Positions 1 through 64,000 of a stretch of 64,000 nt of DNA are shown here, one piece after another. This DNA is from Pseudomonas sp. ERMR1:02 (GTDB taxonomy: Bacteria; Pseudomonadota; Gammaproteobacteria; Pseudomonadales; Pseudomonadaceae). The translations under genes were made by a program, and so were the position numbers. The first letter of the stretch is position 1, and the number at the start of each line of letters is the position of its first letter. The notes under the pieces are model-generated. The model ran no database searches. It had not been told where the DNA came from and saw nothing but the letters and a program-made list of their open reading frames with translations. The stretch covers positions 62,001-126,000 of the forward strand of contig NZ_NKJI01000009.1 in NCBI RefSeq assembly GCF_002277815.1, written 5' to 3'.

Positions 1-1539
1 GCCGGTCTTGTCGAAAATCACCGTGTCGATCTGGTTCAGGCCCTCCAGCACATGACCGCGAGTCAGCAGCAAGCCGAGTTTGTGCAGGGTGCCGGTGGCG
101 GCGGTGAGGGCGGTCGGCGTCGCCAGGGACAAGGCGCAGGGGCAGGTCGCGACGAGCATCGCCAGCACAATCCAGAACGCCCGCGACGGATCCAGCTCCC
201 ACCACAGCAGGCCGATGCAGGCGGACGCGATCAGCGTCAGCAGCAGGAACCATTGCGCGGCGCGGTCGGCGATTTCCGCCAGCCGCGGTTTCTCGGCCTG
301 GGCACGATCCAGCAGACGGACAATGGCGGAAAGGCGGGTGTCCTGGCCCAGCGCCTGGACTTGCACAGTCAACGCGCCTTCGACATTCAGGGTGCCGGCG
401 GTGACGGGGTCGCCTGGAGTACGAGGTTGCGGCAGGTATTCGCCGGTCAGCAGCGATTCGTCGATGCTCGACTGACCACTGAGGATCTTGCCGTCAGCCG
501 GGAGGATCGCGCCCGGATGCACCAGCACCTGATCGCCCACCCGCAACTCGCTCAGCAGGATCCGTTCGCTCTGGCCGTCGTCGCCCAAGCGCAAGCAGGA
601 GGCTGGCAACAGATTCACAAGCTGTGCGGTGGCGGCCGCCGTGCGTTCCCGGGCGCGACGCTCAAGATAGCGCCCGGCCAGCAGGAATAGCGCAAACATG
701 CCGACCGCATCGAAGTACAGTTCGCCAACACCGGTGATCGAGGTCCAGATCCCGGCGATATAGGCACTGCCGATGGCCAGTGAGACCGAAACATCCATGG
801 TCAGGTGCCGGGTACGCAGGTCGCGCATGGCGCCCTTGAAGAACGGCGCGCAGCTGTAGAACACGATCGGGGTGGTGAGGAACAGCGCGACCCAGCGCAG
901 GATCGTGTGCAGTTCAGGGCTGAGGTCGATGTTGAATTCCGGCCAGGTGGCCATGGTCGCCATCATCGCCTGGAACCACAGCAGCCCGGCCACGCCGAGC
1001 TGGCGTAGGGCAAGACGGTTTTCGCTGGCCAGTTGTTCACTGGCGCGGTCGGCTTGATAAGGGTGGGCGGCATAGCCGATGTGGCGCAGTTCGCCGAGGA
1101 CTTGGCTGAGCGGCAATTGCGCGTCAGCCCAGCGCACATGCAAACGATGGTTCGACAGGTTCAGGCGCGCTTCGGCCACCGCCGGCAAGGCGCGCAGGTG
1201 TTTTTCGATCAACCAGCCGCAGGCGGCGCAACTGATGCCTTCCATCAACAGCGTGGTTTCGGCCAGTTCGCCTTCATGGCGAACAAACGGTTGCTGCACT
1301 TCAGCGCGGTCGTACAGCGCCAGTTCATCCACCAATTGCACCGGCAGCGCTTCGGGGTTGGCCGACGCTTCGCTGCGATGCTGGTAATAATTTTCCAGCC
1401 CGCCGGCGACAATCGCTTCGGCCACAGCCTGGCAACCCGGGCAGCAGAACTCGCGGGTTTGCCCCAGGACCGCCGCGGTGAAACGGCTGCCGGCCGGGAC
1501 GGGCAGGGCGCAGTGGTAGCAGGGAAGTGGAGTGGTCAT
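1..1539 (-). CDS. ccoI: Copper-translocating P-type ATPase CcoI (5' part; C-terminus beyond window)
   Basis: P1B-type ATPase that supplies copper for assembly of the cbb3 oxidase. I translated the minus strand from the edge: 513 codons are open. The N-terminus is cysteine-rich (CYHC at 7-10, CCPGC at 32-36), followed by a heavy-metal-associated domain with GISCAAC near residue 100, several membrane segments, the TGE actuator motif, the ion-path CPC at 466-468 and the phosphorylation motif DKTG at 510-513, where the window cuts the gene. An in-frame ATG six codons upstream is possible; neither start has a strong ribosome site. It lies downstream of ccoG and ccoH, the usual ccoGHIS order, which supports CcoI over other copper ATPases. 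Confidence 0.93.
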   Translation of the reverse strand, partial: MTTPLPCYHCALPVPAGSRFTAAVLGQTREFCCPGCQAVAEAIVAGGLENYYQHRSEASANPEALPVQLVDELALYDRAEVQQPFVRHEGELAETTLLMEGISCAACGWLIEKHLRALPAVAEARLNLSNHRLHVRWADAQLPLSQVLGELRHIGYAAHPYQADRASEQLASENRLALRQLGVAGLLWFQAMMATMATWPEFNIDLSPELHTILRWVALFLTTPIVFYSCAPFFKGAMRDLRTRHLTMDVSVSLAIGSAYIAGIWTSITGVGELYFDAVGMFALFLLAGRYLERRARERTAAATAQLVNLLPASCLRLGDDGQSERILLSELRVGDQVLVHPGAILPADGKILSGQSSIDESLLTGEYLPQPRTPGDPVTAGTLNVEGALTVQVQALGQDTRLSAIVRLLDRAQAEKPRLAEIADRAAQWFLLLTLIASACIGLLWWELDPSRAFWIVLAMLVATCPCALSLATPTALTAATGTLHKLGLLLTRGHVLEGLNQIDTVIFDKTG

Positions 1540-1565
1540 GTGGCTTTCACGAGACATTATCCGAT

Positions 1566-1674
1566 GATCGTTCCACGCTCTGCGTGGGAATGCCTCCCCG
1601 GACGCTCCGCGTCCGCTTCGGCGGGGACGCAGAGCGTCCATGGCTGCGTTCCCACGCAGAGCGTGGGAACGATC
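1566..1674. repeat. Inverted repeat pair, GTTCCCACGC family
   Basis: Two arms, GATCGTTCCACGCTCTGCG (1566-1584) and its near complement ending at 1674, flank a GC-rich centre. The same palindrome recurs at 18758-18790. It sits between ccoH and ccoI. It fits a dispersed REP-like element of fluorescent pseudomonads and could form a long hairpin in the ccoGHI transcript. Confidence 0.7.
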
Positions 1675-1682
1675 AGGTGGTG

Positions 1683-2222
1683 CTATTTTTCCAGGTCTTC
1701 GGCGCCCTGCAGCGGTTCGTCTCCGAGCAACAGGTCCTTGTCATGATCGACCGATTCTTCCTCGAACATGCGCCAGATGTGGTCGTCTTGAGTGCCGAGC
1801 AGTTCAACGAAACGGCGGCCTTCGATCTTGTCGCTCAACTGGCCGATGTAGCGGCCCTGTTCGGTTTCGCTGCGGGTCAAAACGATCTTGCGATCTTTTT
1901 CCGGTTGGGTCGGCGAGATCAGGTTCAGCTCAAGGGTTTTTGGCTGGCTGTTGCCGCTCAGGCGCAGATCGACTTCGCCGGTCACGTCATCCAGATGGAC
2001 ACTGGCGCGCATCAGCAAGGTCTGCGCCAGCAGTTCACGGTCCAGGGAGCGGTTGATGCCTTTGCCGGCCTCGTAGTAGTTATCGTTGACCAGGTTGTCG
2101 GGGTTGTTCACCGCGATGGTCACCATGGACAGCGTCAGGGTCACCGAGCAGGTCAGAATCCCGATGATGATCCATGGCCAAAGGTGCTTGTACCAGGGAC
2201 TTGCGGCGTTTGCTGCGGGCAT
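1683..2222 (-). CDS. ccoH: cbb3 oxidase assembly protein CcoH (FixH family)
   Basis: Small membrane-anchored protein needed for stable assembly of cbb3 cytochrome oxidase. It has 179 residues: one N-terminal membrane segment (about residues 12-37, rich in I, L, V and T) and a periplasmic FixH domain. I chose the ATG at 2222 because GAGAG lies about eight bases upstream. A TTG at 2237 overlapping the ccoG stop would add five residues. It follows ccoG closely, so the two are very probably co-transcribed and translationally coupled. Confidence 0.88.
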   Translation of the reverse strand: MPAANAASPWYKHLWPWIIIGILTCSVTLTLSMVTIAVNNPDNLVNDNYYEAGKGINRSLDRELLAQTLLMRASVHLDDVTGEVDLRLSGNSQPKTLELNLISPTQPEKDRKIVLTRSETEQGRYIGQLSDKIEGRRFVELLGTQDDHIWRMFEEESVDHDKDLLLGDEPLQGAEDLEK

Positions 2223-2233
2223 GATCACTTCTC

Positions 2234-3649
2234 TCAACGATTTTGTGGGCCGATGAATCGGCTCTTGGCTTCAACATGGATGCTGGTGTCATCGGCATCC
2301 TTGAGGATGAATTTCACCTCGTTGGTGCTCGATGGCAGGTGTTCCGGGGCCACGGACAATTCGGCTGGCTGACTGACGATATCGCCGGCCGCGACCTTGA
2401 TTTCGCGTCTGCCTTGCAGCTTGAGGTCCGGTAGGCCGGTCGCTTCAAGTACATAGGTATGGTCGCGCTGATCCTTGTTCATAATCTTCAGGCTGTAGAC
2501 GTTTTCGATCCGGCCCTCGGCATTTTCGCGGTACAGCACGCGGTCCTTGCTGACGTCGAAACCCACCAGCGAACGCATGAAGAACGCGGTCACCAGCAAA
2601 CTGATCATCGCCAGCAACACCACGGCGTAGCCGATCAGGCGTGGACGCAGTTTATGGGTTTTCTGCCCGGACAGGTTGTGCTCGGTGGTGTAGCTGATCA
2701 GGCCGCGCGGGTACTCCATCTTGTCCATGATGGCGTCGCAGGCATCGACGCAGGCAGCGCAGCCGATGCACTCGACTTGCAGGCCGTCGCGGATGTCGAT
2801 GCCGGTCGGGCAAACCTGCACGCACATGGTGCAGTCAATGCAGTCACCCAGGCCCTGGGCTTTGTAGTCGATGCCTTTTTTGCGCGGGCCGCGAGACTCG
2901 CCACGACGCGGGTCGTAGGACACGATCAGGGTGTCCTTGTCGAACATCACGCTCTGGAAGCGCGCGTACGGGCACATGTAAATACACACCTGCTCGCGTA
3001 GCCAGCCGGCGTTGCCGTAGGTGGCGAGGGTAAAGAAGCCGACCCAAAAGTAAGACCAGCCCTCGGCCTCACCGGTGAAGAACTCGATGGTCAATTCGCG
3101 TATCGGTGAGAAGTAACCGACGAAGGTCATGCCGGTCACGAAGCCAATCAGCAGCCACATCGCGTGTTTGCTGAATTTGCGCAGGAATTTGTTGGCACTC
3201 ATCGGCGCCTTGTCGAGCTTGATGCGCTGGTTACGGTCACCTTCGGTGACCTTTTCGCACCACATGAAAATCCACGTCCACACGCTCTGCGGACAGGTAT
3301 AGCCGCACCAGACCCGGCCTGCGTACACCGTGATGAAGAACAGACCGAAAGCGGCGATGATCAACATGCCCGACAGCAAGATGAAGTCCTGAGGCCAGAA
3401 GGTCGCACCGAAGATGAAGAATTTACGCTCCGGCAAATTCCACCAAACGGCTTGATGACCACCCCAGTTCAGCCACACCGTACCGAAATACAGCAGAAAC
3501 AACACAGCACCGCCGGCCATTCGCAGGTTGCGGAACAGGCCGGTGAAAGCACGGGTGTAGATCTTTTCTCGAGAGGCGTAGAGGTCGACGCTGTTGTTCG
3601 CGTTTTTGGCAGGGGGGGTAACGTCGTGTACCGGAATCTGGTTGCTCAT
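2234..3649 (-). CDS. ccoG: Cytochrome oxidase accessory protein CcoG (RdxA/FixG), 4Fe-4S ferredoxin-type
   Basis: Polyferredoxin-like membrane protein linked to copper delivery for cbb3 oxidase. About 471 residues. Visible features are several membrane helices, a CGYTCPQ motif after the second helix, a two-cluster ferredoxin segment (CIDCTMCVQVCP, then CIGCAACVDACD) and a C-terminal Ig-like periplasmic domain. Start taken at the ATG giving MSNQIP; an ATG three codons earlier (3658) is also open. First gene of the ccoG-ccoH-ccoI run, with an ANR-like box about 150 bases upstream. Confidence 0.94.
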   Translation of the reverse strand: MSNQIPVHDVTPPAKNANNSVDLYASREKIYTRAFTGLFRNLRMAGGAVLFLLYFGTVWLNWGGHQAVWWNLPERKFFIFGATFWPQDFILLSGMLIIAAFGLFFITVYAGRVWCGYTCPQSVWTWIFMWCEKVTEGDRNQRIKLDKAPMSANKFLRKFSKHAMWLLIGFVTGMTFVGYFSPIRELTIEFFTGEAEGWSYFWVGFFTLATYGNAGWLREQVCIYMCPYARFQSVMFDKDTLIVSYDPRRGESRGPRKKGIDYKAQGLGDCIDCTMCVQVCPTGIDIRDGLQVECIGCAACVDACDAIMDKMEYPRGLISYTTEHNLSGQKTHKLRPRLIGYAVVLLAMISLLVTAFFMRSLVGFDVSKDRVLYRENAEGRIENVYSLKIMNKDQRDHTYVLEATGLPDLKLQGRREIKVAAGDIVSQPAELSVAPEHLPSSTNEVKFILKDADDTSIHVEAKSRFIGPQNR

Positions 3650-3801
3650 CAGTTGCATCCCACGGCAGTGGAAAAATGCCTCGGTCAGTACGTGCCGACC
3701 GGGGTCAAAAAGGGGTGTTGCAGTGGCTCAATGATACGCCTGTCGCTCTAGCCTGCGGGTGCGACCTTTGGTCACGTTGGTGGAAATCAACTGAGCGTGT
3801 A

Positions 3802-3815
3802 ATGACCTGTATCAA
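3802..3815 (-). promoter_or_regulatory. Putative ANR/FNR box upstream of ccoG
   Basis: On the minus strand this reads TTGATACAGGTCAT, a close match to the FNR/ANR palindrome TTGAT-N4-ATCAA. It lies about 150 bases ahead of ccoG. ANR control of cco accessory genes is well known in Pseudomonas; binding here is inferred from sequence only. Confidence 0.45.
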
Positions 3816-3855
3816 TTGACTTGTGAATTATGGTCGGTTTTACGGGTGTCAGCTC

Positions 3856-4265
3856 TCATTCAGTCCATGGGTTGATTAACTGAACGCCGCTCGATTGGAA
3901 ATCGCTGACGTTACGAGTGACGACAGTAAGGCCATGAACCAGCGCAGTTGCTGCAATCAATGCATCTGCTTCATTGACGCGATCCGGAACATGCAAGCTG
4001 GCACACCGAAGGGCCACGGCGGCGTCGATCGGCAGGATTCTGGCATCGAAAGCCGGTAGGACGTGGCGCTTGAGCCAAGTGCGCAATACCTTTCCTTGAG
4101 CGGGATCGCGCCGCTCCATGCGTAGAACCCCTGTCTCCAGTTCCTTCAAGGTAATGGCGGAAATAAACATGCGAGGGCGATGATGCTTTTAGCCCAGGCG
4201 ACGACATTCGCATCAGCCTGGGGTTTGCGCAGTTCGGAAATCACATTGGTGTCGAGTAGGAACAT
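3856..4265 (-). pseudogene. VapC/FitB-like PIN-domain toxin, frameshifted
   Basis: PIN-domain ribonuclease of a type II toxin-antitoxin pair. Frame one begins MFLLDTNVISELRKP, the classic PIN start with its first acidic residue. Frame two continues MFISAITLKELETG and later NEADALIAATA and VVTRNV, which carry the remaining conserved acidic and Thr/Asn positions. One missing base near 4175-4177 (GGG on the plus strand, GGGG expected) separates the frames. Restoring it gives about 136 residues, the usual size. The ATG overlaps the antitoxin stop as TGATG, the normal coupling. Either a decayed toxin or, more likely, a base-calling error. Confidence 0.75.
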
Positions 4266-4521
4266 CAGGACAAATCCACGGGGCGATGAGTGATCACGGC
4301 GCGCTCGGTTTCGAACTCGATGTCTGCCGCTTCTGGCATTACCAAAGTTCGACGATGTCAGCGTTAATGCCGGTCAATTTTTGGTAGTCCTCAATGCTTA
4401 GCAGTACATGGGCCGGTTTGCCTCGGTCGGTGATGAAAACCGGTCCCTGACGCGTGGCTTTTTTGGCACCGCTTGTGTCCTGGTTGAATTCACGGCTGGA
4501 AATGGTGGTGATGGCCATCAT
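4265..4521 (-). pseudogene. Phd/YefM-type antitoxin, frameshifted near its C-terminus
   Basis: Antitoxin partner of the PIN toxin. A strong AGGAGG site precedes MMAITTISSREFNQ, and the first 60 residues match the Phd/YefM fold, including the segment PVFITDRGKPAHVLLS. The frame stops after DIVELW, but the next frame continues MPEAADIEFETERAV and ends exactly on the toxin ATG. One base missing in the AAA at 4344-4346 explains the break. Restored length is about 85 residues. The C-terminal arm, which normally blocks the toxin, is what the frameshift removes. Confidence 0.7.
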
Positions 4522-4768
4522 GCCTGACCCTCCTGAGCGTCTTAATGTAGAAACGTTACTACCTACTTGTAAGTCTCGCAATCTCGTAAGGCGAATGCTC
4601 GACCGCCGGTCATCGTTTAAGGATCTGCCCTACATGCCTTGTGACAAAGGCAGACTGATGGACGAACTGCTACGGCTGTATTGTTGTTTGCGCCGCCTAT
4701 GGCATTAAACGAGCGCCGCAAAATTGATTTTTGTTTCTGCGGCGGATTTTTTTCAAGGATGAAAGTTT

Positions 4769-5032
4769 ATGAATGACGCTATTGAACAAGAGTCGGATGT
4801 CAGTCGGGAAATCGAAGCATTGAGGGCAATCCTCAGTTCGGGAGCCATGGGAGCTCCCGCGCTAACGGCTTATCTGGAAGCGGCTCTTGCCGCGCTTGAA
4901 TCAGGGGGCGCATTACCCCAAGCCATGAGTCTCACAAGTGAGGCAAACAGCCGGAATGACAGGCCGAAAAAAGCCCGAAAGACCAAGAGCCTTGGTTCTC
5001 TGGATAGTTTGGGGGGTGGCAATATTGTCTGA
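4769..5032 (+). CDS. Small hypothetical protein, unknown function
   Basis: 87 residues, acidic and alanine-rich in the first half with predicted helix, then a basic stretch (RPKKARKTK) and a glycine-rich tail. AAGGATG sits about 10 bases upstream of the ATG. No family recognised. It is the only plus-strand gene in the cco block and sits next to the toxin-antitoxin pair, so it may have arrived with that insertion. It shares the terminator at 5087-5123 with the converging ccoP. Confidence 0.5.
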   Translation: MNDAIEQESDVSREIEALRAILSSGAMGAPALTAYLEAALAALESGGALPQAMSLTSEANSRNDRPKKARKTKSLGSLDSLGGGNIV

Positions 5033-5086
5033 GGCAGTCCATGGCTGCGCATGACTGACGCGGGAATCACCTTGCAGGTTTAAATG

Positions 5087-5123
5087 AAAAGGCCCCACCA
5101 ATTCACATTGGCGGGGCCTTTTC
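5087..5123. terminator. Bidirectional rho-independent terminator
   Basis: AAAAGGCCCC and GGGGCCTTTT arms around an AT-rich loop, flanked by A and T tracts on both sides. It ends the ccoNOQP-1 operon on the minus strand and the small plus-strand gene. Confidence 0.85.
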
Positions 5124-5144
5124 TTGTTGCTTCAAGCGTGTGCC

Positions 5145-6127
5145 TTACTGGGCGTTTTCCGCCACAGCCTTCTCGCCATGAGACAGGCTGTAAACGTAAG
5201 CGGCCAGCAGGTGAACCTTGTCGTTGCCCTGCAATTGCTCTTGCGCAGGCATCTGGCCCTGACGGCCGTAACGTATGGTCTGCTGCAGTTGAGCGAAGCT
5301 TGAACCGTAGATAAACGCTGCCGGGTGGGTCAGGTTAGGCGCGCCCATGGCCGGAGTGCCTTTGCCTTCCGGACCGTGGCAGGCCACGCAGTTGGCAGCG
5401 AACAGTTTCTGCCCGGCAACCGGGTCAGCCTTGGTGCCTTCCGGCAGCTTGCGGCCATCGAGGTTGGTCACGACGAACGCAGCAACGTCCGCAACGCCTT
5501 GTTCGCCGATCACTTCAGCCCACGCAGGCATTACCGCATGACGGCCGCCCATGATGGTGGTCTTGATGGTTTCCGGTTCGCCACCCCAGCGCCAGTCGGC
5601 GTCGGTCAGGTTAGGGAAGCCATAAGCGCCTTTGGCGTCGGAGCCGTGGCAGACCGAGCAGTTGGAGGCGAACAGACGGCCACCCATCTTCAAGGCTTGC
5701 GGATCCTTGGCCACTTCTTCTATCGGCATGGAAGCGAACTTGGCGAAGATCGGGCCGAACTTGGCGTCCGACCTGGCCATTTCCTTTTCCCACTCGTGAA
5801 CGCCGGTCCAGCCGGTCTGGCCGTTGGCGAACGCGGTCTGCTTCTCGTTATCCAGGTAGTTGTAACCCGGCAGCAGGCCTTTCCAGTTGCCCAGACCCGG
5901 GTACAGCACCAGGTAACCCAGGGCGAAATGATGGTGCCCACAAACAGCATGAACCACCATTTCGGCAGCGGGTTATCGTACTCCTCGATCCCGTCGAAGG
6001 AGTGCCCAACCGTCTCTTCGGTGGCCTCGCTGCGCTGGCCCTTGCGGGTCGACAGCAGCAGCCAGGTCAGGGAAAAGATCGTACCGAGACTGAGGACTGT
6101 GACGTACAGACTCCAGAATGTAGTCAT
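5145..6127 (-). pseudogene. ccoP: cbb3 oxidase di-heme subunit CcoP, copy 1, frameshifted
   Basis: Di-heme cytochrome c subunit that receives electrons for cbb3 oxidase. The N-terminal frame starts [13 protein letters not shown] and includes a membrane helix and the conserved [15 protein letters not shown]. The second frame continues [14 protein letters not shown] and carries two heme sites, CSVCH (about residue 155) and CVACH (about residue 246). One base is missing in the AAA at 5926-5928 (minus strand TTT where TTTT restores IIFALGY). Restored length is 327 residues. Last gene of operon 1. Probably intact in the organism. Confidence 0.9.
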
Positions 6128-6309
6128 TCTTTGTTACTCCTAGAAGCTTGCTCGACGTGCTTGATGGCTTCGGGATCATCCGCGAAAGGCAGCAAGGTCG
6201 CGTCTTCAAACTCCGACTTGCGCTTGGGGCTGAATACCCACAAGGCCAGACCAACGAAGGCCACCATCACAACGACGGTGCCCAGGCCACGAATCATCCC
6301 GATATCCAT
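6124..6309 (-). CDS. ccoQ: cbb3 oxidase small subunit CcoQ, copy 1
   Basis: 61-residue single-helix membrane protein: [21 protein letters not shown] forms the helix, followed by the conserved WVFSPKRK segment and an acidic tail. CcoQ stabilises the cbb3 complex. It lies between ccoO and ccoP and overlaps the ccoP start by four bases, the standard ccoNOQP layout. Confidence 0.92.
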
Positions 6310-6314
6310 TTAGA

Positions 6315-6921
6315 TCACCGTTTGCTTTTGATGATGGTGCCCAGGCCTTGCAGATAGGCCACCAGCGCGTCCATTTCGGTTTTGCCCTTCACGGCATCCT
6401 TGGCACCGGCGATGTCTTCGTCGGTGTAAGGAACGCCGAGCGCGCGCAAGACTTCCATTTTCTTGGCGGTGTCTTTGCCGTCGAGCTTGTTTTCCACGAG
6501 GAACGGGTAGGCCGGCATTTTCGACTCAGGCACCACGTTGCGCGGGTTGTACAAGTGCGCGCGCTGCCAGTCATCGGAGTAACGACCGCCGACACGGGCC
6601 AGGTCCGGACCGGTACGCTTGGAACCCCACAGGAACGGGTGGTCCCAGACGCTTTCACCGGCGACCGAGTAATGGCCGTAGCGTTCGGTTTCAGCACGGA
6701 ACGGGCGGATCATCTGCGAGTGGCAGCCGACACAACCGTTTTTGATGTAGATGTCGCGGCCTTCCAGTTCAAGGGCGGGGCGAGGCTTCATACCTTCGAC
6801 CGGCTTGTTGGTGACGTCCTGGAAAACAGCGGAACGATCTGGGTCAGGCCGCCGACGCTGACGGCGATAACCATGAAGAAGGCCAGCAGGCCAATGTTCT
6901 TCTCGACTGCTTCATGCTTCA

Positions 6922-6922
<1 letters not shown>
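6315..6922 (-). pseudogene. ccoO: cbb3 oxidase mono-heme subunit CcoO, copy 1, frameshifted
   Basis: Membrane-anchored mono-heme cytochrome c. The N-terminal frame reads [20 protein letters not shown] into QIVPLF; the next frame gives [20 protein letters not shown] and the heme motif CVGCH near residue 62. One base is missing at AAAA 6823-6826 (the paralogous sequence needs five T on the minus strand before CCAGGAC). Restored length is 202 residues. Its ATG overlaps the ccoN stop (TGATG). The matching site in copy 2 is also broken, which points to a recurrent base-calling problem. Confidence 0.9.
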
Positions 6923-8362
<1,440 letters not shown>

Positions 8363-8446
8363 TCTAAGGTTCCACGGTTTGGGTGTTTTATTAGGATTAA
8401 AATCGGCCGCAAGTATGTAGAAAGAGTAGGGTCATTGCAACGCGCC

Positions 8447-8460
8447 ATGACCTGGGTCAA
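8447..8460 (-). promoter_or_regulatory. ANR/FNR-like box upstream of ccoN copy 1
   Basis: Minus strand TTGACCCAGGTCAT: the outer half-sites of the FNR palindrome are kept and the inner positions deviate. Centre about 46 bases before a start expected from the TACATA -10 candidate. Weaker match than the box of copy 2. Confidence 0.4.
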
Positions 8461-8801
8461 TGCGTTCAAATGCTGATTCTGCGGCCTTTCCATGCGCCGC
8501 GTAGGGACAAAATTGCCCACGGACAAAACGTCCCGCAAGACCGATCAGGCGAGGGGTCAGGTCGGATGTAACGGGGTGTGTTCAAACGCAACGATTGGGT
8601 GACCGAAGGCAATTGGCGCGACAGCCGGTATCTACCAGCCTTTGCGGCCTGTTATCGGGCAGATTCATCGAACACATCGTTCAGGGTCGACCTGGAACCG
8701 GCACTGGCCAGTCCGCATCGGGAGAAGCTTAGACCCGAATCCGGGGATTCGAAAGGCGGACTAACGAAGGGTGCGACAATGGGTCGCAAAGGGGAAGGGA
8801 A

Positions 8802-8827
8802 CTGCCGCATCCGGGAGAATGCGGCAG
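8802..8827 (-). terminator. Terminator of ccoNOQP operon 2
   Basis: CTGCCGCAT and ATGCGGCAG arms around an 8-base loop, followed on the minus strand by a pyrimidine-rich tract. Placed about 55 bases after ccoP copy 2. Confidence 0.6.
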
Positions 8828-8880
8828 CAGAGCGGTCGAGAATTAGTCGTTTTTGCCTTCAGCCTGCAAACGCTCTGTAT

Positions 8881-9794
8881 TCAGTCCTGCGACAGGCTGT
8901 ACACATAGGCGGCGAGCAATTGAACCCTATCGTTGCCGAGCAGTTCGCTCTGTGCCGGCATATGGCCCTGGCGACCATGACGAATCGTTTGCTCAAGCTG
9001 CGTCAGGCCTGTTCCATAGATAAAACCGGCCGGGTGCGTCAGGTTTGGCGCACCCATGGCTTCAGTGCCCTGGCCGTTTGCCCCATGACAGGCTACGCAG
9101 GTGGTGCTGAACACCTGCTGTCCGGCTTGCAGGTCGGCACCACTGCCTTGCGGCAATGGCAGGCCGGCCAGTTCGTGGCGCACAAAAGCTGCCACGTTTT
9201 TCACGCCGGCCTCGCCGAGGACCTCACCCCAGGCTGGCATCATCGCCATGCGTCCACCCATGATGGTGGTCTTGATGGTTTGCGCGTTGCCGCCCCAGCG
9301 CCAGTCGCTGTCCGCCAGATTCGGGAAGCCGAAAGCACCCTTGGCATCCGAGCCGTGGCACACCGAGCAATTGGAGGCGAACAGGCGGCCGCCCATTTTC
9401 AGCGCCTGTGGATCCTTGGCCACTTCTTCCAGCGGCATGGCGGCAATTTGGCGAAGATCGGCCCGAACTTCGCGTCGGCCTTGTCCATCTCCTTTTCCCA
9501 TTCATGTACGCCAGTCCAGCCGTTGTCGTAGCCCGGCAGGATGCCTTTCCAGTTGCCCAGACCGGGATAGAGAATCAGGTAGCCAACGGCGAACACCAAG
9601 GTGCCGGCGAACAGCATGAACCACCATTGTGGCAGCGGATTATCGTACTCCTCGATGCCGTCGAAGCTGTGGCCCATGGTCTGGTCGACGCTGCCCTTGG
9701 TTTCGCCCCGGCGGGTGCCGATCAGCAGCCAGGTCAGGCCGATCAGGCTGCCGATGGTCAGTACGCAAATCCACGTACTCCAGAAGGTGGTCAT
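8881..9794 (-). pseudogene. ccoP: cbb3 oxidase di-heme subunit CcoP, copy 2, frameshifted
   Basis: Second copy of the di-heme subunit. The N-terminal frame [15 protein letters not shown] runs to KFGPIFAK. The other frame gives [19 protein letters not shown] with heme sites CSVCH (about residue 141) and CVACH (about residue 231). One base is missing near 9445 (minus strand AAATTG where AAATTTG restores the KFA found in copy 1). Restored length is 304 residues, 23 fewer than copy 1, mainly because the linker between GYN and GWTGVHEW is shorter and an internal [12 protein letters not shown]-like stretch is absent. Confidence 0.9.
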
Positions 9795-9810
9795 GGCCGG
9801 GTACTCCTTG

Positions 9811-9999
9811 TTACTGCGGATTCTTGAGGGGGTTATCGGGTTGCGGCTCGTCGGCGAACGGCAGCAGGCGTGCTTCGGCGAATTGCGGGCTGCGCTTGCT
9901 GTTGAACACCCACAAGGTCAGGCCGACGAAGGCGACGAATACCACGACCGTGCCCAGGCCGCGGATCATTCCAGTGCTTATTTCAAAGAACATGGCCAT
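9811..9999 (-). CDS. ccoQ: cbb3 oxidase small subunit CcoQ, copy 2
   Basis: 62-residue single-helix protein ([20 protein letters not shown], then FNSKRSPQF), clearly homologous to copy 1. Positioned between ccoO and ccoP of operon 2. An internal ATG at residue 3 or residue 11 could also serve as start. Confidence 0.9.
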
Positions 10000-10002
10000 G
10001 GC

Positions 10003-10610
10003 TCACCTCTTGCTCTTGATGGCAGTGCCGAGCACTTGCAGGTAGGCGACCAGTGCGTCCATTTCGGACTTGCCCTTGAGCGACTCGACGCTGCCCGCGA
10101 TGTCGTCGTCGGTGTAGGGCACGCCCAGGGTGCGCATGGCGCGCAGCTTGGTTTCGGTGTGACTGCTGTCGAGTTGATTGGCCACCAGCCACGGGTAGGC
10201 AGGCATTTTCGATTCCGGCACCACGTTGCGGGGGTTGTACAAATGCGCGCGGTGCCAGTCGTCCGAGTAACGTGCGCCGACCCGGGCCAGGTCCGGGCCG
10301 GTACGTTTCGAACCCCACAGGAACGGGTGATCCCAGACGCTTTCACCGGCCACCGAGTAGTGACCGTAGCGTTCGGTCTCGGCGCGAAACGGGCGGATCA
10401 TCTGCGAGTGGCAACCGACACAGCCTTCACGGATGTAAATGTCGCGACCTTCGAGCTGCAGCGCGGTGTACGGCTTCATGCCTTCCACCGGTTTATTGGT
10501 CACGTCCTGAAAAACAGCGGGACGATCTGGGTCAGGCCGCCGATGCTCACGGCGAGCACCATCAGGATCAATAGCAGGCCGACGTTTTTCTCGATTGTTT
10601 CGTGTTTCAT
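10003..10610 (-). pseudogene. ccoO: cbb3 oxidase mono-heme subunit CcoO, copy 2, frameshifted
   Basis: Mono-heme subunit of operon 2. The N-terminal frame begins [17 protein letters not shown] and ends in QIVPLFFRT; the other frame supplies [20 protein letters not shown] and CVGCH. One base is missing next to the A5 run at 10509 (minus strand TTTTTC where TTTTTCC restores FFQDVTN). Restored length is 202 residues. Broken at the same place as copy 1. Confidence 0.9.
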
Positions 10611-10620
10611 GGCGGACTCC

Positions 10621-12043
10621 TCAGGCCATCTGCGCGGCAGCGGCGACTTCGGCAGGCTGCGAGGCCCGCACGGTGCGCCAGGTGTTGTAAGCCATCAGGA
10701 ACATGCCGCTGAGGAAGACCGCCCGCCCACCAGCCGCACGACGAAGCCTGGGTGGCTGGCCACCAGGGTTTCGACGAAGGAGTAGGTCAGCGTGCCGTCC
10801 TCGTTGACCGCGCGCCACATCAGCCCTTGAGCGATACCGTTGACCCACATTGACGCGATGTAGAGCACGGTGCCGATGGTGGCGAGCCAGAAGTGCGCGT
10901 TGATCAGGCCGATGCTGTGCATCTGCTCGCGCCCGAAGACTTTCGGGATCATGTGGTACAGCGCGCCGATGGAAATCATCGCCACCCAGCCGAGCGCGCC
11001 GGCGTGTACGTGGCCGATGGTCCAGTCGGTGTAGTGGGAGAGGGCGTTGACGGTCTTGATCGCCATCATCGGCCCTTCGAAGGTCGACATGCCGTAGAAG
11101 GCCAGGGAAACCACGAGGAAGCGCAGAATCGGGTCGCTGCGCAACTTATGCCAGGCGCCCGACAGGGTCATCATGCCGTTGATCATCCCGCCCCAGCTTG
11201 GCGCCAGCAGGATCAGCGACATCACCATGCCCAGCGACTGCGCCCAGTCCGGCAGAGCGGTGTAGTGCAGGTGGTGTGGACCGGCCCAGATGTACAAAGT
11301 GATCAGCGCCCAGAAGTGCACGATCGACAGGCGATAGGAATACACCGGGCGTTCGGCTTGCTTGGGCACGAAGTAATACATCATGCCGAGGAAACCGGCA
11401 GTCAGGAAAAAGCCCACGGCGTTGTGCCCGTACCACCACTGCACCATGGCATCGGTCGCACCGCCATACAGCGAGTAGGACTTGGTGAAACTCACCGGCA
11501 ACTCAAGGTTGTTGACGATGTGCAGGATGGCGACGGTGATGATGAATGCACCGAAGAACCAGTTGCCCACATAGATATGCTTGGTGTTGCGCTTCATCAC
11601 CGTGCCGAAGAATACGATGGCGTAGGCAACCCAGACGATGGTGATCAGGATGTCGATCGGCCACTCCAGCTCGGCGTATTCCTTGGAGCTGGTGTAACCC
11701 AGCGGCAGGCTGATGGCCGCCAGCAGGATCACAAGCTGCCAGCCCAGAAGCAGAACGCGGCAATTTTCGGCGCAAACAATTGCGTCTGGCAGGTGCGTTG
11801 CACCGAGTAGAACGAACTGGCGAACAAGGCGCAGCCGCCAAAGGCGAAGATCACCGCGTTGGTGTGCAGCGGGCGCAAACGCCCGAAACTGGTCCACGGC
11901 AAATTGAAGTTGAGTTCGGGCCAGACCAACTGGGCCGCGAGAAAAACCCCGAGCCCCATGCCGACGATGCCCCACACCACCGTCATAATGGCGAATTGGC
12001 GGACCACCTTATAGTTGTAGGCGGTACTGATAGAAGTGTTCAT
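10621..12043 (-). pseudogene. ccoN: cbb3 oxidase catalytic subunit CcoN, copy 2, two frameshifts
   Basis: Second catalytic subunit. It starts [17 protein letters not shown] and runs to AAFCFW; the middle frame holds most of the protein ([18 protein letters not shown] onwards, with [13 protein letters not shown] and [13 protein letters not shown]); the C-terminal frame supplies [14 protein letters not shown]. Breaks are one base short at CCC 11743-11745 (the site also broken in copy 1) and at CCC 10722-10724. Restored length is about 474 residues. First gene of operon 2, preceded by the best ANR box in the window. Confidence 0.92.
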
Positions 12044-12135
12044 GGTTCCCCATCCACGGTTCAGCCGAAGTGGGCGCGCAGCGCTTGGCAGCGTCCTTCG
12101 CCTGGAGTTATAGGCAGACTAAAAGCGAGGCAAGC

Positions 12136-12812
12136 ATGGACAAACAGCACAAGGCCGGTATTGACGGGGATCAATGGGCGCAGTGCGTGCAGGATCATGG
12201 ATGGTTGTGGAATGCCGCCGTCGCGCCGGCGTCGGCAACGCTGATCCTCGCCCATGGCGCCGGTGCGCCGATGGACAGCGACTGGATGAACGACATGACC
12301 GCACGCCTCGCGGAACTGGGCGTCAACGTGTTGCGCTTCGAGTTTGCGTACATGGCGCAACGGCGTGTCGATGGCGGCAAGCGACCACCCAATCCAGCGC
12401 CGAAACTGCTGGAATGCTGGCGTGAGGTGTATGCCCAAGTGCGACGTCATGTCGCTGGGCCACTGGCCATCGGCGGCAAGTCCATGGGCGGGCGGATGGC
12501 CAGTTTGCTTGCTGACGAATTGGGCGCGGATGCGCTGGTGTGCCTGGGCTATCCGTTTTATGCCGTGGGCAAGCCGGAAAACCGCGGGTCGAGCATTTGG
12601 CCGGGCTGAAGACACGGACGTTGATCGTGCAGGGCGAGCGGGATGCGTTGGGTAATCGTGAGGCGGTCGAGGGCTACGACCTTTCACCGAATATCGAGGT
12701 GTTCTGGCTGGTGGCGGGGGATCATGATTTGAAGCCGTTGAAGGCATCGGGGTTTAGCCATGAGCAGCATTTGGCGGCTGCAGCGGGGAAGGTTGCTGCG
12801 TTTCTTCAATAG
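12136..12812 (+). pseudogene. Alpha/beta-hydrolase (KANL3/Tex30-like), frameshifted
   Basis: Predicted serine hydrolase of unknown substrate. Visible are an HGAGAPMDS oxyanion loop, the nucleophile elbow GGKSMGGRMAS, and in the second frame TLIVQGERDALG (acid) and AGDHDL (histidine). The break is one A short at 12578-12581 (GKPENRG where GKPEKPRVEHL is expected). Restored length is about 225 residues. Start chosen at the ATG with GAGG six bases upstream. It diverges from ccoN copy 2, and an ANR box lies inside its first codons. Confidence 0.8.
12161..12174. promoter_or_regulatory. ANR/FNR box for ccoN copy 2
   Basis: TTGACGGGGATCAA, a near-perfect match to TTGAT-N4-ATCAA. Its centre is about 124 bases upstream of the ccoN-2 start. 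A TATAAC -10 candidate on the minus strand (12107-12112) would put it at about -68, a class I position. It overlaps codons 9-13 of the divergent hydrolase. Confidence 0.6.
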
Positions 12813-12831
12813 GTTGTGCAGTGCCGGTCAT

Positions 12832-12926
12832 GGCCTCATCGCGGGCAAGCCTCGCTCCTACAGGTCATGCGCCGCTCATATAAACACCGACAACCTGTAG
12901 GAGCGAGGCTTGCCCGCGATGAGGCC
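12832..12926. repeat. REPIN-like inverted repeat
   Basis: Two long complementary arms (GGCCTCATCGCGGGCAAGCC at the left, its complement at the right) each containing the CTGTAGGAGCGAGG core, with a 28-base spacer. Same family as the other dispersed repeats in the window. Confidence 0.85.
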
Positions 12927-12957
12927 CGAAAAGGCAACATCACTTCCAGACTGGCAA

Positions 12958-12993
12958 TAAAAAACCCGGAGGTTCTCACCGTCCGGGTTTTTT
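12958..12993. terminator. Bidirectional terminator between hydrolase and aer
   Basis: AAAACCCGGA and TCCGGGTTTT arms with A and T tracts on either side; serves the two converging genes. Confidence 0.8.
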
Positions 12994-13007
12994 GTTTCCA
13001 GCACCAA

Positions 13008-14572
13008 TCAGCGGTTAAACCGCTCCACCAACGAATACTGGGTATTGGCGGTCTTGGTCAGTTCTTCGCTCAACAGTGCCGAGTTTTGCGCCTGCTCCGA
13101 AGTCTGGTCAGCCAGGTGCGAGATGTTGCTGATGTTACGGCTGATTTCTTCGGCCACGGCGCTTTGCTCTTCGGTAGCAGCAGCGATCTGGGTGGTCATG
13201 TCGGTGATGTTGGCCACCGCTTCACTGATCCCCACCAATGCCTGATCCGCCTCCAGTACCCGTGCCACACCTTCTTCAGCCTGGCGATGCCCGGCTTCCA
13301 TGGTTTGCACCGCAGTGCCGGCGGTTTGCTGCAGTTTGGCGATCAGGGCGTGAATCTGCCCGGTGGATTCACTGGTGCGTTGCGCCAGTTGCCTTACTTC
13401 ATCGGCCACCACTGCAAAGCCACGACCCATCTCACCGGCACGAGCCGCTTCAATGGCCGCGTTCAACGCCAGCAAGTTGGTCTGGTCGGCAATGCCCTTG
13501 ATCACATCGACCACGCCGCCGATTTCATCGCTGTCCTTGGCCAGTTGGGTCACGGTCAGACCGGTTTCCCCGACCACCACCGACAGGCGCTGAATGGCTT
13601 CGCGGGTTTCCCCGGCAATGTCACGACCACGGCCGGTCAGGCGATTGGCTTCCTGAGTCGCATCGGCGGTGCGCTGCACATGACTGGCGACTTCCTGCGT
13701 GGTGGCAGCCATCTGATTGACGGCGGTGGCCACTTGCTCGGTTTCGACGCGCTGGCGTTCCAGGCCGCTGGAGCTGTTGTGCGCCAGGGCATCGGACTGT
13801 TTCGCCTGCTCGGTGAGGTGCTCGGCAGTGTCCTGCAAGCGGGTCAGGCAGGTTTTCAGGCGTGCTTCCTGGCTGAGGATCGACATCTCCAGGCGCGCCT
13901 GGGCGCCGTGGCTGTCGGTGTACATCAGCGCGATCAATGGGTCGGACGTGGTCTGCTCGGCCAGACGCAACAAACGCTTGATGCCACGTTGCTGCCAACT
14001 CAGGCCCATCAGGCCCAGCGGCACCGAAAGACCGGCGGCCAGGGCAAATCCCCAGTGGGAGTTAAGCGTGGCACCGATCATGAAGCTCAGCTGACTGACC
14101 AGAATGAACGGCAGCCAGTCCTGAAGAAGCGGCAACCACTTATCGGTTGCAGGAACGGCCGACTTGCCCTGGTTGATGCGTTGGTACAGCGCTTCAGCGC
14201 GGCGGATCTGTTCGGCGGTGGGTTTGACCCGTACCGACTCGTAACCGATCACCTGGTTGCCTTCGAAGATCGGCGTCACATAGGCGTTGACCCAATAGTG
14301 ATCACCGCTCTTGCAGCGATTCTTGACAATACCCATCCATGGCAGCCTTGTTTCAGTGTGCCCCACATGTGCGCGAACACCGCGACCGGAACGTCGGGGT
14401 GACGCACCAGGTTATGCGGCGCACGGATCAGTTCCTCCCGGGAAAACCCGCTGATCTCGACGAAGTCGTCGTTGCAGTAAGTAATCATACCCTTGGCATC
14501 GGTAGTGGAAATCAACCGCTGCTGAGCCGGGAAGGTCCGTTCGCGTTGTGTAATGGGCTGGTTGTTTCGCAT
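13008..14572 (-). pseudogene. aer: Aer-type PAS/methyl-accepting chemotaxis transducer, frameshifted
   Basis: Energy and oxygen taxis receptor. The N-terminal frame starts MRNNQPITQRERTFP and carries a PAS domain (CNDDFVEISGFSREELI). The second frame continues [20 protein letters not shown], two membrane segments, a HAMP-like region and the MCP signalling hairpin ([31 protein letters not shown]). One base is missing at CC 14346-14347. Restored length is 521 residues. Its place between the cco operons and acnA matches aer in P. aeruginosa as I recall it; cytoplasmic PAS plus MCP points to FAD-based sensing. Confidence 0.88.
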
Positions 14573-14666
14573 GGCTTTTTCAATCCGCAAGGCATTCCAA
14601 ATGCTGTATCGGCAACCGTTGCGATTTGTTGAGATTATTTTTCGATGATCAGTGATGCGTCGCAAA

Positions 14667-14693
14667 ATGAAAAACACCGCCCGAAGGCGGTGT
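14667..14693 (-). terminator. Terminator of acnA
   Basis: ACACCGCC and GGCGGTGT arms with a CGAA loop, followed on the minus strand by TTTTTC, just after the acnA stop. Confidence 0.8.
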
Positions 14694-14709
14694 CTGTGTC
14701 AGCGCGCGA

Positions 14710-17451
<2,742 letters not shown>

Positions 17452-17673
17452 TACGATCACTCCTTTTGGTCCGCAGGGCTACGGACAGAGGGAACGGGCA
17501 GAGGATTAAACCTAGTCCTCTTTAGTGTTTAAGGCTAATTACTGGACTCTATGGACAAGTCCGAGGTTGCGAAGTCGGCTATCATGCGCCGGTTTTCGTG
17601 ACAGGCTTTGCTCCAAAGCAAGTCTGGGCATCGCGCAGTGGTTGAATTTCTCGCCATCTGCCCAGGAGTAAGA

Positions 17674-18747
17674 ATGAACACCCTCTTTATGCATTGCCGG
17701 CCGGGCTTCGAAGGCGAAGTCTGTTCCGAGATTTCCGACCTCGCCGCGCAGTTGAACGTGGCCGGTTATGCCAAGGCCAAAACCGCCAGCGCCTGCGCCG
17801 AATTTGTCTGCACTGAAGAAGACGGTGCAGAGCGCCTGATGCGCGGTCAACGTTTCGATCAGTTGATCTTCCCGCGTCAATGGGCTCGGGGAATGTTCAT
17901 CGATTTGCCGGAAACCGACCGCATCAGCGTGATCCTCGCACACCTGGCGGACTTCCCGATCTGCGGCAGCCTATGGCTGGAAGTGGTCGACACCAACGAC
18001 GGCAAAGAGCTGTCGAATTTCTGCAAGAAATTCGAAGGCCCGCTGCGCAAGGCGCTGATCGGTGCCGGCAAATTGGTGGACGACGCCAACAAGCCGCGCC
18101 TGCTGCTGACCTTCAAGTCCGGTCGCGAAGTGTTTGTCGGTCTGGCGCAGGCGAACAATTGTGCAATGTGGCCAATGGGCATTCCGCGTTTGAAGTTTCC
18201 CCGCGAGGCACCCAGCCGTTCGACCCTGAAGCTGGAAGAGGCCTGGCACCACTTCATCCCGCGCGATCAGTGGGACGAGCGCCTGCACAGCGACATGACC
18301 GGCGTCGACCTCGGTGCCGCGCCCGGTGGCTGGACCTGGCAGCTGGTCAATCGCGGCATGCTGGTGACTGCCATTGACAACGGCCCGATGGCTGAAAGCC
18401 TGATGGACACTGGTCTGGTACAGCATTTGATGGCCGACGGTTTCACCTTCAAGCCCAAGCAACCGGTGGACTGGATGGTCTGCGACATCGTCGAGAAACC
18501 GGCGCGCAATGCCGCGATGCTGGAAGAGTGGATCGGCGAGGGCCATTGCCGCGAAGCCGTGGTCAACCTCAAGCTGCCGATGAAACAGCGATACGCCGAA
18601 GTGAAGCGCCTGCTGGAGCGCATCGCCGACGGCTTCAAGGCGCGGGGCATCCGCGTTGAGATCGGCTGCAAGCAGCTGTATCACGACCGTGAAGAAGTGA
18701 CCTGCCATCTGCGCCGGCTCGACGTGAAGAAACCCAAGTCCCGCTGA
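17674..18747 (+). CDS. rlmM: 23S rRNA 2'-O-ribose C2498 methyltransferase RlmM
   Basis: Transfers methyl from SAM to C2498 of 23S rRNA. 357 residues: N-terminal THUMP-like part, then a Rossmann methyltransferase with the SAM loop GVDLGAAPGGWTWQL at about residue 210 and a C-terminal KQLYHDREEVTCHLRR segment. The start has CAGGAG eight bases upstream; the open frame before it is not needed. Divergent from acnA; followed by a palindromic repeat that may end the transcript. Confidence 0.94.
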   Translation: MNTLFMHCRPGFEGEVCSEISDLAAQLNVAGYAKAKTASACAEFVCTEEDGAERLMRGQRFDQLIFPRQWARGMFIDLPETDRISVILAHLADFPICGSLWLEVVDTNDGKELSNFCKKFEGPLRKALIGAGKLVDDANKPRLLLTFKSGREVFVGLAQANNCAMWPMGIPRLKFPREAPSRSTLKLEEAWHHFIPRDQWDERLHSDMTGVDLGAAPGGWTWQLVNRGMLVTAIDNGPMAESLMDTGLVQHLMADGFTFKPKQPVDWMVCDIVEKPARNAAMLEEWIGEGHCREAVVNLKLPMKQRYAEVKRLLERIADGFKARGIRVEIGCKQLYHDREEVTCHLRRLDVKKPKSR

Positions 18748-18757
18748 AGTTGTGCGC

Positions 18758-18790
18758 TGATCGTTCCCACGCAGAGCGTGGGAACGATCA
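18758..18790. repeat. Perfect palindrome of the GTTCCCACGC family
   Basis: Arms TGATCGTTCCCACGC and GCGTGGGAACGATCA with a 3-base loop (AGA). Same family as 1566-1674. Placed 11 bases after rlmM, so it may also stop or stabilise that transcript. Confidence 0.75.
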
Positions 18791-18860
18791 GCCGTGTACG
18801 CCGCAGATGACGATGTGCCCGGCAATGCGCGACAATGCCGGCAAGTTTCAGGAGTGAATC

Positions 18861-19112
18861 ATGAGCGAAATGACTGACACGCCGGTTGACGGCACCCTCG
18901 ACGCCACCGGCCTCAACTGCCCGGAGCCGGTAATGATGCTGCACCAGCACATCCGTGACCTGGTGCCCGGCGGCCTGCTCAAGGTGATCGCCACTGACCC
19001 GTCGACCCGTCGCGACATCCCCAAGTTCTGCGTGTTTCTCGACCACGAACTGGTGGCGCAACACGAAGATGCTGGCACCTACCTGTACTGGATTCGCAAG
19101 AAGTCCGGTTAA
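18861..19112 (+). CDS. tusA: Sulfurtransferase TusA
   Basis: 83-residue sulfur carrier; the catalytic cysteine lies in the CPxP motif ([14 protein letters not shown]). In tRNA 2-thiouridine synthesis TusA passes persulfide sulfur from IscS towards TusD. CAGGAG lies nine bases before the ATG. Neighbour of rlmM, also an RNA-modification gene, though a palindromic repeat separates them. Confidence 0.93.
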
Positions 19113-19138
19113 CGCCATCGAAAAAGACCGCATTCGCC

Positions 19139-19240
19139 CCTGTAGGAGCTGGCTTGCCAGCGAAGAACTCGAGAGCGACACGGTTAACCATCAACACGCG
19201 TAATCGTTCGCGACCATCGCTGGCAAGCCAGCTCCTACAC
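19139..19240. repeat. REPIN-like inverted repeat
   Basis: Left arm CCTGTAGGAGCTGGCTTGCC and complementary right arm ending CTCCTACAC, about 55-base centre. Sequence class with AGCTGGCTTGCCAGC core, a sub-variant of the other REPs here. Lies between convergent tusA and the MATE gene. Confidence 0.85.
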
Positions 19241-19249
19241 GGCGCTGTG

Positions 19250-20650
19250 TCAGCCCGCCGAGTGGTGGATGCGAATCCGTCTGCGTGCACTGCGCGTCAG
19301 GCGGATCGACAGCATCAGCGCAGCGCAGCTCAATCCCACGATCAACCCCTGCCACAGCCCACTCGGGCCGCGGGGTTCGCCGAGCCAGTCAGTTAGGCCG
19401 AGGGCGTAACCCACCGGCAAGCCGATGCCCCAGTAAGCGAACAAGGTCAGGATCATCGTCACCCGGGTGTCCTGATAGCCGCGCAGGGCGCCGGCCGCCG
19501 TTACCTGGATCGCATCGGAAAACTGGAACAGCGCCGAGTACACAATCAACATCGCCGCGATATGGATCACCGTCGGGTCTGCGGTGTAGATCGCAGCGAT
19601 GTGCTCGCGCATCAGCAACATCATGCTCGCCGAAAGGCAGGCGTAGGCCAGCGCGGTGCCCATGCCGACACCCGCGGCAAAACGCGCCTCGCGTGGCTCT
19701 TCACGGCCCAGTGCCTGACCGACGCGCACCGTCACGGCCATGCCCAGGGAGTAAGGAATCATGAACACCAGCGAGCTGACGTTCAGGGCAATCTGATGCC
19801 CGGCAACCACCGTTGCGCCCAGGCTGCCGATCAGCAGGGCGATCACGGCAAAAATGCTCGACTCGGCGAACACGGCGATGCCAATGGGCAGGCCGATTGC
19901 CAGTAGACGCTTGATCACCGACCACTGTGGCCAGTCAAAGCGGCTGAACAGTTGACTCGACTGATAGGCCGGCGCCCAGCGTTCCCAACCGGTCAGGCCC
20001 AGGGCCATCACCCACATCACGATCGCCGTGGCCCAGCCGCAGCCGACACCGCCCATGGCCGGTACACCGAAGTGGCCATAAATGAACACGTAGTTCAGCG
20101 GAATGTTCAGCGCCAGCCCGCACAGGCCCAGCACCATCGCCGGGCGGGTGCGCCCCAGGCCGTCACTGGTGCAGCGCAGCACATGGTAGAAGGCGACGGC
20201 GGGTAAACCGCTGGCGATGCCGTGCAGGTATTGCATGCACGGGCCGATCAGTTCGGGGTCGACCTTCATCAGGTGCAAGATCGGTTCGGCGCTAAACAGC
20301 ATGCCGGTCGCCATCAGCCCCACGACCAACGCCAGCCACAATGCCTGGCGGACGATAGGGCCAATTTCGCTGTGGTTGCCGGCGCCGAAGCGCTGGGCGA
20401 CTTTCGGCGTGGTGGCCAGCAGCGTGCCGGTCATCAGAAGGAACACCGGCACCCAGATCGAGTTGCCGAGCGCCACCGCCGCCAGATCACGGGGCCCGAC
20501 ACGGCCGGCCATCACCGCATCGACGAAACCCATCGCCGTGGTCGCCAGCTGCGCGATCATGATCGGCAGCGCCAGGCTCAGCAGGTTTTTCAGCTCCAGT
20601 CGAACCCGGGCCGGACGGGTGAGGGAAGTGGCGGCGGGGTGGTCAGTCAC
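19250..20650 (-). CDS. norM: MATE-family multidrug exporter (NorM/PmpM type)
   Basis: Cation-coupled exporter of drugs and organic cations in the inner membrane. About 466 residues, twelve hydrophobic segments in two MatE halves (LALPIMIAQLATTAMGFVDA opens the first; LAIGLPIGIAVFAESSIFAV the second). The GTG giving VTDHPAATS is taken as start by comparison with family length; TTG three codons earlier and ATG at 20716 are also open and none has a clear ribosome site. Divergent from pdxB across a REPIN. Confidence 0.85.
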   Translation of the reverse strand: MTDHPAATSLTRPARVRLELKNLLSLALPIMIAQLATTAMGFVDAVMAGRVGPRDLAAVALGNSIWVPVFLLMTGTLLATTPKVAQRFGAGNHSEIGPIVRQALWLALVVGLMATGMLFSAEPILHLMKVDPELIGPCMQYLHGIASGLPAVAFYHVLRCTSDGLGRTRPAMVLGLCGLALNIPLNYVFIYGHFGVPAMGGVGCGWATAIVMWVMALGLTGWERWAPAYQSSQLFSRFDWPQWSVIKRLLAIGLPIGIAVFAESSIFAVIALLIGSLGATVVAGHQIALNVSSLVFMIPYSLGMAVTVRVGQALGREEPREARFAAGVGMGTALAYACLSASMMLLMREHIAAIYTADPTVIHIAAMLIVYSALFQFSDAIQVTAAGALRGYQDTRVTMILTLFAYWGIGLPVGYALGLTDWLGEPRGPSGLWQGLIVGLSCAALMLSIRLTRSARRRIRIHHSAG

Positions 20651-20772
20651 GGAATTCAAGGGCGAAACGTCCGAAAGAATTTGATACAAGGCCGCGCATT
20701 CTACGCCTTGACGCATCGGTCAGGAAAAGACTGTGTTAGGGATTTGTAATGGGGACTGACGGTGCAGGAAAA

Positions 20773-20863
20773 CCTGTGGGAGCGGGCTTGCTCGCGAAAG
20801 CGGTGTATCAGATACATCAATGTTTACGGACGCTCCCCTTCGCGAGCAAGCCCGCTCCCACAA
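20773..20863. repeat. REPIN-like inverted repeat
   Basis: Left arm CCTGTGGGAGCGGGCTTGCT and complementary right arm (TTCGCGAGCAAGCCCGCTCC). In the divergent region between the MATE gene and pdxB, which otherwise holds no gene over about 300 bases. Confidence 0.85.
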
Positions 20864-20957
20864 AGTAAGCGGTGTAGTTCGGATCAAGGTGAACAATGCC
20901 CGCTGGCTCAGTGCCGTCATCTACGCCTACACTGCCAACCCGCCAAAGGAGCCTGCC

Positions 20958-22100
20958 ATGCTGATTGTTGCCGACGAAAATATCCCCCTGCTCGATGCCT
21001 TCTTCGAAGGTTTCGGCGAAGTCCGCCGGGTGCCGGGACGTTCCATCGACCGTGCCACCGTCGAACAGGCTGATCTGTTGCTGGTGCGTTCGGTGACCAA
21101 CGTCAACCGCGCGCTGCTCGAAGGCAGTAAGGTGCGGTTTGTCGGCACTTGCACCATCGGCACCGATCACCTGGACCTGGAATACTTCCAGCAGGCCGGC
21201 ATCACCTGGTCCAGTGCTCCGGGTTGCAACGCTCGGGGCGTTGTCGACTATGTGCTCGGCAGTCTACTGACCCTGGCCGAAATCGAAGGCGTCGACTTGA
21301 CTCGGCGTACCTACGGCGTGGTCGGTGCTGGCGAGGTGGGCGGACGGCTGGTCAAGGTCCTGCAAGGTCTGGGCTGGAAGGTATTGGTCTGCGACCCGCC
21401 ACGGCACGCTTTCGAGGGTGGAGATTACGTCAGCCTGGAAGAGATCATCGAGCAGTGCGACGTGATCAGCCTGCACACGCCGTTGAACAAGCGTGGCGCT
21501 CAGTCGACCTGGCACCTGTTCGATAAAAAGCGTCTGAACCTACTCAAACCCGGCACCTGGCTGATCAACGCCAGTCGCGGTCCCGTAGTCAATAACGCTG
21601 CGTTGCGCGATGTGTTGTTGGAGCGCGAAGATCTGCAAGCGGTGCTGGATGTCTGGGAAGGCGAGCCGGAAGTCGATGTGGCGCTGGCCGAGCTCTGTGT
21701 ACTGGCGACGCCGCACATTGCCGGGTACAGCCTGGATGGCAAGCAGCGCGGCACGGCGCAGATCTATCAGGCGTATTGCGATTTTATCGGGCAACCGGCC
21801 CGGGTTAGCTTGAGCGATTTGCTGCCGGCACCGTGGTTGTCACAAGTGACCTTGAGCGCTGAAAGTGATCCTGCCTGGGCGCTGGCGATGTTGTGTCGCG
21901 GGGTGTACGACCCGCGCCGTGACGATGCGGATTTGCGCCGCAGTCTCGTAGGCAGTGTGAGTGAACAGCGGGCGGCGTTCGATATATTGCGCAAGAACTA
22001 CCCGTTGCGACGTGAGATCGACGGGTTGCAGGTGCGCATTGACGGGGATGCGCCGGCATTGCGGCAGATTGTGGCGGCTTTGGGTGCGACGGCAGTCTAG
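20958..22100 (+). CDS. pdxB: Erythronate-4-phosphate dehydrogenase PdxB
   Basis: Second step of the DXP-dependent pyridoxal phosphate pathway: oxidises 4-phosphoerythronate. 380 residues. N-terminal catalytic part, NAD-binding [16 protein letters not shown] at about residue 120, the catalytic region with [24 protein letters not shown], and a C-terminal PdxB dimerisation domain, which separates it from other D-2-hydroxyacid dehydrogenases. The ATG at 20958 has AAAGGAG eight bases upstream; the longer open frame runs through the REPIN and is not coding. Confidence 0.95.
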
Positions 22101-22120
22101 AGACCGAATTGGCCCATTCG

Positions 22121-22150
22121 CTGTAGGAGCGAGGCTTGCCCGCGAATGGC
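22121..22150. repeat. Single REP-like element
   Basis: One arm only, CTGTAGGAGCGAGGCTTGCC followed by CGCGAATGGC, just behind pdxB. No complementary partner found within the next 200 bases. Confidence 0.6.
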
Positions 22151-22180
22151 CGCACCACAAATCTTCCAGCAAACACCCAT

Positions 22181-22207
22181 AAAAAACCCGGCCATCAAGG
22201 GCCGGGT
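22181..22207 (-). terminator. Terminator of the small minus-strand gene
   Basis: ACCCGGCC and GGCCGGGT arms with ATCAAG loop; six A on the plus strand read as a T tract on the minus strand. Confidence 0.75.
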
Positions 22208-22226
22208 CAAGAAGACGGTGGCTATA

Positions 22227-22406
22227 TCACTTTTGTTCGGCAGGCTTGACCAATCGCTTTTCCAGGTCGCGGCACGCTTGCTGGATCATGTCTTCAGTGA
22301 TCGGTACTTCGCGCCCTTCCTTATCGATTATCGAGCAACCCAGAGACTGGCTCGGCTGCGTGCGGATCACTTCAATCTTGTCATCGCTGCTGTTTTGCAA
22401 GGACAT
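22227..22406 (-). CDS. Small conserved protein of unknown function
   Basis: 59 residues, hydrophilic, no membrane segment: MSLQNSSDDKIEVIRTQP, then a central SLGCSIIDKEGREVPITEDM with a single cysteine, then a charged helical tail. GAGGAG lies eight bases before the ATG, and a clean terminator follows, so it is a real transcription unit. I do not recognise a family. An upstream in-frame start would add only MRRQA. Confidence 0.75.
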   Translation of the reverse strand: MSLQNSSDDKIEVIRTQPSQSLGCSIIDKEGREVPITEDMIQQACRDLEKRLVKPAEQK

Positions 22407-22657
22407 GGCCTGTCTCCTCATCAGGTTGTGTGCTTACTGTAGAACCACCAAGTGACCGGGCTGTGACAACTCCCTGCGATCGTTTCATGGCGGCAACACC
22501 AGTGCACCAGAAATACCGCGACGTTGCCACCCGGACTTTAGACCAATAGCGTCTAGGAGCTAGTGTTGGCGGTCATAATTAACCTGACTCATTGTGATTA
22601 ACCAGGATCCACCCCATTGAGCGGTGTAGGGTGAAACTATCAATTGTTCTGTTGCGG

Positions 22658-24478
22658 ATGATGCCAATGCTCTCAGTACGACACCGCCGTGCGATTCGCC
22701 TGGCCAGCCACTTCATCGCGCCGTATCGCTTGCACGCGTTCGGTGCCTTGCTCGCGTTGATCGTCACGGCGGGCATCACCCTGTCCATGGGGCAGGGCAT
22801 TCGTCTGCTGGTGGATCAGGGCTTCATGACCCAGTCGCCGCACTTGCTCAACCAGTCCATCGGCTTGTTCATGCTGTTGGTGATCGGTCTGGCGGTTGGC
22901 ACTTTTGCGAGGTTTTACCTGGTGTCGTGGATCGGCGAGCGCTGCGTTGCCGACATCCGACGCCAGGTGTTCAATCATCTGATTTATTTGCATCCGGGCT
23001 TTTACGAAAACAACCGCAGCTCCGAGATCCAGTCACGACTGACCGCCGATACCACACTGCTGCAATCAGTGATTGGCTCTTCGCTGTCGCTGTTTCTGCG
23101 CAACTTGTTGATGGTGATCGGCGGGATCGTCCTGCTGTTTGTGACCAATCCCAAGCTCACCAGTATCGTGGTGGTCGCCTTGCCGCTGGTGATCGCGCCG
23201 ATCCTGATCTTCGGTCGCCGGGTGCGCAATCTGTCGCGCCTGAGTCAGGACCGGATCGCCGATATCGGCAGCTATGTCTCTGAAACCCTTGGCCAGATCA
23301 AGACCGTGCAGGCGTACAACCATCAAGGTCAGGACGAACAGCGTTTTGCCGTGACCGTAGAAGAGGCTTTCGATACCGCTCGCAAGCGTATTTTTCAGCG
23401 GGCCTGGTTGATTACCCTGGTCATCATCCTGGTGCTGGGCGCCGTGGGCGTCATGCTCTGGGTCGGCGGCATGGATGTGATTGCCGGGCGGATTTCCGCG
23501 GGTGAACTGGCGGCGTTTGTCTTCTATAGCCTGATCGTGGGGAGTGCGTTCGGCACCTTGAGTGAGGTGATCGGCGAATTGCAGCGCGCGGCAGGCGCGG
23601 CGGAGCGGATCGCCGAATTGTTGCGTTCGGAAAACATCATCCTGCCACCGACCACCGATCTGGTGAAGCTGCCCGCGCGGGTGAAGGGCAACCTGCTGCT
23701 GCAGGACGTGCGCTTTTCCTACCCGTCACGCCCCGAAAGCTATGCCGTCGATGGCTTGAATCTGTCGGTCAGGGCTGGCGAAACCCTGGCTCTAGTCGGC
23801 CCGTCCGGTGCCGGCAAGTCGACGGTGTATGACCTGTTGCTGCGTTTCTACGACCCTGCCCAAGGACGCATCCTGCTGGATGGCGTGCCACTGACCCGAC
23901 TTGATCCATTGGACCTGCGTCGCTGCTTCGCCCTGGTTTCGCAAACCCCGGCGCTGTTTTACGGCAGCATCGAAGACAACATCCGCTACGGCAATCCGAC
24001 GGCGACGTTGGCCGAGGTTCAGGAGGCGGCAAAAATTGCCTACGCCCACGACTTCATCCAAGCCTTGCCCAACGGTTACCAGACACATCTGGGTGACGGT
24101 GGCCTGGGCTTGTCCGGTGGCCAGCGCCAACGCCTGGCTATCGCCCGGGCGCTGCTGGTGGATGCCCCCATCCTGCTGCTCGACGAAGCCACCAGCGCCC
24201 TCGATGCCCAGAGCGAACACCTGATCCAGCAAGCCCTGCCAAGCCTGATGAAAAACCGCACTACGTTGGTCATCGCCCATCGTCTGGCCACGGTCAAAAA
24301 CGCCGATCGAATTGCGGTGATGGATCAAGGGAAATTGGTGGCTGTTGGTACACATCAGGAGCTTATCGCCAGCAATGCGCTGTATGCGCGGTTGGCGGCA
24401 TTGCAGTTTGCAGGAGCTGCCGAAGGCTGCGATCTTTTCGAATCAGCGGAAATCGGAAATGGCCATGACGCTCAGTAA
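22658..24478 (+). CDS. ABC exporter, fused permease and ATPase (MsbA/lipid A exporter-like)
   Basis: Type I ABC exporter half-transporter of about 606 residues. Six membrane helices (about 20-310) including the conserved loop YLHPGFYENNRSSEIQSRLT, then an ATPase with Walker A GPSGAGKST, signature LSGGQRQRLAIARALL, Walker B ILLLDEATSALD and the switch IAHRLATVKNADRI. Substrate cannot be read from sequence. The start is uncertain: ATGs at 22658, 22661 and 22667 and a GTG at 22631 are in frame. Not obviously in an operon. Confidence 0.9.
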   Translation: MMPMLSVRHRRAIRLASHFIAPYRLHAFGALLALIVTAGITLSMGQGIRLLVDQGFMTQSPHLLNQSIGLFMLLVIGLAVGTFARFYLVSWIGERCVADIRRQVFNHLIYLHPGFYENNRSSEIQSRLTADTTLLQSVIGSSLSLFLRNLLMVIGGIVLLFVTNPKLTSIVVVALPLVIAPILIFGRRVRNLSRLSQDRIADIGSYVSETLGQIKTVQAYNHQGQDEQRFAVTVEEAFDTARKRIFQRAWLITLVIILVLGAVGVMLWVGGMDVIAGRISAGELAAFVFYSLIVGSAFGTLSEVIGELQRAAGAAERIAELLRSENIILPPTTDLVKLPARVKGNLLLQDVRFSYPSRPESYAVDGLNLSVRAGETLALVGPSGAGKSTVYDLLLRFYDPAQGRILLDGVPLTRLDPLDLRRCFALVSQTPALFYGSIEDNIRYGNPTATLAEVQEAAKIAYAHDFIQALPNGYQTHLGDGGLGLSGGQRQRLAIARALLVDAPILLLDEATSALDAQSEHLIQQALPSLMKNRTTLVIAHRLATVKNADRIAVMDQGKLVAVGTHQELIASNALYARLAALQFAGAAEGCDLFESAEIGNGHDAQ

Positions 24479-24531
24479 AGCTGCCCGGTTCGGGCACTAT
24501 ATCGTCCTCAATCATGAGCCCGGATGAGGAT

Positions 24532-25604
24532 ATGAGCCGTTATCAACCACCACTGACCTTGACTACGAAAATGTTGTCGCTAATCGCTGAAATCAGCGAG
24601 CAGATCGGTCAGCTTACGGCTGTAGATGAGCGCCTGCAGACGCCTCAGTTACGTCGCGGTAATCGGATCCGAACGATTCAGGCTTCCTTGGCCATCGAGA
24701 ACAACACCCTCAGTATTGAACAGGTGACTGCAGTTCTGGCTGGGCAGCGAGTACTGGGGTTGCCTCGGGAAATCCAGGAAGTGCGTAATGCCTTTGCGGC
24801 CTACGACTCCATGCCGGATTGGCACCCGAGCAACCGCGCCGACTTGCTTCATGCCCATGAACTCTTGATGAGTGGATTGATTGACGATTGCGGGCGTTTT
24901 CGTCGAGCGGGTGGGGGTATCTACCGTGGCGATAAACTAGTCCATATGGCTCCACCTCCGAGTCGCGTTGTGCATTTGATTGAAGACTTGCTGGCATGGC
25001 TTGGCGATTCTGATTGGCATCCGCTGATCATCAGTTGCGTCTTCCATTACGAGTTCGAATTCATCCATCCCTTCGCCGACGGCAATGGACGCATGGGGCG
25101 TCTCTGGCAAACCCTCATACTTAGTCAGTGGCGACCAGTTTTGGCTTATTTGCCAGTCGAAGCAGTGATCCGAGAGCAGCAGGACGATTACTACGCGCAT
25201 TGTCAGCAGCGGATCAATTGGCTGAGTCGACACCTTTTGTCGAGTTCATGCTGCAAGCGTTGAGCATTGCGCTTAAAGAGGCAGTGCGAAGCGAACCTGT
25301 AACCGACCAAGTAACCGACCAAGTAACCGACCAAGTAACCGACCAAGTAACCGATCAAGTAACCGATCAAGTAACCGACCAAGTAGCGAAGCTGCTTTTG
25401 TCGCTCCGTGGAACCGGTCCAATGAAGGTAAGCGAGATGATGGTGGAGGTCGGATTAGCTCACAAGGCTACTTTTCGAGCTAACTATCTCAAGCCAGCAT
25501 TGGCTGCTGGCCTGATTGAAATGACCGATCCCGACTCGCCCCGCAGCCCGGTTCAACGCTATCTACTGACCGATTTTGGAAAGCAGGCGGTGGGCCGGTT
25601 GTAA
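24532..25604 (+). pseudogene. Fic-domain protein with VTDQ tandem repeat, frameshifted
   Basis: Fic proteins usually transfer AMP or another nucleotide moiety to target hydroxyls. The N-terminal frame has the inhibitory-helix-like segment QASLAIENNTLS and the full active-site motif HPFADGNGRMGRLW, with the catalytic histidine. The second frame gives LSAADQLAESTPFVEFMLQA, seven VTDQ repeats and a C-terminal winged-helix-like domain. One C is missing near 25194. Restored length is about 357 residues from the ATG at 24532; an ATG six codons earlier is also open. Both parts look intact, so a sequencing error is likely. Confidence 0.8.
25299..25382 (+). repeat. 12-bp coding tandem repeat, seven units
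   Basis: Seven direct copies of GTAACCGACCAA, two of them with one C-to-T change (GTAACCGATCAA). Each unit encodes VTDQ, so copy-number change stays in frame. It forms the linker between the Fic domain and the C-terminal helical domain. Confidence 0.95.
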
Positions 25605-25624
25605 TCGGTCTAGCTGTCTGAACA

Positions 25625-25656
25625 AAAATGCCCGCATTCTCGATGCGGGCATTTTT
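25625..25656. terminator. Bidirectional terminator between fic and slt
   Basis: AAATGCCCGCAT and ATGCGGGCATTT arms with a TCTCG loop, A and T tracts on both sides, between two converging genes. Confidence 0.85.
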
Positions 25657-25713
25657 CTTACAGCCATGAAGGACTGCTTGCAGCTAGAGGCTTAGAGCTT
25701 GCCGCTGCCGTTC

Positions 25714-27642
25714 TTATTGATCATCAAAATACCGCTCATGCCAATCCACCAGCGGTTGCGGTGAGTTGAGTTTCTGGCCGTAAATCACCGAGTAGGACAA
25801 CACGTTCTGCACGTACTGACGGGTTTCGTCGAACGGAATGCTTTCCACCCATACGTCGAAACTCAAATGATCAGCGCCGCGCAGCCACTGGCGGACACGG
25901 CCGGGGCCGGCGTTGTAGGCGGCGGAGGCGAGGACGCGGTTGCCGTTGAACTGGCTGTGGACCTGGCTCAGGTACGCCGCACCGAGCTGGATGTTCTTGT
26001 CCGGTTCGAACAACTGCTGCGGCGAGGCATACGGAATGCTGAACTTGCGCGCAGTTTCCTTGGCGGTGCCGGGCATCAGTTGCATCAAGCCTGACGCACC
26101 GACACCGGAGCGGGCGTCGTCCATGAAGGCGCTTTCCTGGCGGGTGATGGCGAACACCCAGCTCGAATGCAGGCCACGGACTTTGGCTTCGCGGACCAGG
26201 ACTTCGCGGTGAGCCATCGGGAAGCGGATGTCCAGGTCATCCCAGTACTGCGCCTGGCTGATGGTGCGAATCGCCGGGAAATACCATTTCAGGTCGTAGG
26301 CCAGTTTCGCCTGGGCGACCATTTCGTCGCGGCTGAAGTGCCGGCTGACGTGGTACCACTCGCGGCGACCGTCGACGATCTGCCCTCGCGCATGGAACTC
26401 CAGGGCGCGGCGTACGCCAGGCGTGTTGCGTACTTTATTGATAGTCGCCTGGCTCAGCACCAGCGGCTTGTTGACCAGCGAATAGGGCGACTGCGAACGA
26501 TCGGCGGCAAGGAAGCCATAGAAGTCACGCTCGCGAGCAAGGCTCTTATAGAGAGTTTGCGCTTGGGGATTCTGTGGTTGTGCCAGTTCCAGGCTGCGGG
26601 CCTGCCAATAGCGCCAGCGGTTGGTGGTGGCGAGGTCCTGGGGCAGGCGGCGAGTCAACTGATAGGCATCGTCCCAGCGAGCCAGGCGCAAGAGCAGGCG
26701 CAGGCGCCATTCGGACACGGTGTTGTCGCGCAATTCCGGGTCGTATTTGGTCATCACGTCCAGCGCGCGGCTGTCGAAACGACGTGCGAGGGTAAGGCCG
26801 ATTTCACGGGCGATCGCCACTTTTTCGTCGCGTGAGAAGTGCATGCTGCTGGCATAGCCGTCGAGCAGGTCCATGGCCTTGTCCGGGTCCTGGCGGGCGA
26901 AGCGGCGCAGGCCAAGGCTGACGATGTCCGACATCGGTTCGTCAGCTGGAGTGAAGCGCGACGGCTGGTTGAGCAGTTCGGGTTTTTGCGCGACATCGAT
27001 CAACAGGCGACCGCGAGGGGCGAGGGTGTTTAGACCGTTCACCAGGCTGATGGCCAGCGGATAGTTGCGCTCCTGGGCGGCGAGCTTGGTGCGTTCCCAG
27101 CGTTTTTGCTCGGTCAACTGGCCTTCGGCGGCCCACATTCCGAACAATGCATCGCAGGCCTCGGGTTGGGATTTACCGGTCAGCCAGAGCTTGTTGGCGT
27201 TGGCGTAACCTTCGGTCTTGAGATTGTGACTGATCTGATACTGCGCATTCAGGCAGTCCAGTTCAGTGAAATTCATTTTGGGGTCGTAATATTTGACGAA
27301 GGTCGCCCATTCGCCGCGATCGGCCAGCCAGCGCAACCAGCGCAGTTTCATCCAGTTGGCCTGGGGCAGGTCTCCGTGTTCGGCGAGAAATTTTTCGATT
27401 TCGGCATTGCTCGCGGTTTTCAGGCGCGCGGTCAGTTCGTCATACGCCAGATACGGTTCCAGCGGATAGTCGGCCAAGGCCTGGCTGTAACGGAAATAAG
27501 GGCCGGTATCGCCCTTGGCCAGGGCGCGCTTGGCCTCATCGTAGTACTGGCGTTGGGTGGACAGGTCCACCGCCTGGGCGGATTGAACGGCAGCGGCAGA
27601 AAGTAAAAAACAGGATAAAAACTTGAAGAGGCGACTGCGCAT
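25714..27642 (-). CDS. slt: Soluble lytic murein transglycosylase
   Basis: Periplasmic enzyme cutting peptidoglycan with 1,6-anhydro product. 642 residues: signal peptide (MRSRLFKFLSCFLLSAAAVQ, cut near AQA-VD), a long alpha-superhelical U domain, and a C-terminal lysozyme-like domain with catalytic Glu503 in RQESAF, then GLMQLMPGTAKETA and AAYNAGPGRVRQW. Ends 17 residues after the conserved YGQKL. Divergent from uup, as in P. aeruginosa. Confidence 0.96.
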   Translation of the reverse strand: MRSRLFKFLSCFLLSAAAVQSAQAVDLSTQRQYYDEAKRALAKGDTGPYFRYSQALADYPLEPYLAYDELTARLKTASNAEIEKFLAEHGDLPQANWMKLRWLRWLADRGEWATFVKYYDPKMNFTELDCLNAQYQISHNLKTEGYANANKLWLTGKSQPEACDALFGMWAAEGQLTEQKRWERTKLAAQERNYPLAISLVNGLNTLAPRGRLLIDVAQKPELLNQPSRFTPADEPMSDIVSLGLRRFARQDPDKAMDLLDGYASSMHFSRDEKVAIAREIGLTLARRFDSRALDVMTKYDPELRDNTVSEWRLRLLLRLARWDDAYQLTRRLPQDLATTNRWRYWQARSLELAQPQNPQAQTLYKSLARERDFYGFLAADRSQSPYSLVNKPLVLSQATINKVRNTPGVRRALEFHARGQIVDGRREWYHVSRHFSRDEMVAQAKLAYDLKWYFPAIRTISQAQYWDDLDIRFPMAHREVLVREAKVRGLHSSWVFAITRQESAFMDDARSGVGASGLMQLMPGTAKETARKFSIPYASPQQLFEPDKNIQLGAAYLSQVHSQFNGNRVLASAAYNAGPGRVRQWLRGADHLSFDVWVESIPFDETRQYVQNVLSYSVIYGQKLNSPQPLVDWHERYFDDQ

Positions 27643-27854
27643 GAGACGTCCGGACAGAAAATCATGACAAGTGCTGGCGATGCCTGCACTGAATTATCCG
27701 TAGCTTAGCCTTTTGCCAGCAGCGGGCGAAAGGTTTGCGGAGCTGTCTGCATCAGTTCGCAACATTTGTAGTGCAGAGTGCTCCGACTGTGAAATTGCCG
27801 GCCTTCTGAAGCCTCTATTCAGGTAGAATGCGCGCCCGGTTTTTGGAGAAGCTC

Positions 27855-29774
27855 ATGACCCTGCTCAAATTCAGCGATGTGTCCCTTGCTTTCGGCGCTA
27901 TGCCGTTGTTGGACAAGGTGTCCTGGCAGATCGCCCGTGGAGAGCGGGTGTGCATCATCGGCCGTAACGGCACTGGCAAGTCCAGCATGATGAAGCTCGT
28001 CAAGGGCGACCAGAAGCCCGATGACGGCTCCGTTTGGCGCGCACCCGGGCTCAAGATCGGCGAATTGCCGCAAGAATTGCCGGTAGCCGACGAGCGGACA
28101 GTGTTCGATGTCGTGGCCGAAGGCCTGGACGGTGTCGGTGCGTTGCTTGCCCAATACCACCACCTGAGCCAGAACATCGTTACCGATGCCGACCTGGACA
28201 AGCTGATGCATGTTCAGCACGACCTCGAAGCCCGCGATGGCTGGCGTTTGCAAACCCTGGTCGACAGCACCCTCAGCCGCTTGCAATTGCCGGCCGACAA
28301 GACCCTCGCCGAACTGTCCGGCGGCTGGCGTCGTCGCGTCCTGTTGGCCCAGGCACTGGTGTCCGAGCCAGATCTGCTGCTGCTCGACGAACCGACCAAC
28401 CACCTGGATATCGGTGCGATCGCCTGGCTCGAAGAAGCGCTGAAGGATTTCCAGGGCGCCGTGCTGTTTATCACGCACGACCGTTCCTTCCTGCAAAACC
28501 TGGCAACCCGCATCCTTGAACTGGATCGTGGTGGGCTGATCGACTGGAACGGCGACTACGCCAGTTTCCTGGTGCATAAAGAGGCCGAACTGGCCGCCGA
28601 AGCGACCGCGAACGCGCTGTTCGACAAGCGACTGGCCCAGGAAGAAGTGTGGATCCGCCAGGGCATCAAGGCCCGGCGTACCCGTAACGAAGGTCGCGTT
28701 CGCGCACTCAAGGCCCTGCGCGTCGAGCGCAGCGAGCGTCGTGAGCGCACCGGCAAGGCCAACATTCAGCTGGATACCGCCGACAAGTCCGGCAAGCAGG
28801 TGATGGTCCTCGAGAATGTGAGCTTCGCTCACCCGGGCGGGCCGTTCCTGATCAAGGACTTCTCCATGGTGTTGCAGCGCGGCGACCGTATCGGCCTGCT
28901 CGGCGCCAACGGCACCGGCAAGACCACGCTGCTGAAACTGATGCTCAGCGGCTTGCAGCCAACCAGCGGCAAGGTGGAAGAGGGCACGCGTATTGATGTC
29001 GCCTACTTTGACCAGTTGCGCCATCAGCTGGATCTGGAAAAAACCGTGATCGATAACGTCGCCGAAGGTCGCGACTTCATCGATATCGACGGCCAGAGCC
29101 GCCATGTGTTGAGCTACCTGGGCGACTTCCTGTTCAGCCCGCAGCGTGCCCGCACGCCGGTCAAGGCGCTGTCCGGTGGTGAGCGTGCCCGTCTGTTGCT
29201 GGCCAAGCTGTTCAGCAAACCGGCGAACCTGCTGGTCCTCGACGAACCGACCAACGACCTCGACGTCGAAACGCTCGAGCTGCTGGAAGAGGTCTTGCTG
29301 ACCTTCAACGGCACCGTGCTGATGGTTAGTCACGACCGGGCATTCCTCGACAACGTGGTCACCAGCACCTTGGTCTTCGAAGGCGAAGGCCAGGTTCGCG
29401 AATACGTCGGCGGTTACCAGGACTGGCTGCGTCAGGGCGGCTCGCCGCGCCTGCTGGGCGTGACCGAGAGCAAGTCCGGCAAGGCCGACCTGAACTCTGC
29501 TGTGGTCAAGGCAGAGCCTGCGCCTGTCGCGGCAGCCGTCGATGCGCCAGTGGCGAAGAAGAAACTCAGTTACAAATTGCAGCGCGAGCTGGAAGCATTG
29601 CCAGGGCAGATCGAAGCCATGGAGCAGCAGATCGTTGCGGTGGAAGCGCAGATGGCGGATGCCGGTTTCTACCTGCGTCCGGCTGCGGAGACCGCTGCGG
29701 TGATCGCTCAGCTGGCACAGTTGCAGGCTGAGCACGACGTGATGGTCGAGCGCTGGGCCGAACTGGATGCTTGA
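27855..29774 (+). CDS. uup: ABC-F ATPase Uup
   Basis: Soluble ribosome-associated ABC-F protein with two ATPase domains and no membrane part. 639 residues: first domain GRNGTGKSSM, LSGGWRRRV, LLLLDEPTNHLD; linker with many Arg and Glu residues; second domain GANGTGKTTLL, LSGGERARLLL, LLVLDEPTNDLD; then a C-terminal coiled coil (KKKLSYKLQRELEALPGQIE) that marks Uup among ABC-F proteins. The ATG after GGAGAAGCTC is preferred to the open frame nine codons earlier. Confidence 0.95.
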   Translation: MTLLKFSDVSLAFGAMPLLDKVSWQIARGERVCIIGRNGTGKSSMMKLVKGDQKPDDGSVWRAPGLKIGELPQELPVADERTVFDVVAEGLDGVGALLAQYHHLSQNIVTDADLDKLMHVQHDLEARDGWRLQTLVDSTLSRLQLPADKTLAELSGGWRRRVLLAQALVSEPDLLLLDEPTNHLDIGAIAWLEEALKDFQGAVLFITHDRSFLQNLATRILELDRGGLIDWNGDYASFLVHKEAELAAEATANALFDKRLAQEEVWIRQGIKARRTRNEGRVRALKALRVERSERRERTGKANIQLDTADKSGKQVMVLENVSFAHPGGPFLIKDFSMVLQRGDRIGLLGANGTGKTTLLKLMLSGLQPTSGKVEEGTRIDVAYFDQLRHQLDLEKTVIDNVAEGRDFIDIDGQSRHVLSYLGDFLFSPQRARTPVKALSGGERARLLLAKLFSKPANLLVLDEPTNDLDVETLELLEEVLLTFNGTVLMVSHDRAFLDNVVTSTLVFEGEGQVREYVGGYQDWLRQGGSPRLLGVTESKSGKADLNSAVVKAEPAPVAAAVDAPVAKKKLSYKLQRELEALPGQIEAMEQQIVAVEAQMADAGFYLRPAAETAAVIAQLAQLQAEHDVMVERWAELDA

Positions 29775-29787
29775 TTGATCTTGCTAT

Positions 29788-29825
29788 AAAAAAGCCCGGC
29801 ATTCAGGGATGAATGCCGGGCTTTT
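29788..29825 (+). terminator. Terminator of uup
   Basis: AAAGCCCGGCATTC and GAATGCCGGGCTTT arms, short loop, T tract. 14 bases after the uup stop. Confidence 0.85.
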
Positions 29826-29845
29826 CATATGTAATCCGATCAATT

Positions 29846-29952
29846 CCCTGTAGGAGCGAGCTCGCTCGCGATGAACCTGAGAGCACCGCGGGGTGTCAGG
29901 CTTCCCGCGTTATCGTTGACGACCATCGCGAGCGAGCTCGCTCCTACAGGGA
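29846..29952. repeat. REPIN-like inverted repeat
   Basis: CCCTGTAGGAGCGAGCTCGC and its complement 107 bases apart end to end. Between uup and the converging universal stress gene. Confidence 0.85.
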
Positions 29953-29961
29953 GCGGTGCTG

Positions 29962-30402
29962 TCAGTTTTTGCTTTGCAGGCGAACCGCCAGCACATCGCA
30001 AGGTGCGCCGTGCAGCACATCATTAGCGGTAGAGCCCAGCAGCAATGCCAGGCCATGCCGGCCGTGACTGCCCACCACGATCATGTCGCACCCTTGCTCC
30101 TTGGCCAGGTGGTGAATTTCCTGGCGTGGCTGGCCGTAGGTCAGGTGGCTGTATTCCCTGGAGAGCTCCGGATATTTCACAATCAGCCGGTCGAGGCGCT
30201 CCTTGGCCTGATCGAACTGCTGTTGTTGCAGTTGTGACAGGTCCATCGGCACGTCGCCACCAAAGGCCATGGCCATCGGCTCGACAATGTGCACCAGGGA
30301 CAATTTCGCGCCATTGCTAACCGACAGTTCGCGAGCACGGTGGATTACAGGGTCGCACTCTTCGGTTAGATCTACAGCGACCAGAATGTGGTTGTAGGGC
30401 AT
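29962..30402 (-). CDS. uspA: Universal stress protein, UspA family
   Basis: 146-residue cytoplasmic protein with one Usp fold. It starts MPYNHILVAVDLTEE and has the ATP-binding loop GSHGRHGLALLLGSTANDVL near the C-terminus, so it should be an ATP-binding member. AGGAG lies about 10 bases before the ATG. In P. aeruginosa the equivalent gene (PA3017, from memory) sits in the same slot between uup and fadB. Usp proteins are commonly induced by oxygen limitation, but no ANR box is clear here. Confidence 0.92.
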   Translation of the reverse strand: MPYNHILVAVDLTEECDPVIHRARELSVSNGAKLSLVHIVEPMAMAFGGDVPMDLSQLQQQQFDQAKERLDRLIVKYPELSREYSHLTYGQPRQEIHHLAKEQGCDMIVVGSHGRHGLALLLGSTANDVLHGAPCDVLAVRLQSKN

Positions 30403-30506
30403 GAGGTGCTACTCCTGAGGAATGCAATATTGGTAAGTATGGCTGGTTTCAAGCGCATTGGTTCCAAAGTGGCGCAATGCGCTCATTCAAAATCGGGAGT
30501 ACAGAT

Positions 30507-30944
30507 ATGACGGTCTGGATAGTGGTGTCAATCCTGCTGGTGGTGCTCAGCCCCCTGGCGTGGTTGCGACCGTCCCGCCACCAGAGTGGCCGCATGGCCC
30601 TGCGCATGGAGGCGCGACGCATCGGGCTGGCCATGCAACTGGCGCCTCAGGAATGGCCGCACTGGCTCGGTCAGGAGCCGCCAAACCCTTGTGCGCAATA
30701 CCATCGACCACGACGTGGCACTCAGCCTGTCTGCTGGAGTTACTGGCAAAAATCACCGGGTTTGTGGGTGAATCAGTGGCAGGAAACCTGCGAGGATCGA
30801 GCGCTGCTCAATCATTTCGAAAAATTGCCGGACAACGTCTACAAGGTCGAAGCCGACAAGCAAATGATCACCTTGTATTGGGGCGAAAAGGGCGAAGCCG
30901 AAGTGTTGCAACACATCGATGCCACCCTCAAAGCCCTCGCCTGA
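30507..30944 (+). CDS. Small membrane-anchored hypothetical protein
   Basis: 145 residues: one N-terminal membrane helix (TVWIVVSILLVVLSPLAWL), then a soluble domain with two cysteines (PCAQYH, PVCWSYW) and many tryptophans. CGGGAG lies nine bases upstream of the ATG. No family recognised. It stands divergent from the universal stress gene. A REPIN follows directly. Confidence 0.75.
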   Translation: MTVWIVVSILLVVLSPLAWLRPSRHQSGRMALRMEARRIGLAMQLAPQEWPHWLGQEPPNPCAQYHRPRRGTQPVCWSYWQKSPGLWVNQWQETCEDRALLNHFEKLPDNVYKVEADKQMITLYWGEKGEAEVLQHIDATLKALA

Positions 30945-30954
30945 AAAAACGATT

Positions 30955-31032
30955 CCCTGTAGGAGCGAGGCTTGCCCGCGAAGGCGTCGTACCTGACACA
31001 CCGCCTTCGCGGGCAAGCCTCGCTCCTACAGG
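30955..31032. repeat. REPIN-like inverted repeat
   Basis: CCCTGTAGGAGCGAGGCTTG and complementary right arm, 78 bases in all, ten bases behind the preceding gene. Confidence 0.85.
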
Positions 31033-31532
31033 TTTTTCGCGCCCAATAAAAAGCCCGACAACTTCATCGGGCGGGGATTGGCCAGGCAGGCCGGTAATTC
31101 GGTTTGGGCTGATCTTGCGCTTGGCATTCGCCAAAAGCGTTCAAATGTTCCCTGAGGTTCCGCCAGCGTAGCTTGTTAAACACAGGCTGCAGTGAATTAG
31201 GGCGACTTTTCTAATGATTGATCCTATGAATGTATATACATGCAGCCGCGTGTTGCAGGCCTTCGTCTTACTGAAATGACCGCAAAGTCTCATTTCAACC
31301 CGCATTTTGGGCGATTGACAATTGTCGGAAATTCCGTGAAGGTGGCGTACCCAAATCAAACGGGCGTATGAATTGAGCGTTTGTTTCGAAAAACGCTCTT
31401 ACAGAATCCCGACTATCGCGTTGGCGGGTGTGCCGGGTGGATAGGCGTAGCATTGACGATTGACGTCCCTGCCCAGCCATTCGCCTGCGTCCGACGTGTA
31501 CTGTTCAGCTTCCATATCGTGGAGATCAGTTG
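31033..31532. other. Long non-coding region upstream of fadB
   Basis: About 500 bases without a supported gene, noticeably more AT-rich than its surroundings. It holds a hairpin with GCCCGA arms (31053-31072), a GACAATTGTC palindrome (31317-31326) and the 24-base palindrome at 31375-31398. Likely the fadBA regulatory region; a small RNA cannot be excluded. Confidence 0.5.
31375..31398. promoter_or_regulatory. Palindromic operator candidate for fadBA
   Basis: Perfect arms GAGCGTTT and AAACGCTC separated by eight bases (GTTTCGAA), about 135 bases before fadB. Contains GTTTG/GTTTC half-sites like those of PsrA operators, whose gene psrA lies 9 kb away. PsrA control of fadBA is known in Pseudomonas; the site itself is an inference. 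Confidence 0.4.
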
Positions 31533-33680
31533 ATGATTTACGAAGGTAAAGCCATCACGGTTAAGGCTCTTGAAAGTGGCATCGTCGAACTGAAGTTCGA
31601 CCTCAAGGGTGAGTCCGTCAACAAGTTCAACCGTCTAACCCTGAACGAACTGCGTCAGGCCGTAGACACTATCAAGGCAGATACTTCGATCAAGGGTGTG
31701 ATCGTCAGCAGTGGCAAGGACGTGTTCATCGTCGGCGCCGACATCACCGAATTTGTCGACAACTTCAAGCTGCCGGATGCAGAGCTTGTTGCTGGCAACC
31801 TGGAAGCCAACAAGATTTTTAGCGATTTCGAAGACCTCAACGTCCCAACCGTCGCCGCGATCAATGGCATCGCGTTGGGTGGCGGTCTGGAAATGTGCCT
31901 GGCAGCGGACTACCGCGTCATGTCCACCAAGGCCAAGATCGGTCTGCCGGAAGTCAAGCTGGGCATCTACCCGGGCTTCGGCGGTACCGTGCGTCTGCCA
32001 CGCCTGATTGGTGCCGACAACGCCATCGAGTGGATTGCCGCCGGCAAGGAAAACCGTCCTGAAGACGCGCTGAAAGTCGGCGCCGTCGATGCCGTGGTTG
32101 CTCCTGAGAAGCTGCAAGAGGCTGCACTGGAACTGATCAAACGCGCCATTTCCGGCGAGTTCGATTACAAGGCCAAGCGTCAGCCGAAGCTGGAAAAGCT
32201 GAAGCTGAACGCCATCGAACAAATGATGGCTTTCGAAACCGCCAAAGGTTTCGTGGCCGGCCAGGCTGGCCCGAACTACCCGGCCCCGGTCGAAGCGATC
32301 AAGACCATTCAGAAAGCCGCGAACTTCGGTCGTGACAAGGCGCTGGAAGTCGAAGCTGCCGGTTTCGTCAAACTGGCCAAGACCTCTGCCGCGCAGAGCT
32401 TGATCGGTCTGTTCCTGAACGATCAGGAGCTGAAGAAAAAGGCCAAGGCCTACGACGAAATCGCCAAGGACGTAAAGCAGGCCGCGGTACTGGGCGCCGG
32501 CATCATGGGTGGTGGTATCGCCTATCAGTCGGCCTCCAAAGGCACGCCGATCCTGATGAAGGACATCAACGAGCACGGTATCGAGCAGGGTCTGGCCGAA
32601 GCCGCCAAACTGCTGGTTGGCCGCGTTGATAAAGGCCGTATGACCGCCGCTAAAATGGCAGAAGTGCTCAACGGCATTCGTCCGACCCTGTCCTACGGTG
32701 ATTTCGGTCACGTAGACCTGGTGGTTGAAGCGGTCGTCGAGAACCCGAAGGTCAAGCAAGCTGTTCTGGCCGAAGTCGAAGACCAGGTCAAAGAGGGCAC
32801 CATCCTCGCCTCGAACACCTCGACCATTTCCATCAGCCTGTTGGCCAAAGCCCTCAAGCGTCCGGAAAATTTCGTCGGCATGCACTTCTTCAACCCGGTG
32901 CACATGATGCCGCTGGTGGAAGTGATCCGTGGCGAGAAGTCCAGCGAGCTGGCAGTTGCCACTACCGTCGCCTACGCCAAGAAAATGGGCAAGAACCCGA
33001 TCGTGGTCAACGACTGCCCGGGCTTCCTGGTCAACCGCGTACTGTTCCCGTACTTCGGCGGTTTCGCCAAGCTGGTCAGCGCTGGTGTGGACTTCGTCCG
33101 TATCGACAAGGTCATGGAAAAATTTGGCTGGCCGATGGGCCCGGCGTACCTGATGGACGTGGTCGGCATCGACACCGGCCACCACGGTCGTGACGTGATG
33201 GCTGAAGGCTTCCCGGACCGTATGAAAGACGACCGTCGCTCGGCCGTTGATGTGCTCTACGAAGCCAAGCGCCTGGGTCAGAAGAACGGCAAGGGCTTCT
33301 ACGCCTACGAGACCGACAAGAAGGGCAAGCAGAAGAAAGTCGCCGATCCATCGGTACTGGAAGTGCTCAAGCCAATCGTGTTTGAACAGCGCGAAGTCAC
33401 TGACGAGGACATCATCAACTGGATGATGATCCCGCTGTGCCTGGAAACCGTGCGTTGCCTGGAAGACGGCATTGTCGAAACCGCTGCCGAAGCCGACATG
33501 GGTCTGGTCTACGGTATTGGTTTCCCTCCATTCCGTGGCGGTGCGCTGCGCTACATCGACTCGATCGGTGTTGCAGAGTTCGTTGCCCTGGCTGACCAGT
33601 ACGCTGATTTGGGCGCGCTGTACCACCCGACCGCGAAGCTGCGCGAAATGGCCAAAAACGGCCAGAGCTTCTTCGGTTAA
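31533..33680 (+). CDS. fadB: Fatty acid oxidation complex subunit alpha FadB
   Basis: Multifunctional beta-oxidation enzyme: enoyl-CoA hydratase/isomerase plus 3-hydroxyacyl-CoA dehydrogenase. 715 residues. The crotonase half shows [15 protein letters not shown] and [20 protein letters not shown]; the dehydrogenase half starts about residue 315 with [18 protein letters not shown] and contains the catalytic [22 protein letters not shown] precedes the ATG. fadA follows after 28 bases, so fadBA is one operon. Confidence 0.97.
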
Positions 33681-33693
33681 GCGCCCCAACTAG

Positions 33694-34884
<1,191 letters not shown>

Positions 34885-34901
34885 GCGTTTCGTCGACGAA
34901 A

Positions 34902-34932
34902 GCCGGGGCCAAGTGCCCCGGTTTTTGTTTTT
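34902..34932 (+). terminator. Terminator of fadBA
   Basis: CCGGGGC and GCCCCGG arms with a short loop, then GTTTTTGTTTTT. Confidence 0.85.
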
Positions 34933-34983
34933 CCGGATTTATTTTTATTTTTATTTTGAAAAAATTTGAGTGAGGGCCAAAGC

Positions 34984-35220
34984 ATGCCGATACCACCTGG
35001 GCTCTACCAACATTACAAAGGTCCGCAGTACCGTGTGTTCAGTATTGCGCGGCATTCGGAAACCGAGGAAGAAATGGTCTTCTACCAAGCCCTGTATGGC
35101 GATTACGGCTTTTGGGTACGTCCCTTGAGCATGTTCCTGGAGTCGGTCGAGGTTGACGGCGAACAGGTGCCACGCTTCGCTTTGGTGCAAGCCGAAGAAA
35201 GCCTTTTTACCAAGCCATAA
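34984..35220 (+). CDS. DUF1653 family protein
   Basis: 78-residue cytoplasmic protein with the DUF1653 signature: GLYQHYKGPQYRVFSIARHS, then EEEMVFYQALYG and FWVRPLSMFLE. Function unknown; the fold may be a small beta barrel. GAGGG lies nine bases before the ATG; a TTG six codons earlier is open but less likely. Lies between fadBA and topA, as in P. aeruginosa (PA3012, from memory). Confidence 0.85.
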   Translation: MPIPPGLYQHYKGPQYRVFSIARHSETEEEMVFYQALYGDYGFWVRPLSMFLESVEVDGEQVPRFALVQAEESLFTKP

Positions 35221-35334
35221 GCTGAGTGCGCGCAAAACCCTGCGCTTGACCTCACCTTGTAGCCACTATATATAGCGGTGCCGCGTCAGGCGCCAATCGC
35301 CTTTCACTTCTAGAATTCAGGAATTTTCTGATCC

Positions 35335-37961
35335 ATGGGCAAATCGCTGGTCATTGTGGAATCCCCGGCTAAGGCCAAGACCATCAACAAGTATTTGGGC
35401 AACGAATACGTGGTGAAGTCGAGTATCGGCCATATCCGAGACCTGCCCACCAGCGGTTCGGCTAGCGCCAGCAAAGAGCCAGCCGCCAAGCGCGGCAAGG
35501 CTGCTGCGGGCGAAGCGCCGGCACTGTCGCCCAAAGAAAAGGCGCGCAAGCAGCTGGTCGCTCGCATGGGAGTCGATCCCGATCATGGCTGGAAAGCCAA
35601 GTACGAGATCCTTCCGGGCAAGGAAAAGGTCATCGAAGAGCTGCGCCGGCTCGCCAAAGATGCTGACACCATCTATCTCGCAACCGACTTGGATCGCGAG
35701 GGGGAAGCCATTGCCTGGCACCTGCGCGAAGCCATTGGTGGTGACGACAGCCGCTACAAGCGAGTGGTGTTCAACGAAATCACCAAGAAGGCGATTCAGG
35801 AAGCCTTCTCCCGGCCAGGCGAGCTGGATATCGATCGTGTCAACGCCCAGCAGGCGCGTCGTTTCCTCGACCGCGTGGTGGGTTACATGGTTTCGCCGCT
35901 GTTGTGGGCCAAGATCGCCCGTGGCCTGTCCGCCGGCCGCGTGCAGTCGGTTGCGGTGAAGCTGGTGGTCGAGCGTGAGCGTGAGATTCGCGCGTTCATC
36001 CCGGAAGAGTACTGGGAAATTCACGCCGACCTCGGCAGCGCCAAAGGCGCGACCGTGCGTTTCGACGTCGCTCGCGAGAAGGGCGAAGCATTCAAGCCGC
36101 TCAACGAAACCCAGGCCATGGCCGCGCTGGAGAAGCTCAAGGCTTCCAGCTACAGCATCGTCAAGCGTGAAGACAAACCGACCAGCAGCAAGCCGTCGGC
36201 ACCGTTCATCACTTCCACCCTGCAGCAGGCTGCGAGCAACCGCCTGGGCTTCGGTGTGAAGAAAACCATGATGATGGCCCAGCGTTTGTACGAAGCCGGC
36301 TACATCACTTATATGCGTACCGACTCCACCAACCTCTCGGCCGATGCCGTGGCGATGGCGCGTACCTATATTGAAGGCGAGTTCGGCAAGAAGTACCTGC
36401 CGGAAACCCGAACGTCTACAGCAGCAAGGAAGGCGCACAAGAGGCTCACGAAGCGATTCGTCCGTCCGACGCCAACACCGAGCCGAGCAAGCTGTCGGGC
36501 ATGGAGCGTGATGCAGAGCGGCTCTACGAGCTGATCTGGCGCCAGTTCCTCGCTTGCCAGATGCTGCCGGCGCAATACCTGTCGACCACGGTCACCGTAG
36601 GTGCTGGCGACTTCGAGTTGCGCGCCAAGGGCCGTATCCTCAAGTTCGACGGTTACACCCGCGTCATGCCGCAGATCGCCAAGCCGGGCGATGACGATGT
36701 ACTGCCGGACATGGCCCAGGGCGACGCGATGAAGCTGATCAAGCTTGATCCGACCCAGCACTTCACCAAGCCACCGGCGCGTTACTCGGAAGCCAGCCTG
36801 GTTAAAGAAATGGAAAAACGCGGCATCGGTCGTCCTTCGACCTACGCGGCGATCATTTCGACCATTCAGGATCGCGGCTATGTGGCGCTGCACAACCGTC
36901 GTTTCTATTCGGAAAAGATGGGCGACATCGTCACCGAGCGTCTGGCCGAAAGCTTCTCCAATCTCATGGACTACGGCTTCACCGCCGGCATGGAAGAGCA
37001 TCTCGATGACGTGGCCCAGGGCGAGCGCGACTGGAAAAACGTGCTCGACGAGTTCTACGGCGACTTCAAGAAGAAGCTCGAGGTGGCGGAGAGCCCGGAT
37101 AACGGCATGCGTGCCAACCAGCCGGTGATGACCGATATTCCGTGCCAGACCTGTGGCCGTCCGATGCAGATTCGTACCGCGTCGACCGGCGTGTTCCTCG
37201 GCTGCTCGGGCTACAGCCTGCCTCCGAAAGAACGCTGCAAGGCTACCGTCAACCTGGTGCCGGGCGATGAGATCGCTGCGGACGACGAGGGTGAGTCGGA
37301 ATCGCTGGTACTGCGTGGCAAGCATCGCTGCCCGATCTGCAGTACGGCGATGGACGCCTACCTGCTCGACGAGAAGCGCAAGCTGCACATCTGCGGTAAC
37401 AACCCGGATTGCGACGGCTATGAAATCGAAGAGGGTGTCTATCGCATCAAGGGCTATGAAGGTCCAAGCCTGGAATGCGACAAGTGCGGCAGCGAGATGC
37501 AGCTCAAGACTGGCCGTTTCGGCAAGTTCTTCGGATGCACTAACGCGACCTGCAAGAACACCCGCAAACTGCTGAAGAGCGGTGACGCGGCGCCGCCGAA
37601 GATGGACCCGGTGAAGATGCCTGAGCTGAAATGCGAAAAGGTCAACGACACTTATATCCTGCGCGACGGTGCTTCCGGCCTGTTCCTGGCGGCCAGCCAG
37701 TTCCCGAAAAACCGCGAGACCCGCGCTCCGCTGGTCATGGAAATCATCCCGCACAAGGATGAGATCGATCCGAAGTACCACTTCCTTTGTGAAGCTCCGA
37801 AGAAAGATCCGGACGGCCTCCCTGCCGTGATCCGCTACAGCCGCAAGACCAAAGAGCAATACGTGCAGACAGAAGTCGACGGTAAGCCGACTGGCTGGAA
37901 AGCGTATTACGACGGCGGCAAGTGGACTGTTGAGGACAAGCGGCCCGCCGCGAAGTCTTAA
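35335..37961 (+). pseudogene. topA: DNA topoisomerase I TopA, frameshifted
   Basis: Type IA topoisomerase relaxing negative supercoils. The first frame (399 codons) has TOPRIM ([36 protein letters not shown]) and the active-site tyrosine segment [13 protein letters not shown]. The second frame resumes at [17 protein letters not shown] and carries three C-terminal zinc-type modules ([26 protein letters not shown]). One base is missing at AAA 36404-36406 (expected [18 protein letters not shown]). Restored length is about 875 residues. topA is essential or nearly so, so the break is almost surely a sequencing error. Confidence 0.95.
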
Positions 37962-37976
37962 CAGGCGCTGAACAGA

Positions 37977-38018
37977 AAAGGCCGCATGAGAACCCTCGGG
38001 TTTTCATGCGGCCTTTTT
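37977..38018 (+). terminator. Terminator of topA
   Basis: AAAGGCCGCATGA and TCATGCGGCCTTT arms around a GC-rich loop with its own small hairpin (AACCCTCGGGTT), then T tract. Confidence 0.85.
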
Positions 38019-38041
38019 GTTATTCATGTCTGATACGCCCT

Positions 38042-38142
38042 CTGTAGGAGCGAGCCTGCTCGCGAAAAACCCAGGGGCGCCGCGGGGCATCTGGCTTTAC
38101 GCATTATCGTTCACGACCATCGCGAGCATGCTCGCTCCTACA
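38042..38142. repeat. REPIN-like inverted repeat
   Basis: CTGTAGGAGCGAGCCTGCTC and complementary right arm ending CTCGCTCCTACA. Confidence 0.85.
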
Positions 38143-38241
38143 AGGGGTAGATAGTGGTGAAAGCCGCTTGCGGTCGGCTTGGGTGATCCACGACACTGTC
38201 TGACCTGTGTGAAGCATCATTTCGTTGTGGAGGCTGCCGTC

Positions 38242-38766
38242 ATGGCCCACGAACTCTATACCCGTACCAACCAGAAGATTTATTTCGCCGGCCTGTCGCT
38301 GGAAGCACTCGCCAGGGCCGAAGAGGGCCGGGCGATGAATTCCCTGGCGCTGATTCAGGCTGGCCGCGAATCGGCATTGTTCCACCTGTACGGGGCGTTG
38401 CTGGGGCTGTGTCATGAAATCGCCGGTTTCTATCGTTTGCCCCAGGCTAATGCGTCCCGGGCAGAATTGCTGCTGACTCGGGAAGTGCTGGAAAGCATCG
38501 CCATTCCTGAAATGGCCGAGATGGTCGAACTGGCCAACAATCCGGAAACCTGGCTGGCCAAGCTGCTGGCGGCTCATGCCGCGCTGTTTCAGCCGCCACG
38601 GGCTCCGCACAAACCAAAGGGCGACGTGACGCAGCCGCTGATCCTGGCAGTAAACCTGGATGAAGAGGACGCGCCTCAGGAACTGAGTCGTGAGGAGCTG
38701 GAGAGTTGGCGTCAGAACCTCAAAAGCCTTGCGATTCGTTTTCGCGAAGGATTGAACGAGTGTTAA
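38242..38766 (+). CDS. Conserved protein, DUF6586-like
   Basis: 174 residues, mainly helical: MAHELYTRTNQKIYFAGLSL, a segment ALIQAGRESALFHLYGALLG that resembles a HEPN-like helix pair, and an acidic C-terminal linker before ELSREELESWRQNLK. GTGGAGG lies eight bases upstream of the ATG. Function unknown. Same slot as P. aeruginosa PA3010, between topA and the lexA region (recalled order). Confidence 0.8.
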   Translation: MAHELYTRTNQKIYFAGLSLEALARAEEGRAMNSLALIQAGRESALFHLYGALLGLCHEIAGFYRLPQANASRAELLLTREVLESIAIPEMAEMVELANNPETWLAKLLAAHAALFQPPRAPHKPKGDVTQPLILAVNLDEEDAPQELSREELESWRQNLKSLAIRFREGLNEC

Positions 38767-38920
38767 AGGACTGAGTGTTTTGACGGACTACATGGAAGGC
38801 TGTCGGTTCAGGGAAGAGCGTTGTCAGATATTTCTCTTCGTGATGGCATCTGGTCAAGATCTCGAGCGAAGCATGGCTGATGCCTATATAATCGCTGCCT
38901 TTCGTGGAGAACAAACCTTT

Positions 38921-39154
38921 ATGCCAACGTCCTTTCTAGAAATTGTCGAGTTGCCAGACGGCCGTATCGAGCTGCGCAGGGCTGAGGACGAAGGTTCTCT
39001 GGTTACTTTGGATTTCTCCGAGGACGCCAAAGCATTCTTGCAAGGCCAGCACGTAGAAGTCGCCAAAGCGATGTTGAGCGTCGGTGTTCAGATGGCCGGA
39101 CGTCTGGTTGAGGGTGAGTTCGACAAGGAAGAGGGGTCGCGGGTTCTTCATTGA
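38921..39154 (+). CDS. Small conserved protein of unknown function
   Basis: 77 residues, acidic: PTSFLEIVELPDGRIELRRA looks like two beta strands, followed by helices (LDFSEDAKAFLQG, AKAMLSVGVQMAGRLVEG). GTGGAGA lies 11 bases before the ATG. A TATAAT -10 candidate at 38886-38891 would give it its own short leader. Corresponds in position to P. aeruginosa PA3009 (recalled). The longer open frame upstream crosses that promoter and is not used. Confidence 0.78.
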   Translation: MPTSFLEIVELPDGRIELRRAEDEGSLVTLDFSEDAKAFLQGQHVEVAKAMLSVGVQMAGRLVEGEFDKEEGSRVLH

Positions 39155-39247
39155 TACCCGTCCGTCTATCTTTACGAATACCTCTGGAAATCGGCTTCTC
39201 ATCCTTCGAGAAGCCCCGCGCTGTTCAGCGTGCGCCGTACTTGCCAG

Positions 39248-39724
39248 TTAACCCAATCGAATATTCAAGCTTTGAGCGTTCCCGGCCCGGGCGGCGCTGA
39301 TTAACTGTTGCCGCGAAGTTGTGCTCAGCGGTTTGAGCCAGCTGACGACCGTATGACTGCGACCAAGACGAAGGGCTTCGCAGGTCAGTTGCTGGGCGCT
39401 CTGGGTTCCGCGAGGTTGCAGTAGCAAGATGCGTTCGCGATTGAGGCCGGCGTCCCTCAACCAGGCCTGAGTCAGGCTCGCGGGAGGGGCGATCAACGTC
39501 AGCCAGCGCGCATCCTGATCCTCGCTCAGCTCCCTGAGGATTGGAGCCAGAAGGTTCAGGCAGTTCCCGGCCGCACCACGCAGAGACAATTCGCTGAAGA
39601 CTTCGGGTTCGGCGCTCCAGGGCGACTCGACCACTTCTTTCAGGATCGGCGCCAGTGGCGGCGCCAGGAATGCCTCGAACAGCAATGGCAATTGGGCTTG
39701 CTGTGATGTGTGTGGGAACTGCAT
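39248..39724 (-). CDS. sulA: SOS cell-division inhibitor SulA
   Basis: FtsZ inhibitor induced by DNA damage. 158 residues; the central region WLTLIAPPASLTQAWLRDAG and the segment RILLLQPRGTQSAQQLTCEAL match the RecA-like SulA fold. AAAGGAGG lies seven bases before the ATG. It starts 10 bases after the lexA stop, so it is the second gene of a lexA-sulA operon and shares the two SOS boxes there. Confidence 0.9.
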   Translation of the reverse strand: MQFPHTSQQAQLPLLFEAFLAPPLAPILKEVVESPWSAEPEVFSELSLRGAAGNCLNLLAPILRELSEDQDARWLTLIAPPASLTQAWLRDAGLNRERILLLQPRGTQSAQQLTCEALRLGRSHTVVSWLKPLSTTSRQQLISAARAGNAQSLNIRLG

Positions 39725-39734
39725 AAAGCCTCCT

Positions 39735-40343
39735 TTAGCGGCGAATAACGCCGACACTCAAGCCTTCGATCACCAGTTCCTGATCTTTAAGGTTCACTTC
39801 GATAGGGGCAAATTCGGGGTTTTCGGCCAACAGCCAGACCTTGCTGCCGTCACGCTTGAAGCGTTTGACGGTCACTTCGTCGCCGATCCGTGCAACCACG
39901 ATTTGGCCATTGCGGGCCTCACGGGTGGTATGGACTGCAAGCAGGTCGCCGTCGAAAATACCCACGTCCTTCATGCTCATGCCATGCACTCGCAGGAGGT
40001 AGTCTGCGCGCGGATGAAAGAAGGAAGGATTGATGTTGCAGGACTCTTCGACGTGTTGCTGGGCGAGGATCGGTGCGCCGGCCGCTACTCGGCCAATGAT
40101 GGGCAGGGTCGAATCATCGGTCTTGGTCTCGAAGCCGGGAATGCGGATCCCGCGGGACGCACCAGGAGTCATTTCGATCGCGCCCTTGCGGGCCAGTGCC
40201 TTAAGGTGTTCTTCCGCCGCGTTGGGCGATTTGAAACCCAGTTCCTGAGCGATTTCCGCGCGGGTCGGCGGGTAGCCGTTGTCTTCCAGGCAGCGTTTGA
40301 TGAAGGCCAGAATCTCGGCTTGGCGTGGCGTCAGCTTTAGCAT
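39735..40343 (-). CDS. lexA: LexA repressor
   Basis: SOS repressor and self-cleaving protease, 202 residues. N-terminal winged helix ([40 protein letters not shown]); cleavage site Ala88-Gly89 in GRVAAGAPI; catalytic Ser123 (VHGMSM) and Lys160 (EVTVKRF). These sit four residues beyond E. coli numbering. Operon with sulA; autoregulated through the tandem boxes directly upstream. Confidence 0.98.
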
Positions 40344-40353
40344 ATTGATCGCT

Positions 40354-40369
40354 CTGTTTTTTTATACAG
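40354..40369. promoter_or_regulatory. LexA (SOS) box 1 upstream of lexA
   Basis: CTGTTTTTTTATACAG: CTG-N10-CAG with the AT-rich core expected for gamma-proteobacterial LexA boxes. Its near edge is 10 bases from the lexA start. Confidence 0.85.
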
Positions 40370-40372
40370 TGA

Positions 40373-40388
40373 CTGGGATTATATACAG
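40373..40388. promoter_or_regulatory. LexA (SOS) box 2 upstream of lexA
   Basis: On the minus strand CTGTATATAATCCCAG: CTG-N10-CAG, closest to the CTGTATATA consensus. Separated by three bases from box 1, giving a 19-base centre-to-centre spacing, about two helical turns. Confidence 0.88.
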
Positions 40389-40513
40389 TAGAGCGGTCTT
40401 GGCAATGCCCGTTTTTTTGCCCGCCGCCGGACGGTCGAACAGCCTTCTTATTGAAGCTTTGCGGTTGTATGGTTAAATGTCTGACCGACCATTCCCGAAA
40501 CGAACTGCCAGAC

Positions 40514-40542
40514 TTGACAACGCACAGGCTGAAACGTATGTT
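40514..40542 (+). promoter_or_regulatory. psrA promoter (-35 TTGACA, -10 TATGTT)
   Basis: TTGACA at 40514-40519 and TATGTT at 40537-40542 with a 17-base spacer, a good sigma-70 type promoter. The -10 lies inside the first PsrA-type palindrome, which would make autorepression direct. Confidence 0.7.
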
Positions 40543-40557
40543 TCAAACAAGTGTTTG
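40531..40557. promoter_or_regulatory. Two abutting PsrA-type operators
   Basis: GAAAC-GTAT-GTTTC (40531-40544) and CAAAC-AAGT-GTTTG (40544-40557), sharing one base. Both fit the known PsrA motif G/C-AAAC-N2-4-GTTTG/C. They overlap the psrA -10 and start region. Confidence 0.8.
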
Positions 40558-40572
40558 TCAGGCGGAGTAGTC

Positions 40573-41280
40573 ATGGCCCAGTCGGAAACCGTTGAACGCA
40601 TACTCGATGCTGCCGAGCAATTGTTCGCGGAAAAAGGTTTTGCTGAAACCTCGTTGCGCCTGATCACCAGCAAGGCCGGTGTCAATCTTGCTGCGGTGAA
40701 CTACCATTTCGGATCGAAAAAGGCGCTGATTCAAGCTGTCTTTTCGCGTTTTCTCGGGCCGTTCTGCATCAGTCTCGATAAAGAGCTGGAGCGGCGCCAG
40801 GCCAAGCCTGAAATCAAGCCCACCCTCGAAGAACTACTGGAAATCCTGGTCGAACAGGCCCTGGTGGTGCAGCCGCGCAGCGGCAACGATCTGTCTATCT
40901 TCATGCGTTTGCTGGGCCTGGCCTTCAGTCAGAGCCAGGGGCATTTGCGTCGTTATCTGGAAGACATGTACGGTAAGGTGTTTCGCCGCTACATGATGCT
41001 GGTCAACGAGGCCGCGCCGCGCATTCCGCCTATCGAATTGTTCTGGCGCGTGCACTTCATGCTCGGTGCGGCCGCGTTCAGCATGTCCGGCATCAAGGCG
41101 CTGCGTGCGATTGCCGAAACCGACTTCGGGGTGAACACCTCCATCGAGCAAGTCATGCGTCTGATGGTGCCGTTCCTCGCGGCCGGCATGCGTGCCGAAT
41201 CCGGCGTCACTGACACGGCCATGGCCACCGCGCAACTGCGTCCGCGTAGTAAATCGACACCGGTTGCCGCCAAGGTTTGA
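40573..41280 (+). CDS. psrA: TetR-family fatty-acid-responsive regulator PsrA
   Basis: Represses beta-oxidation genes and itself and activates rpoS in pseudomonads; released by long-chain fatty acids. 235 residues: TetR helix-turn-helix (ILDAAEQLFAEKGFAETSLR, ITSKAGVNLAAVNYHFGSKK), then a ligand domain (LSIFMRLLGLAFSQSQGHLR, FWRVHFMLGAAAFSMSG). GGCGGAG lies eight bases before the ATG. Divergent from lexA, upstream of nagZ. The longer open frame would read through the operators and is rejected. Confidence 0.93.
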   Translation: MAQSETVERILDAAEQLFAEKGFAETSLRLITSKAGVNLAAVNYHFGSKKALIQAVFSRFLGPFCISLDKELERRQAKPEIKPTLEELLEILVEQALVVQPRSGNDLSIFMRLLGLAFSQSQGHLRRYLEDMYGKVFRRYMMLVNEAAPRIPPIELFWRVHFMLGAAAFSMSGIKALRAIAETDFGVNTSIEQVMRLMVPFLAAGMRAESGVTDTAMATAQLRPRSKSTPVAAKV

Positions 41281-41328
41281 CCGCACACGGGTGGGCGCGG
41301 CAGCTGACATCCGCTAAGCTAGCCGCCC

Positions 41329-41442
41329 ATGCCGACTCTCGTTCTGAACCTGCACCCCATTGATATCGCCGTCCTGCCGGGCATTGCCCTCGGCGGCGAA
41401 TTCGTGTGGGCCGCGTTTATCGATATCAAGGAATCTCTATGA
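41329..41442 (+). CDS. Possible 37-residue leader ORF overlapping nagZ
   Basis: ATG CCG ACT to a TGA that overlaps the nagZ ATG as ATGA. The product (MPTLVLNLHPIDIAVLPGIA, then LGGEFVWAAFIDIKESL) is hydrophobic with few charges. No strong ribosome site is visible upstream. It could couple translation to nagZ or be chance. No family recognised. Confidence 0.3.
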   Translation: MPTLVLNLHPIDIAVLPGIALGGEFVWAAFIDIKESL

Positions 41443-42449
41443 CTGCTGGCCTGCAAGGCTCGTTGATGGTGGACGTCGCCGGTACCTGGCTGACGGCTGA
41501 AGATCGCCAATTGTTGCGTCAACCTGAAGTGGGCGGTCTGATTATTTTCGCCCGTAACATCGAACACCCGCGTCAGGTTCGTGAGTTGAGTGCGGCGATC
41601 CGCGCCATTCGTCCCGATCTGCTGTTGGCGGTGGATCAGGAAGGCGGGCGGGTTCAGCGCCTGCGTCAGGGCTTCGTGCGGCTGCCCGCCATGCGTGCCA
41701 TTGCCGACAACACGAATGCCGAATATCTAGCCGAGCAATGTGGCTGGATCATGGCCACCGAAGTGCTTGCCGTCGGTCTCGATCTGAGTTTCGCCCCGGT
41801 CCTGGACCTTGATTACCAGCGCAGCGCTGTAGTCGGCAGCCGTTCGTTCGAAGGCCATCCGGAGCGTGCCGCGCTGCTGGCTGGGGCATTCATCCGCGGC
41901 ATGAACAGCGCAGGCATGGCCGCCACCGGCAAGCATTTTCCCGGCCATGGCTGGGCCGAGGCGGATTCGCATGTGGCGATCCCGAACGACGAGCGTAGCC
42001 TCGACGAAATCCGTGCCAACGATCTGGTGCCATTCGCCAGGTTGAGCAAGCAACTGGCCGCCGTCATGCCGGCTCACGTTATTTATCCGCAAGTCGATTC
42101 CCAACCCGCCGGTTTTTCCCGTCGCTGGTTGCAGGACATCCTGCGTGGCGAACTGCAATTCGACGGTGTGATTTTCAGCGACGACCTGTCCATGGCAGGC
42201 GCTCACGTGGTGGGCGATGCCGCCAGCCGCATTGAAGCGGCACTGACCGCCGGTTGCGACATGGGGCTGGTGTGCAACGATCGTGCGGCCGCCGAACTGG
42301 CTCTGAGCGCCGCGCAACGCCTGAAGGTCAAGCCATCTGAACGTATCGCGCGGATGCGCGGTCAGTCGTTTGCAAACACCGAATACCGTCAAGATCCGCG
42401 CTGGCTGGTAGCCGTCGGCGCGCTCAAAGAAGCTCAATTGATTGATTAA
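41439..42449 (+). CDS. nagZ: Beta-N-acetylglucosaminidase NagZ
   Basis: Cytoplasmic GH3 enzyme of peptidoglycan recycling; releases GlcNAc from GlcNAc-anhydroMurNAc peptides and so feeds the AmpR inducer pool. 336 residues: SLMVDVAGTWLTAEDRQLL, LLLAVDQEGGRVQRL, the catalytic His/Asp loop KHFPGHGWAEADSHVA, and the nucleophile region VIFSDDLSMAGAHV. AAGGA lies eight bases upstream of the ATG. mtnP follows after 12 bases. Confidence 0.96.
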   Translation: MTAGLQGSLMVDVAGTWLTAEDRQLLRQPEVGGLIIFARNIEHPRQVRELSAAIRAIRPDLLLAVDQEGGRVQRLRQGFVRLPAMRAIADNTNAEYLAEQCGWIMATEVLAVGLDLSFAPVLDLDYQRSAVVGSRSFEGHPERAALLAGAFIRGMNSAGMAATGKHFPGHGWAEADSHVAIPNDERSLDEIRANDLVPFARLSKQLAAVMPAHVIYPQVDSQPAGFSRRWLQDILRGELQFDGVIFSDDLSMAGAHVVGDAASRIEAALTAGCDMGLVCNDRAAAELALSAAQRLKVKPSERIARMRGQSFANTEYRQDPRWLVAVGALKEAQLID

Positions 42450-43199
<750 letters not shown>

Positions 43200-43246
43200 G
43201 CCTTGGTAGCGCCAAAACTCCAATCATTTCCAGAAGCCTAGATTTA

Positions 43247-46200
43247 ATGCCGACAATCATTGAGCAAATACATCAGTTGCCGTGGGAGGATGAGTTCAGT
43301 CATCGCGCGCTGGACAAGGCGCGCCGGTACGCCCACCAGGATCGAGTCCAGATTCACGACCTGAACGACTTCACAATTAGTGCGACCTGCAAAGGCTCCC
43401 AAGGGAATGTCTATCAACAGGTCATTGAACTCATCGAAGACCTTAGCGGCAATTTCGCACTGTACTGCAGCTGCTCGTGTCCCGTCATGATGAATTGCAA
43501 GCACTGCGCAACCGTACTTTTGAGTTTGCAAGAGCTCCCGGCAGACTCGTTCAAGGGTGATGCTCCGGTCCAGCTTAATCGTGATTTAGAACGTTGGCTT
43601 AACGATATTCCTCATCAGGCCGTCCGTCACGATGGGGCTGTTCAAAGCAACGGCGCGTGCTGGGTATACAAACTCAAGGCAACATCGACTGCTGGTAAGT
43701 GGTTACTGGAAATACACAAGGCCCGTCAGCTCAAGGATGGCCGGCTGGCGGACATCAGATCGGTGGGCTCGCCTTCGGAAGCGCTGATGCGAGAGCCAGC
43801 CTATCTGACCGAGCTAGACTTGCGCATTGCCAGATTGCTGGTCGCCATCCACTCCTACCATTCGTTTTACAGCGGTTACCCGCTGCAAGGCAGCAGCGGT
43901 GCCGAAGTCCTGCAGTTGGCATTGAAAACCTCAAGGTTATTTCTGGACTTCGAAAAATCGCAGCCACTGGTAGCAGGGGCGAGCAGGTCTGCGCAGTTTG
44001 CCTGGGCCGAGCAAGTCAGCGGCAGCTTTCGCCCTCAATGGCGTAGCGAGCAAGTGTGCGAAGAAACGATTCTTGCACTGGAGCCTTTGTACTATCTGGA
44101 CCGCGAACGGATGGAGGTTGGACTGCTACAAAGTGAAATGGACGAAAAACTGGCCTGCCATTTGTCATTGGTTCCTGACATTCCGGCGCGCCAGGCGACG
44201 CAGTTCAGCCATCGTATGGGTGCAGCGACTCGCGTCGTGCCTCCACCGCATGCATTGACCGAGCGGATCGTCGACGACATCGAACCCCAAGCCATCTTGA
44301 CGCTAGCAAGTACCAATCGTTACAGAAACTGGAATTACGAACCTGAGCACCGCGCCGCGCTCGCGTTCACTTACAGCGGCCACATCGCAACAGACAAGAA
44401 ATCCGCGGAAGTGCTGATTCTTTCCGGCACTGAAACCCTGCGCATTCAGCGCAAACCCGCTGCCGAAAAGGCCTTGCGTCTGGCCTTGCAAAAACAAGGC
44501 TTGAAAAAAGCCACGCGTAAAAGTGATGCACTACCCGATAGCGCAGGTGAAATGTTCGATTTGCCGGATGACTCGGCATGGCTGGGCTTTGTGCAAACTG
44601 GCATACCGGCGCTCAGAGAGGCCAATTGGCAGATCCATATCAATGACGGCTTTCATTTCAACCTGCAGCCAGTAGAAGAATGGTACGCCGATGTCGAGGA
44701 GTCTCCGGGTCGTGAGTGGTTCGACCTGCAGTTAGGCGTCGTGGTCAATGGCGAGCGCCATAGTCTGCTGCCTATCCTGTTGCAGTTGTTGCGCAGACAG
44801 CCGCAACTGTTGAACCCGAAAGAGATGGCCTTGCGTGACGATGATGAGCTCGTACTGATCGATCTCAACAGTGGGCAGTTGGGTGCCAGACCAGGCCTGA
44901 AAGTTGCGCTGTCGCTGGGGCGGATCAAGCCGTTGATGGCCACGCTAGGCGAGTTGTATTTGAATGAAAGCGTCGGCGCCTCATTACGTTTGAACGGCCC
45001 TGACGCAGCACGCTTGAGTGAGTTGGATGGCCTGCCGCTGGTCTGGCAGGGCGGCGAGCGCCTGCGTGGTTTCGCCAAACGCTTGCGTGAGTCGACTCAT
45101 CAAAACGTGGCTGCTCCGCAAGGCCTCAACGCCACGTTGCGTCCCTATCAGCTCGAAGGTTTGAACTGGATGCAAACCCTTCGTGAGCTTGAGGTCGGCG
45201 GTATCCTCGGCGACGATATGGGCTTGGGCAAGACTCTGCAAACCCTGGCTCATCTGCTAGTGGAAAAACAGGCTGGCCGACTCGATCTGCCGGCTCTTGC
45301 GGTGATGCCGACCAGCCTCATTCCCAATTGGCTCGATGAGGCCGCGCGTTTCACTCCGCAATTGAAAGTCCTGGCGCTGCATGGCACCACGCGGCAGAAG
45401 GACTTCGTCAACCTTGCCGAATACGATCTGGTGCTGACCACCTACGCGTTGTTGCCGCGAGATCTTGAGGTTCTTAAGCCGCAAGTCTGGAGCGTGCTGA
45501 TCCTTGATGAGGCGCAGAACATCAAGAATCCAATCAGCAAGGCCGCACAAGCTGCAAGGGATCTGGAGGCCCGGCAGCGTTTGTGCCTGTCCGGCACACC
45601 GCTGGAAAATCACCTCGGCGAGCTCTGGTCACTGTTTCACTTCCTGTTGCCCGGCTGGCTTGGCGACAGTAAAACCTTCAATCGTGATTACCGTACCCCT
45701 ATCGAGAAACGCGGTGATAGCGAACGGATGCATCACCTGACGGCGCGGATAAAGCCCTTTTTGCTGCGTCGCAAGAAAGAGCAAGTCGCCACCGAGTTGC
45801 CGCCGAAAACAGAGATTGTGCATTGGGTTGAACTCAGCGATGGGCAGCGGGACGTTTATGAAACCGTCCGTGTAGCGATGGACAAGAAGGTGCGCGAGGA
45901 AATTGCCCGTAGCGGCGTTGCGCGCAGCCAAATCATCATTCTCGATGCTTTGCTGAAGTTGCGTCAGGTGTGCTGCGATTTGCGGTTGATCAAGATGCCG
46001 CTTACGGCCAAAGCACTGCGCGCGGGTAGCGGCAAGCTGAGCGGCTTGATGGAAATGCTCGAAGAGTTGCTCACTGAAGGACGCAAGATTTTAATGTTCT
46101 CGCAGTTCACCTCGATGCTGGCGTTGATCGAGGAAGAATTGCAGCAGCGGGGTATTGGCTATTCGTTGTTGACGGGCGAAACCACGGATCGACGTACACC

Positions 46201-46552
46201 CGTCAAAGACTTCCAGGACGGCAAAGTCCCGTTGTTTCTGATCAGTCTGAAGGCCGGTGGCACGGGACTGAACTTGACGGCGGCAGACACGGTGATCCAC
46301 TTCGATCCATGGTGGAATCCGGCGGTTGAAAACCAGGCGACGGACCGTGCTTACAGGATCGGTCAGGATAAGCCGGTGTTTGTTTACAAGTTGATCGCGC
46401 GCGGTACGGTGGAAGAAAAAATTCAGGCACTGCAACAAGAGAAGGCGGCGCTGGCCGTGGCAGTGCTTGAGGGCGGAACGACCGGCGGGTGGAAACTTGA
46501 GCAGAGTGATATTGAGGCGCTGTTTGCGCCGTTGCCTGCTACCAAGTCCTGA
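43247..46552 (+). CDS. SWIM zinc-finger SNF2/RapA-type helicase, long form
   Basis: Swi2/Snf2 ATPase predicted to move on double-stranded DNA. 1101 residues. SWIM finger near residues 74-87 (CSCPVMMNCKHC), a 200-residue region absent from the paralogue (about 110-330), a bridging domain, then the helicase core: motif I DDMGLGKTLQT at about 657, motif II ILDEAQNIKN at about 753, motif V GGTGLNLTAADTVI, motif VI QATDRAYRIGQDK. Weak ribosome site. It follows mtnP after 47 bases and converges on a second helicase. Confidence 0.88.
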   Translation: MPTIIEQIHQLPWEDEFSHRALDKARRYAHQDRVQIHDLNDFTISATCKGSQGNVYQQVIELIEDLSGNFALYCSCSCPVMMNCKHCATVLLSLQELPADSFKGDAPVQLNRDLERWLNDIPHQAVRHDGAVQSNGACWVYKLKATSTAGKWLLEIHKARQLKDGRLADIRSVGSPSEALMREPAYLTELDLRIARLLVAIHSYHSFYSGYPLQGSSGAEVLQLALKTSRLFLDFEKSQPLVAGASRSAQFAWAEQVSGSFRPQWRSEQVCEETILALEPLYYLDRERMEVGLLQSEMDEKLACHLSLVPDIPARQATQFSHRMGAATRVVPPPHALTERIVDDIEPQAILTLASTNRYRNWNYEPEHRAALAFTYSGHIATDKKSAEVLILSGTETLRIQRKPAAEKALRLALQKQGLKKATRKSDALPDSAGEMFDLPDDSAWLGFVQTGIPALREANWQIHINDGFHFNLQPVEEWYADVEESPGREWFDLQLGVVVNGERHSLLPILLQLLRRQPQLLNPKEMALRDDDELVLIDLNSGQLGARPGLKVALSLGRIKPLMATLGELYLNESVGASLRLNGPDAARLSELDGLPLVWQGGERLRGFAKRLRESTHQNVAAPQGLNATLRPYQLEGLNWMQTLRELEVGGILGDDMGLGKTLQTLAHLLVEKQAGRLDLPALAVMPTSLIPNWLDEAARFTPQLKVLALHGTTRQKDFVNLAEYDLVLTTYALLPRDLEVLKPQVWSVLILDEAQNIKNPISKAAQAARDLEARQRLCLSGTPLENHLGELWSLFHFLLPGWLGDSKTFNRDYRTPIEKRGDSERMHHLTARIKPFLLRRKKEQVATELPPKTEIVHWVELSDGQRDVYETVRVAMDKKVREEIARSGVARSQIIILDALLKLRQVCCDLRLIKMPLTAKALRAGSGKLSGLMEMLEELLTEGRKILMFSQFTSMLALIEEELQQRGIGYSLLTGETTDRRTPVKDFQDGKVPLFLISLKAGGTGLNLTAADTVIHFDPWWNPAVENQATDRAYRIGQDKPVFVYKLIARGTVEEKIQALQQEKAALAVAVLEGGTTGGWKLEQSDIEALFAPLPATKS

Positions 46553-46560
46553 TCGCGCGC

Positions 46561-46666
46561 ACCTGTAGGAGCGAGCTTGCTCGCGATGGTCGTTAACGAA
46601 AGCGCGTGTTTCCTGGATAAACGCGGCATTCTCTAGATCATCGCGAGCGAGCTCGCTCCTACAGGG
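46561..46666. repeat. REPIN-like inverted repeat
   Basis: ACCTGTAGGAGCGAGCTTGC and complementary right arm (GCGAGCGAGCTCGCTCCTAC). It is the only sequence between the stops of the two convergent helicase genes. Confidence 0.85.
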
Positions 46667-46692
46667 AAAGCGATCTACCTGGCGCCGCAATC

Positions 46693-49386
46693 TCAGCGCT
46701 TCTCCAGCTTATCTGGCAACGGCGCAAACAGCGCCTCGATATCATCGTTCTGCAGTTTCCAGTCCCCGGCCTGGCGCCCATCCAATACCCCCGCCGCAAG
46801 GTCGGATTTTTCTTTCTGCAGATGCTGAATCTTCTCTTCCACCGTACCGCGCGCGATCAGCTTGTAGACGAATACCGGTTTTTCCTGGCCGATGCGATAG
46901 GCGCGGTCGGTCGCCTGATTTTCTGTCGCCGGGTTCCACCACGGGTCGTAATGAATCACGGTGTCTGCTTCCGTCAGGTTCAGGCCGACGCCACCGGCCT
47001 TCAGGCTGATCAGAAAGATCTGACGTTTACCGCTCTGAAAGTCCTTCACTGGCGCGCGGCGGTCGCGGGTCTGACCGGTCAGTAGTGCATAAGCCACACC
47101 ACGTTTGTTCAGTTCGTCTTCAATCAAGGACAGCATTGAAGTGAATTGCGAGAACAACAGGATTCGCCGGCCTTCGTCAAACAACTCTTCGAGCATTTCC
47201 ATCAGGCTGTCGAGCTTGCCTGATGTGCTGCCGCGAGCTGGCAGGGTGGCATCGTTGACCAGGCGCAAATCGCAGCACACTTGACGCAGTTTTAGCAGCG
47301 CCTCGAGGATGATGATCTGGCTGCGGGCCACACCCTTGCGGGTGATCTCGTCGCGGACTTTCTTGTCCATGGCCAGGCGCATGGTTTCGTACACGTCGCG
47401 CTGGGCCTCGTTGAGGTCCACCCAATGAATGATCTCGGTTTTCGGTGGCAGCTCGGTGGCCACTTGTTCCTTGGTCCGACGCAACAGGAAAGGTTTGATC
47501 CGACCATTGAGGTGTTGAAGTCGTACTTCGCTGGTGCGCTTTTCAATCGGCACGCGGTAATCGCGGTTGAAGCTTTTCACATCGCCGAGCCAGCCCGGCA
47601 GCAGGAAGTGAAACAGCGACCACAGCTCGCCCAAGTGGTTTTCCAGAGGCGTTCCACTCAAGCACAAACGCTGGCGGGCGTTCAGCTCGCGGGCGGCCTG
47701 CGCGGCTTTGCTGCCCGGGTTCTTAATGTATTGCGCTTCATCCAGTACCAGTATGTGCAGCGGCTGGGCGGCCAGGCGTTCGACGTCCTTGGGCAGCAGC
47801 GCGTAGGTGGTCAGGATCAGGTCGTAATCCGCCAGGCTCTCAAAATGCTTTTTGCGACTGGCACCATAAAGCGCCAGTACTTTGAGCTGCGGCGTGAAGT
47901 GCGCTGCTTCGTCGAGCCAGTTGGGGATCAGGCTGGTAGGCATCACCACCATGCAAGGACGGTCGAGGCGTCCGGCGTTTTTCTCGCAAAGAACGTGTGC
48001 CAAAGTTTGCAGGGTTTTACCCAGGCCCATGTCATCCGCGAGAATCCCGCCAACCTCCAATTGCCGCAGCGACTGCATCCAGCTGAGGCCTTCCAGCTGA
48101 TAGGGGCGCAGTGTCGCGTTCAGGCCTTCCGGCGCGGTGGCGGTGTAGTCCTTGATGTCGCGCAGGCGTTGGGCAAAGGTGCGGATCTGTTCGCCACCTT
48201 CCCAGCGCAACGGCAGGTCTTCCAGCGGGTTCAGGCGCGTAGCGTCGGCCTTGCTCAGGCGCAGCGTGGTTTCGCCGGGTTCTTGCAGATAGAACTCGCC
48301 GAGCGTCGCCAGCACTGGCTTCAATCGGCCAAAGGGGAGGGCGACTTGCAATGGACCGTATTCGGAGTTCGGCCGATTGGGGATGTTCACCAGGATCAGT
48401 TCGTCGTCGCGACGTCGTGCCAGGCGTTCCGGGTTGAGGATTTCAGTGTGGGAGCGCATCAGGTTCAACAGGATCGGCAGCAGGCTCAGCCGCTCGCCGT
48501 TGACGATGATCCCAAGTTCCAGATCGAACCAGTCGCGTTCCGGCGCCTGTTCGACCGTGGCGTACCAGTCGTCCACCGCGGTCAGGTCGAAACCGAAGTC
48601 TTCGTTGATCTGCAACTCCCAGCCTTGGGTGCGCAGCTTCGGCAGTTCGTTCAGGGTGAAGGTCAGCCAGGCGCTGTCATTGACCATCTCGAACAGTTCA
48701 CCGGCGCTTTCCGGCAAGGCCTTGCTTTGCCGGGTGGCGATTTTGAAGCCGAGTATGCGTAGCTGTTCCCGGTAGGACTGTTCCACTTCCGGGTGGCGTT
48801 TTATCCGTAACGTTTGTGTCTCCTGACGAATCAGGATGTCGGCGTTTTTCTGTCCGGATACGTACTCATCCAGATAGCTGAAGGACAGGGCTGCGCGGTG
48901 CTGGATGTAGCGTTGCATCCGGCCATTGCGCGGTTCGAAGGCGCTGAACTCAATGCTCGCCAGCCACAGGCGCGGTACCGGTTGCACGTTGTCCACCAAC
49001 ACTTGCGGTGGCGCCTTCGGGCTACGGTTTTCCAGCACGGCCTGGAGTTTTTCCAGCAACTCGGCGTCTTTTGCCGCCGCGGGGTAGTTGAGGGTTTCCT
49101 GCACTTGCAGCAATACCGCCGCACAATGTTTGCAGTTGCTGTGGACCGGGCAGGAGCATGTGGCGTCGATCATCAGCAAAGTGCCTTTGGCCGACTCTCG
49201 CAAGCGAATGGTCTGACGGTAAACGTTACCGCCAGAGCCTTCACACGCTGCGATGATCGTAGCGTCGCCGGCCTCGACGATCCTGACGCGATTCTCCAGT
49301 GCGTAGCGGCGGCCGCGCTCCAGGCTCTGTTCCTTGAATCGGCTGACCCAGGAGGGTGCCAGGGGTTTGCTTAGGGTCGCAGACAT
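46693..49386 (-). CDS. SWIM zinc-finger SNF2/RapA-type helicase, short form
   Basis: Paralogue of the gene on the opposite strand, 897 residues. SWIM finger (CSCPVHSNCKHC) near residues 80-92, motif I DDMGLGKTLQT at about 450, motif II VLDEAQYIKN at about 549, motif V GGVGLNLTEADTVI, motif VI QATDRAYRIGQEK. The core is very similar to the long form, but about 200 residues between the finger and the bridging domain are missing. It starts 10 bases after the csiV-like gene, suggesting an mfd-csiV-helicase operon and a repair-related role. Confidence 0.88.
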   Translation of the reverse strand: MSATLSKPLAPSWVSRFKEQSLERGRRYALENRVRIVEAGDATIIAACEGSGGNVYRQTIRLRESAKGTLLMIDATCSCPVHSNCKHCAAVLLQVQETLNYPAAAKDAELLEKLQAVLENRSPKAPPQVLVDNVQPVPRLWLASIEFSAFEPRNGRMQRYIQHRAALSFSYLDEYVSGQKNADILIRQETQTLRIKRHPEVEQSYREQLRILGFKIATRQSKALPESAGELFEMVNDSAWLTFTLNELPKLRTQGWELQINEDFGFDLTAVDDWYATVEQAPERDWFDLELGIIVNGERLSLLPILLNLMRSHTEILNPERLARRRDDELILVNIPNRPNSEYGPLQVALPFGRLKPVLATLGEFYLQEPGETTLRLSKADATRLNPLEDLPLRWEGGEQIRTFAQRLRDIKDYTATAPEGLNATLRPYQLEGLSWMQSLRQLEVGGILADDMGLGKTLQTLAHVLCEKNAGRLDRPCMVVMPTSLIPNWLDEAAHFTPQLKVLALYGASRKKHFESLADYDLILTTYALLPKDVERLAAQPLHILVLDEAQYIKNPGSKAAQAARELNARQRLCLSGTPLENHLGELWSLFHFLLPGWLGDVKSFNRDYRVPIEKRTSEVRLQHLNGRIKPFLLRRTKEQVATELPPKTEIIHWVDLNEAQRDVYETMRLAMDKKVRDEITRKGVARSQIIILEALLKLRQVCCDLRLVNDATLPARGSTSGKLDSLMEMLEELFDEGRRILLFSQFTSMLSLIEDELNKRGVAYALLTGQTRDRRAPVKDFQSGKRQIFLISLKAGGVGLNLTEADTVIHYDPWWNPATENQATDRAYRIGQEKPVFVYKLIARGTVEEKIQHLQKEKSDLAAGVLDGRQAGDWKLQNDDIEALFAPLPDKLEKR

Positions 49387-49396
49387 AAGGACTCGA

Positions 49397-49978
49397 TCAG
49401 TCCGGAATTTCTTCGGGGACTGGCGGAGGCGCGGGGGCGGTCAGCGAGGTGATCTTGATCAGCAGGCCGAGATGGCCGGCGTCGAGGAAGTTCAGCTGTC
49501 CGTTTTTGGTATGGCTATCTGTCTTCAAGCGTTCACTGGCGGTGACCAGGCCATCAGTGCTGATCTGGTTGACCCAGAAGTCTGCGTCAACGTCGGTGAA
49601 ACGCCCCAGCTTCACGCTGAGCGTGCCTTCGATCGGAAATTGGCCGAATTGCTCCTTGCCATCGCTGATCGCGACTTTGGTGGCTTCCTCGCCAAGGTTC
49701 TGTTGCCAGGTCTTGTGCAGCAACACCTCGTATTCATTGCTGGCAGTGAGCTTCTCCACTTCGCCATTGAGGCTCGGCGTGCGCAAGCTGTCGGGGTTGA
49801 TGCGTTGGGCACCGGCATCCCAGTCTTCCGGCGCTGCACGGCTGACAATCGCCGGCACGGCATTCTGTCGCACCAGAATCATTTCAATCTGATACAGATC
49901 ATCAGCAAACACCGCAGGGGCGAGCAACGCCATCAAGAGCGACGTTATCAACAAGGTCAGTGAGCGAAACAGGCGCAT
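49397..49978 (-). CDS. CsiV family protein
   Basis: 193-residue secreted protein: signal peptide (MRLFRSLTLLITSLLMALLA, cut after AVFA), then YQIEMILVRQNAVPA, typical of the CsiV family (PF10972), and a C-terminal LGLLIKITSL plus proline-rich tail. Periplasmic or envelope location expected; function unclear. AAGGA lies eight bases before the ATG. It begins 10 bases after mfd and is followed by the short helicase. Confidence 0.85.
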   Translation of the reverse strand: MRLFRSLTLLITSLLMALLAPAVFADDLYQIEMILVRQNAVPAIVSRAAPEDWDAGAQRINPDSLRTPSLNGEVEKLTASNEYEVLLHKTWQQNLGEEATKVAISDGKEQFGQFPIEGTLSVKLGRFTDVDADFWVNQISTDGLVTASERLKTDSHTKNGQLNFLDAGHLGLLIKITSLTAPAPPPVPEEIPD

Positions 49979-49988
49979 GCGGCGTCCT

Positions 49989-52900
49989 TCAAGCAGTTTT
50001 CGGGATAAGGCGCTCAAATAGCGCCTCTACAGTATTAAAGCGCTCTTCCGGGCGCTCCATCGGGACCAGGAACTTGAACATCGTGGCGCCTTCGAATTTG
50101 TAGCGTTTTGGCTGGCTCTGGATCAGTTTGATCAGGGTCAGCGGGTCGACCGGAGTTTGCGCGGCGAACTCGACTCGACCGCCTTGCGGGCCGCCATCGA
50201 CTTTCTTGATGCCCAGCAACTCGGCCTGCAATTTCAGGGCGGTAATGCGCATCAGGTTTTTGGTCGGTTCCGGCAACAGGCCGAAACGGTCGATCATCTC
50301 CACCTGGAGATCCTTGAGGCCGTCCTCGTCGGTGGCCGAGGCGATGCGCTTGTAGAGAATCAGGCGTGCGTGAACGTCCGGCAGGTAGTCTTCGGGAATC
50401 AACGCCGGTACGCGCAAGTTGACTTCCGGACCACCGCCCAGCGGCTGATCGAGGTTTGGCTGTTCGCCCTTGCGGATCGACTTCACGGCGCGCTCGAGCA
50501 TTTCCATGTAAAGCGTGAAGCCCACGGCCTGGATCTGCCCGCTTTGACCGTCGCCAAGCAGTTCGCCGGCGCCACGGATTTCCAGGTCATTGGTGGCAAG
50601 AACGAAGCCTGCGCCGAGGTCCTGGGTATTGGCGATCGCTTCCAGGCGCTTTTCTGCGTCCGGAGTGATTTGCTGACGCGGCGGTGTCAGCAGGTAGGCG
50701 TAGGCCTGGTGGTGACTGCGCCCGACCCGGCCGCGCAACTGGTGCAACTGCGCCAGGCCGAATTTGTCGGCACGCTCGATGATGATGGTGTTGGCGCTCG
50801 GCACGTCGATGCCGGTCTCGATGATGGTCGAGGCGATCAGCACGTTGAAGCGCTTGTGATAGAAGTCGCTCATCACCTGTTCGAGATCGCGTTCGCGCAT
50901 CTGCCCGTGGCCGATGCCGATCCGCGCTTCCGGCACCAGTTCGGCGAGGTCGGCGGCGCATTTCTCGATGGTCTTCACGTCGTTATGCAGGTAGTAGACT
51001 TGGCCGCCACGCAGCAACTCACGGAGCAGGGCTTCCTTGACCGTGGGCTTGTTCTGCTCCATGACGAAGGTCCGTACGGACAGGCGACGGGCCGGTGGCG
51101 TGGCAATGATCGACAGGTCGCGCATGCCCGACACCGCCATATTCAGCGTGCGCGGAATCGGTGTGGCGGTCAGGGTGAGGATGTCGACTTCGCTGCGCAG
51201 GGCTTTGAGCTGTTCTTTCTGGCGCACACCAAAACGGTGCTCTTCGTCGATGATCACAAGGCCCAGGTTTTTGATTTTTACATCGTCCTGCAGCAGCTTG
51301 TGCGTGCCGATGACGATGTCGATCTTGCCTTCAGCCAGGTCCGCGACCGCAGCGTTCACTTCCTTGGTCGATTTGAAACGGCTCATCACTTCCACAGTTA
51401 CCGGCCAGTCGGCGAAGCGGTCGCGGAAGCTGTTGTAGTGTTGCTGGGCCAGCAGGGTGGTCGGCACCAGAATGGCGACCTGACGACCACCGTGCACTGC
51501 GATAAATGCCGCGCGCATCGCCACTTCGGTCTTGCCGAAGCCGACATCGCCGCACACCAGGCGATCCATCGGTTTTGGCGCGAGCATGTCTTCGCGCACG
51601 GCTTCGATGGTGGTTTGCTGGTCGGGGGTTTCTTCGAACGGGAATCCGGCGCTGAACGTAACGTAATCGGCTTTCGGGTCGGCAAATGCATAGCCTTCGC
51701 GGGCGGCGCGGCGGGCATAGATGTCGAGCAGCTCCGCCGCGACGTCACGCACTTGCTCAGCAGCCTTGCGCTTGGCTTTCTGCCAGGTCTCGGAGCCGAG
51801 ACGGTGCAGCGGGGCCAGGGCATCGTCGCTGCCGGTGTAGCGCGCGATCAAATGCAGGTTGGCCACCGGCACATAGAGCTTGGCGCCCTCGGCGTATTCC
51901 AGGGCGAGGAATTCGGCGACCTGGCTGTCGATTTCCAGAGTCGCGAGGCCGAGGTAACGACCCACACCGTGATCGATATGCACCACCGGTGCGCCTTCGC
52001 GCAGCTCGGTGAGGTTCTTGATGACGGCGTCGTTGTTGGCGTCGGCGCGTTTCTCGCGGCGACGGCGTTGCATCACGCGCTGACCGAACAGCGGACTTTC
52101 GGCAACCAGTGCCAGGGCCGGATCGTCCAGCAGCAAACCTTCATCCAGCGGCGCGATGGTGATCGCCAGGCGTTCCTTGCCGGCGACAAAGTCCGGCCAG
52201 CTATCGACGGTCTTCGGCCGTATTTTCAGGCGCTCCAGCAGTTCCAGCAGCACTTCGCGCCGGCCCGCGGATTCGGCGGTAAACAGCACGCGTCCGGGGA
52301 ATTCGTCGAGGAAGCTCGACAGCGCGGCCAACGGCTGGGTGGCCTTGGCTTCGATGGCCAGGTTCGGCAACTCCCGCGCGGGGAAACGCTCACGGCCGGA
52401 GCCGCTTTCCACGTCCTGTTGGCTTGCCACCACCCGTGGCCAGTTTTTCAGGCGCGCGAAGCAGTCTTCCACCGGCAGGAACAGCTCGGCGGGCGGCAAT
52501 AATGGACGGGATGGATCGACGCGACGTTCTTCATAGCGATTGCGCACGTCGTTCCAGAAGTTTTCCGCGGCCTGCTCGATGCCCGGCAAGGAAAACACTT
52601 GCGTGTCCTGGGGCAGGTAATCGAACAGCGTCGAGGTTTCCTCGAAGAACAGCGGCAGGTAGTACTCGATGCCGGCCGGGGTAATCCCGCTGCTCAAGTC
52701 CTGGAAGATAGGGCAGCGGCGGAAGTCGACATCGAAGCGCTCGCGGAACCGCGCCTTGAAGCGGGTCACGGCTTCTTTCTGCAGCGGAAATTCCTTGGCC
52801 GGTAACAGCTTGACCGAGTCGACCTTATCGATGGAGCGCTGGTTCTCCGGATCGAAGGTGCGCAGGGTTTCGATTTCGTCGTCGAACAGGTCGATGCGAT

Positions 52901-53438
52901 AAGGCAACTTGCTGCCCATCGGGAACAGATCGATCAAGGATCCGCGTACGGTGAATTCGCCATGCTCGTACACGGTATCGACATAGCGATAACCGGTGGC
53001 TTCAAGCCGGGTGCGCATCTGCTCGACGTCGAGCTTCTGGCCGACGTCCAGCACCAGACTGCTGCCGAGCAGGAATTTGGTCGGCGCCAGGCGGTGCAGG
53101 GCGGTGGTGATCGGCACCACCAGCACGCCGTGCTCCAGTTCCGGCAGTCGATACAGGCTCGCAATGCGCTGGGAAATGATGTCCTGGTGCGGCGAGAACA
53201 GATCGTAGGGCAGGGTTTCCCAGTCGGGGAAATGCAGTACAGGCAAATCCGGCGCAAAGAAACCCAGCTCCTGTTCCAGCCGTTCAGCACTTTGGCTATC
53301 GGCGGTCAGCAGCAGGGTAAAGCGCTTGGCAGCGCTGGCGGCCTCGGCAATGGCCAGGCTCAGGGAAGCACCGGGCAGGTTGCCCCAGTGCTGTTTACCT
53401 GCCGCGGCAGGGAGATGCGGTAGACGCAGAACGGGCAC
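49989..53438 (-). CDS. mfd: Transcription-repair coupling factor Mfd
   Basis: Removes stalled RNA polymerase and recruits UvrA. 1149 residues: UvrB-like N-terminal part (FPDWETLPYDLFSPHQDIIS), RNA-polymerase interaction domain near VHIDHGVGRYLGL, translocase core with motif I DVGFGKTEVAMRA, motif II VIIDEEHRFGVRQKEQL, TRG motif downstream, and C-terminal D7 domain. Starts on GTG. Divergent from gap; heads a compact run with the csiV-like gene and the short helicase. Confidence 0.97.
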   Translation of the reverse strand: MPVLRLPHLPAAAGKQHWGNLPGASLSLAIAEAASAAKRFTLLLTADSQSAERLEQELGFFAPDLPVLHFPDWETLPYDLFSPHQDIISQRIASLYRLPELEHGVLVVPITTALHRLAPTKFLLGSSLVLDVGQKLDVEQMRTRLEATGYRYVDTVYEHGEFTVRGSLIDLFPMGSKLPYRIDLFDDEIETLRTFDPENQRSIDKVDSVKLLPAKEFPLQKEAVTRFKARFRERFDVDFRRCPIFQDLSSGITPAGIEYYLPLFFEETSTLFDYLPQDTQVFSLPGIEQAAENFWNDVRNRYEERRVDPSRPLLPPAELFLPVEDCFARLKNWPRVVASQQDVESGSGRERFPARELPNLAIEAKATQPLAALSSFLDEFPGRVLFTAESAGRREVLLELLERLKIRPKTVDSWPDFVAGKERLAITIAPLDEGLLLDDPALALVAESPLFGQRVMQRRRREKRADANNDAVIKNLTELREGAPVVHIDHGVGRYLGLATLEIDSQVAEFLALEYAEGAKLYVPVANLHLIARYTGSDDALAPLHRLGSETWQKAKRKAAEQVRDVAAELLDIYARRAAREGYAFADPKADYVTFSAGFPFEETPDQQTTIEAVREDMLAPKPMDRLVCGDVGFGKTEVAMRAAFIAVHGGRQVAILVPTTLLAQQHYNSFRDRFADWPVTVEVMSRFKSTKEVNAAVADLAEGKIDIVIGTHKLLQDDVKIKNLGLVIIDEEHRFGVRQKEQLKALRSEVDILTLTATPIPRTLNMAVSGMRDLSIIATPPARRLSVRTFVMEQNKPTVKEALLRELLRGGQVYYLHNDVKTIEKCAADLAELVPEARIGIGHGQMRERDLEQVMSDFYHKRFNVLIASTIIETGIDVPSANTIIIERADKFGLAQLHQLRGRVGRSHHQAYAYLLTPPRQQITPDAEKRLEAIANTQDLGAGFVLATNDLEIRGAGELLGDGQSGQIQAVGFTLYMEMLERAVKSIRKGEQPNLDQPLGGGPEVNLRVPALIPEDYLPDVHARLILYKRIASATDEDGLKDLQVEMIDRFGLLPEPTKNLMRITALKLQAELLGIKKVDGGPQGGRVEFAAQTPVDPLTLIKLIQSQPKRYKFEGATMFKFLVPMERPEERFNTVEALFERLIPKTA

Positions 53439-53747
53439 GGAAGGTTGAGCTCCAAGCGTTGCGACAAAGTCGGTAATTGTAGCGGTCTCGGGTGCCGGCT
53501 GTCAGTTGCAGATGTGTCTATTACGCGGGTGGAGCGAAATGTAGTGGTAATGACAAAATCAGGCCGTTATTTAGCGGAAATCACTGATTATGTAGTGGCA
53601 AAACGAGCCGGTGTTACGGATGGTTACGGACAAGGGGGCGCTATCCACAAAAAATTGACGATGCTGGAGGCCCCGGTTTTATTGGGCTTCAGCGCAGCGC
53701 GATTTTTTTGAACGGAAATTTGTTACGGGCAGTGCGACAAGCGCGCA

Positions 53748-53776
53748 TTGCTACACGGGACACTCGGCGGCATAAT
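53748..53776 (+). promoter_or_regulatory. gap promoter (-35 TTGCTA, -10 CATAAT)
   Basis: TTGCTA, 17-base spacer, CATAAT, about 40 bases before the start codon. It lies in the 377-base divergent region between mfd and gap, where I see no other gene. Confidence 0.6.
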
Positions 53777-53815
53777 GTAGCCCCTTTTTTCTGCCCCTAC
53801 ATGTGGAAGGTTCCC

Positions 53816-55264
53816 GTGACTCAGAAGCCCGACCAGTGTCTTGGTGAATGGATCGACCGTGAAGCACTCGCAGAAGCGATGATTCCGCTTATCGGTCAGC
53901 TCTACCGCAATAACAACGTGGTGAGCTCGATCTATGGCCGCAGCCTGATCAATCGTTCAGTCATTGCGATTCTCAAAGCTCACCGCTTTGCTCGTCACCG
54001 TCAGTCCGACGACGCCGAGCTGTCCGTCCACGAAACATTCCCGCTGCTCAAAGCAATGAGCGAGCTCAAGCTCGGCGCCGCTTCGGTGGACCTGGGCAAG
54101 CTGGCGGCCAAATTCAAGGCTGAAGGCAATGGCCGTACTGCCGAGCAGTTCGTCCGTGAAGAAATGGCCGACGTGGTTGGCCAGCAGAACGCTTCCGCCC
54201 GCAAAGGCACCGACGTTGTTCTTTACGGCTTCGGTCGTATCGGCCGTCTGCTGGCGCGCATCCTGATCGAGAAAACCGGTGGTGGCGACGGCCTGCGTCT
54301 GCGCGCCATCGTCGTCCGCAAGGGCGCCGAGAACGACCTGGTCAAACGTGCCAGCCTGCTGCGTCGTGATTCGGTTCATGGTCCGTTCGATGGCACCATC
54401 ACCATTGATGAAGCCAACAACACCATCACCGCCAACGGCAACCTGATCCAGGTTATCTACGCCAAGAGCCCAGCCGAAGTCGACTACACCCAGTACGGCA
54501 TCGATAACGCCCTGATCGTCGACAACACCGGTGTATGGCGTGACGCTGAGGGTCTTGGCCAGCACCTGGCTTGCCCGGGCGCTGCCCGCGTGATCCTCAC
54601 CGCACCTGGCAAGGGCGCGCTGAAGAACATCGTGCATGGCATCAACCATGGCGAGATCACCCCTGAAGACAAGATCATCTCGGCGGCTTCCTGCACCACC
54701 AACGCCATCGTGCCGGTGCTCAAGGCAGTCAATGACAAGTTCGGTATCATCAACGGCCACGTCGAAACCGTTCACTCGTTCACCAACGACCAGAACCTGA
54801 TCGACAACTTCCACAAGGGCAGCCGTCGTGGCCGCGCCGCGCCGCTGAACATGGTTATCACCGAGACCGGTGCCGCCACCGCAGCCGCCAAAGCACTGCC
54901 AGTGCTCAAGGGCAAGCTGACCGGCAACGCGATTCGCGTTCCAACGCCGAACGTGTCGATGGCTATCCTGAACCTGAACCTGGAAAAGGCCACCACTCGC
55001 GAAGAGATCAACGAGTACCTGCGCCAGATGGCCATGCACTCGGATCTGCACAAGCAGATCGACTACGTCAGCTCGCAGGAAGTGGTTTCCACCGACTTCG
55101 TTGGCTCGCGCCACGCTGGCGTCGTGGATGCTGAAGCAACCATCACCCAGGATAACCGCGTTGTTCTGTACGTTTGGTACGACAACGAATTCGGTTATAG
55201 CTGCCAGGTGGTTCGCGTGATGGAAGACATGGCCGGTGTAAACCCGCCAGCATTCCCGCGCTAA
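53816..55264 (+). CDS. gap: Glyceraldehyde-3-phosphate dehydrogenase, long form
   Basis: GAPDH with an N-terminal extension of about 130 residues, 482 residues in all against about 330 for the classical enzyme. NAD site VVLYGFGRIGRLLA at about residue 137, catalytic cysteine in SAASCTTNAIVPVLKAV, C-terminal YVWYDNEFGYSCQVVRVME. The GTG giving VTQKPDQCLGEWIDRE is chosen because GGAAGG lies six bases upstream; ATG five codons earlier would overlap that site. Equivalent to P. aeruginosa PA3001 (recalled), next to mfd. Confidence 0.92.
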   Translation: MTQKPDQCLGEWIDREALAEAMIPLIGQLYRNNNVVSSIYGRSLINRSVIAILKAHRFARHRQSDDAELSVHETFPLLKAMSELKLGAASVDLGKLAAKFKAEGNGRTAEQFVREEMADVVGQQNASARKGTDVVLYGFGRIGRLLARILIEKTGGGDGLRLRAIVVRKGAENDLVKRASLLRRDSVHGPFDGTITIDEANNTITANGNLIQVIYAKSPAEVDYTQYGIDNALIVDNTGVWRDAEGLGQHLACPGAARVILTAPGKGALKNIVHGINHGEITPEDKIISAASCTTNAIVPVLKAVNDKFGIINGHVETVHSFTNDQNLIDNFHKGSRRGRAAPLNMVITETGAATAAAKALPVLKGKLTGNAIRVPTPNVSMAILNLNLEKATTREEINEYLRQMAMHSDLHKQIDYVSSQEVVSTDFVGSRHAGVVDAEATITQDNRVVLYVWYDNEFGYSCQVVRVMEDMAGVNPPAFPR

Positions 55265-55280
55265 GCCTTAGCCGCTCATG

Positions 55281-55314
55281 AAAACGCCCCGACTTTGGTC
55301 GGGGCGTTTTTATT
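55281..55314 (+). terminator. Terminator of gap, target of the group II intron
   Basis: CGCCCCGAC and GTCGGGGCG arms with a TTTG loop, then TTTTTATT. The intron begins directly after this tract. Confidence 0.92.
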
Positions 55315-57144
55315 GTGCGCCCAGCATGGGCGCAATCTTGTGGGTGAAAGTCCCGCCGTGAGCTGACCACAGCGAACGAAGTGAAGCGCAACTGCATGAG
55401 GGTGACCGAGTGTGGGGAGGAAGCGTGAATCGAAACCGTGAGCCGATGGACAAGAACCGGATATAAGGCGATGCCGACCAGGGCGAGCGGGCAATAAATC
55501 GCAAAGCTCTTGTGGTCAAAGGGCGGCAACGTAAATCCGGCGGTTGTGCGGGGAAGGATTGCGTTCTTACCTGGGGAGATCTCGCCTCGTGCCTGAAAGG
55601 GCGACGGCGTAAGCCGGAGCGAGAAGTCAGCAGAGGCCGTAGTAGTCTTTTTTTTGACGAAGGGCCGAACGAGAGAAAGCGTTATAGGCCATGTTGATGC
55701 GAACGACCGGAAGTCAGATGCCTGCCAAACGCGGGGCGGATAGAGACTGCGAACGGTGAAACCGTGAGAAGCTCCGTCAGCGACGAGGTCAATCGCCCGC
55801 AAAATGAACCCGACAACGCAGGGCAAGGGCTGCTGGAGCGGGCCTTTGCGAGAGAAAACCTGAAACGGGCGTGGAAGCGGGTCAAGGCCAACAAAGGTGC
55901 GGCGGGAGTCGACGGTCTGGATATTGAACAGACCGCCGAGCATCTGCTGACTCGATGGCCAACAATTCGTGAACAGCTTCTATCAGGTGTCTACCGGCCC
56001 AGTCCGGTACGCCGAGTGGTCATTCCCAAACCTGACGGCGGTCAGCGCGAGTTGGGTATTCCCACGGTCACCGACCGCTTGATCCAACAAGCGTTCCTGC
56101 AAGTCTTGCAGCCAATACTCGATCCGACGTTCAGTGAACATAGCTACGGCTTTCGCCCGGGGCGCTCGGCGCAGGATGCCGTTCTAGCGGCTCAGCGTCA
56201 TGTGTCTTCAGGGCGCAGAGTGGTGGTGGATGTTGATCTGGAGAAGTTCTTTGACCGGGTCGATCACGACATTTTGATTGATCGTCTAGGCAAAAGGATC
56301 GCGGACCGGGCGGTTGTTCGCTTGATCCGGGCTTATCTGGATGCGGGAACGCTGATCAATGACGTGGTCGAGAAAAGCCGCTGCGGGGCGCCGCAAGGCG
56401 GTCCGCTGTCGCCGTTGCTGGCGAATGTGCTGCTGGACGAAGTGGATCGGGAGCTTGAGCGTCGAGGTCATTGCTTCGTGCGCTATGCCGACGATGCGAA
56501 TGTGTATGTCCGCAGTCATAAGGCGGGGCAACGGGTGATGGACTTGCTGAAGCGTCTGTATGAAAGGCTGCACTTGAGCGTCAACGAGAGCAAGAGTGCG
56601 GTGGCGAGCGCGTTTGGCCGCAAGTTTCTGGGATACGCCTTCTGGGCTTCTCCACAAGGCGTCAAAAGAGCAGTGGCGGTCAAGGCGCGCAAGCAGTTCA
56701 AACAACGGATACGCGAACTCACCCGTCGCTCAGGCGGTCGCAGTCTGCGACAAGTTGTCGAGAACCTACGCCCTTATCTTATGGGCTGGAAAACTTACTT
56801 CGGGTTGTCACAAACGCCGAAAATCTGGCGAGAGCTGGACGAGTGGATGCGACACCGATTGCGAGCGATCCAGCTTAAACAATGGAGGCGTGGTCCGACG
56901 ATTTACCGCGAACTGCGGGGGTTGGGAGCCAGCAGCCAAACGGCTCGGAAAGTGGCGGCCAACTCTCATAGCTGGTGGCGTAACAGCCGCTTTGAGCTCA
57001 ATCGAGTGTTGAATGTGGCGTGGTTCGACAGACTGGGTCTGGTGCGACTCTCATAACCTCAATCTCTCGAACCGCCCGGTGCGGACCCGCATGCCGGGTG
57101 GTGTGGCAGGGGAGCGGCCTATGAAGGCCGCCCCCTATGCCGAT
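55315..57144 (+). mobile_element. Group IIC intron, complete
   Basis: About 1830 bases. It begins with the intron 5' consensus GTGCG immediately after the gap terminator's TTTTTATT. AATAAA at 55493-55498 is a perfect complement of the last six exon bases TTTATT (EBS1/IBS1). A maturase-reverse transcriptase is encoded in domain IV. Domain V is visible at 57072-57101 (CCGCCCGG pairs with CCGGGTGG, inner TGC/GCA, TG bulge; CGC triad) and domain VI at about 57105-57143 with an unpaired A on its 3' side. Ends about GAT. Terminator targeting and CGC triad indicate class C. Confidence 0.9.
55764..57056 (+). CDS. ltrA: Group II intron reverse transcriptase/maturase
   Basis: 430 residues. N-terminal RT0-RT1 (LKRAWKRVKANKGAAGVDGL), PKPDGGQRELGIPTVTDRL, fingers and palm with the catalytic YADD at about residue 240 (FVRYADDANVYV), thumb, and a GIIM maturase region (about 300-385: RPYLMGWKTYFGLSQTP). 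No HNH endonuclease follows, as usual for class C. GTG start with a weak ribosome site; a downstream start is possible. The frame is intact and all RT motifs are present, so the intron may be active. Confidence 0.93.
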   Translation: MRSSVSDEVNRPQNEPDNAGQGLLERAFARENLKRAWKRVKANKGAAGVDGLDIEQTAEHLLTRWPTIREQLLSGVYRPSPVRRVVIPKPDGGQRELGIPTVTDRLIQQAFLQVLQPILDPTFSEHSYGFRPGRSAQDAVLAAQRHVSSGRRVVVDVDLEKFFDRVDHDILIDRLGKRIADRAVVRLIRAYLDAGTLINDVVEKSRCGAPQGGPLSPLLANVLLDEVDRELERRGHCFVRYADDANVYVRSHKAGQRVMDLLKRLYERLHLSVNESKSAVASAFGRKFLGYAFWASPQGVKRAVAVKARKQFKQRIRELTRRSGGRSLRQVVENLRPYLMGWKTYFGLSQTPKIWRELDEWMRHRLRAIQLKQWRRGPTIYRELRGLGASSQTARKVAANSHSWWRNSRFELNRVLNVAWFDRLGLVRLS

Positions 57145-57187
57145 TGTGCGGTTTGTCAATTGCAGGTCTGTTGTCTGGACCGGCCTC

Positions 57188-57280
57188 TTCGCGGGCAAGC
57201 CCGCTCCCACATTTGATCTATGTCGAACACAATTTCTGTGTTCACTAACGATCCAGTGTGGGAGCGGGCTTGCTCGCGAA
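57188..57280. repeat. REPIN-like inverted repeat
   Basis: TTCGCGGGCAAGCCCGCTCC and complementary right arm (GGGAGCGGGCTTGCTCGCGA), with a 45-base centre. Between the intron and the MFS gene. Confidence 0.85.
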
Positions 57281-57289
57281 TGCGATCTA

Positions 57290-58591
57290 TCAGGCGCCGC
57301 CGCCTACCACTGCCGCCCGCGCCGTCCGCTCTTCATGCCGGTTGCCCCGGAACAACACCAGCGTCGCAATCAACCCCATTACCGCCGCCGCACTCAGCCA
57401 GATCCCCGGTGCCGCCTTGTTATCCAGCACATGGATCAGATAAGTACAGGCCGCTGGTGTGAAGCCGCCGAAGGTCGCCGTCGCCAGGCTGTAGGCCAGA
57501 GAGAAACCGGTTGTACGCACTTCCACCGGCATGATCTCGGTCAGCGCCACGACCATGGCGCCGTTGTACGAGCCATAGAGGAATGACAGCCACAACTCGA
57601 CGATCAGCAGATGGCTGAAACTCGGGTTCGCCACCAGCCACGACAGCGCCGGATACGCCGTGAGGATCGCCAGAATGGTCGCCGCCAGCAGCAGGGGTTT
57701 ACGGCCGATTTTGTCGGACAGGGTACCCATTACCGGCAGCCAGAAGAAGTTCGACAGCCCGATACACACCGTTACCAGCAACGCATCCATGTCCGACAAA
57801 TTCAGTTCGGCCTTGCCGAAGGTCGGGGTGTAGGCGGTGATCAGGTAGAACGACACCGTGGTCATCACCACCAGTGCCATGCCGGCGATGACGATGCCGA
57901 AATTCTGACTGATCGAACGGACGATATCCCGCAGGGTAGGGCGGTGCTTGCGTGCCTGGAATTCAGGTGTTTCCTCCAGGGAGCGGCGAATCACGAAGAT
58001 CGCCGGCACGATCATGCAGCCGATCAGGAACGGAACGCGCCAGCCCCAATCACCCATTTGTTCCGGACTCAGCCAGTGGTTCAAGCCCACCCCCAACAGC
58101 CCGGCGAAGACCACCGCTGCCTGCTGGCTGGCGGACTGCCAACTGACGAAGAAGCCTTTGCGGCCCGGCGTGGAGATTTCGGCCAGGTACACCGACACAC
58201 CACCCAATTCAACGCCCGCCGAGAAGCCTTGCAGCAGGCGACCGAACAACACGATCAGCGGAGCGGCAACACCAAGGGTGGCGTAACCGGGCACACAGGC
58301 AATCAACACCGTACCGGCAGCCATCAAGGCAAGGGTGATGATCAACCCTTTGCGCCGACCATGGCGGTCGATGTAAGCACCGAGAAAAATCGCCCCCAAT
58401 GGGCGCATCAGGAAGCCGGCGCCGAAGGTGGCCAGCGACAGCATCAAGGAAGCGAAAGCGCTATCGGCAGGGAAGAAGGTTTTGGCGATGGCCGTGGCAT
58501 AAAAGCCGTAGACCATAAAGTCGAACATTTCGAGGAAGTTGCCGCTGACAACGCGAAAAATCGCTTTGCCTTTGCCCGTATTAGAGGACAT
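57290..58591 (-). CDS. MFS citrate/tricarballylate:proton symporter-like transporter
   Basis: Metabolite:H+ symporter family inner-membrane carrier, about 433 residues and twelve helices. [20 protein letters not shown] opens the first helix, then the MFS loop [16 protein letters not shown], and the mid-protein loop [17 protein letters not shown]. The opening stretch is typical of citrate and tricarballylate carriers, but the substrate is an inference. Start taken at ATG giving MSSNTGKGK, by family length; longer in-frame starts exist at 58648 and 58723. It stands where P. aeruginosa carries aroP1 and nqrA-F (from memory). Confidence 0.82.
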
Positions 58592-58792
58592 TTGAAGGTA
58601 CTCGCTTTTAGCTGTCTTATCGGAAATCCCTGATTTAGACGCGTCCATCTGCGTGGCCTGGGAAGACGAATGTCCCTTGCAACAGCTTGTAACAATATGT
58701 GTGAAGGGGTGGATAGGCAACAATTAGTTAGCTGGCTGCTTAAACGTTTTTGCCATTGCGCGGCTCGTCTACGGAACAGGAGCGAATTAGAT

Positions 58793-58869
58793 CCCTGTAG
58801 GAGCGAGGCTTGCCCGCGAAGGCGATTAACCTGACACACCGTCTTCGCGGGCAAGCCTCGCTCCTACAG
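58793..58869. repeat. REPIN-like inverted repeat
   Basis: CCCTGTAGGAGCGAGGCTTG and complementary right arm, 77 bases; closely similar to the one at 30955-31032. It sits in the promoter region of apbE. Confidence 0.85.
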
Positions 58870-58915
58870 AGGCTAGTGCATAATGGCGGGCCCTGGCGCC
58901 GTGTCAGGTTGGTCT

Positions 58916-59944
58916 ATGGGGGTGAATTTGTTGAGCTGGCGGCTGATTGCAATAGTAGTGCTGACTGGCATCCTCTCAGGCTGCGGCAGCGGCGACTCTA
59001 TGGAAAGCTTCGGCGGCCCGACCATGGGCAGCACCTATTCGATCAAGTACGTACGCCACGCCGGTCTCCCAGCTCCTGCGCAAGTCCAGGTTGAAGTCGA
59101 AAAAATCCTGGCCGAAGTCGACCGGCAAATGTCGACCTACCGCAGCGACTCCGATATCGAACGCTTCAATCAATTACCCGCTAACCGTTGTCAGACAATG
59201 CCCGCCTCGATCCTCGAATTGGTCCGCGTCGGCGAGCAGCTGTCAAAGCAGAGTGAAGGTTCCTACGATTTGACGGTGGAGCCTCTGCTCAATCTCTGGG
59301 GCTTCGGCCCCCAGGCTCGCGAGGAGAAAGTCCCGACTGCCGAAGCGCTCGCCGAGGTGCGGCAGAGAGTAGGTCACGCACATTTGCACATCGACGGCGA
59401 TCAGTTATGCAAGGACGCCGCCGTCGAAGTGGATTTCAACAGCATCGCCGCCGGTTACGCGGTCGATTTAATCGCCGCAAGGCTCGAAGCGCTGGGTATT
59501 CATAATTACCTGGCCGAAGCCACCGGCGAACTCAAGGCTGCCGGCAAGAAACTCGACGGCTCACCGTGGCGCATTGCCCTGGAAGAGCCCCGCGACGATC
59601 AACAAGTGGCCGAGCGCATCGTCGCCGTCGACGGTTACGGCCTTTCCACGTCCGGTGACTACCGTAATTATTTCGAGCAAGGTGGGCAGCGTTATTCCCA
59701 CACCTTCGATGCCCGTACCGGCGCGCCGATCTCACACACGCTGGCGTCTGTCACGGTCATTCATCCTTCAGCGTTGATGGCCGATGGCCTATCGACGCTG
59801 TTGCTGATTCTCGGCCCGGAGCGCGGTTGGGATTACGCAGAAAAGCACGATATCGGTGCATTTTTTGTGATTCGCGCCGATACAGGTTTCGTCACCCGCA
59901 CCAGTCACGCTTTTGATCGCCTCAGTGGCGGCAAAACCGAGTGA
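58916..59944 (+). CDS. apbE: FAD:protein FMN transferase ApbE (lipoprotein)
   Basis: Covalently attaches FMN to threonine of target proteins such as NqrB, NqrC or RnfG. 342 residues. Lipobox ILSGC near residue 22 after a hydrophobic helix, then GGPTMGSTYSIKYV, YDLTVEPLLNLWGFGP, DFNSIAAGYAVDLIA, ATGELKAAG, and the metal-site region HTFDARTGAPISHTLASVTV. The start is uncertain (ATG 58883, ATG 58916, GTG 58922). No nqr or rnf gene is present next to it, so its client must be elsewhere. Confidence 0.9.
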   Translation: MGVNLLSWRLIAIVVLTGILSGCGSGDSMESFGGPTMGSTYSIKYVRHAGLPAPAQVQVEVEKILAEVDRQMSTYRSDSDIERFNQLPANRCQTMPASILELVRVGEQLSKQSEGSYDLTVEPLLNLWGFGPQAREEKVPTAEALAEVRQRVGHAHLHIDGDQLCKDAAVEVDFNSIAAGYAVDLIAARLEALGIHNYLAEATGELKAAGKKLDGSPWRIALEEPRDDQQVAERIVAVDGYGLSTSGDYRNYFEQGGQRYSHTFDARTGAPISHTLASVTVIHPSALMADGLSTLLLILGPERGWDYAEKHDIGAFFVIRADTGFVTRTSHAFDRLSGGKTE

Positions 59945-60151
59945 TTGCGGCGATTCAAGCATCGAAAACTGGCGTTGTAGTGCAGGCAAAAGTAGCCTAC
60001 GACGCGACCAAGGGTTAATGTGCGCGGCGTTGACGCTTCTATAGACTGTGTCCGGGTTCTGCACTGGCCCCAAATTGTTCCTTCACGCCACAGATCGGCG
60101 TGATTTAGCCGCAGGTGCCGATGGCGCCACGGCCTGTTCTGAGGAGTACGC

Positions 60152-61546
60152 ATGGCTGTCTACAACTACGACGTGGTGGTGTTGGGTTCCGGCCCGGCGG
60201 GAGAAGGCGCGGCAATGAACGCCGCCAAAGCAGGGCGCAAGGTGGCGATGGTCGACAGCCGTCGTCAGGTCGGCGGCAACTGCACCCACCTGGGTACCAT
60301 CCCGTCCAAGGCACTGCGTCACTCGGTCCGGCAGATCATGCAGTTCAACACCAACCCGATGTTCCGGGCCATTGGTGAACCGCGCTGGTTTTCGTTCCCG
60401 GACGTGCTGAAAAGCGCTGAAAAAGTCATCTCCAAACAAGTCGCTTCGCGCACCGGTTACTACGCCCGTAATCGCGTTGACGTGTTCTTCGGTACCGGCA
60501 GCTTTGCCGACGAGCAAACCATCGAAGTGGTCTGCGCCAACGGTGTGGTCGAAAAACTGGTGGCCAAGCACATCATCATCGCCACCGGCTCGCGTCCGTA
60601 CCGTCCGGCCGACATCGATTTCCATCACCCGCGTATCTACGATAGCGACACCATCCTCAGCCTCGGCCACACCCCGCGTAAACTCATCGTTTATGGCGCC
60701 GGTGTGATCGGTTGCGAATATGCGTCGATCTTCAGCGGTCTGGGTGTGCTGGTCGAGCTGGTGGACAACCGCGGTCAATTGCTGAGCTTCCTCGACTCGG
60801 AAATTTCCCAGGCCCTGAGCTACCACTTCAGCAACAACAACATCACGGTTCGCCATAACGAAGACTACGACCGCGTCGAAGGCGTGGACAACGGCGTGAT
60901 CCTGCACCTGAAATCCGGCAAGAAGATCAAGGCCGACGCCTTGCTCTGGTGCAACGGCCGGACCGGCAACACCGATCAGCTGGGTCTGGAAAACATCGGC
61001 GTGAAGGTCAACAGCCGTGGTCAGATCGAAGTCGACCAGGCTTACCGCACCGGCATTCAGAATATCTACGGCGCGGGCGACGTGATCGGCTGGCCGAGCC
61101 TGGCCAGTGCCGCCCATGACCAGGGTCGTTCGGCTGCTGGCAGCATTGTTGATAACGGTAGCTGGCGCTTCGTGAATGACGTGCCGACCGGCATCTACAC
61201 CATTCCGGAGATCAGCTCGATCGGCAAGAACGAGCAGGAGCTGACCCAGGCCAAGGTGCCGTACGAAGTGGGCAAGGCGTTCTTCAAGAGCATGGCGCGG
61301 GCGCAGATCGCCGGCGAGCCGCAAGGCATGCTGAAGATCCTTTTCCACCGTGAAACCCTGGAAGTGCTGGGCGTTCACTGCTTCGGTTATCAGGCCTCCG
61401 AGATTGTGCACATCGGCCAGGCAATCATGAACCAGCCGGGCGAACTCAACACCCTGAAGTACTTCGTCAACACCACGTTCAACTACCCGACCATGGCCGA
61501 AGCTTATCGGGTCGCGGCGTACGACGGCCTCAACCGGCTTTTTTGA
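60152..61546 (+). CDS. sthA: Soluble pyridine nucleotide transhydrogenase SthA
   Basis: FAD flavoprotein that moves reducing equivalents between NADPH and NAD. 464 residues: FAD site [18 protein letters not shown], then [17 protein letters not shown], where the second cysteine of the disulfide found in lipoamide dehydrogenases is replaced by threonine, as expected for SthA; NAD site [35 protein letters not shown]-terminal dimer domain. GAGGAG lies seven bases before the ATG. Confidence 0.97.
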
Positions 61547-61588
61547 GCGGCTCCGGCCGGTGGCCTGAGCCGGCCGGGGAGACCGATT

Positions 61589-62311
61589 TCAGCAATTCTC
61601 GAGCGTGGCGGTGGCCAAACCGGGAAAGTCTGTAATCAGGCTGTCAACGCCGAAGTCGGCGAGTCTGCGCATCAGCGCAGGCTCGTTGACTGTCCACACC
61701 GACACATGCAGCCCCTGACGCTGCGCCTTCTGCAGGCGTTCCGGCGTACACAGGGTCCAGTTCAGCGCCAGAATCTCGCAGCCATAGCTTTGCGCGACCT
61801 TCAGCGGGTCGAGCCAGGCGTATTCGGCCACCAGCCCGCGCGATACATCCGGCACCAGGTCCAGCGCGGCCTTCAATACTTCGCGCGAGCTTGAGGTGAT
61901 CGTCACCTTGTCCAGCAGGCCATGCCGCTGCGCCAGTTCACGGATCGCCAGCACGGTGGTCGCGGCGCGTGTGCGCGAAGCACTTTTGACTTCCAGTTGC
62001 CAGTGCTCGAAATCGCATTGTTCGAACAACGCTTCCAGCGTCGGGATCGGACATGGCTTGATCCAGCCGGGCCCGCCCTTGCGCGCGTCGTAGGTCACCA
62101 AATCCGCCGCGGTTTGTTCGGCGACCTTGCCGCGCCGGTCGGTGGTGCGCTTGAGTGTTGGGTCGTGGATGACCATCAGCTCGTTGTCCATGGACAGGTG
62201 CAGGTCCAGTTCGCAACGGCGTACGCCGTGCTTGAGGCATTGCTGAAAGCTGGTCAGGGTGTTTTCCGGTGCTTCGCCCTTGGCGCCGCGATGGCCGTAA
62301 ATGAGGGTCAC
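61589..62311 (-). CDS. glpQ: Glycerophosphodiester phosphodiesterase
   Basis: Hydrolyses glycerophosphodiesters to glycerol-3-phosphate and an alcohol. 240 residues, single GDPD TIM barrel without signal peptide, so cytosolic (UgpQ-like). Catalytic His in YGHRGAKGEAPENTLTSF, metal ligands in CELDLHLSMDNELMVIHDPTL, and WQLEVKSA. Starts on GTG with AAGGA seven bases upstream. It begins 14 bases after the PilZ gene, so the two are likely co-transcribed. Confidence 0.92.
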   Translation of the reverse strand: MTLIYGHRGAKGEAPENTLTSFQQCLKHGVRRCELDLHLSMDNELMVIHDPTLKRTTDRRGKVAEQTAADLVTYDARKGGPGWIKPCPIPTLEALFEQCDFEHWQLEVKSASRTRAATTVLAIRELAQRHGLLDKVTITSSSREVLKAALDLVPDVSRGLVAEYAWLDPLKVAQSYGCEILALNWTLCTPERLQKAQRQGLHVSVWTVNEPALMRRLADFGVDSLITDFPGLATATLENC

Positions 62312-62325
62312 GGTTCTTCCTTAAA

Positions 62326-62907
62326 TTAATTGCCTGATTCGAGTAGTTCGCGGGCCAGACGTCGTTCCTGGGCCTGCTTTTGCAAGATGTAACGGGCCAA
62401 CAGCTGTCGCTGGGCATCGGTCAGGTGTTCGAACTCGGTGCCGACGTCGTAACCATCGCCCTTGCGGTCGCAATGAGTGACACGGGCGCGCAGCAACAGG
62501 CCCAGGGCTTGCGGCATCAGCACCAGTTTGACCGACAGGCGTGCGTTGGCGGCAATGGGGGTCGGGTTCTGAAAGTCGATACCGCCCTCGGAGATGATTA
62601 CCGGTTGCGGCTCGCCGATCTCCCCAAGCACAGTGATAGCGATCACCTGACTGAGCAAATCGATGCGTTTGTTCTGGGATTTGAGGAAGGCCGCGAGGTT
62701 GCGGTCGCGCTCGCTGATCTGGCGCAGCAGATGTTGCGACTCGAATTCGCTCAGGTGCAATTCGCTGAGCAAATTGAAGAGTGGGGAAGCATCCTGCAAC
62801 ACTTCGTGGCCTGCGGCTTCGGGAGCGGACAGGGGCCGAATTTCCAGTGCGATCGTGTCCTCGATACGGTAGTATTCGCGGCGATCTTCTTCATCTAATG
62901 TCGACAT
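62326..62907 (-). CDS. PilZ domain protein, putative c-di-GMP-linked
   Basis: 193 residues: N-terminal RREYYRIEDTIALEIR, a helical middle (ESQHLLRQISERDRNLAAFL) and a C-terminal PilZ-like barrel (ISEGGIDFQNPTPIAANARL, VGTEFEHLTDAQRQLLARYI). The RxxxR and D/NxSxxG pattern of c-di-GMP binders is only partly kept (SEGGI; no clear RxxxR just ahead), so nucleotide binding is doubtful. Divergent from lolC, upstream of the phosphodiesterase. Confidence 0.82.
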   Translation of the reverse strand: MSTLDEEDRREYYRIEDTIALEIRPLSAPEAAGHEVLQDASPLFNLLSELHLSEFESQHLLRQISERDRNLAAFLKSQNKRIDLLSQVIAITVLGEIGEPQPVIISEGGIDFQNPTPIAANARLSVKLVLMPQALGLLLRARVTHCDRKGDGYDVGTEFEHLTDAQRQLLARYILQKQAQERRLARELLESGN

Positions 62908-63001
62908 GGCGAACCCATGGTAGCGGCGGTGGTCTGAGTGTAAAGCTGGTTATCGACCCCCGCCACAAGGACGTTCCTTTTCCCTCCGAACAAGCCCCGA
63001 C

Positions 63002-64000
63002 ATGTTCAGACCTCTCTTCGTATTTATCGGCACGCGTTATACCCGTGCAAAGCGTCGCAATCATTTTGTGTCATTCATTTCCCTGACTTCGATGATCGGG
63101 CTCGCCCTTGGCGTGGTCGTGATGATTGTGGTGCTGTCGGTGATGAACGGCTTCGATCATGAGATGCGTACCCGCGTGCTGGGCATGGTGCCCCACGCGA
63201 CCATCGAGGCCGGTGAGCCGATCAGCGATTGGCAAAGCCTGGCCACCAAGGTCAAGCAGAACCCGCAGGTGACGGCCGTGGCGCCGTTTACTCAGATGCA
63301 GGGTTTGCTGACCAACAACGGCAAAGTCTCCAAAGTCCTGCTCAATGCCATCGACCCGGCGCTGGAACGCCAGGTGTCGATCATCGATAACTTCATGCAG
63401 CAGGGCAAACTAGACGATCTCAAGCCGGGCGAGTTCGGCATCGTCATCGGCGACAAGGCGGCGGCCAAGCTCGGTGCGGCGGTCGGCGACAAGCTGACAT
63501 TCGTGGCGCCGGAGGTCACCGTAACCCCGGCCGGGATGTTCCCGCGCATGAAGCGCTTTACCGTGGTCGGCATCTTCCATGTCGGCGCCGGCGAGATCGA
63601 CGGCTATCTGGGCATCACCAATCTCCAGGATCTGGCGCGGCTGCATCGCTGGAAACCGGATCAGGTCCAGGGCATTCGCCTGAAGTTCGACGACCTGTTC
63701 CAGGCACCGCGCACCGCGTGGAGCATCGCCCGGGAGCTCGGTGAGGATCATTACTACGCCCGCGACTGGACCCGCACCCACGGTAACCTGTATCAGGCGA
63801 TCCGCATGGAAAAAGCCATGATCGGCCTGCTGTTGCTGCTGATCGTCGCCGTCGCCGCGTTCAACATCATTTCCACGCTGGTGATGGTGGTGAATGACAA
63901 AAAGAGCGATATCGCGATCCTGCGTACCCTTGGCGCCACACCGGGCACGATCATGCGCACATTCATGGTGCAGGGCACGGTCATCGGCGTGGTAGGCACG
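63002..64000 (+). CDS. lolC: Lipoprotein-releasing ABC permease LolC/LolE (5' part)
   Basis: Inner-membrane permease of the LolCDE machine, which releases lipoproteins to LolA. 333 codons are present to the window end. N-terminal MFRPLFVFIGTRYTRAKRRN, first helix (SMIGLALGVVVMIVVLSVMN), a periplasmic domain from about residue 50 to 265, then the second helix (MIGLLLLLIVAVAAFNIIST) and the coupling region DKKSDIAILRTLGATPG. Placement near sthA matches the lolCDE locus. Whether it is LolC or the joint LolF type cannot be decided without the 3' end and the next gene. Confidence 0.92.
   Translation, partial: MFRPLFVFIGTRYTRAKRRNHFVSFISLTSMIGLALGVVVMIVVLSVMNGFDHEMRTRVLGMVPHATIEAGEPISDWQSLATKVKQNPQVTAVAPFTQMQGLLTNNGKVSKVLLNAIDPALERQVSIIDNFMQQGKLDDLKPGEFGIVIGDKAAAKLGAAVGDKLTFVAPEVTVTPAGMFPRMKRFTVVGIFHVGAGEIDGYLGITNLQDLARLHRWKPDQVQGIRLKFDDLFQAPRTAWSIARELGEDHYYARDWTRTHGNLYQAIRMEKAMIGLLLLLIVAVAAFNIISTLVMVVNDKKSDIAILRTLGATPGTIMRTFMVQGTVIGVVGT

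What the first reader, a model, noticed from the sequence alone, without database searches (positions are those of the whole stretch)
24532..25604. Fic protein with a seven-copy VTDQ tandem repeat linker
Seven 12-bp direct repeats (two with the same C-to-T change) join a canonical Fic domain to a C-terminal helical domain. Units are a multiple of three, so slippage would change linker length without loss of frame. Such a linker could tune how the domains meet. The near-identity of units suggests recent expansion.
Basis: partly seen in the sequence, partly recalled or inferred. Interest (0 to 1): 0.5.

Follow-up and report, generated by a model that had tools for sequence, protein, structure and literature searches.

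The report
Fic enzyme with frozen-codon tetrapeptide repeats
A bacterial Fic enzyme gene carries seven copies of a four-amino-acid repeat just before its DNA-binding-like tail; the copy number drifts between species, and oddly the DNA letters that do not change the protein are the ones best preserved.

Summary
The seven 12-bp units are real (25299-25382; two share a C-to-T change). They join a class II Fic domain to a winged-helix domain (Pfam Fic-like_C). In this assembly the frame breaks upstream of the array; intact relatives exist. Tetrapeptide stems are usual in this family; seven is the most among the Pseudomonas copies counted (otherwise 0-5), and a distant relative has 12. Two sister copies 2.7% apart differ by one perfect unit; variation between strains could not be tested. 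AlphaFold fuses the last units to helix 1 of the C-domain. That is the architecture published for Rpn and HsdS repeats, where unit number sets partner matching or spacing; I infer a similar role. Unexpected: in Pseudomonas the stem's synonymous positions are the most frozen of the gene (last-unit Val GTA 47/47, Gln CAA 31/31), while residue 4 changes among Q/P/L/S with third base A kept (83/88 distinct units). Eleven close pairs show 2 synonymous against 15 replacement codon differences in the stem, 277 against 83 upstream. This points to a DNA- or RNA-level constraint of unknown purpose. Against a universal rule: other lineages use other units, Val is less frozen outside Pseudomonas, and the longest array uses CAG in 9 of 13 units.

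The parts
24514..25263 (+). ORF of the Fic part in its own frame (249 aa); the start matching relatives is the ATG at 24532; the frame leaves the family sequence at about 25195-25203
24685..24702 (+). SLAIEN, fits the class II inhibitory motif (S/T)xxxE(G/N) (motif recalled, not from a call)
   Evidence: sequence
25066..25092 (+). Fic catalytic motif HPFADGNGR
   Evidence: sequence; Fic profile match
25195..25203 (+). approximate place of the frame break
   Evidence: comparison with intact relatives
25299..25382 (+). seven 12-bp units coding VTDQ
25377..25571 (+). Fic-like_C (PF21247) domain, winged-helix fold; Pfam match residues 84-148 of the second frame
25128..25604 (+). second open frame (158 aa): end of the Fic fold in part, repeats and C-domain

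Best explanation
A class II Fic protein (predicted self-inhibited adenylyltransferase) with a C-terminal winged-helix domain. The VTDQ units form a tetrapeptide-repeat stem: the last two or three extend helix 1 of the winged-helix domain, further units lengthen a less ordered hinge to the Fic part. Each gained or lost 12-bp unit adds or removes about one helical turn without loss of frame, and residues 2 and 4 of the units change quickly, so stem length and surface diversify between species. By analogy with Rpn and HsdS this probably sets how the C-domain pairs with itself or a partner and how far the Fic part stands from it. Shown: anatomy, change of unit number between species, fast amino-acid change with frozen synonymous sites. 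Predicted: the helix. Inferred: pairing, and any effect on Fic activity. In this genome the joined protein is probably not made, if the frame break is real.
For: Fic and Fic-like_C profiles; nearest structure 4RGL for both pieces, with its own short TDHVGDQVTDQV stem; family-wide tetrapeptide units; D52, D56, D60 nearly invariant and V62 invariant in 34 aligned sequences; sister copies differing by one unit; helix through the last units in both models; winged-helix fold of the C-domain; replacement excess in the stem. Analogues in print: Rpn (PMC10327210, passages) and HsdS TAEL (PMC3874165, passages).
Against: No experiment. Units 1-4 are low-confidence coil in the model of the window piece and its helical units have pLDDT near 60, so a plain flexible linker is not excluded. 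11 of 65 readable Pseudomonas copies lack the stem and C-domain altogether, so the part is dispensable. Frozen synonymous sites are not explained by a purely protein-level model. The window's own gene is frame-broken.
Confidence: 0.5

Rival explanations
1. The units are also, or mainly, a nucleic-acid element: a short site of about AGTAASCGAYCN repeated every 12 bp and kept as DNA or mRNA, for example bound by the protein's own winged helix or another factor, or used as a joint for recombination of the C-terminal domain.
For: Synonymous freeze in Pseudomonas and in part outside it (Gln CAA 18 of 19; the three most frozen of 200 columns are stem Gln columns); 2 synonymous against 15 replacement differences in close pairs; single-unit copies keep the same codons (L414, L418, L419, L423); Bacteroidales units SNQK share AGTAACC in another frame, with AGT 20 of 20; AGTAACC or complement 79 times in 7.5 kb of Pseudomonas stems, 0 in 38 kb upstream, and 53 times in 8.55 kb against 1 in 42.5 kb in 57 other loci.
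Against: No such array in promoters: 48 tandem hits in the gene, 1 outside, in 76 loci; single units not enriched in the own genome (8 outside the array, 15 for the reversed control). Other lineages use unrelated units; AGTNACC is in 6 of 21 further stems. L147/L463 uses CAG in 9 of 13 units. Val GTA falls to 11 of 17 outside Pseudomonas. No binding partner known.
Confidence: 0.3
2. Neutral slippage in a plain flexible linker, here expanded to seven because the gene is already broken and free of selection.
For: The window copy is frame-broken and has the highest count among the Pseudomonas copies counted; other copies are truncated or broken too.
Against: An intact distant copy has 12 VTDQ units; residues D and V of the units are conserved across phyla; the synonymous freeze is not neutral.
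Confidence: 0.25
3. Rpn-like gene within a gene: the C-domain is also translated alone from an internal start and restrains the full-length Fic, with unit number setting the match.
For: Units begin about 12-17 residues after a nearly invariant Met (M17 of A2), against 8-20 after the internal start in Rpn. The second frame of the window is open.
Against: That Met lies in the last Fic helix and may be kept for packing. No clear ribosome-binding site by eye; no systematic test was made.
Confidence: 0.1

Closest known systems
4RGL, Fic family protein Dde_2494 (Desulfovibrio desulfuricans G20)
   Same: Fic part (E 5.2e-100) and C-domain (E 4.5e-25) both match; short tetrapeptide stem TDHVGDQVTDQV; first Foldseek hit
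   Different: much shorter stem; intact gene
Rpn nucleases (RpnL/RpnS)
   Same: four-residue repeats of variable number at the start of helix 1 of a C-terminal HTH-like domain (PMC10327210, passages)
   Different: PD-(D/E)XK nuclease, not Fic; variation shown within species and pairing by experiment, neither shown here
HsdS of EcoR124I/II, TAEL repeats
   Same: 12-bp units that add about one helical turn and shift domain spacing (PMC3874165, passages)
   Different: DNA-specificity subunit of a type I restriction enzyme; the repeat joins two recognition domains
SoFic
   Same: Fic fold; PADLOC SoFic profile 152 bits for the intact relative L146 and 125 bits for the window piece
   Different: 45.5 bits against the NCBIfam equivalog cut-off of 550
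HATPase_c_4 proteins with tetrapeptide repeats before their tails
   Same: exact four-residue repeats late in the protein in 6 of 29 readable loci
   Different: other enzyme part, quite different units (VPVN, SRLE/SQPE, TTQK, GEKL, TTGK, PGKT)

Membership tests
Fic family (PF02661) | profile over the gathering score and HPFx(D/E)GN(G/K)R motif | tested here: met
   75.2 bits, cut-off 24; HPFADGNGR
Class II Fic | N-terminal inhibitory motif (S/T)xxxE(G/N) (recalled) | tested here: met
   SLAIEN at 24685-24702 (sequence)
Fic with Fic-like_C (PF21247) | C-domain profile over the gathering score | tested here: met
   85.5 bits, cut-off 27, on the second frame
SoFic equivalog (NCBIfam NF046030) | score over the curated cut-off | tested here: not met
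   45.5 bits on the first piece, cut-off 550
Fic adenylyltransferase | transfer of AMP to a target | not testable with these tools
   needs an enzyme assay
Rpn | PD-(D/E)XK nuclease domain | tested here: not met
   the only Pfam match over its cut-off on the first piece is Fic
Rpn | separate translation of the C-terminal domain | not testable with these tools
   needs ribosome profiling or immunoblot
Rpn | repeat number varies among strains of one species | not testable with these tools
   collections hold one genome per species; variation between species is shown
HsdS | two target-recognition domains | tested here: not met
   no such Pfam match on either piece

The most novel reading that the evidence does not exclude
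The tetrapeptide stem of this Fic family is a nucleic-acid site first and a peptide second: a 12-bp-periodic element whose wobble positions are under stronger constraint than its encoded residues, so that codon 4 moves among Gln, Pro, Leu and Ser while its third base stays A. Similar units in unrelated phage genes (VTDQ, VTEQ, VTPQ, with Thr codon ACC in 12 of 12, 4 of 8 and 29 of 29 low-GC contexts) and in another reading frame in Bacteroidales would be the same element used elsewhere.
Probability: 0.25. Interest if true: 0.75.

Novelty: new variant of a known kind. Interest (0 to 1): 0.5.

Why it matters
Tetrapeptide-repeat stems are known as length rulers or pairing codes in HsdS and Rpn. 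Finding them through a Fic family, and in 6 of 29 HATPase_c_4 proteins, suggests a general, evolvable part of bacterial proteins with HTH-like tails. Frozen synonymous sites beside changing residues reverse the usual pattern of coding evolution and can be tested by simple recoding; if confirmed they would reveal a nucleic-acid function hidden inside a protein linker.

Tried and rejected
Promoter operator for the C-domain: not supported (1 tandem hit outside the gene against 48 inside, 76 loci). Dispersed genomic signal: not supported. Strain comparison in E. coli: a Klebsiella relative without VTDQ units found no DNA match in that collection, which excludes only near DNA relatives. AGTNACC as a universal motif: weakened (6 of 21) and by HATPase_c_4 units. 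Avoidance of Shine-Dalgarno-like or start-like codons, hidden stops, Rho sites and mRNA structure were weighed by reasoning only; each explains one codon choice at most. In viral arrays CAA is hardly above background (low-GC: 12 against 10.2, 29 against 24.1 expected) and GTA in VTPQ is below it (7 of 60, 16.4 expected), so only ACC supports a DNA-level rule there.

Rows dropped and weak points: 4 of 69 loci had no readable Fic motif, of 30 loci 3 were left out beforehand (own genome, two Pseudomonas), 2 were unreadable, 4 were duplicates, 21 remain (L481 probably misread), L448 unreadable and L370 not counted because it was fetched by its repeat. Unit regexes accept related units (AADP, STDQ), so counts are approximate. 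The sequences in the codon test were chosen by a peptide pattern of the unit. My first 'outside' set held several Pseudomonas-named contigs; one search repeats it without them and a Stutzerimonas, and the report uses that. Distances to the window came out wrong and are not used. De-duplication of viral contexts differs.

Full report
Observation. The array is real: TRF reports 25299-25385, period 12, 7.2 copies, 97% matches, score 160. The seven units fill 25299-25382; units 5 and 6 share a GAC-to-GAT change. A doubled degenerate form, two mismatches allowed, is found at one other place in the 6.7-Mb genome, with one mismatch. The Fic part is read in ORF 24514-25263, the repeats with the C-domain in ORF 25128-25604; the frame changes at about 25195-25203, where intact relatives run on. 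So intact copies exist elsewhere and this copy, as assembled, is broken upstream of the array. Mutation and assembly error cannot be told apart here.

What the gene is. Piece 1 matches Pfam Fic (75.2 bits, cut-off 24), piece 2 Fic-like_C (85.5 bits, cut-off 27). HPFADGNGR and an upstream SLAIEN (fits the class II inhibitory motif, recalled) are present. The nearest solved structure for both pieces is 4RGL, Fic family protein Dde_2494. PADLOC's SoFic profile matches, but the NCBIfam SoFic cut-off is not reached. A gene of this type was found in 71 of 398 genomes of the genus, own genome included. Of 24 related loci tested by motif (L034-L057), 12 carry an ABC-transporter signature on the gene's strand and 11 of these also the transglycosylase signature on the other strand, as in the window; there it is a resident chromosomal gene. 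Elsewhere it can sit beside type I restriction genes: 13 of 80 loci have a tblastn match to HsdM, HsdS or HsdR within the held flanks, several of them weak; an Azotobacter plasmid has a relative with another tail between hsdS and a nuclease gene followed by hsdR.

The stem in relatives. Of 69 Pseudomonas-genus loci, 65 were readable. In 62 entries the counted units are 0:16, 1:5, 2:13, 3:21, 4:5, 5:1 and 7:1, the last being the window, entered by hand. Eleven of the 65 end at the stem, with no C-domain sign in another frame by my pattern. L395 and L396 are 2.7% apart in the Fic part and differ by one perfect unit; L006 and L007, 3.9% apart, have two and three. A distant relative, L147 (same stretch as L463), has 12 VTDQ units after one STDQ. 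Unit number thus changes between species, and seven is high but not unique. Variation between strains could not be tested.

Structure. AlphaFold of the intact relative L037 (33 sequences, mean pLDDT 87.6) has a helix 260-276 that takes in its last two units and runs into the C-domain; residues 256-264 are under 50. For the window's own C piece (34 sequences, mean pLDDT 78.0) units 5-7 belong to helix 50-69, with block means near 50-60 in the units, and units 1-4 are low-confidence coil. Foldseek finds 4RGL first (E 9.8e-7), then MarR-family proteins and the winged-helix centromere protein AspA (5k5q_B: E 5.7e-3, rmsd 2.3, 71 columns).

The unexpected part: frozen synonymous sites. In 47 Pseudomonas-genus sequences (chosen by a peptide pattern of the unit) the last unit reads GTA in 47 of 47, ACC in 37 of 37 Thr, AGC in 9 of 9 Ser, CAA in 31 of 31 Gln, CCA in 11 of 12 Pro, and the next Val GTA in 46 of 47. 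Of 207 conserved degenerate columns one reaches a major-codon share of 1.00, and it is this Val column; the median is 0.53. Over 88 distinct units of 48 loci, Val is GTA in 63 of 66 (background in the same genes 0.15), Thr ACC in 69 of 70 (0.39), Gln CAA in 49 of 50 (0.27), position-4 Pro CCA in 22 of 23 (0.18), position-4 Leu CTA in 8 of 10 (0.03); the third base of codon 4 is A in 83 of 88. In 11 close pairs with equal stems the stem has 2 synonymous and 15 replacement codon differences, the upstream part 277 and 83; over all 308 equal-length pairs 211 and 905 against 30,291 and 13,652. Pairs share loci and are not independent. Slippage makes units alike within an array but, by a simple argument, should not freeze the sequence between species, so selection or a biased process on DNA or RNA is implied. 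Single-unit copies keep the same codons (L414, L418, L419, L423).

How far does it reach? In 20 sequences outside Pseudomonas and Stutzerimonas Gln is CAA in 18 of 19, Ser AGC in 11 of 13, Thr ACC in 6 of 7, but Val GTA only in 11 of 17; the three most frozen of 200 columns are Gln columns of the stem. Bacteroidales homologues have SNQK units written mostly AGTAACCARAAA: 20 of 20 distinct units from 12 loci use AGT (background 0.18 of 109 Ser codons) and 18 of 18 Asn use AAC (0.46); the 7-mer AGTAACC is shared with the Pseudomonas units in a different frame. AGTAACC or its complement occurs 79 times in 7.5 kb of Pseudomonas stems, 0 in 38 kb upstream and 0 in 7.7 kb downstream; in 57 other loci 53 times in 8.55 kb, 1 in 42.5 kb upstream, 3 in 8.4 kb downstream, all 3 in one locus. 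In 21 further loci AGTNACC is in 6 stems (9 copies in 3,780 bp against 2 in 14,910 bp upstream), while other lineages use other units (GISG, VETP, NAPV, TPQ); near-repeats of four residues are in 16 of 21. L147/L463 uses CAG in 9 of 13 units. The freeze is strong in Pseudomonas and partial beyond; it is not a universal law.

Similar units elsewhere. In viral contigs two tandem VTDQ units in any codons occur in 34 stretches (24 contexts), VTEQ in 68 (54 or 50 contexts), VTPQ in 119 (82 or 62 contexts; a looser pattern), against 4 (2 contexts) and 13 (6 contexts) for the permuted controls VTQD and VDTQ. Several contexts belong to one protein family, many look unrelated by eye. Of 136 contexts the VTxQ frame is the longest open frame of 100 codons or more in 99, another frame in 18, none in 19. 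In contigs under 36% GC the Thr codon is ACC in 12 of 12 VTDQ contexts (2.3 expected), 4 of 8 VTEQ (0.7) and 29 of 29 VTPQ (5.2); CAA is near expectation there. HATPase_c_4 proteins carry exact tetrapeptide repeats in 6 of 29 readable loci, with quite different units; L370, fetched by its pattern, has VTEQ units before a stretch that by eye resembles Fic-like_C (not tested, one search failed).

Mechanism. Best supported is a tetrapeptide-repeat stem extending helix 1 of a winged-helix domain, as in Rpn, where one extra repeat stops the short form from restraining the long form unless both carry it (PMC10327210, passages), and as in HsdS, where a 12-bp TAEL unit shifts domain spacing (PMC3874165, passages). 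Anatomy and variation are shown; pairing and control of adenylylation are inferred. The frozen codons ask for a second, nucleic-acid role whose partner I did not find; a promoter operator is not supported. Whether the C-domain is also made alone, as in Rpn, is open.

Print. In the held library no paper contains VTDQVTDQ, VTPQVTPQ, VTEQVTEQ or TPQVTPQV, TDQVTDQV, SDQVSDQV, TEQVTEQV, PQVTPQV. Word searches on Fic with tandem, tetrapeptide or four-residue repeats listed nothing on the point beyond the Rpn paper (listings only), nor did one on 12-bp repeats and codon usage (listing only). Most subscription papers are not held, so this is no proof of absence.

Noticed in passing
L123, L126, L159 (VTDQ), L232 (VTEQ), L269 (VTPQ): One phage protein family (glycosylase-like by recall, not by a call) carries tandem VTDQ, VTEQ or VTPQ units at the same place, HH...VPYKLSHKNHP: the unit type was exchanged as a whole.
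   Followed up: partly
L140-L145: Phage proteins with very long arrays mixing SDQV, RAQV, SAQV and HAQV units before a shared C-terminal domain.
   Followed up: no
L427: A HATPase_c_4 protein with a long run of SRLE/SRPE/SQPE units.
   Followed up: no
L025, L027, L029, L030, L033, L387-L391, L394: Pseudomonas copies whose Fic frame ends at the stem, without repeats or C-domain.
   Followed up: partly
L385 (Azotobacter plasmid), L053, L113: Fic genes of this family beside type I restriction genes.
   Followed up: partly
own genome C35:19660-19995 and C53:258271-258573 (L002, L003): Two further Fic-domain genes in the same genome.
   Followed up: no
window 29606-29653, 29682-29708, 34938-34957: Three weaker tandem repeats in the window.
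   Followed up: no
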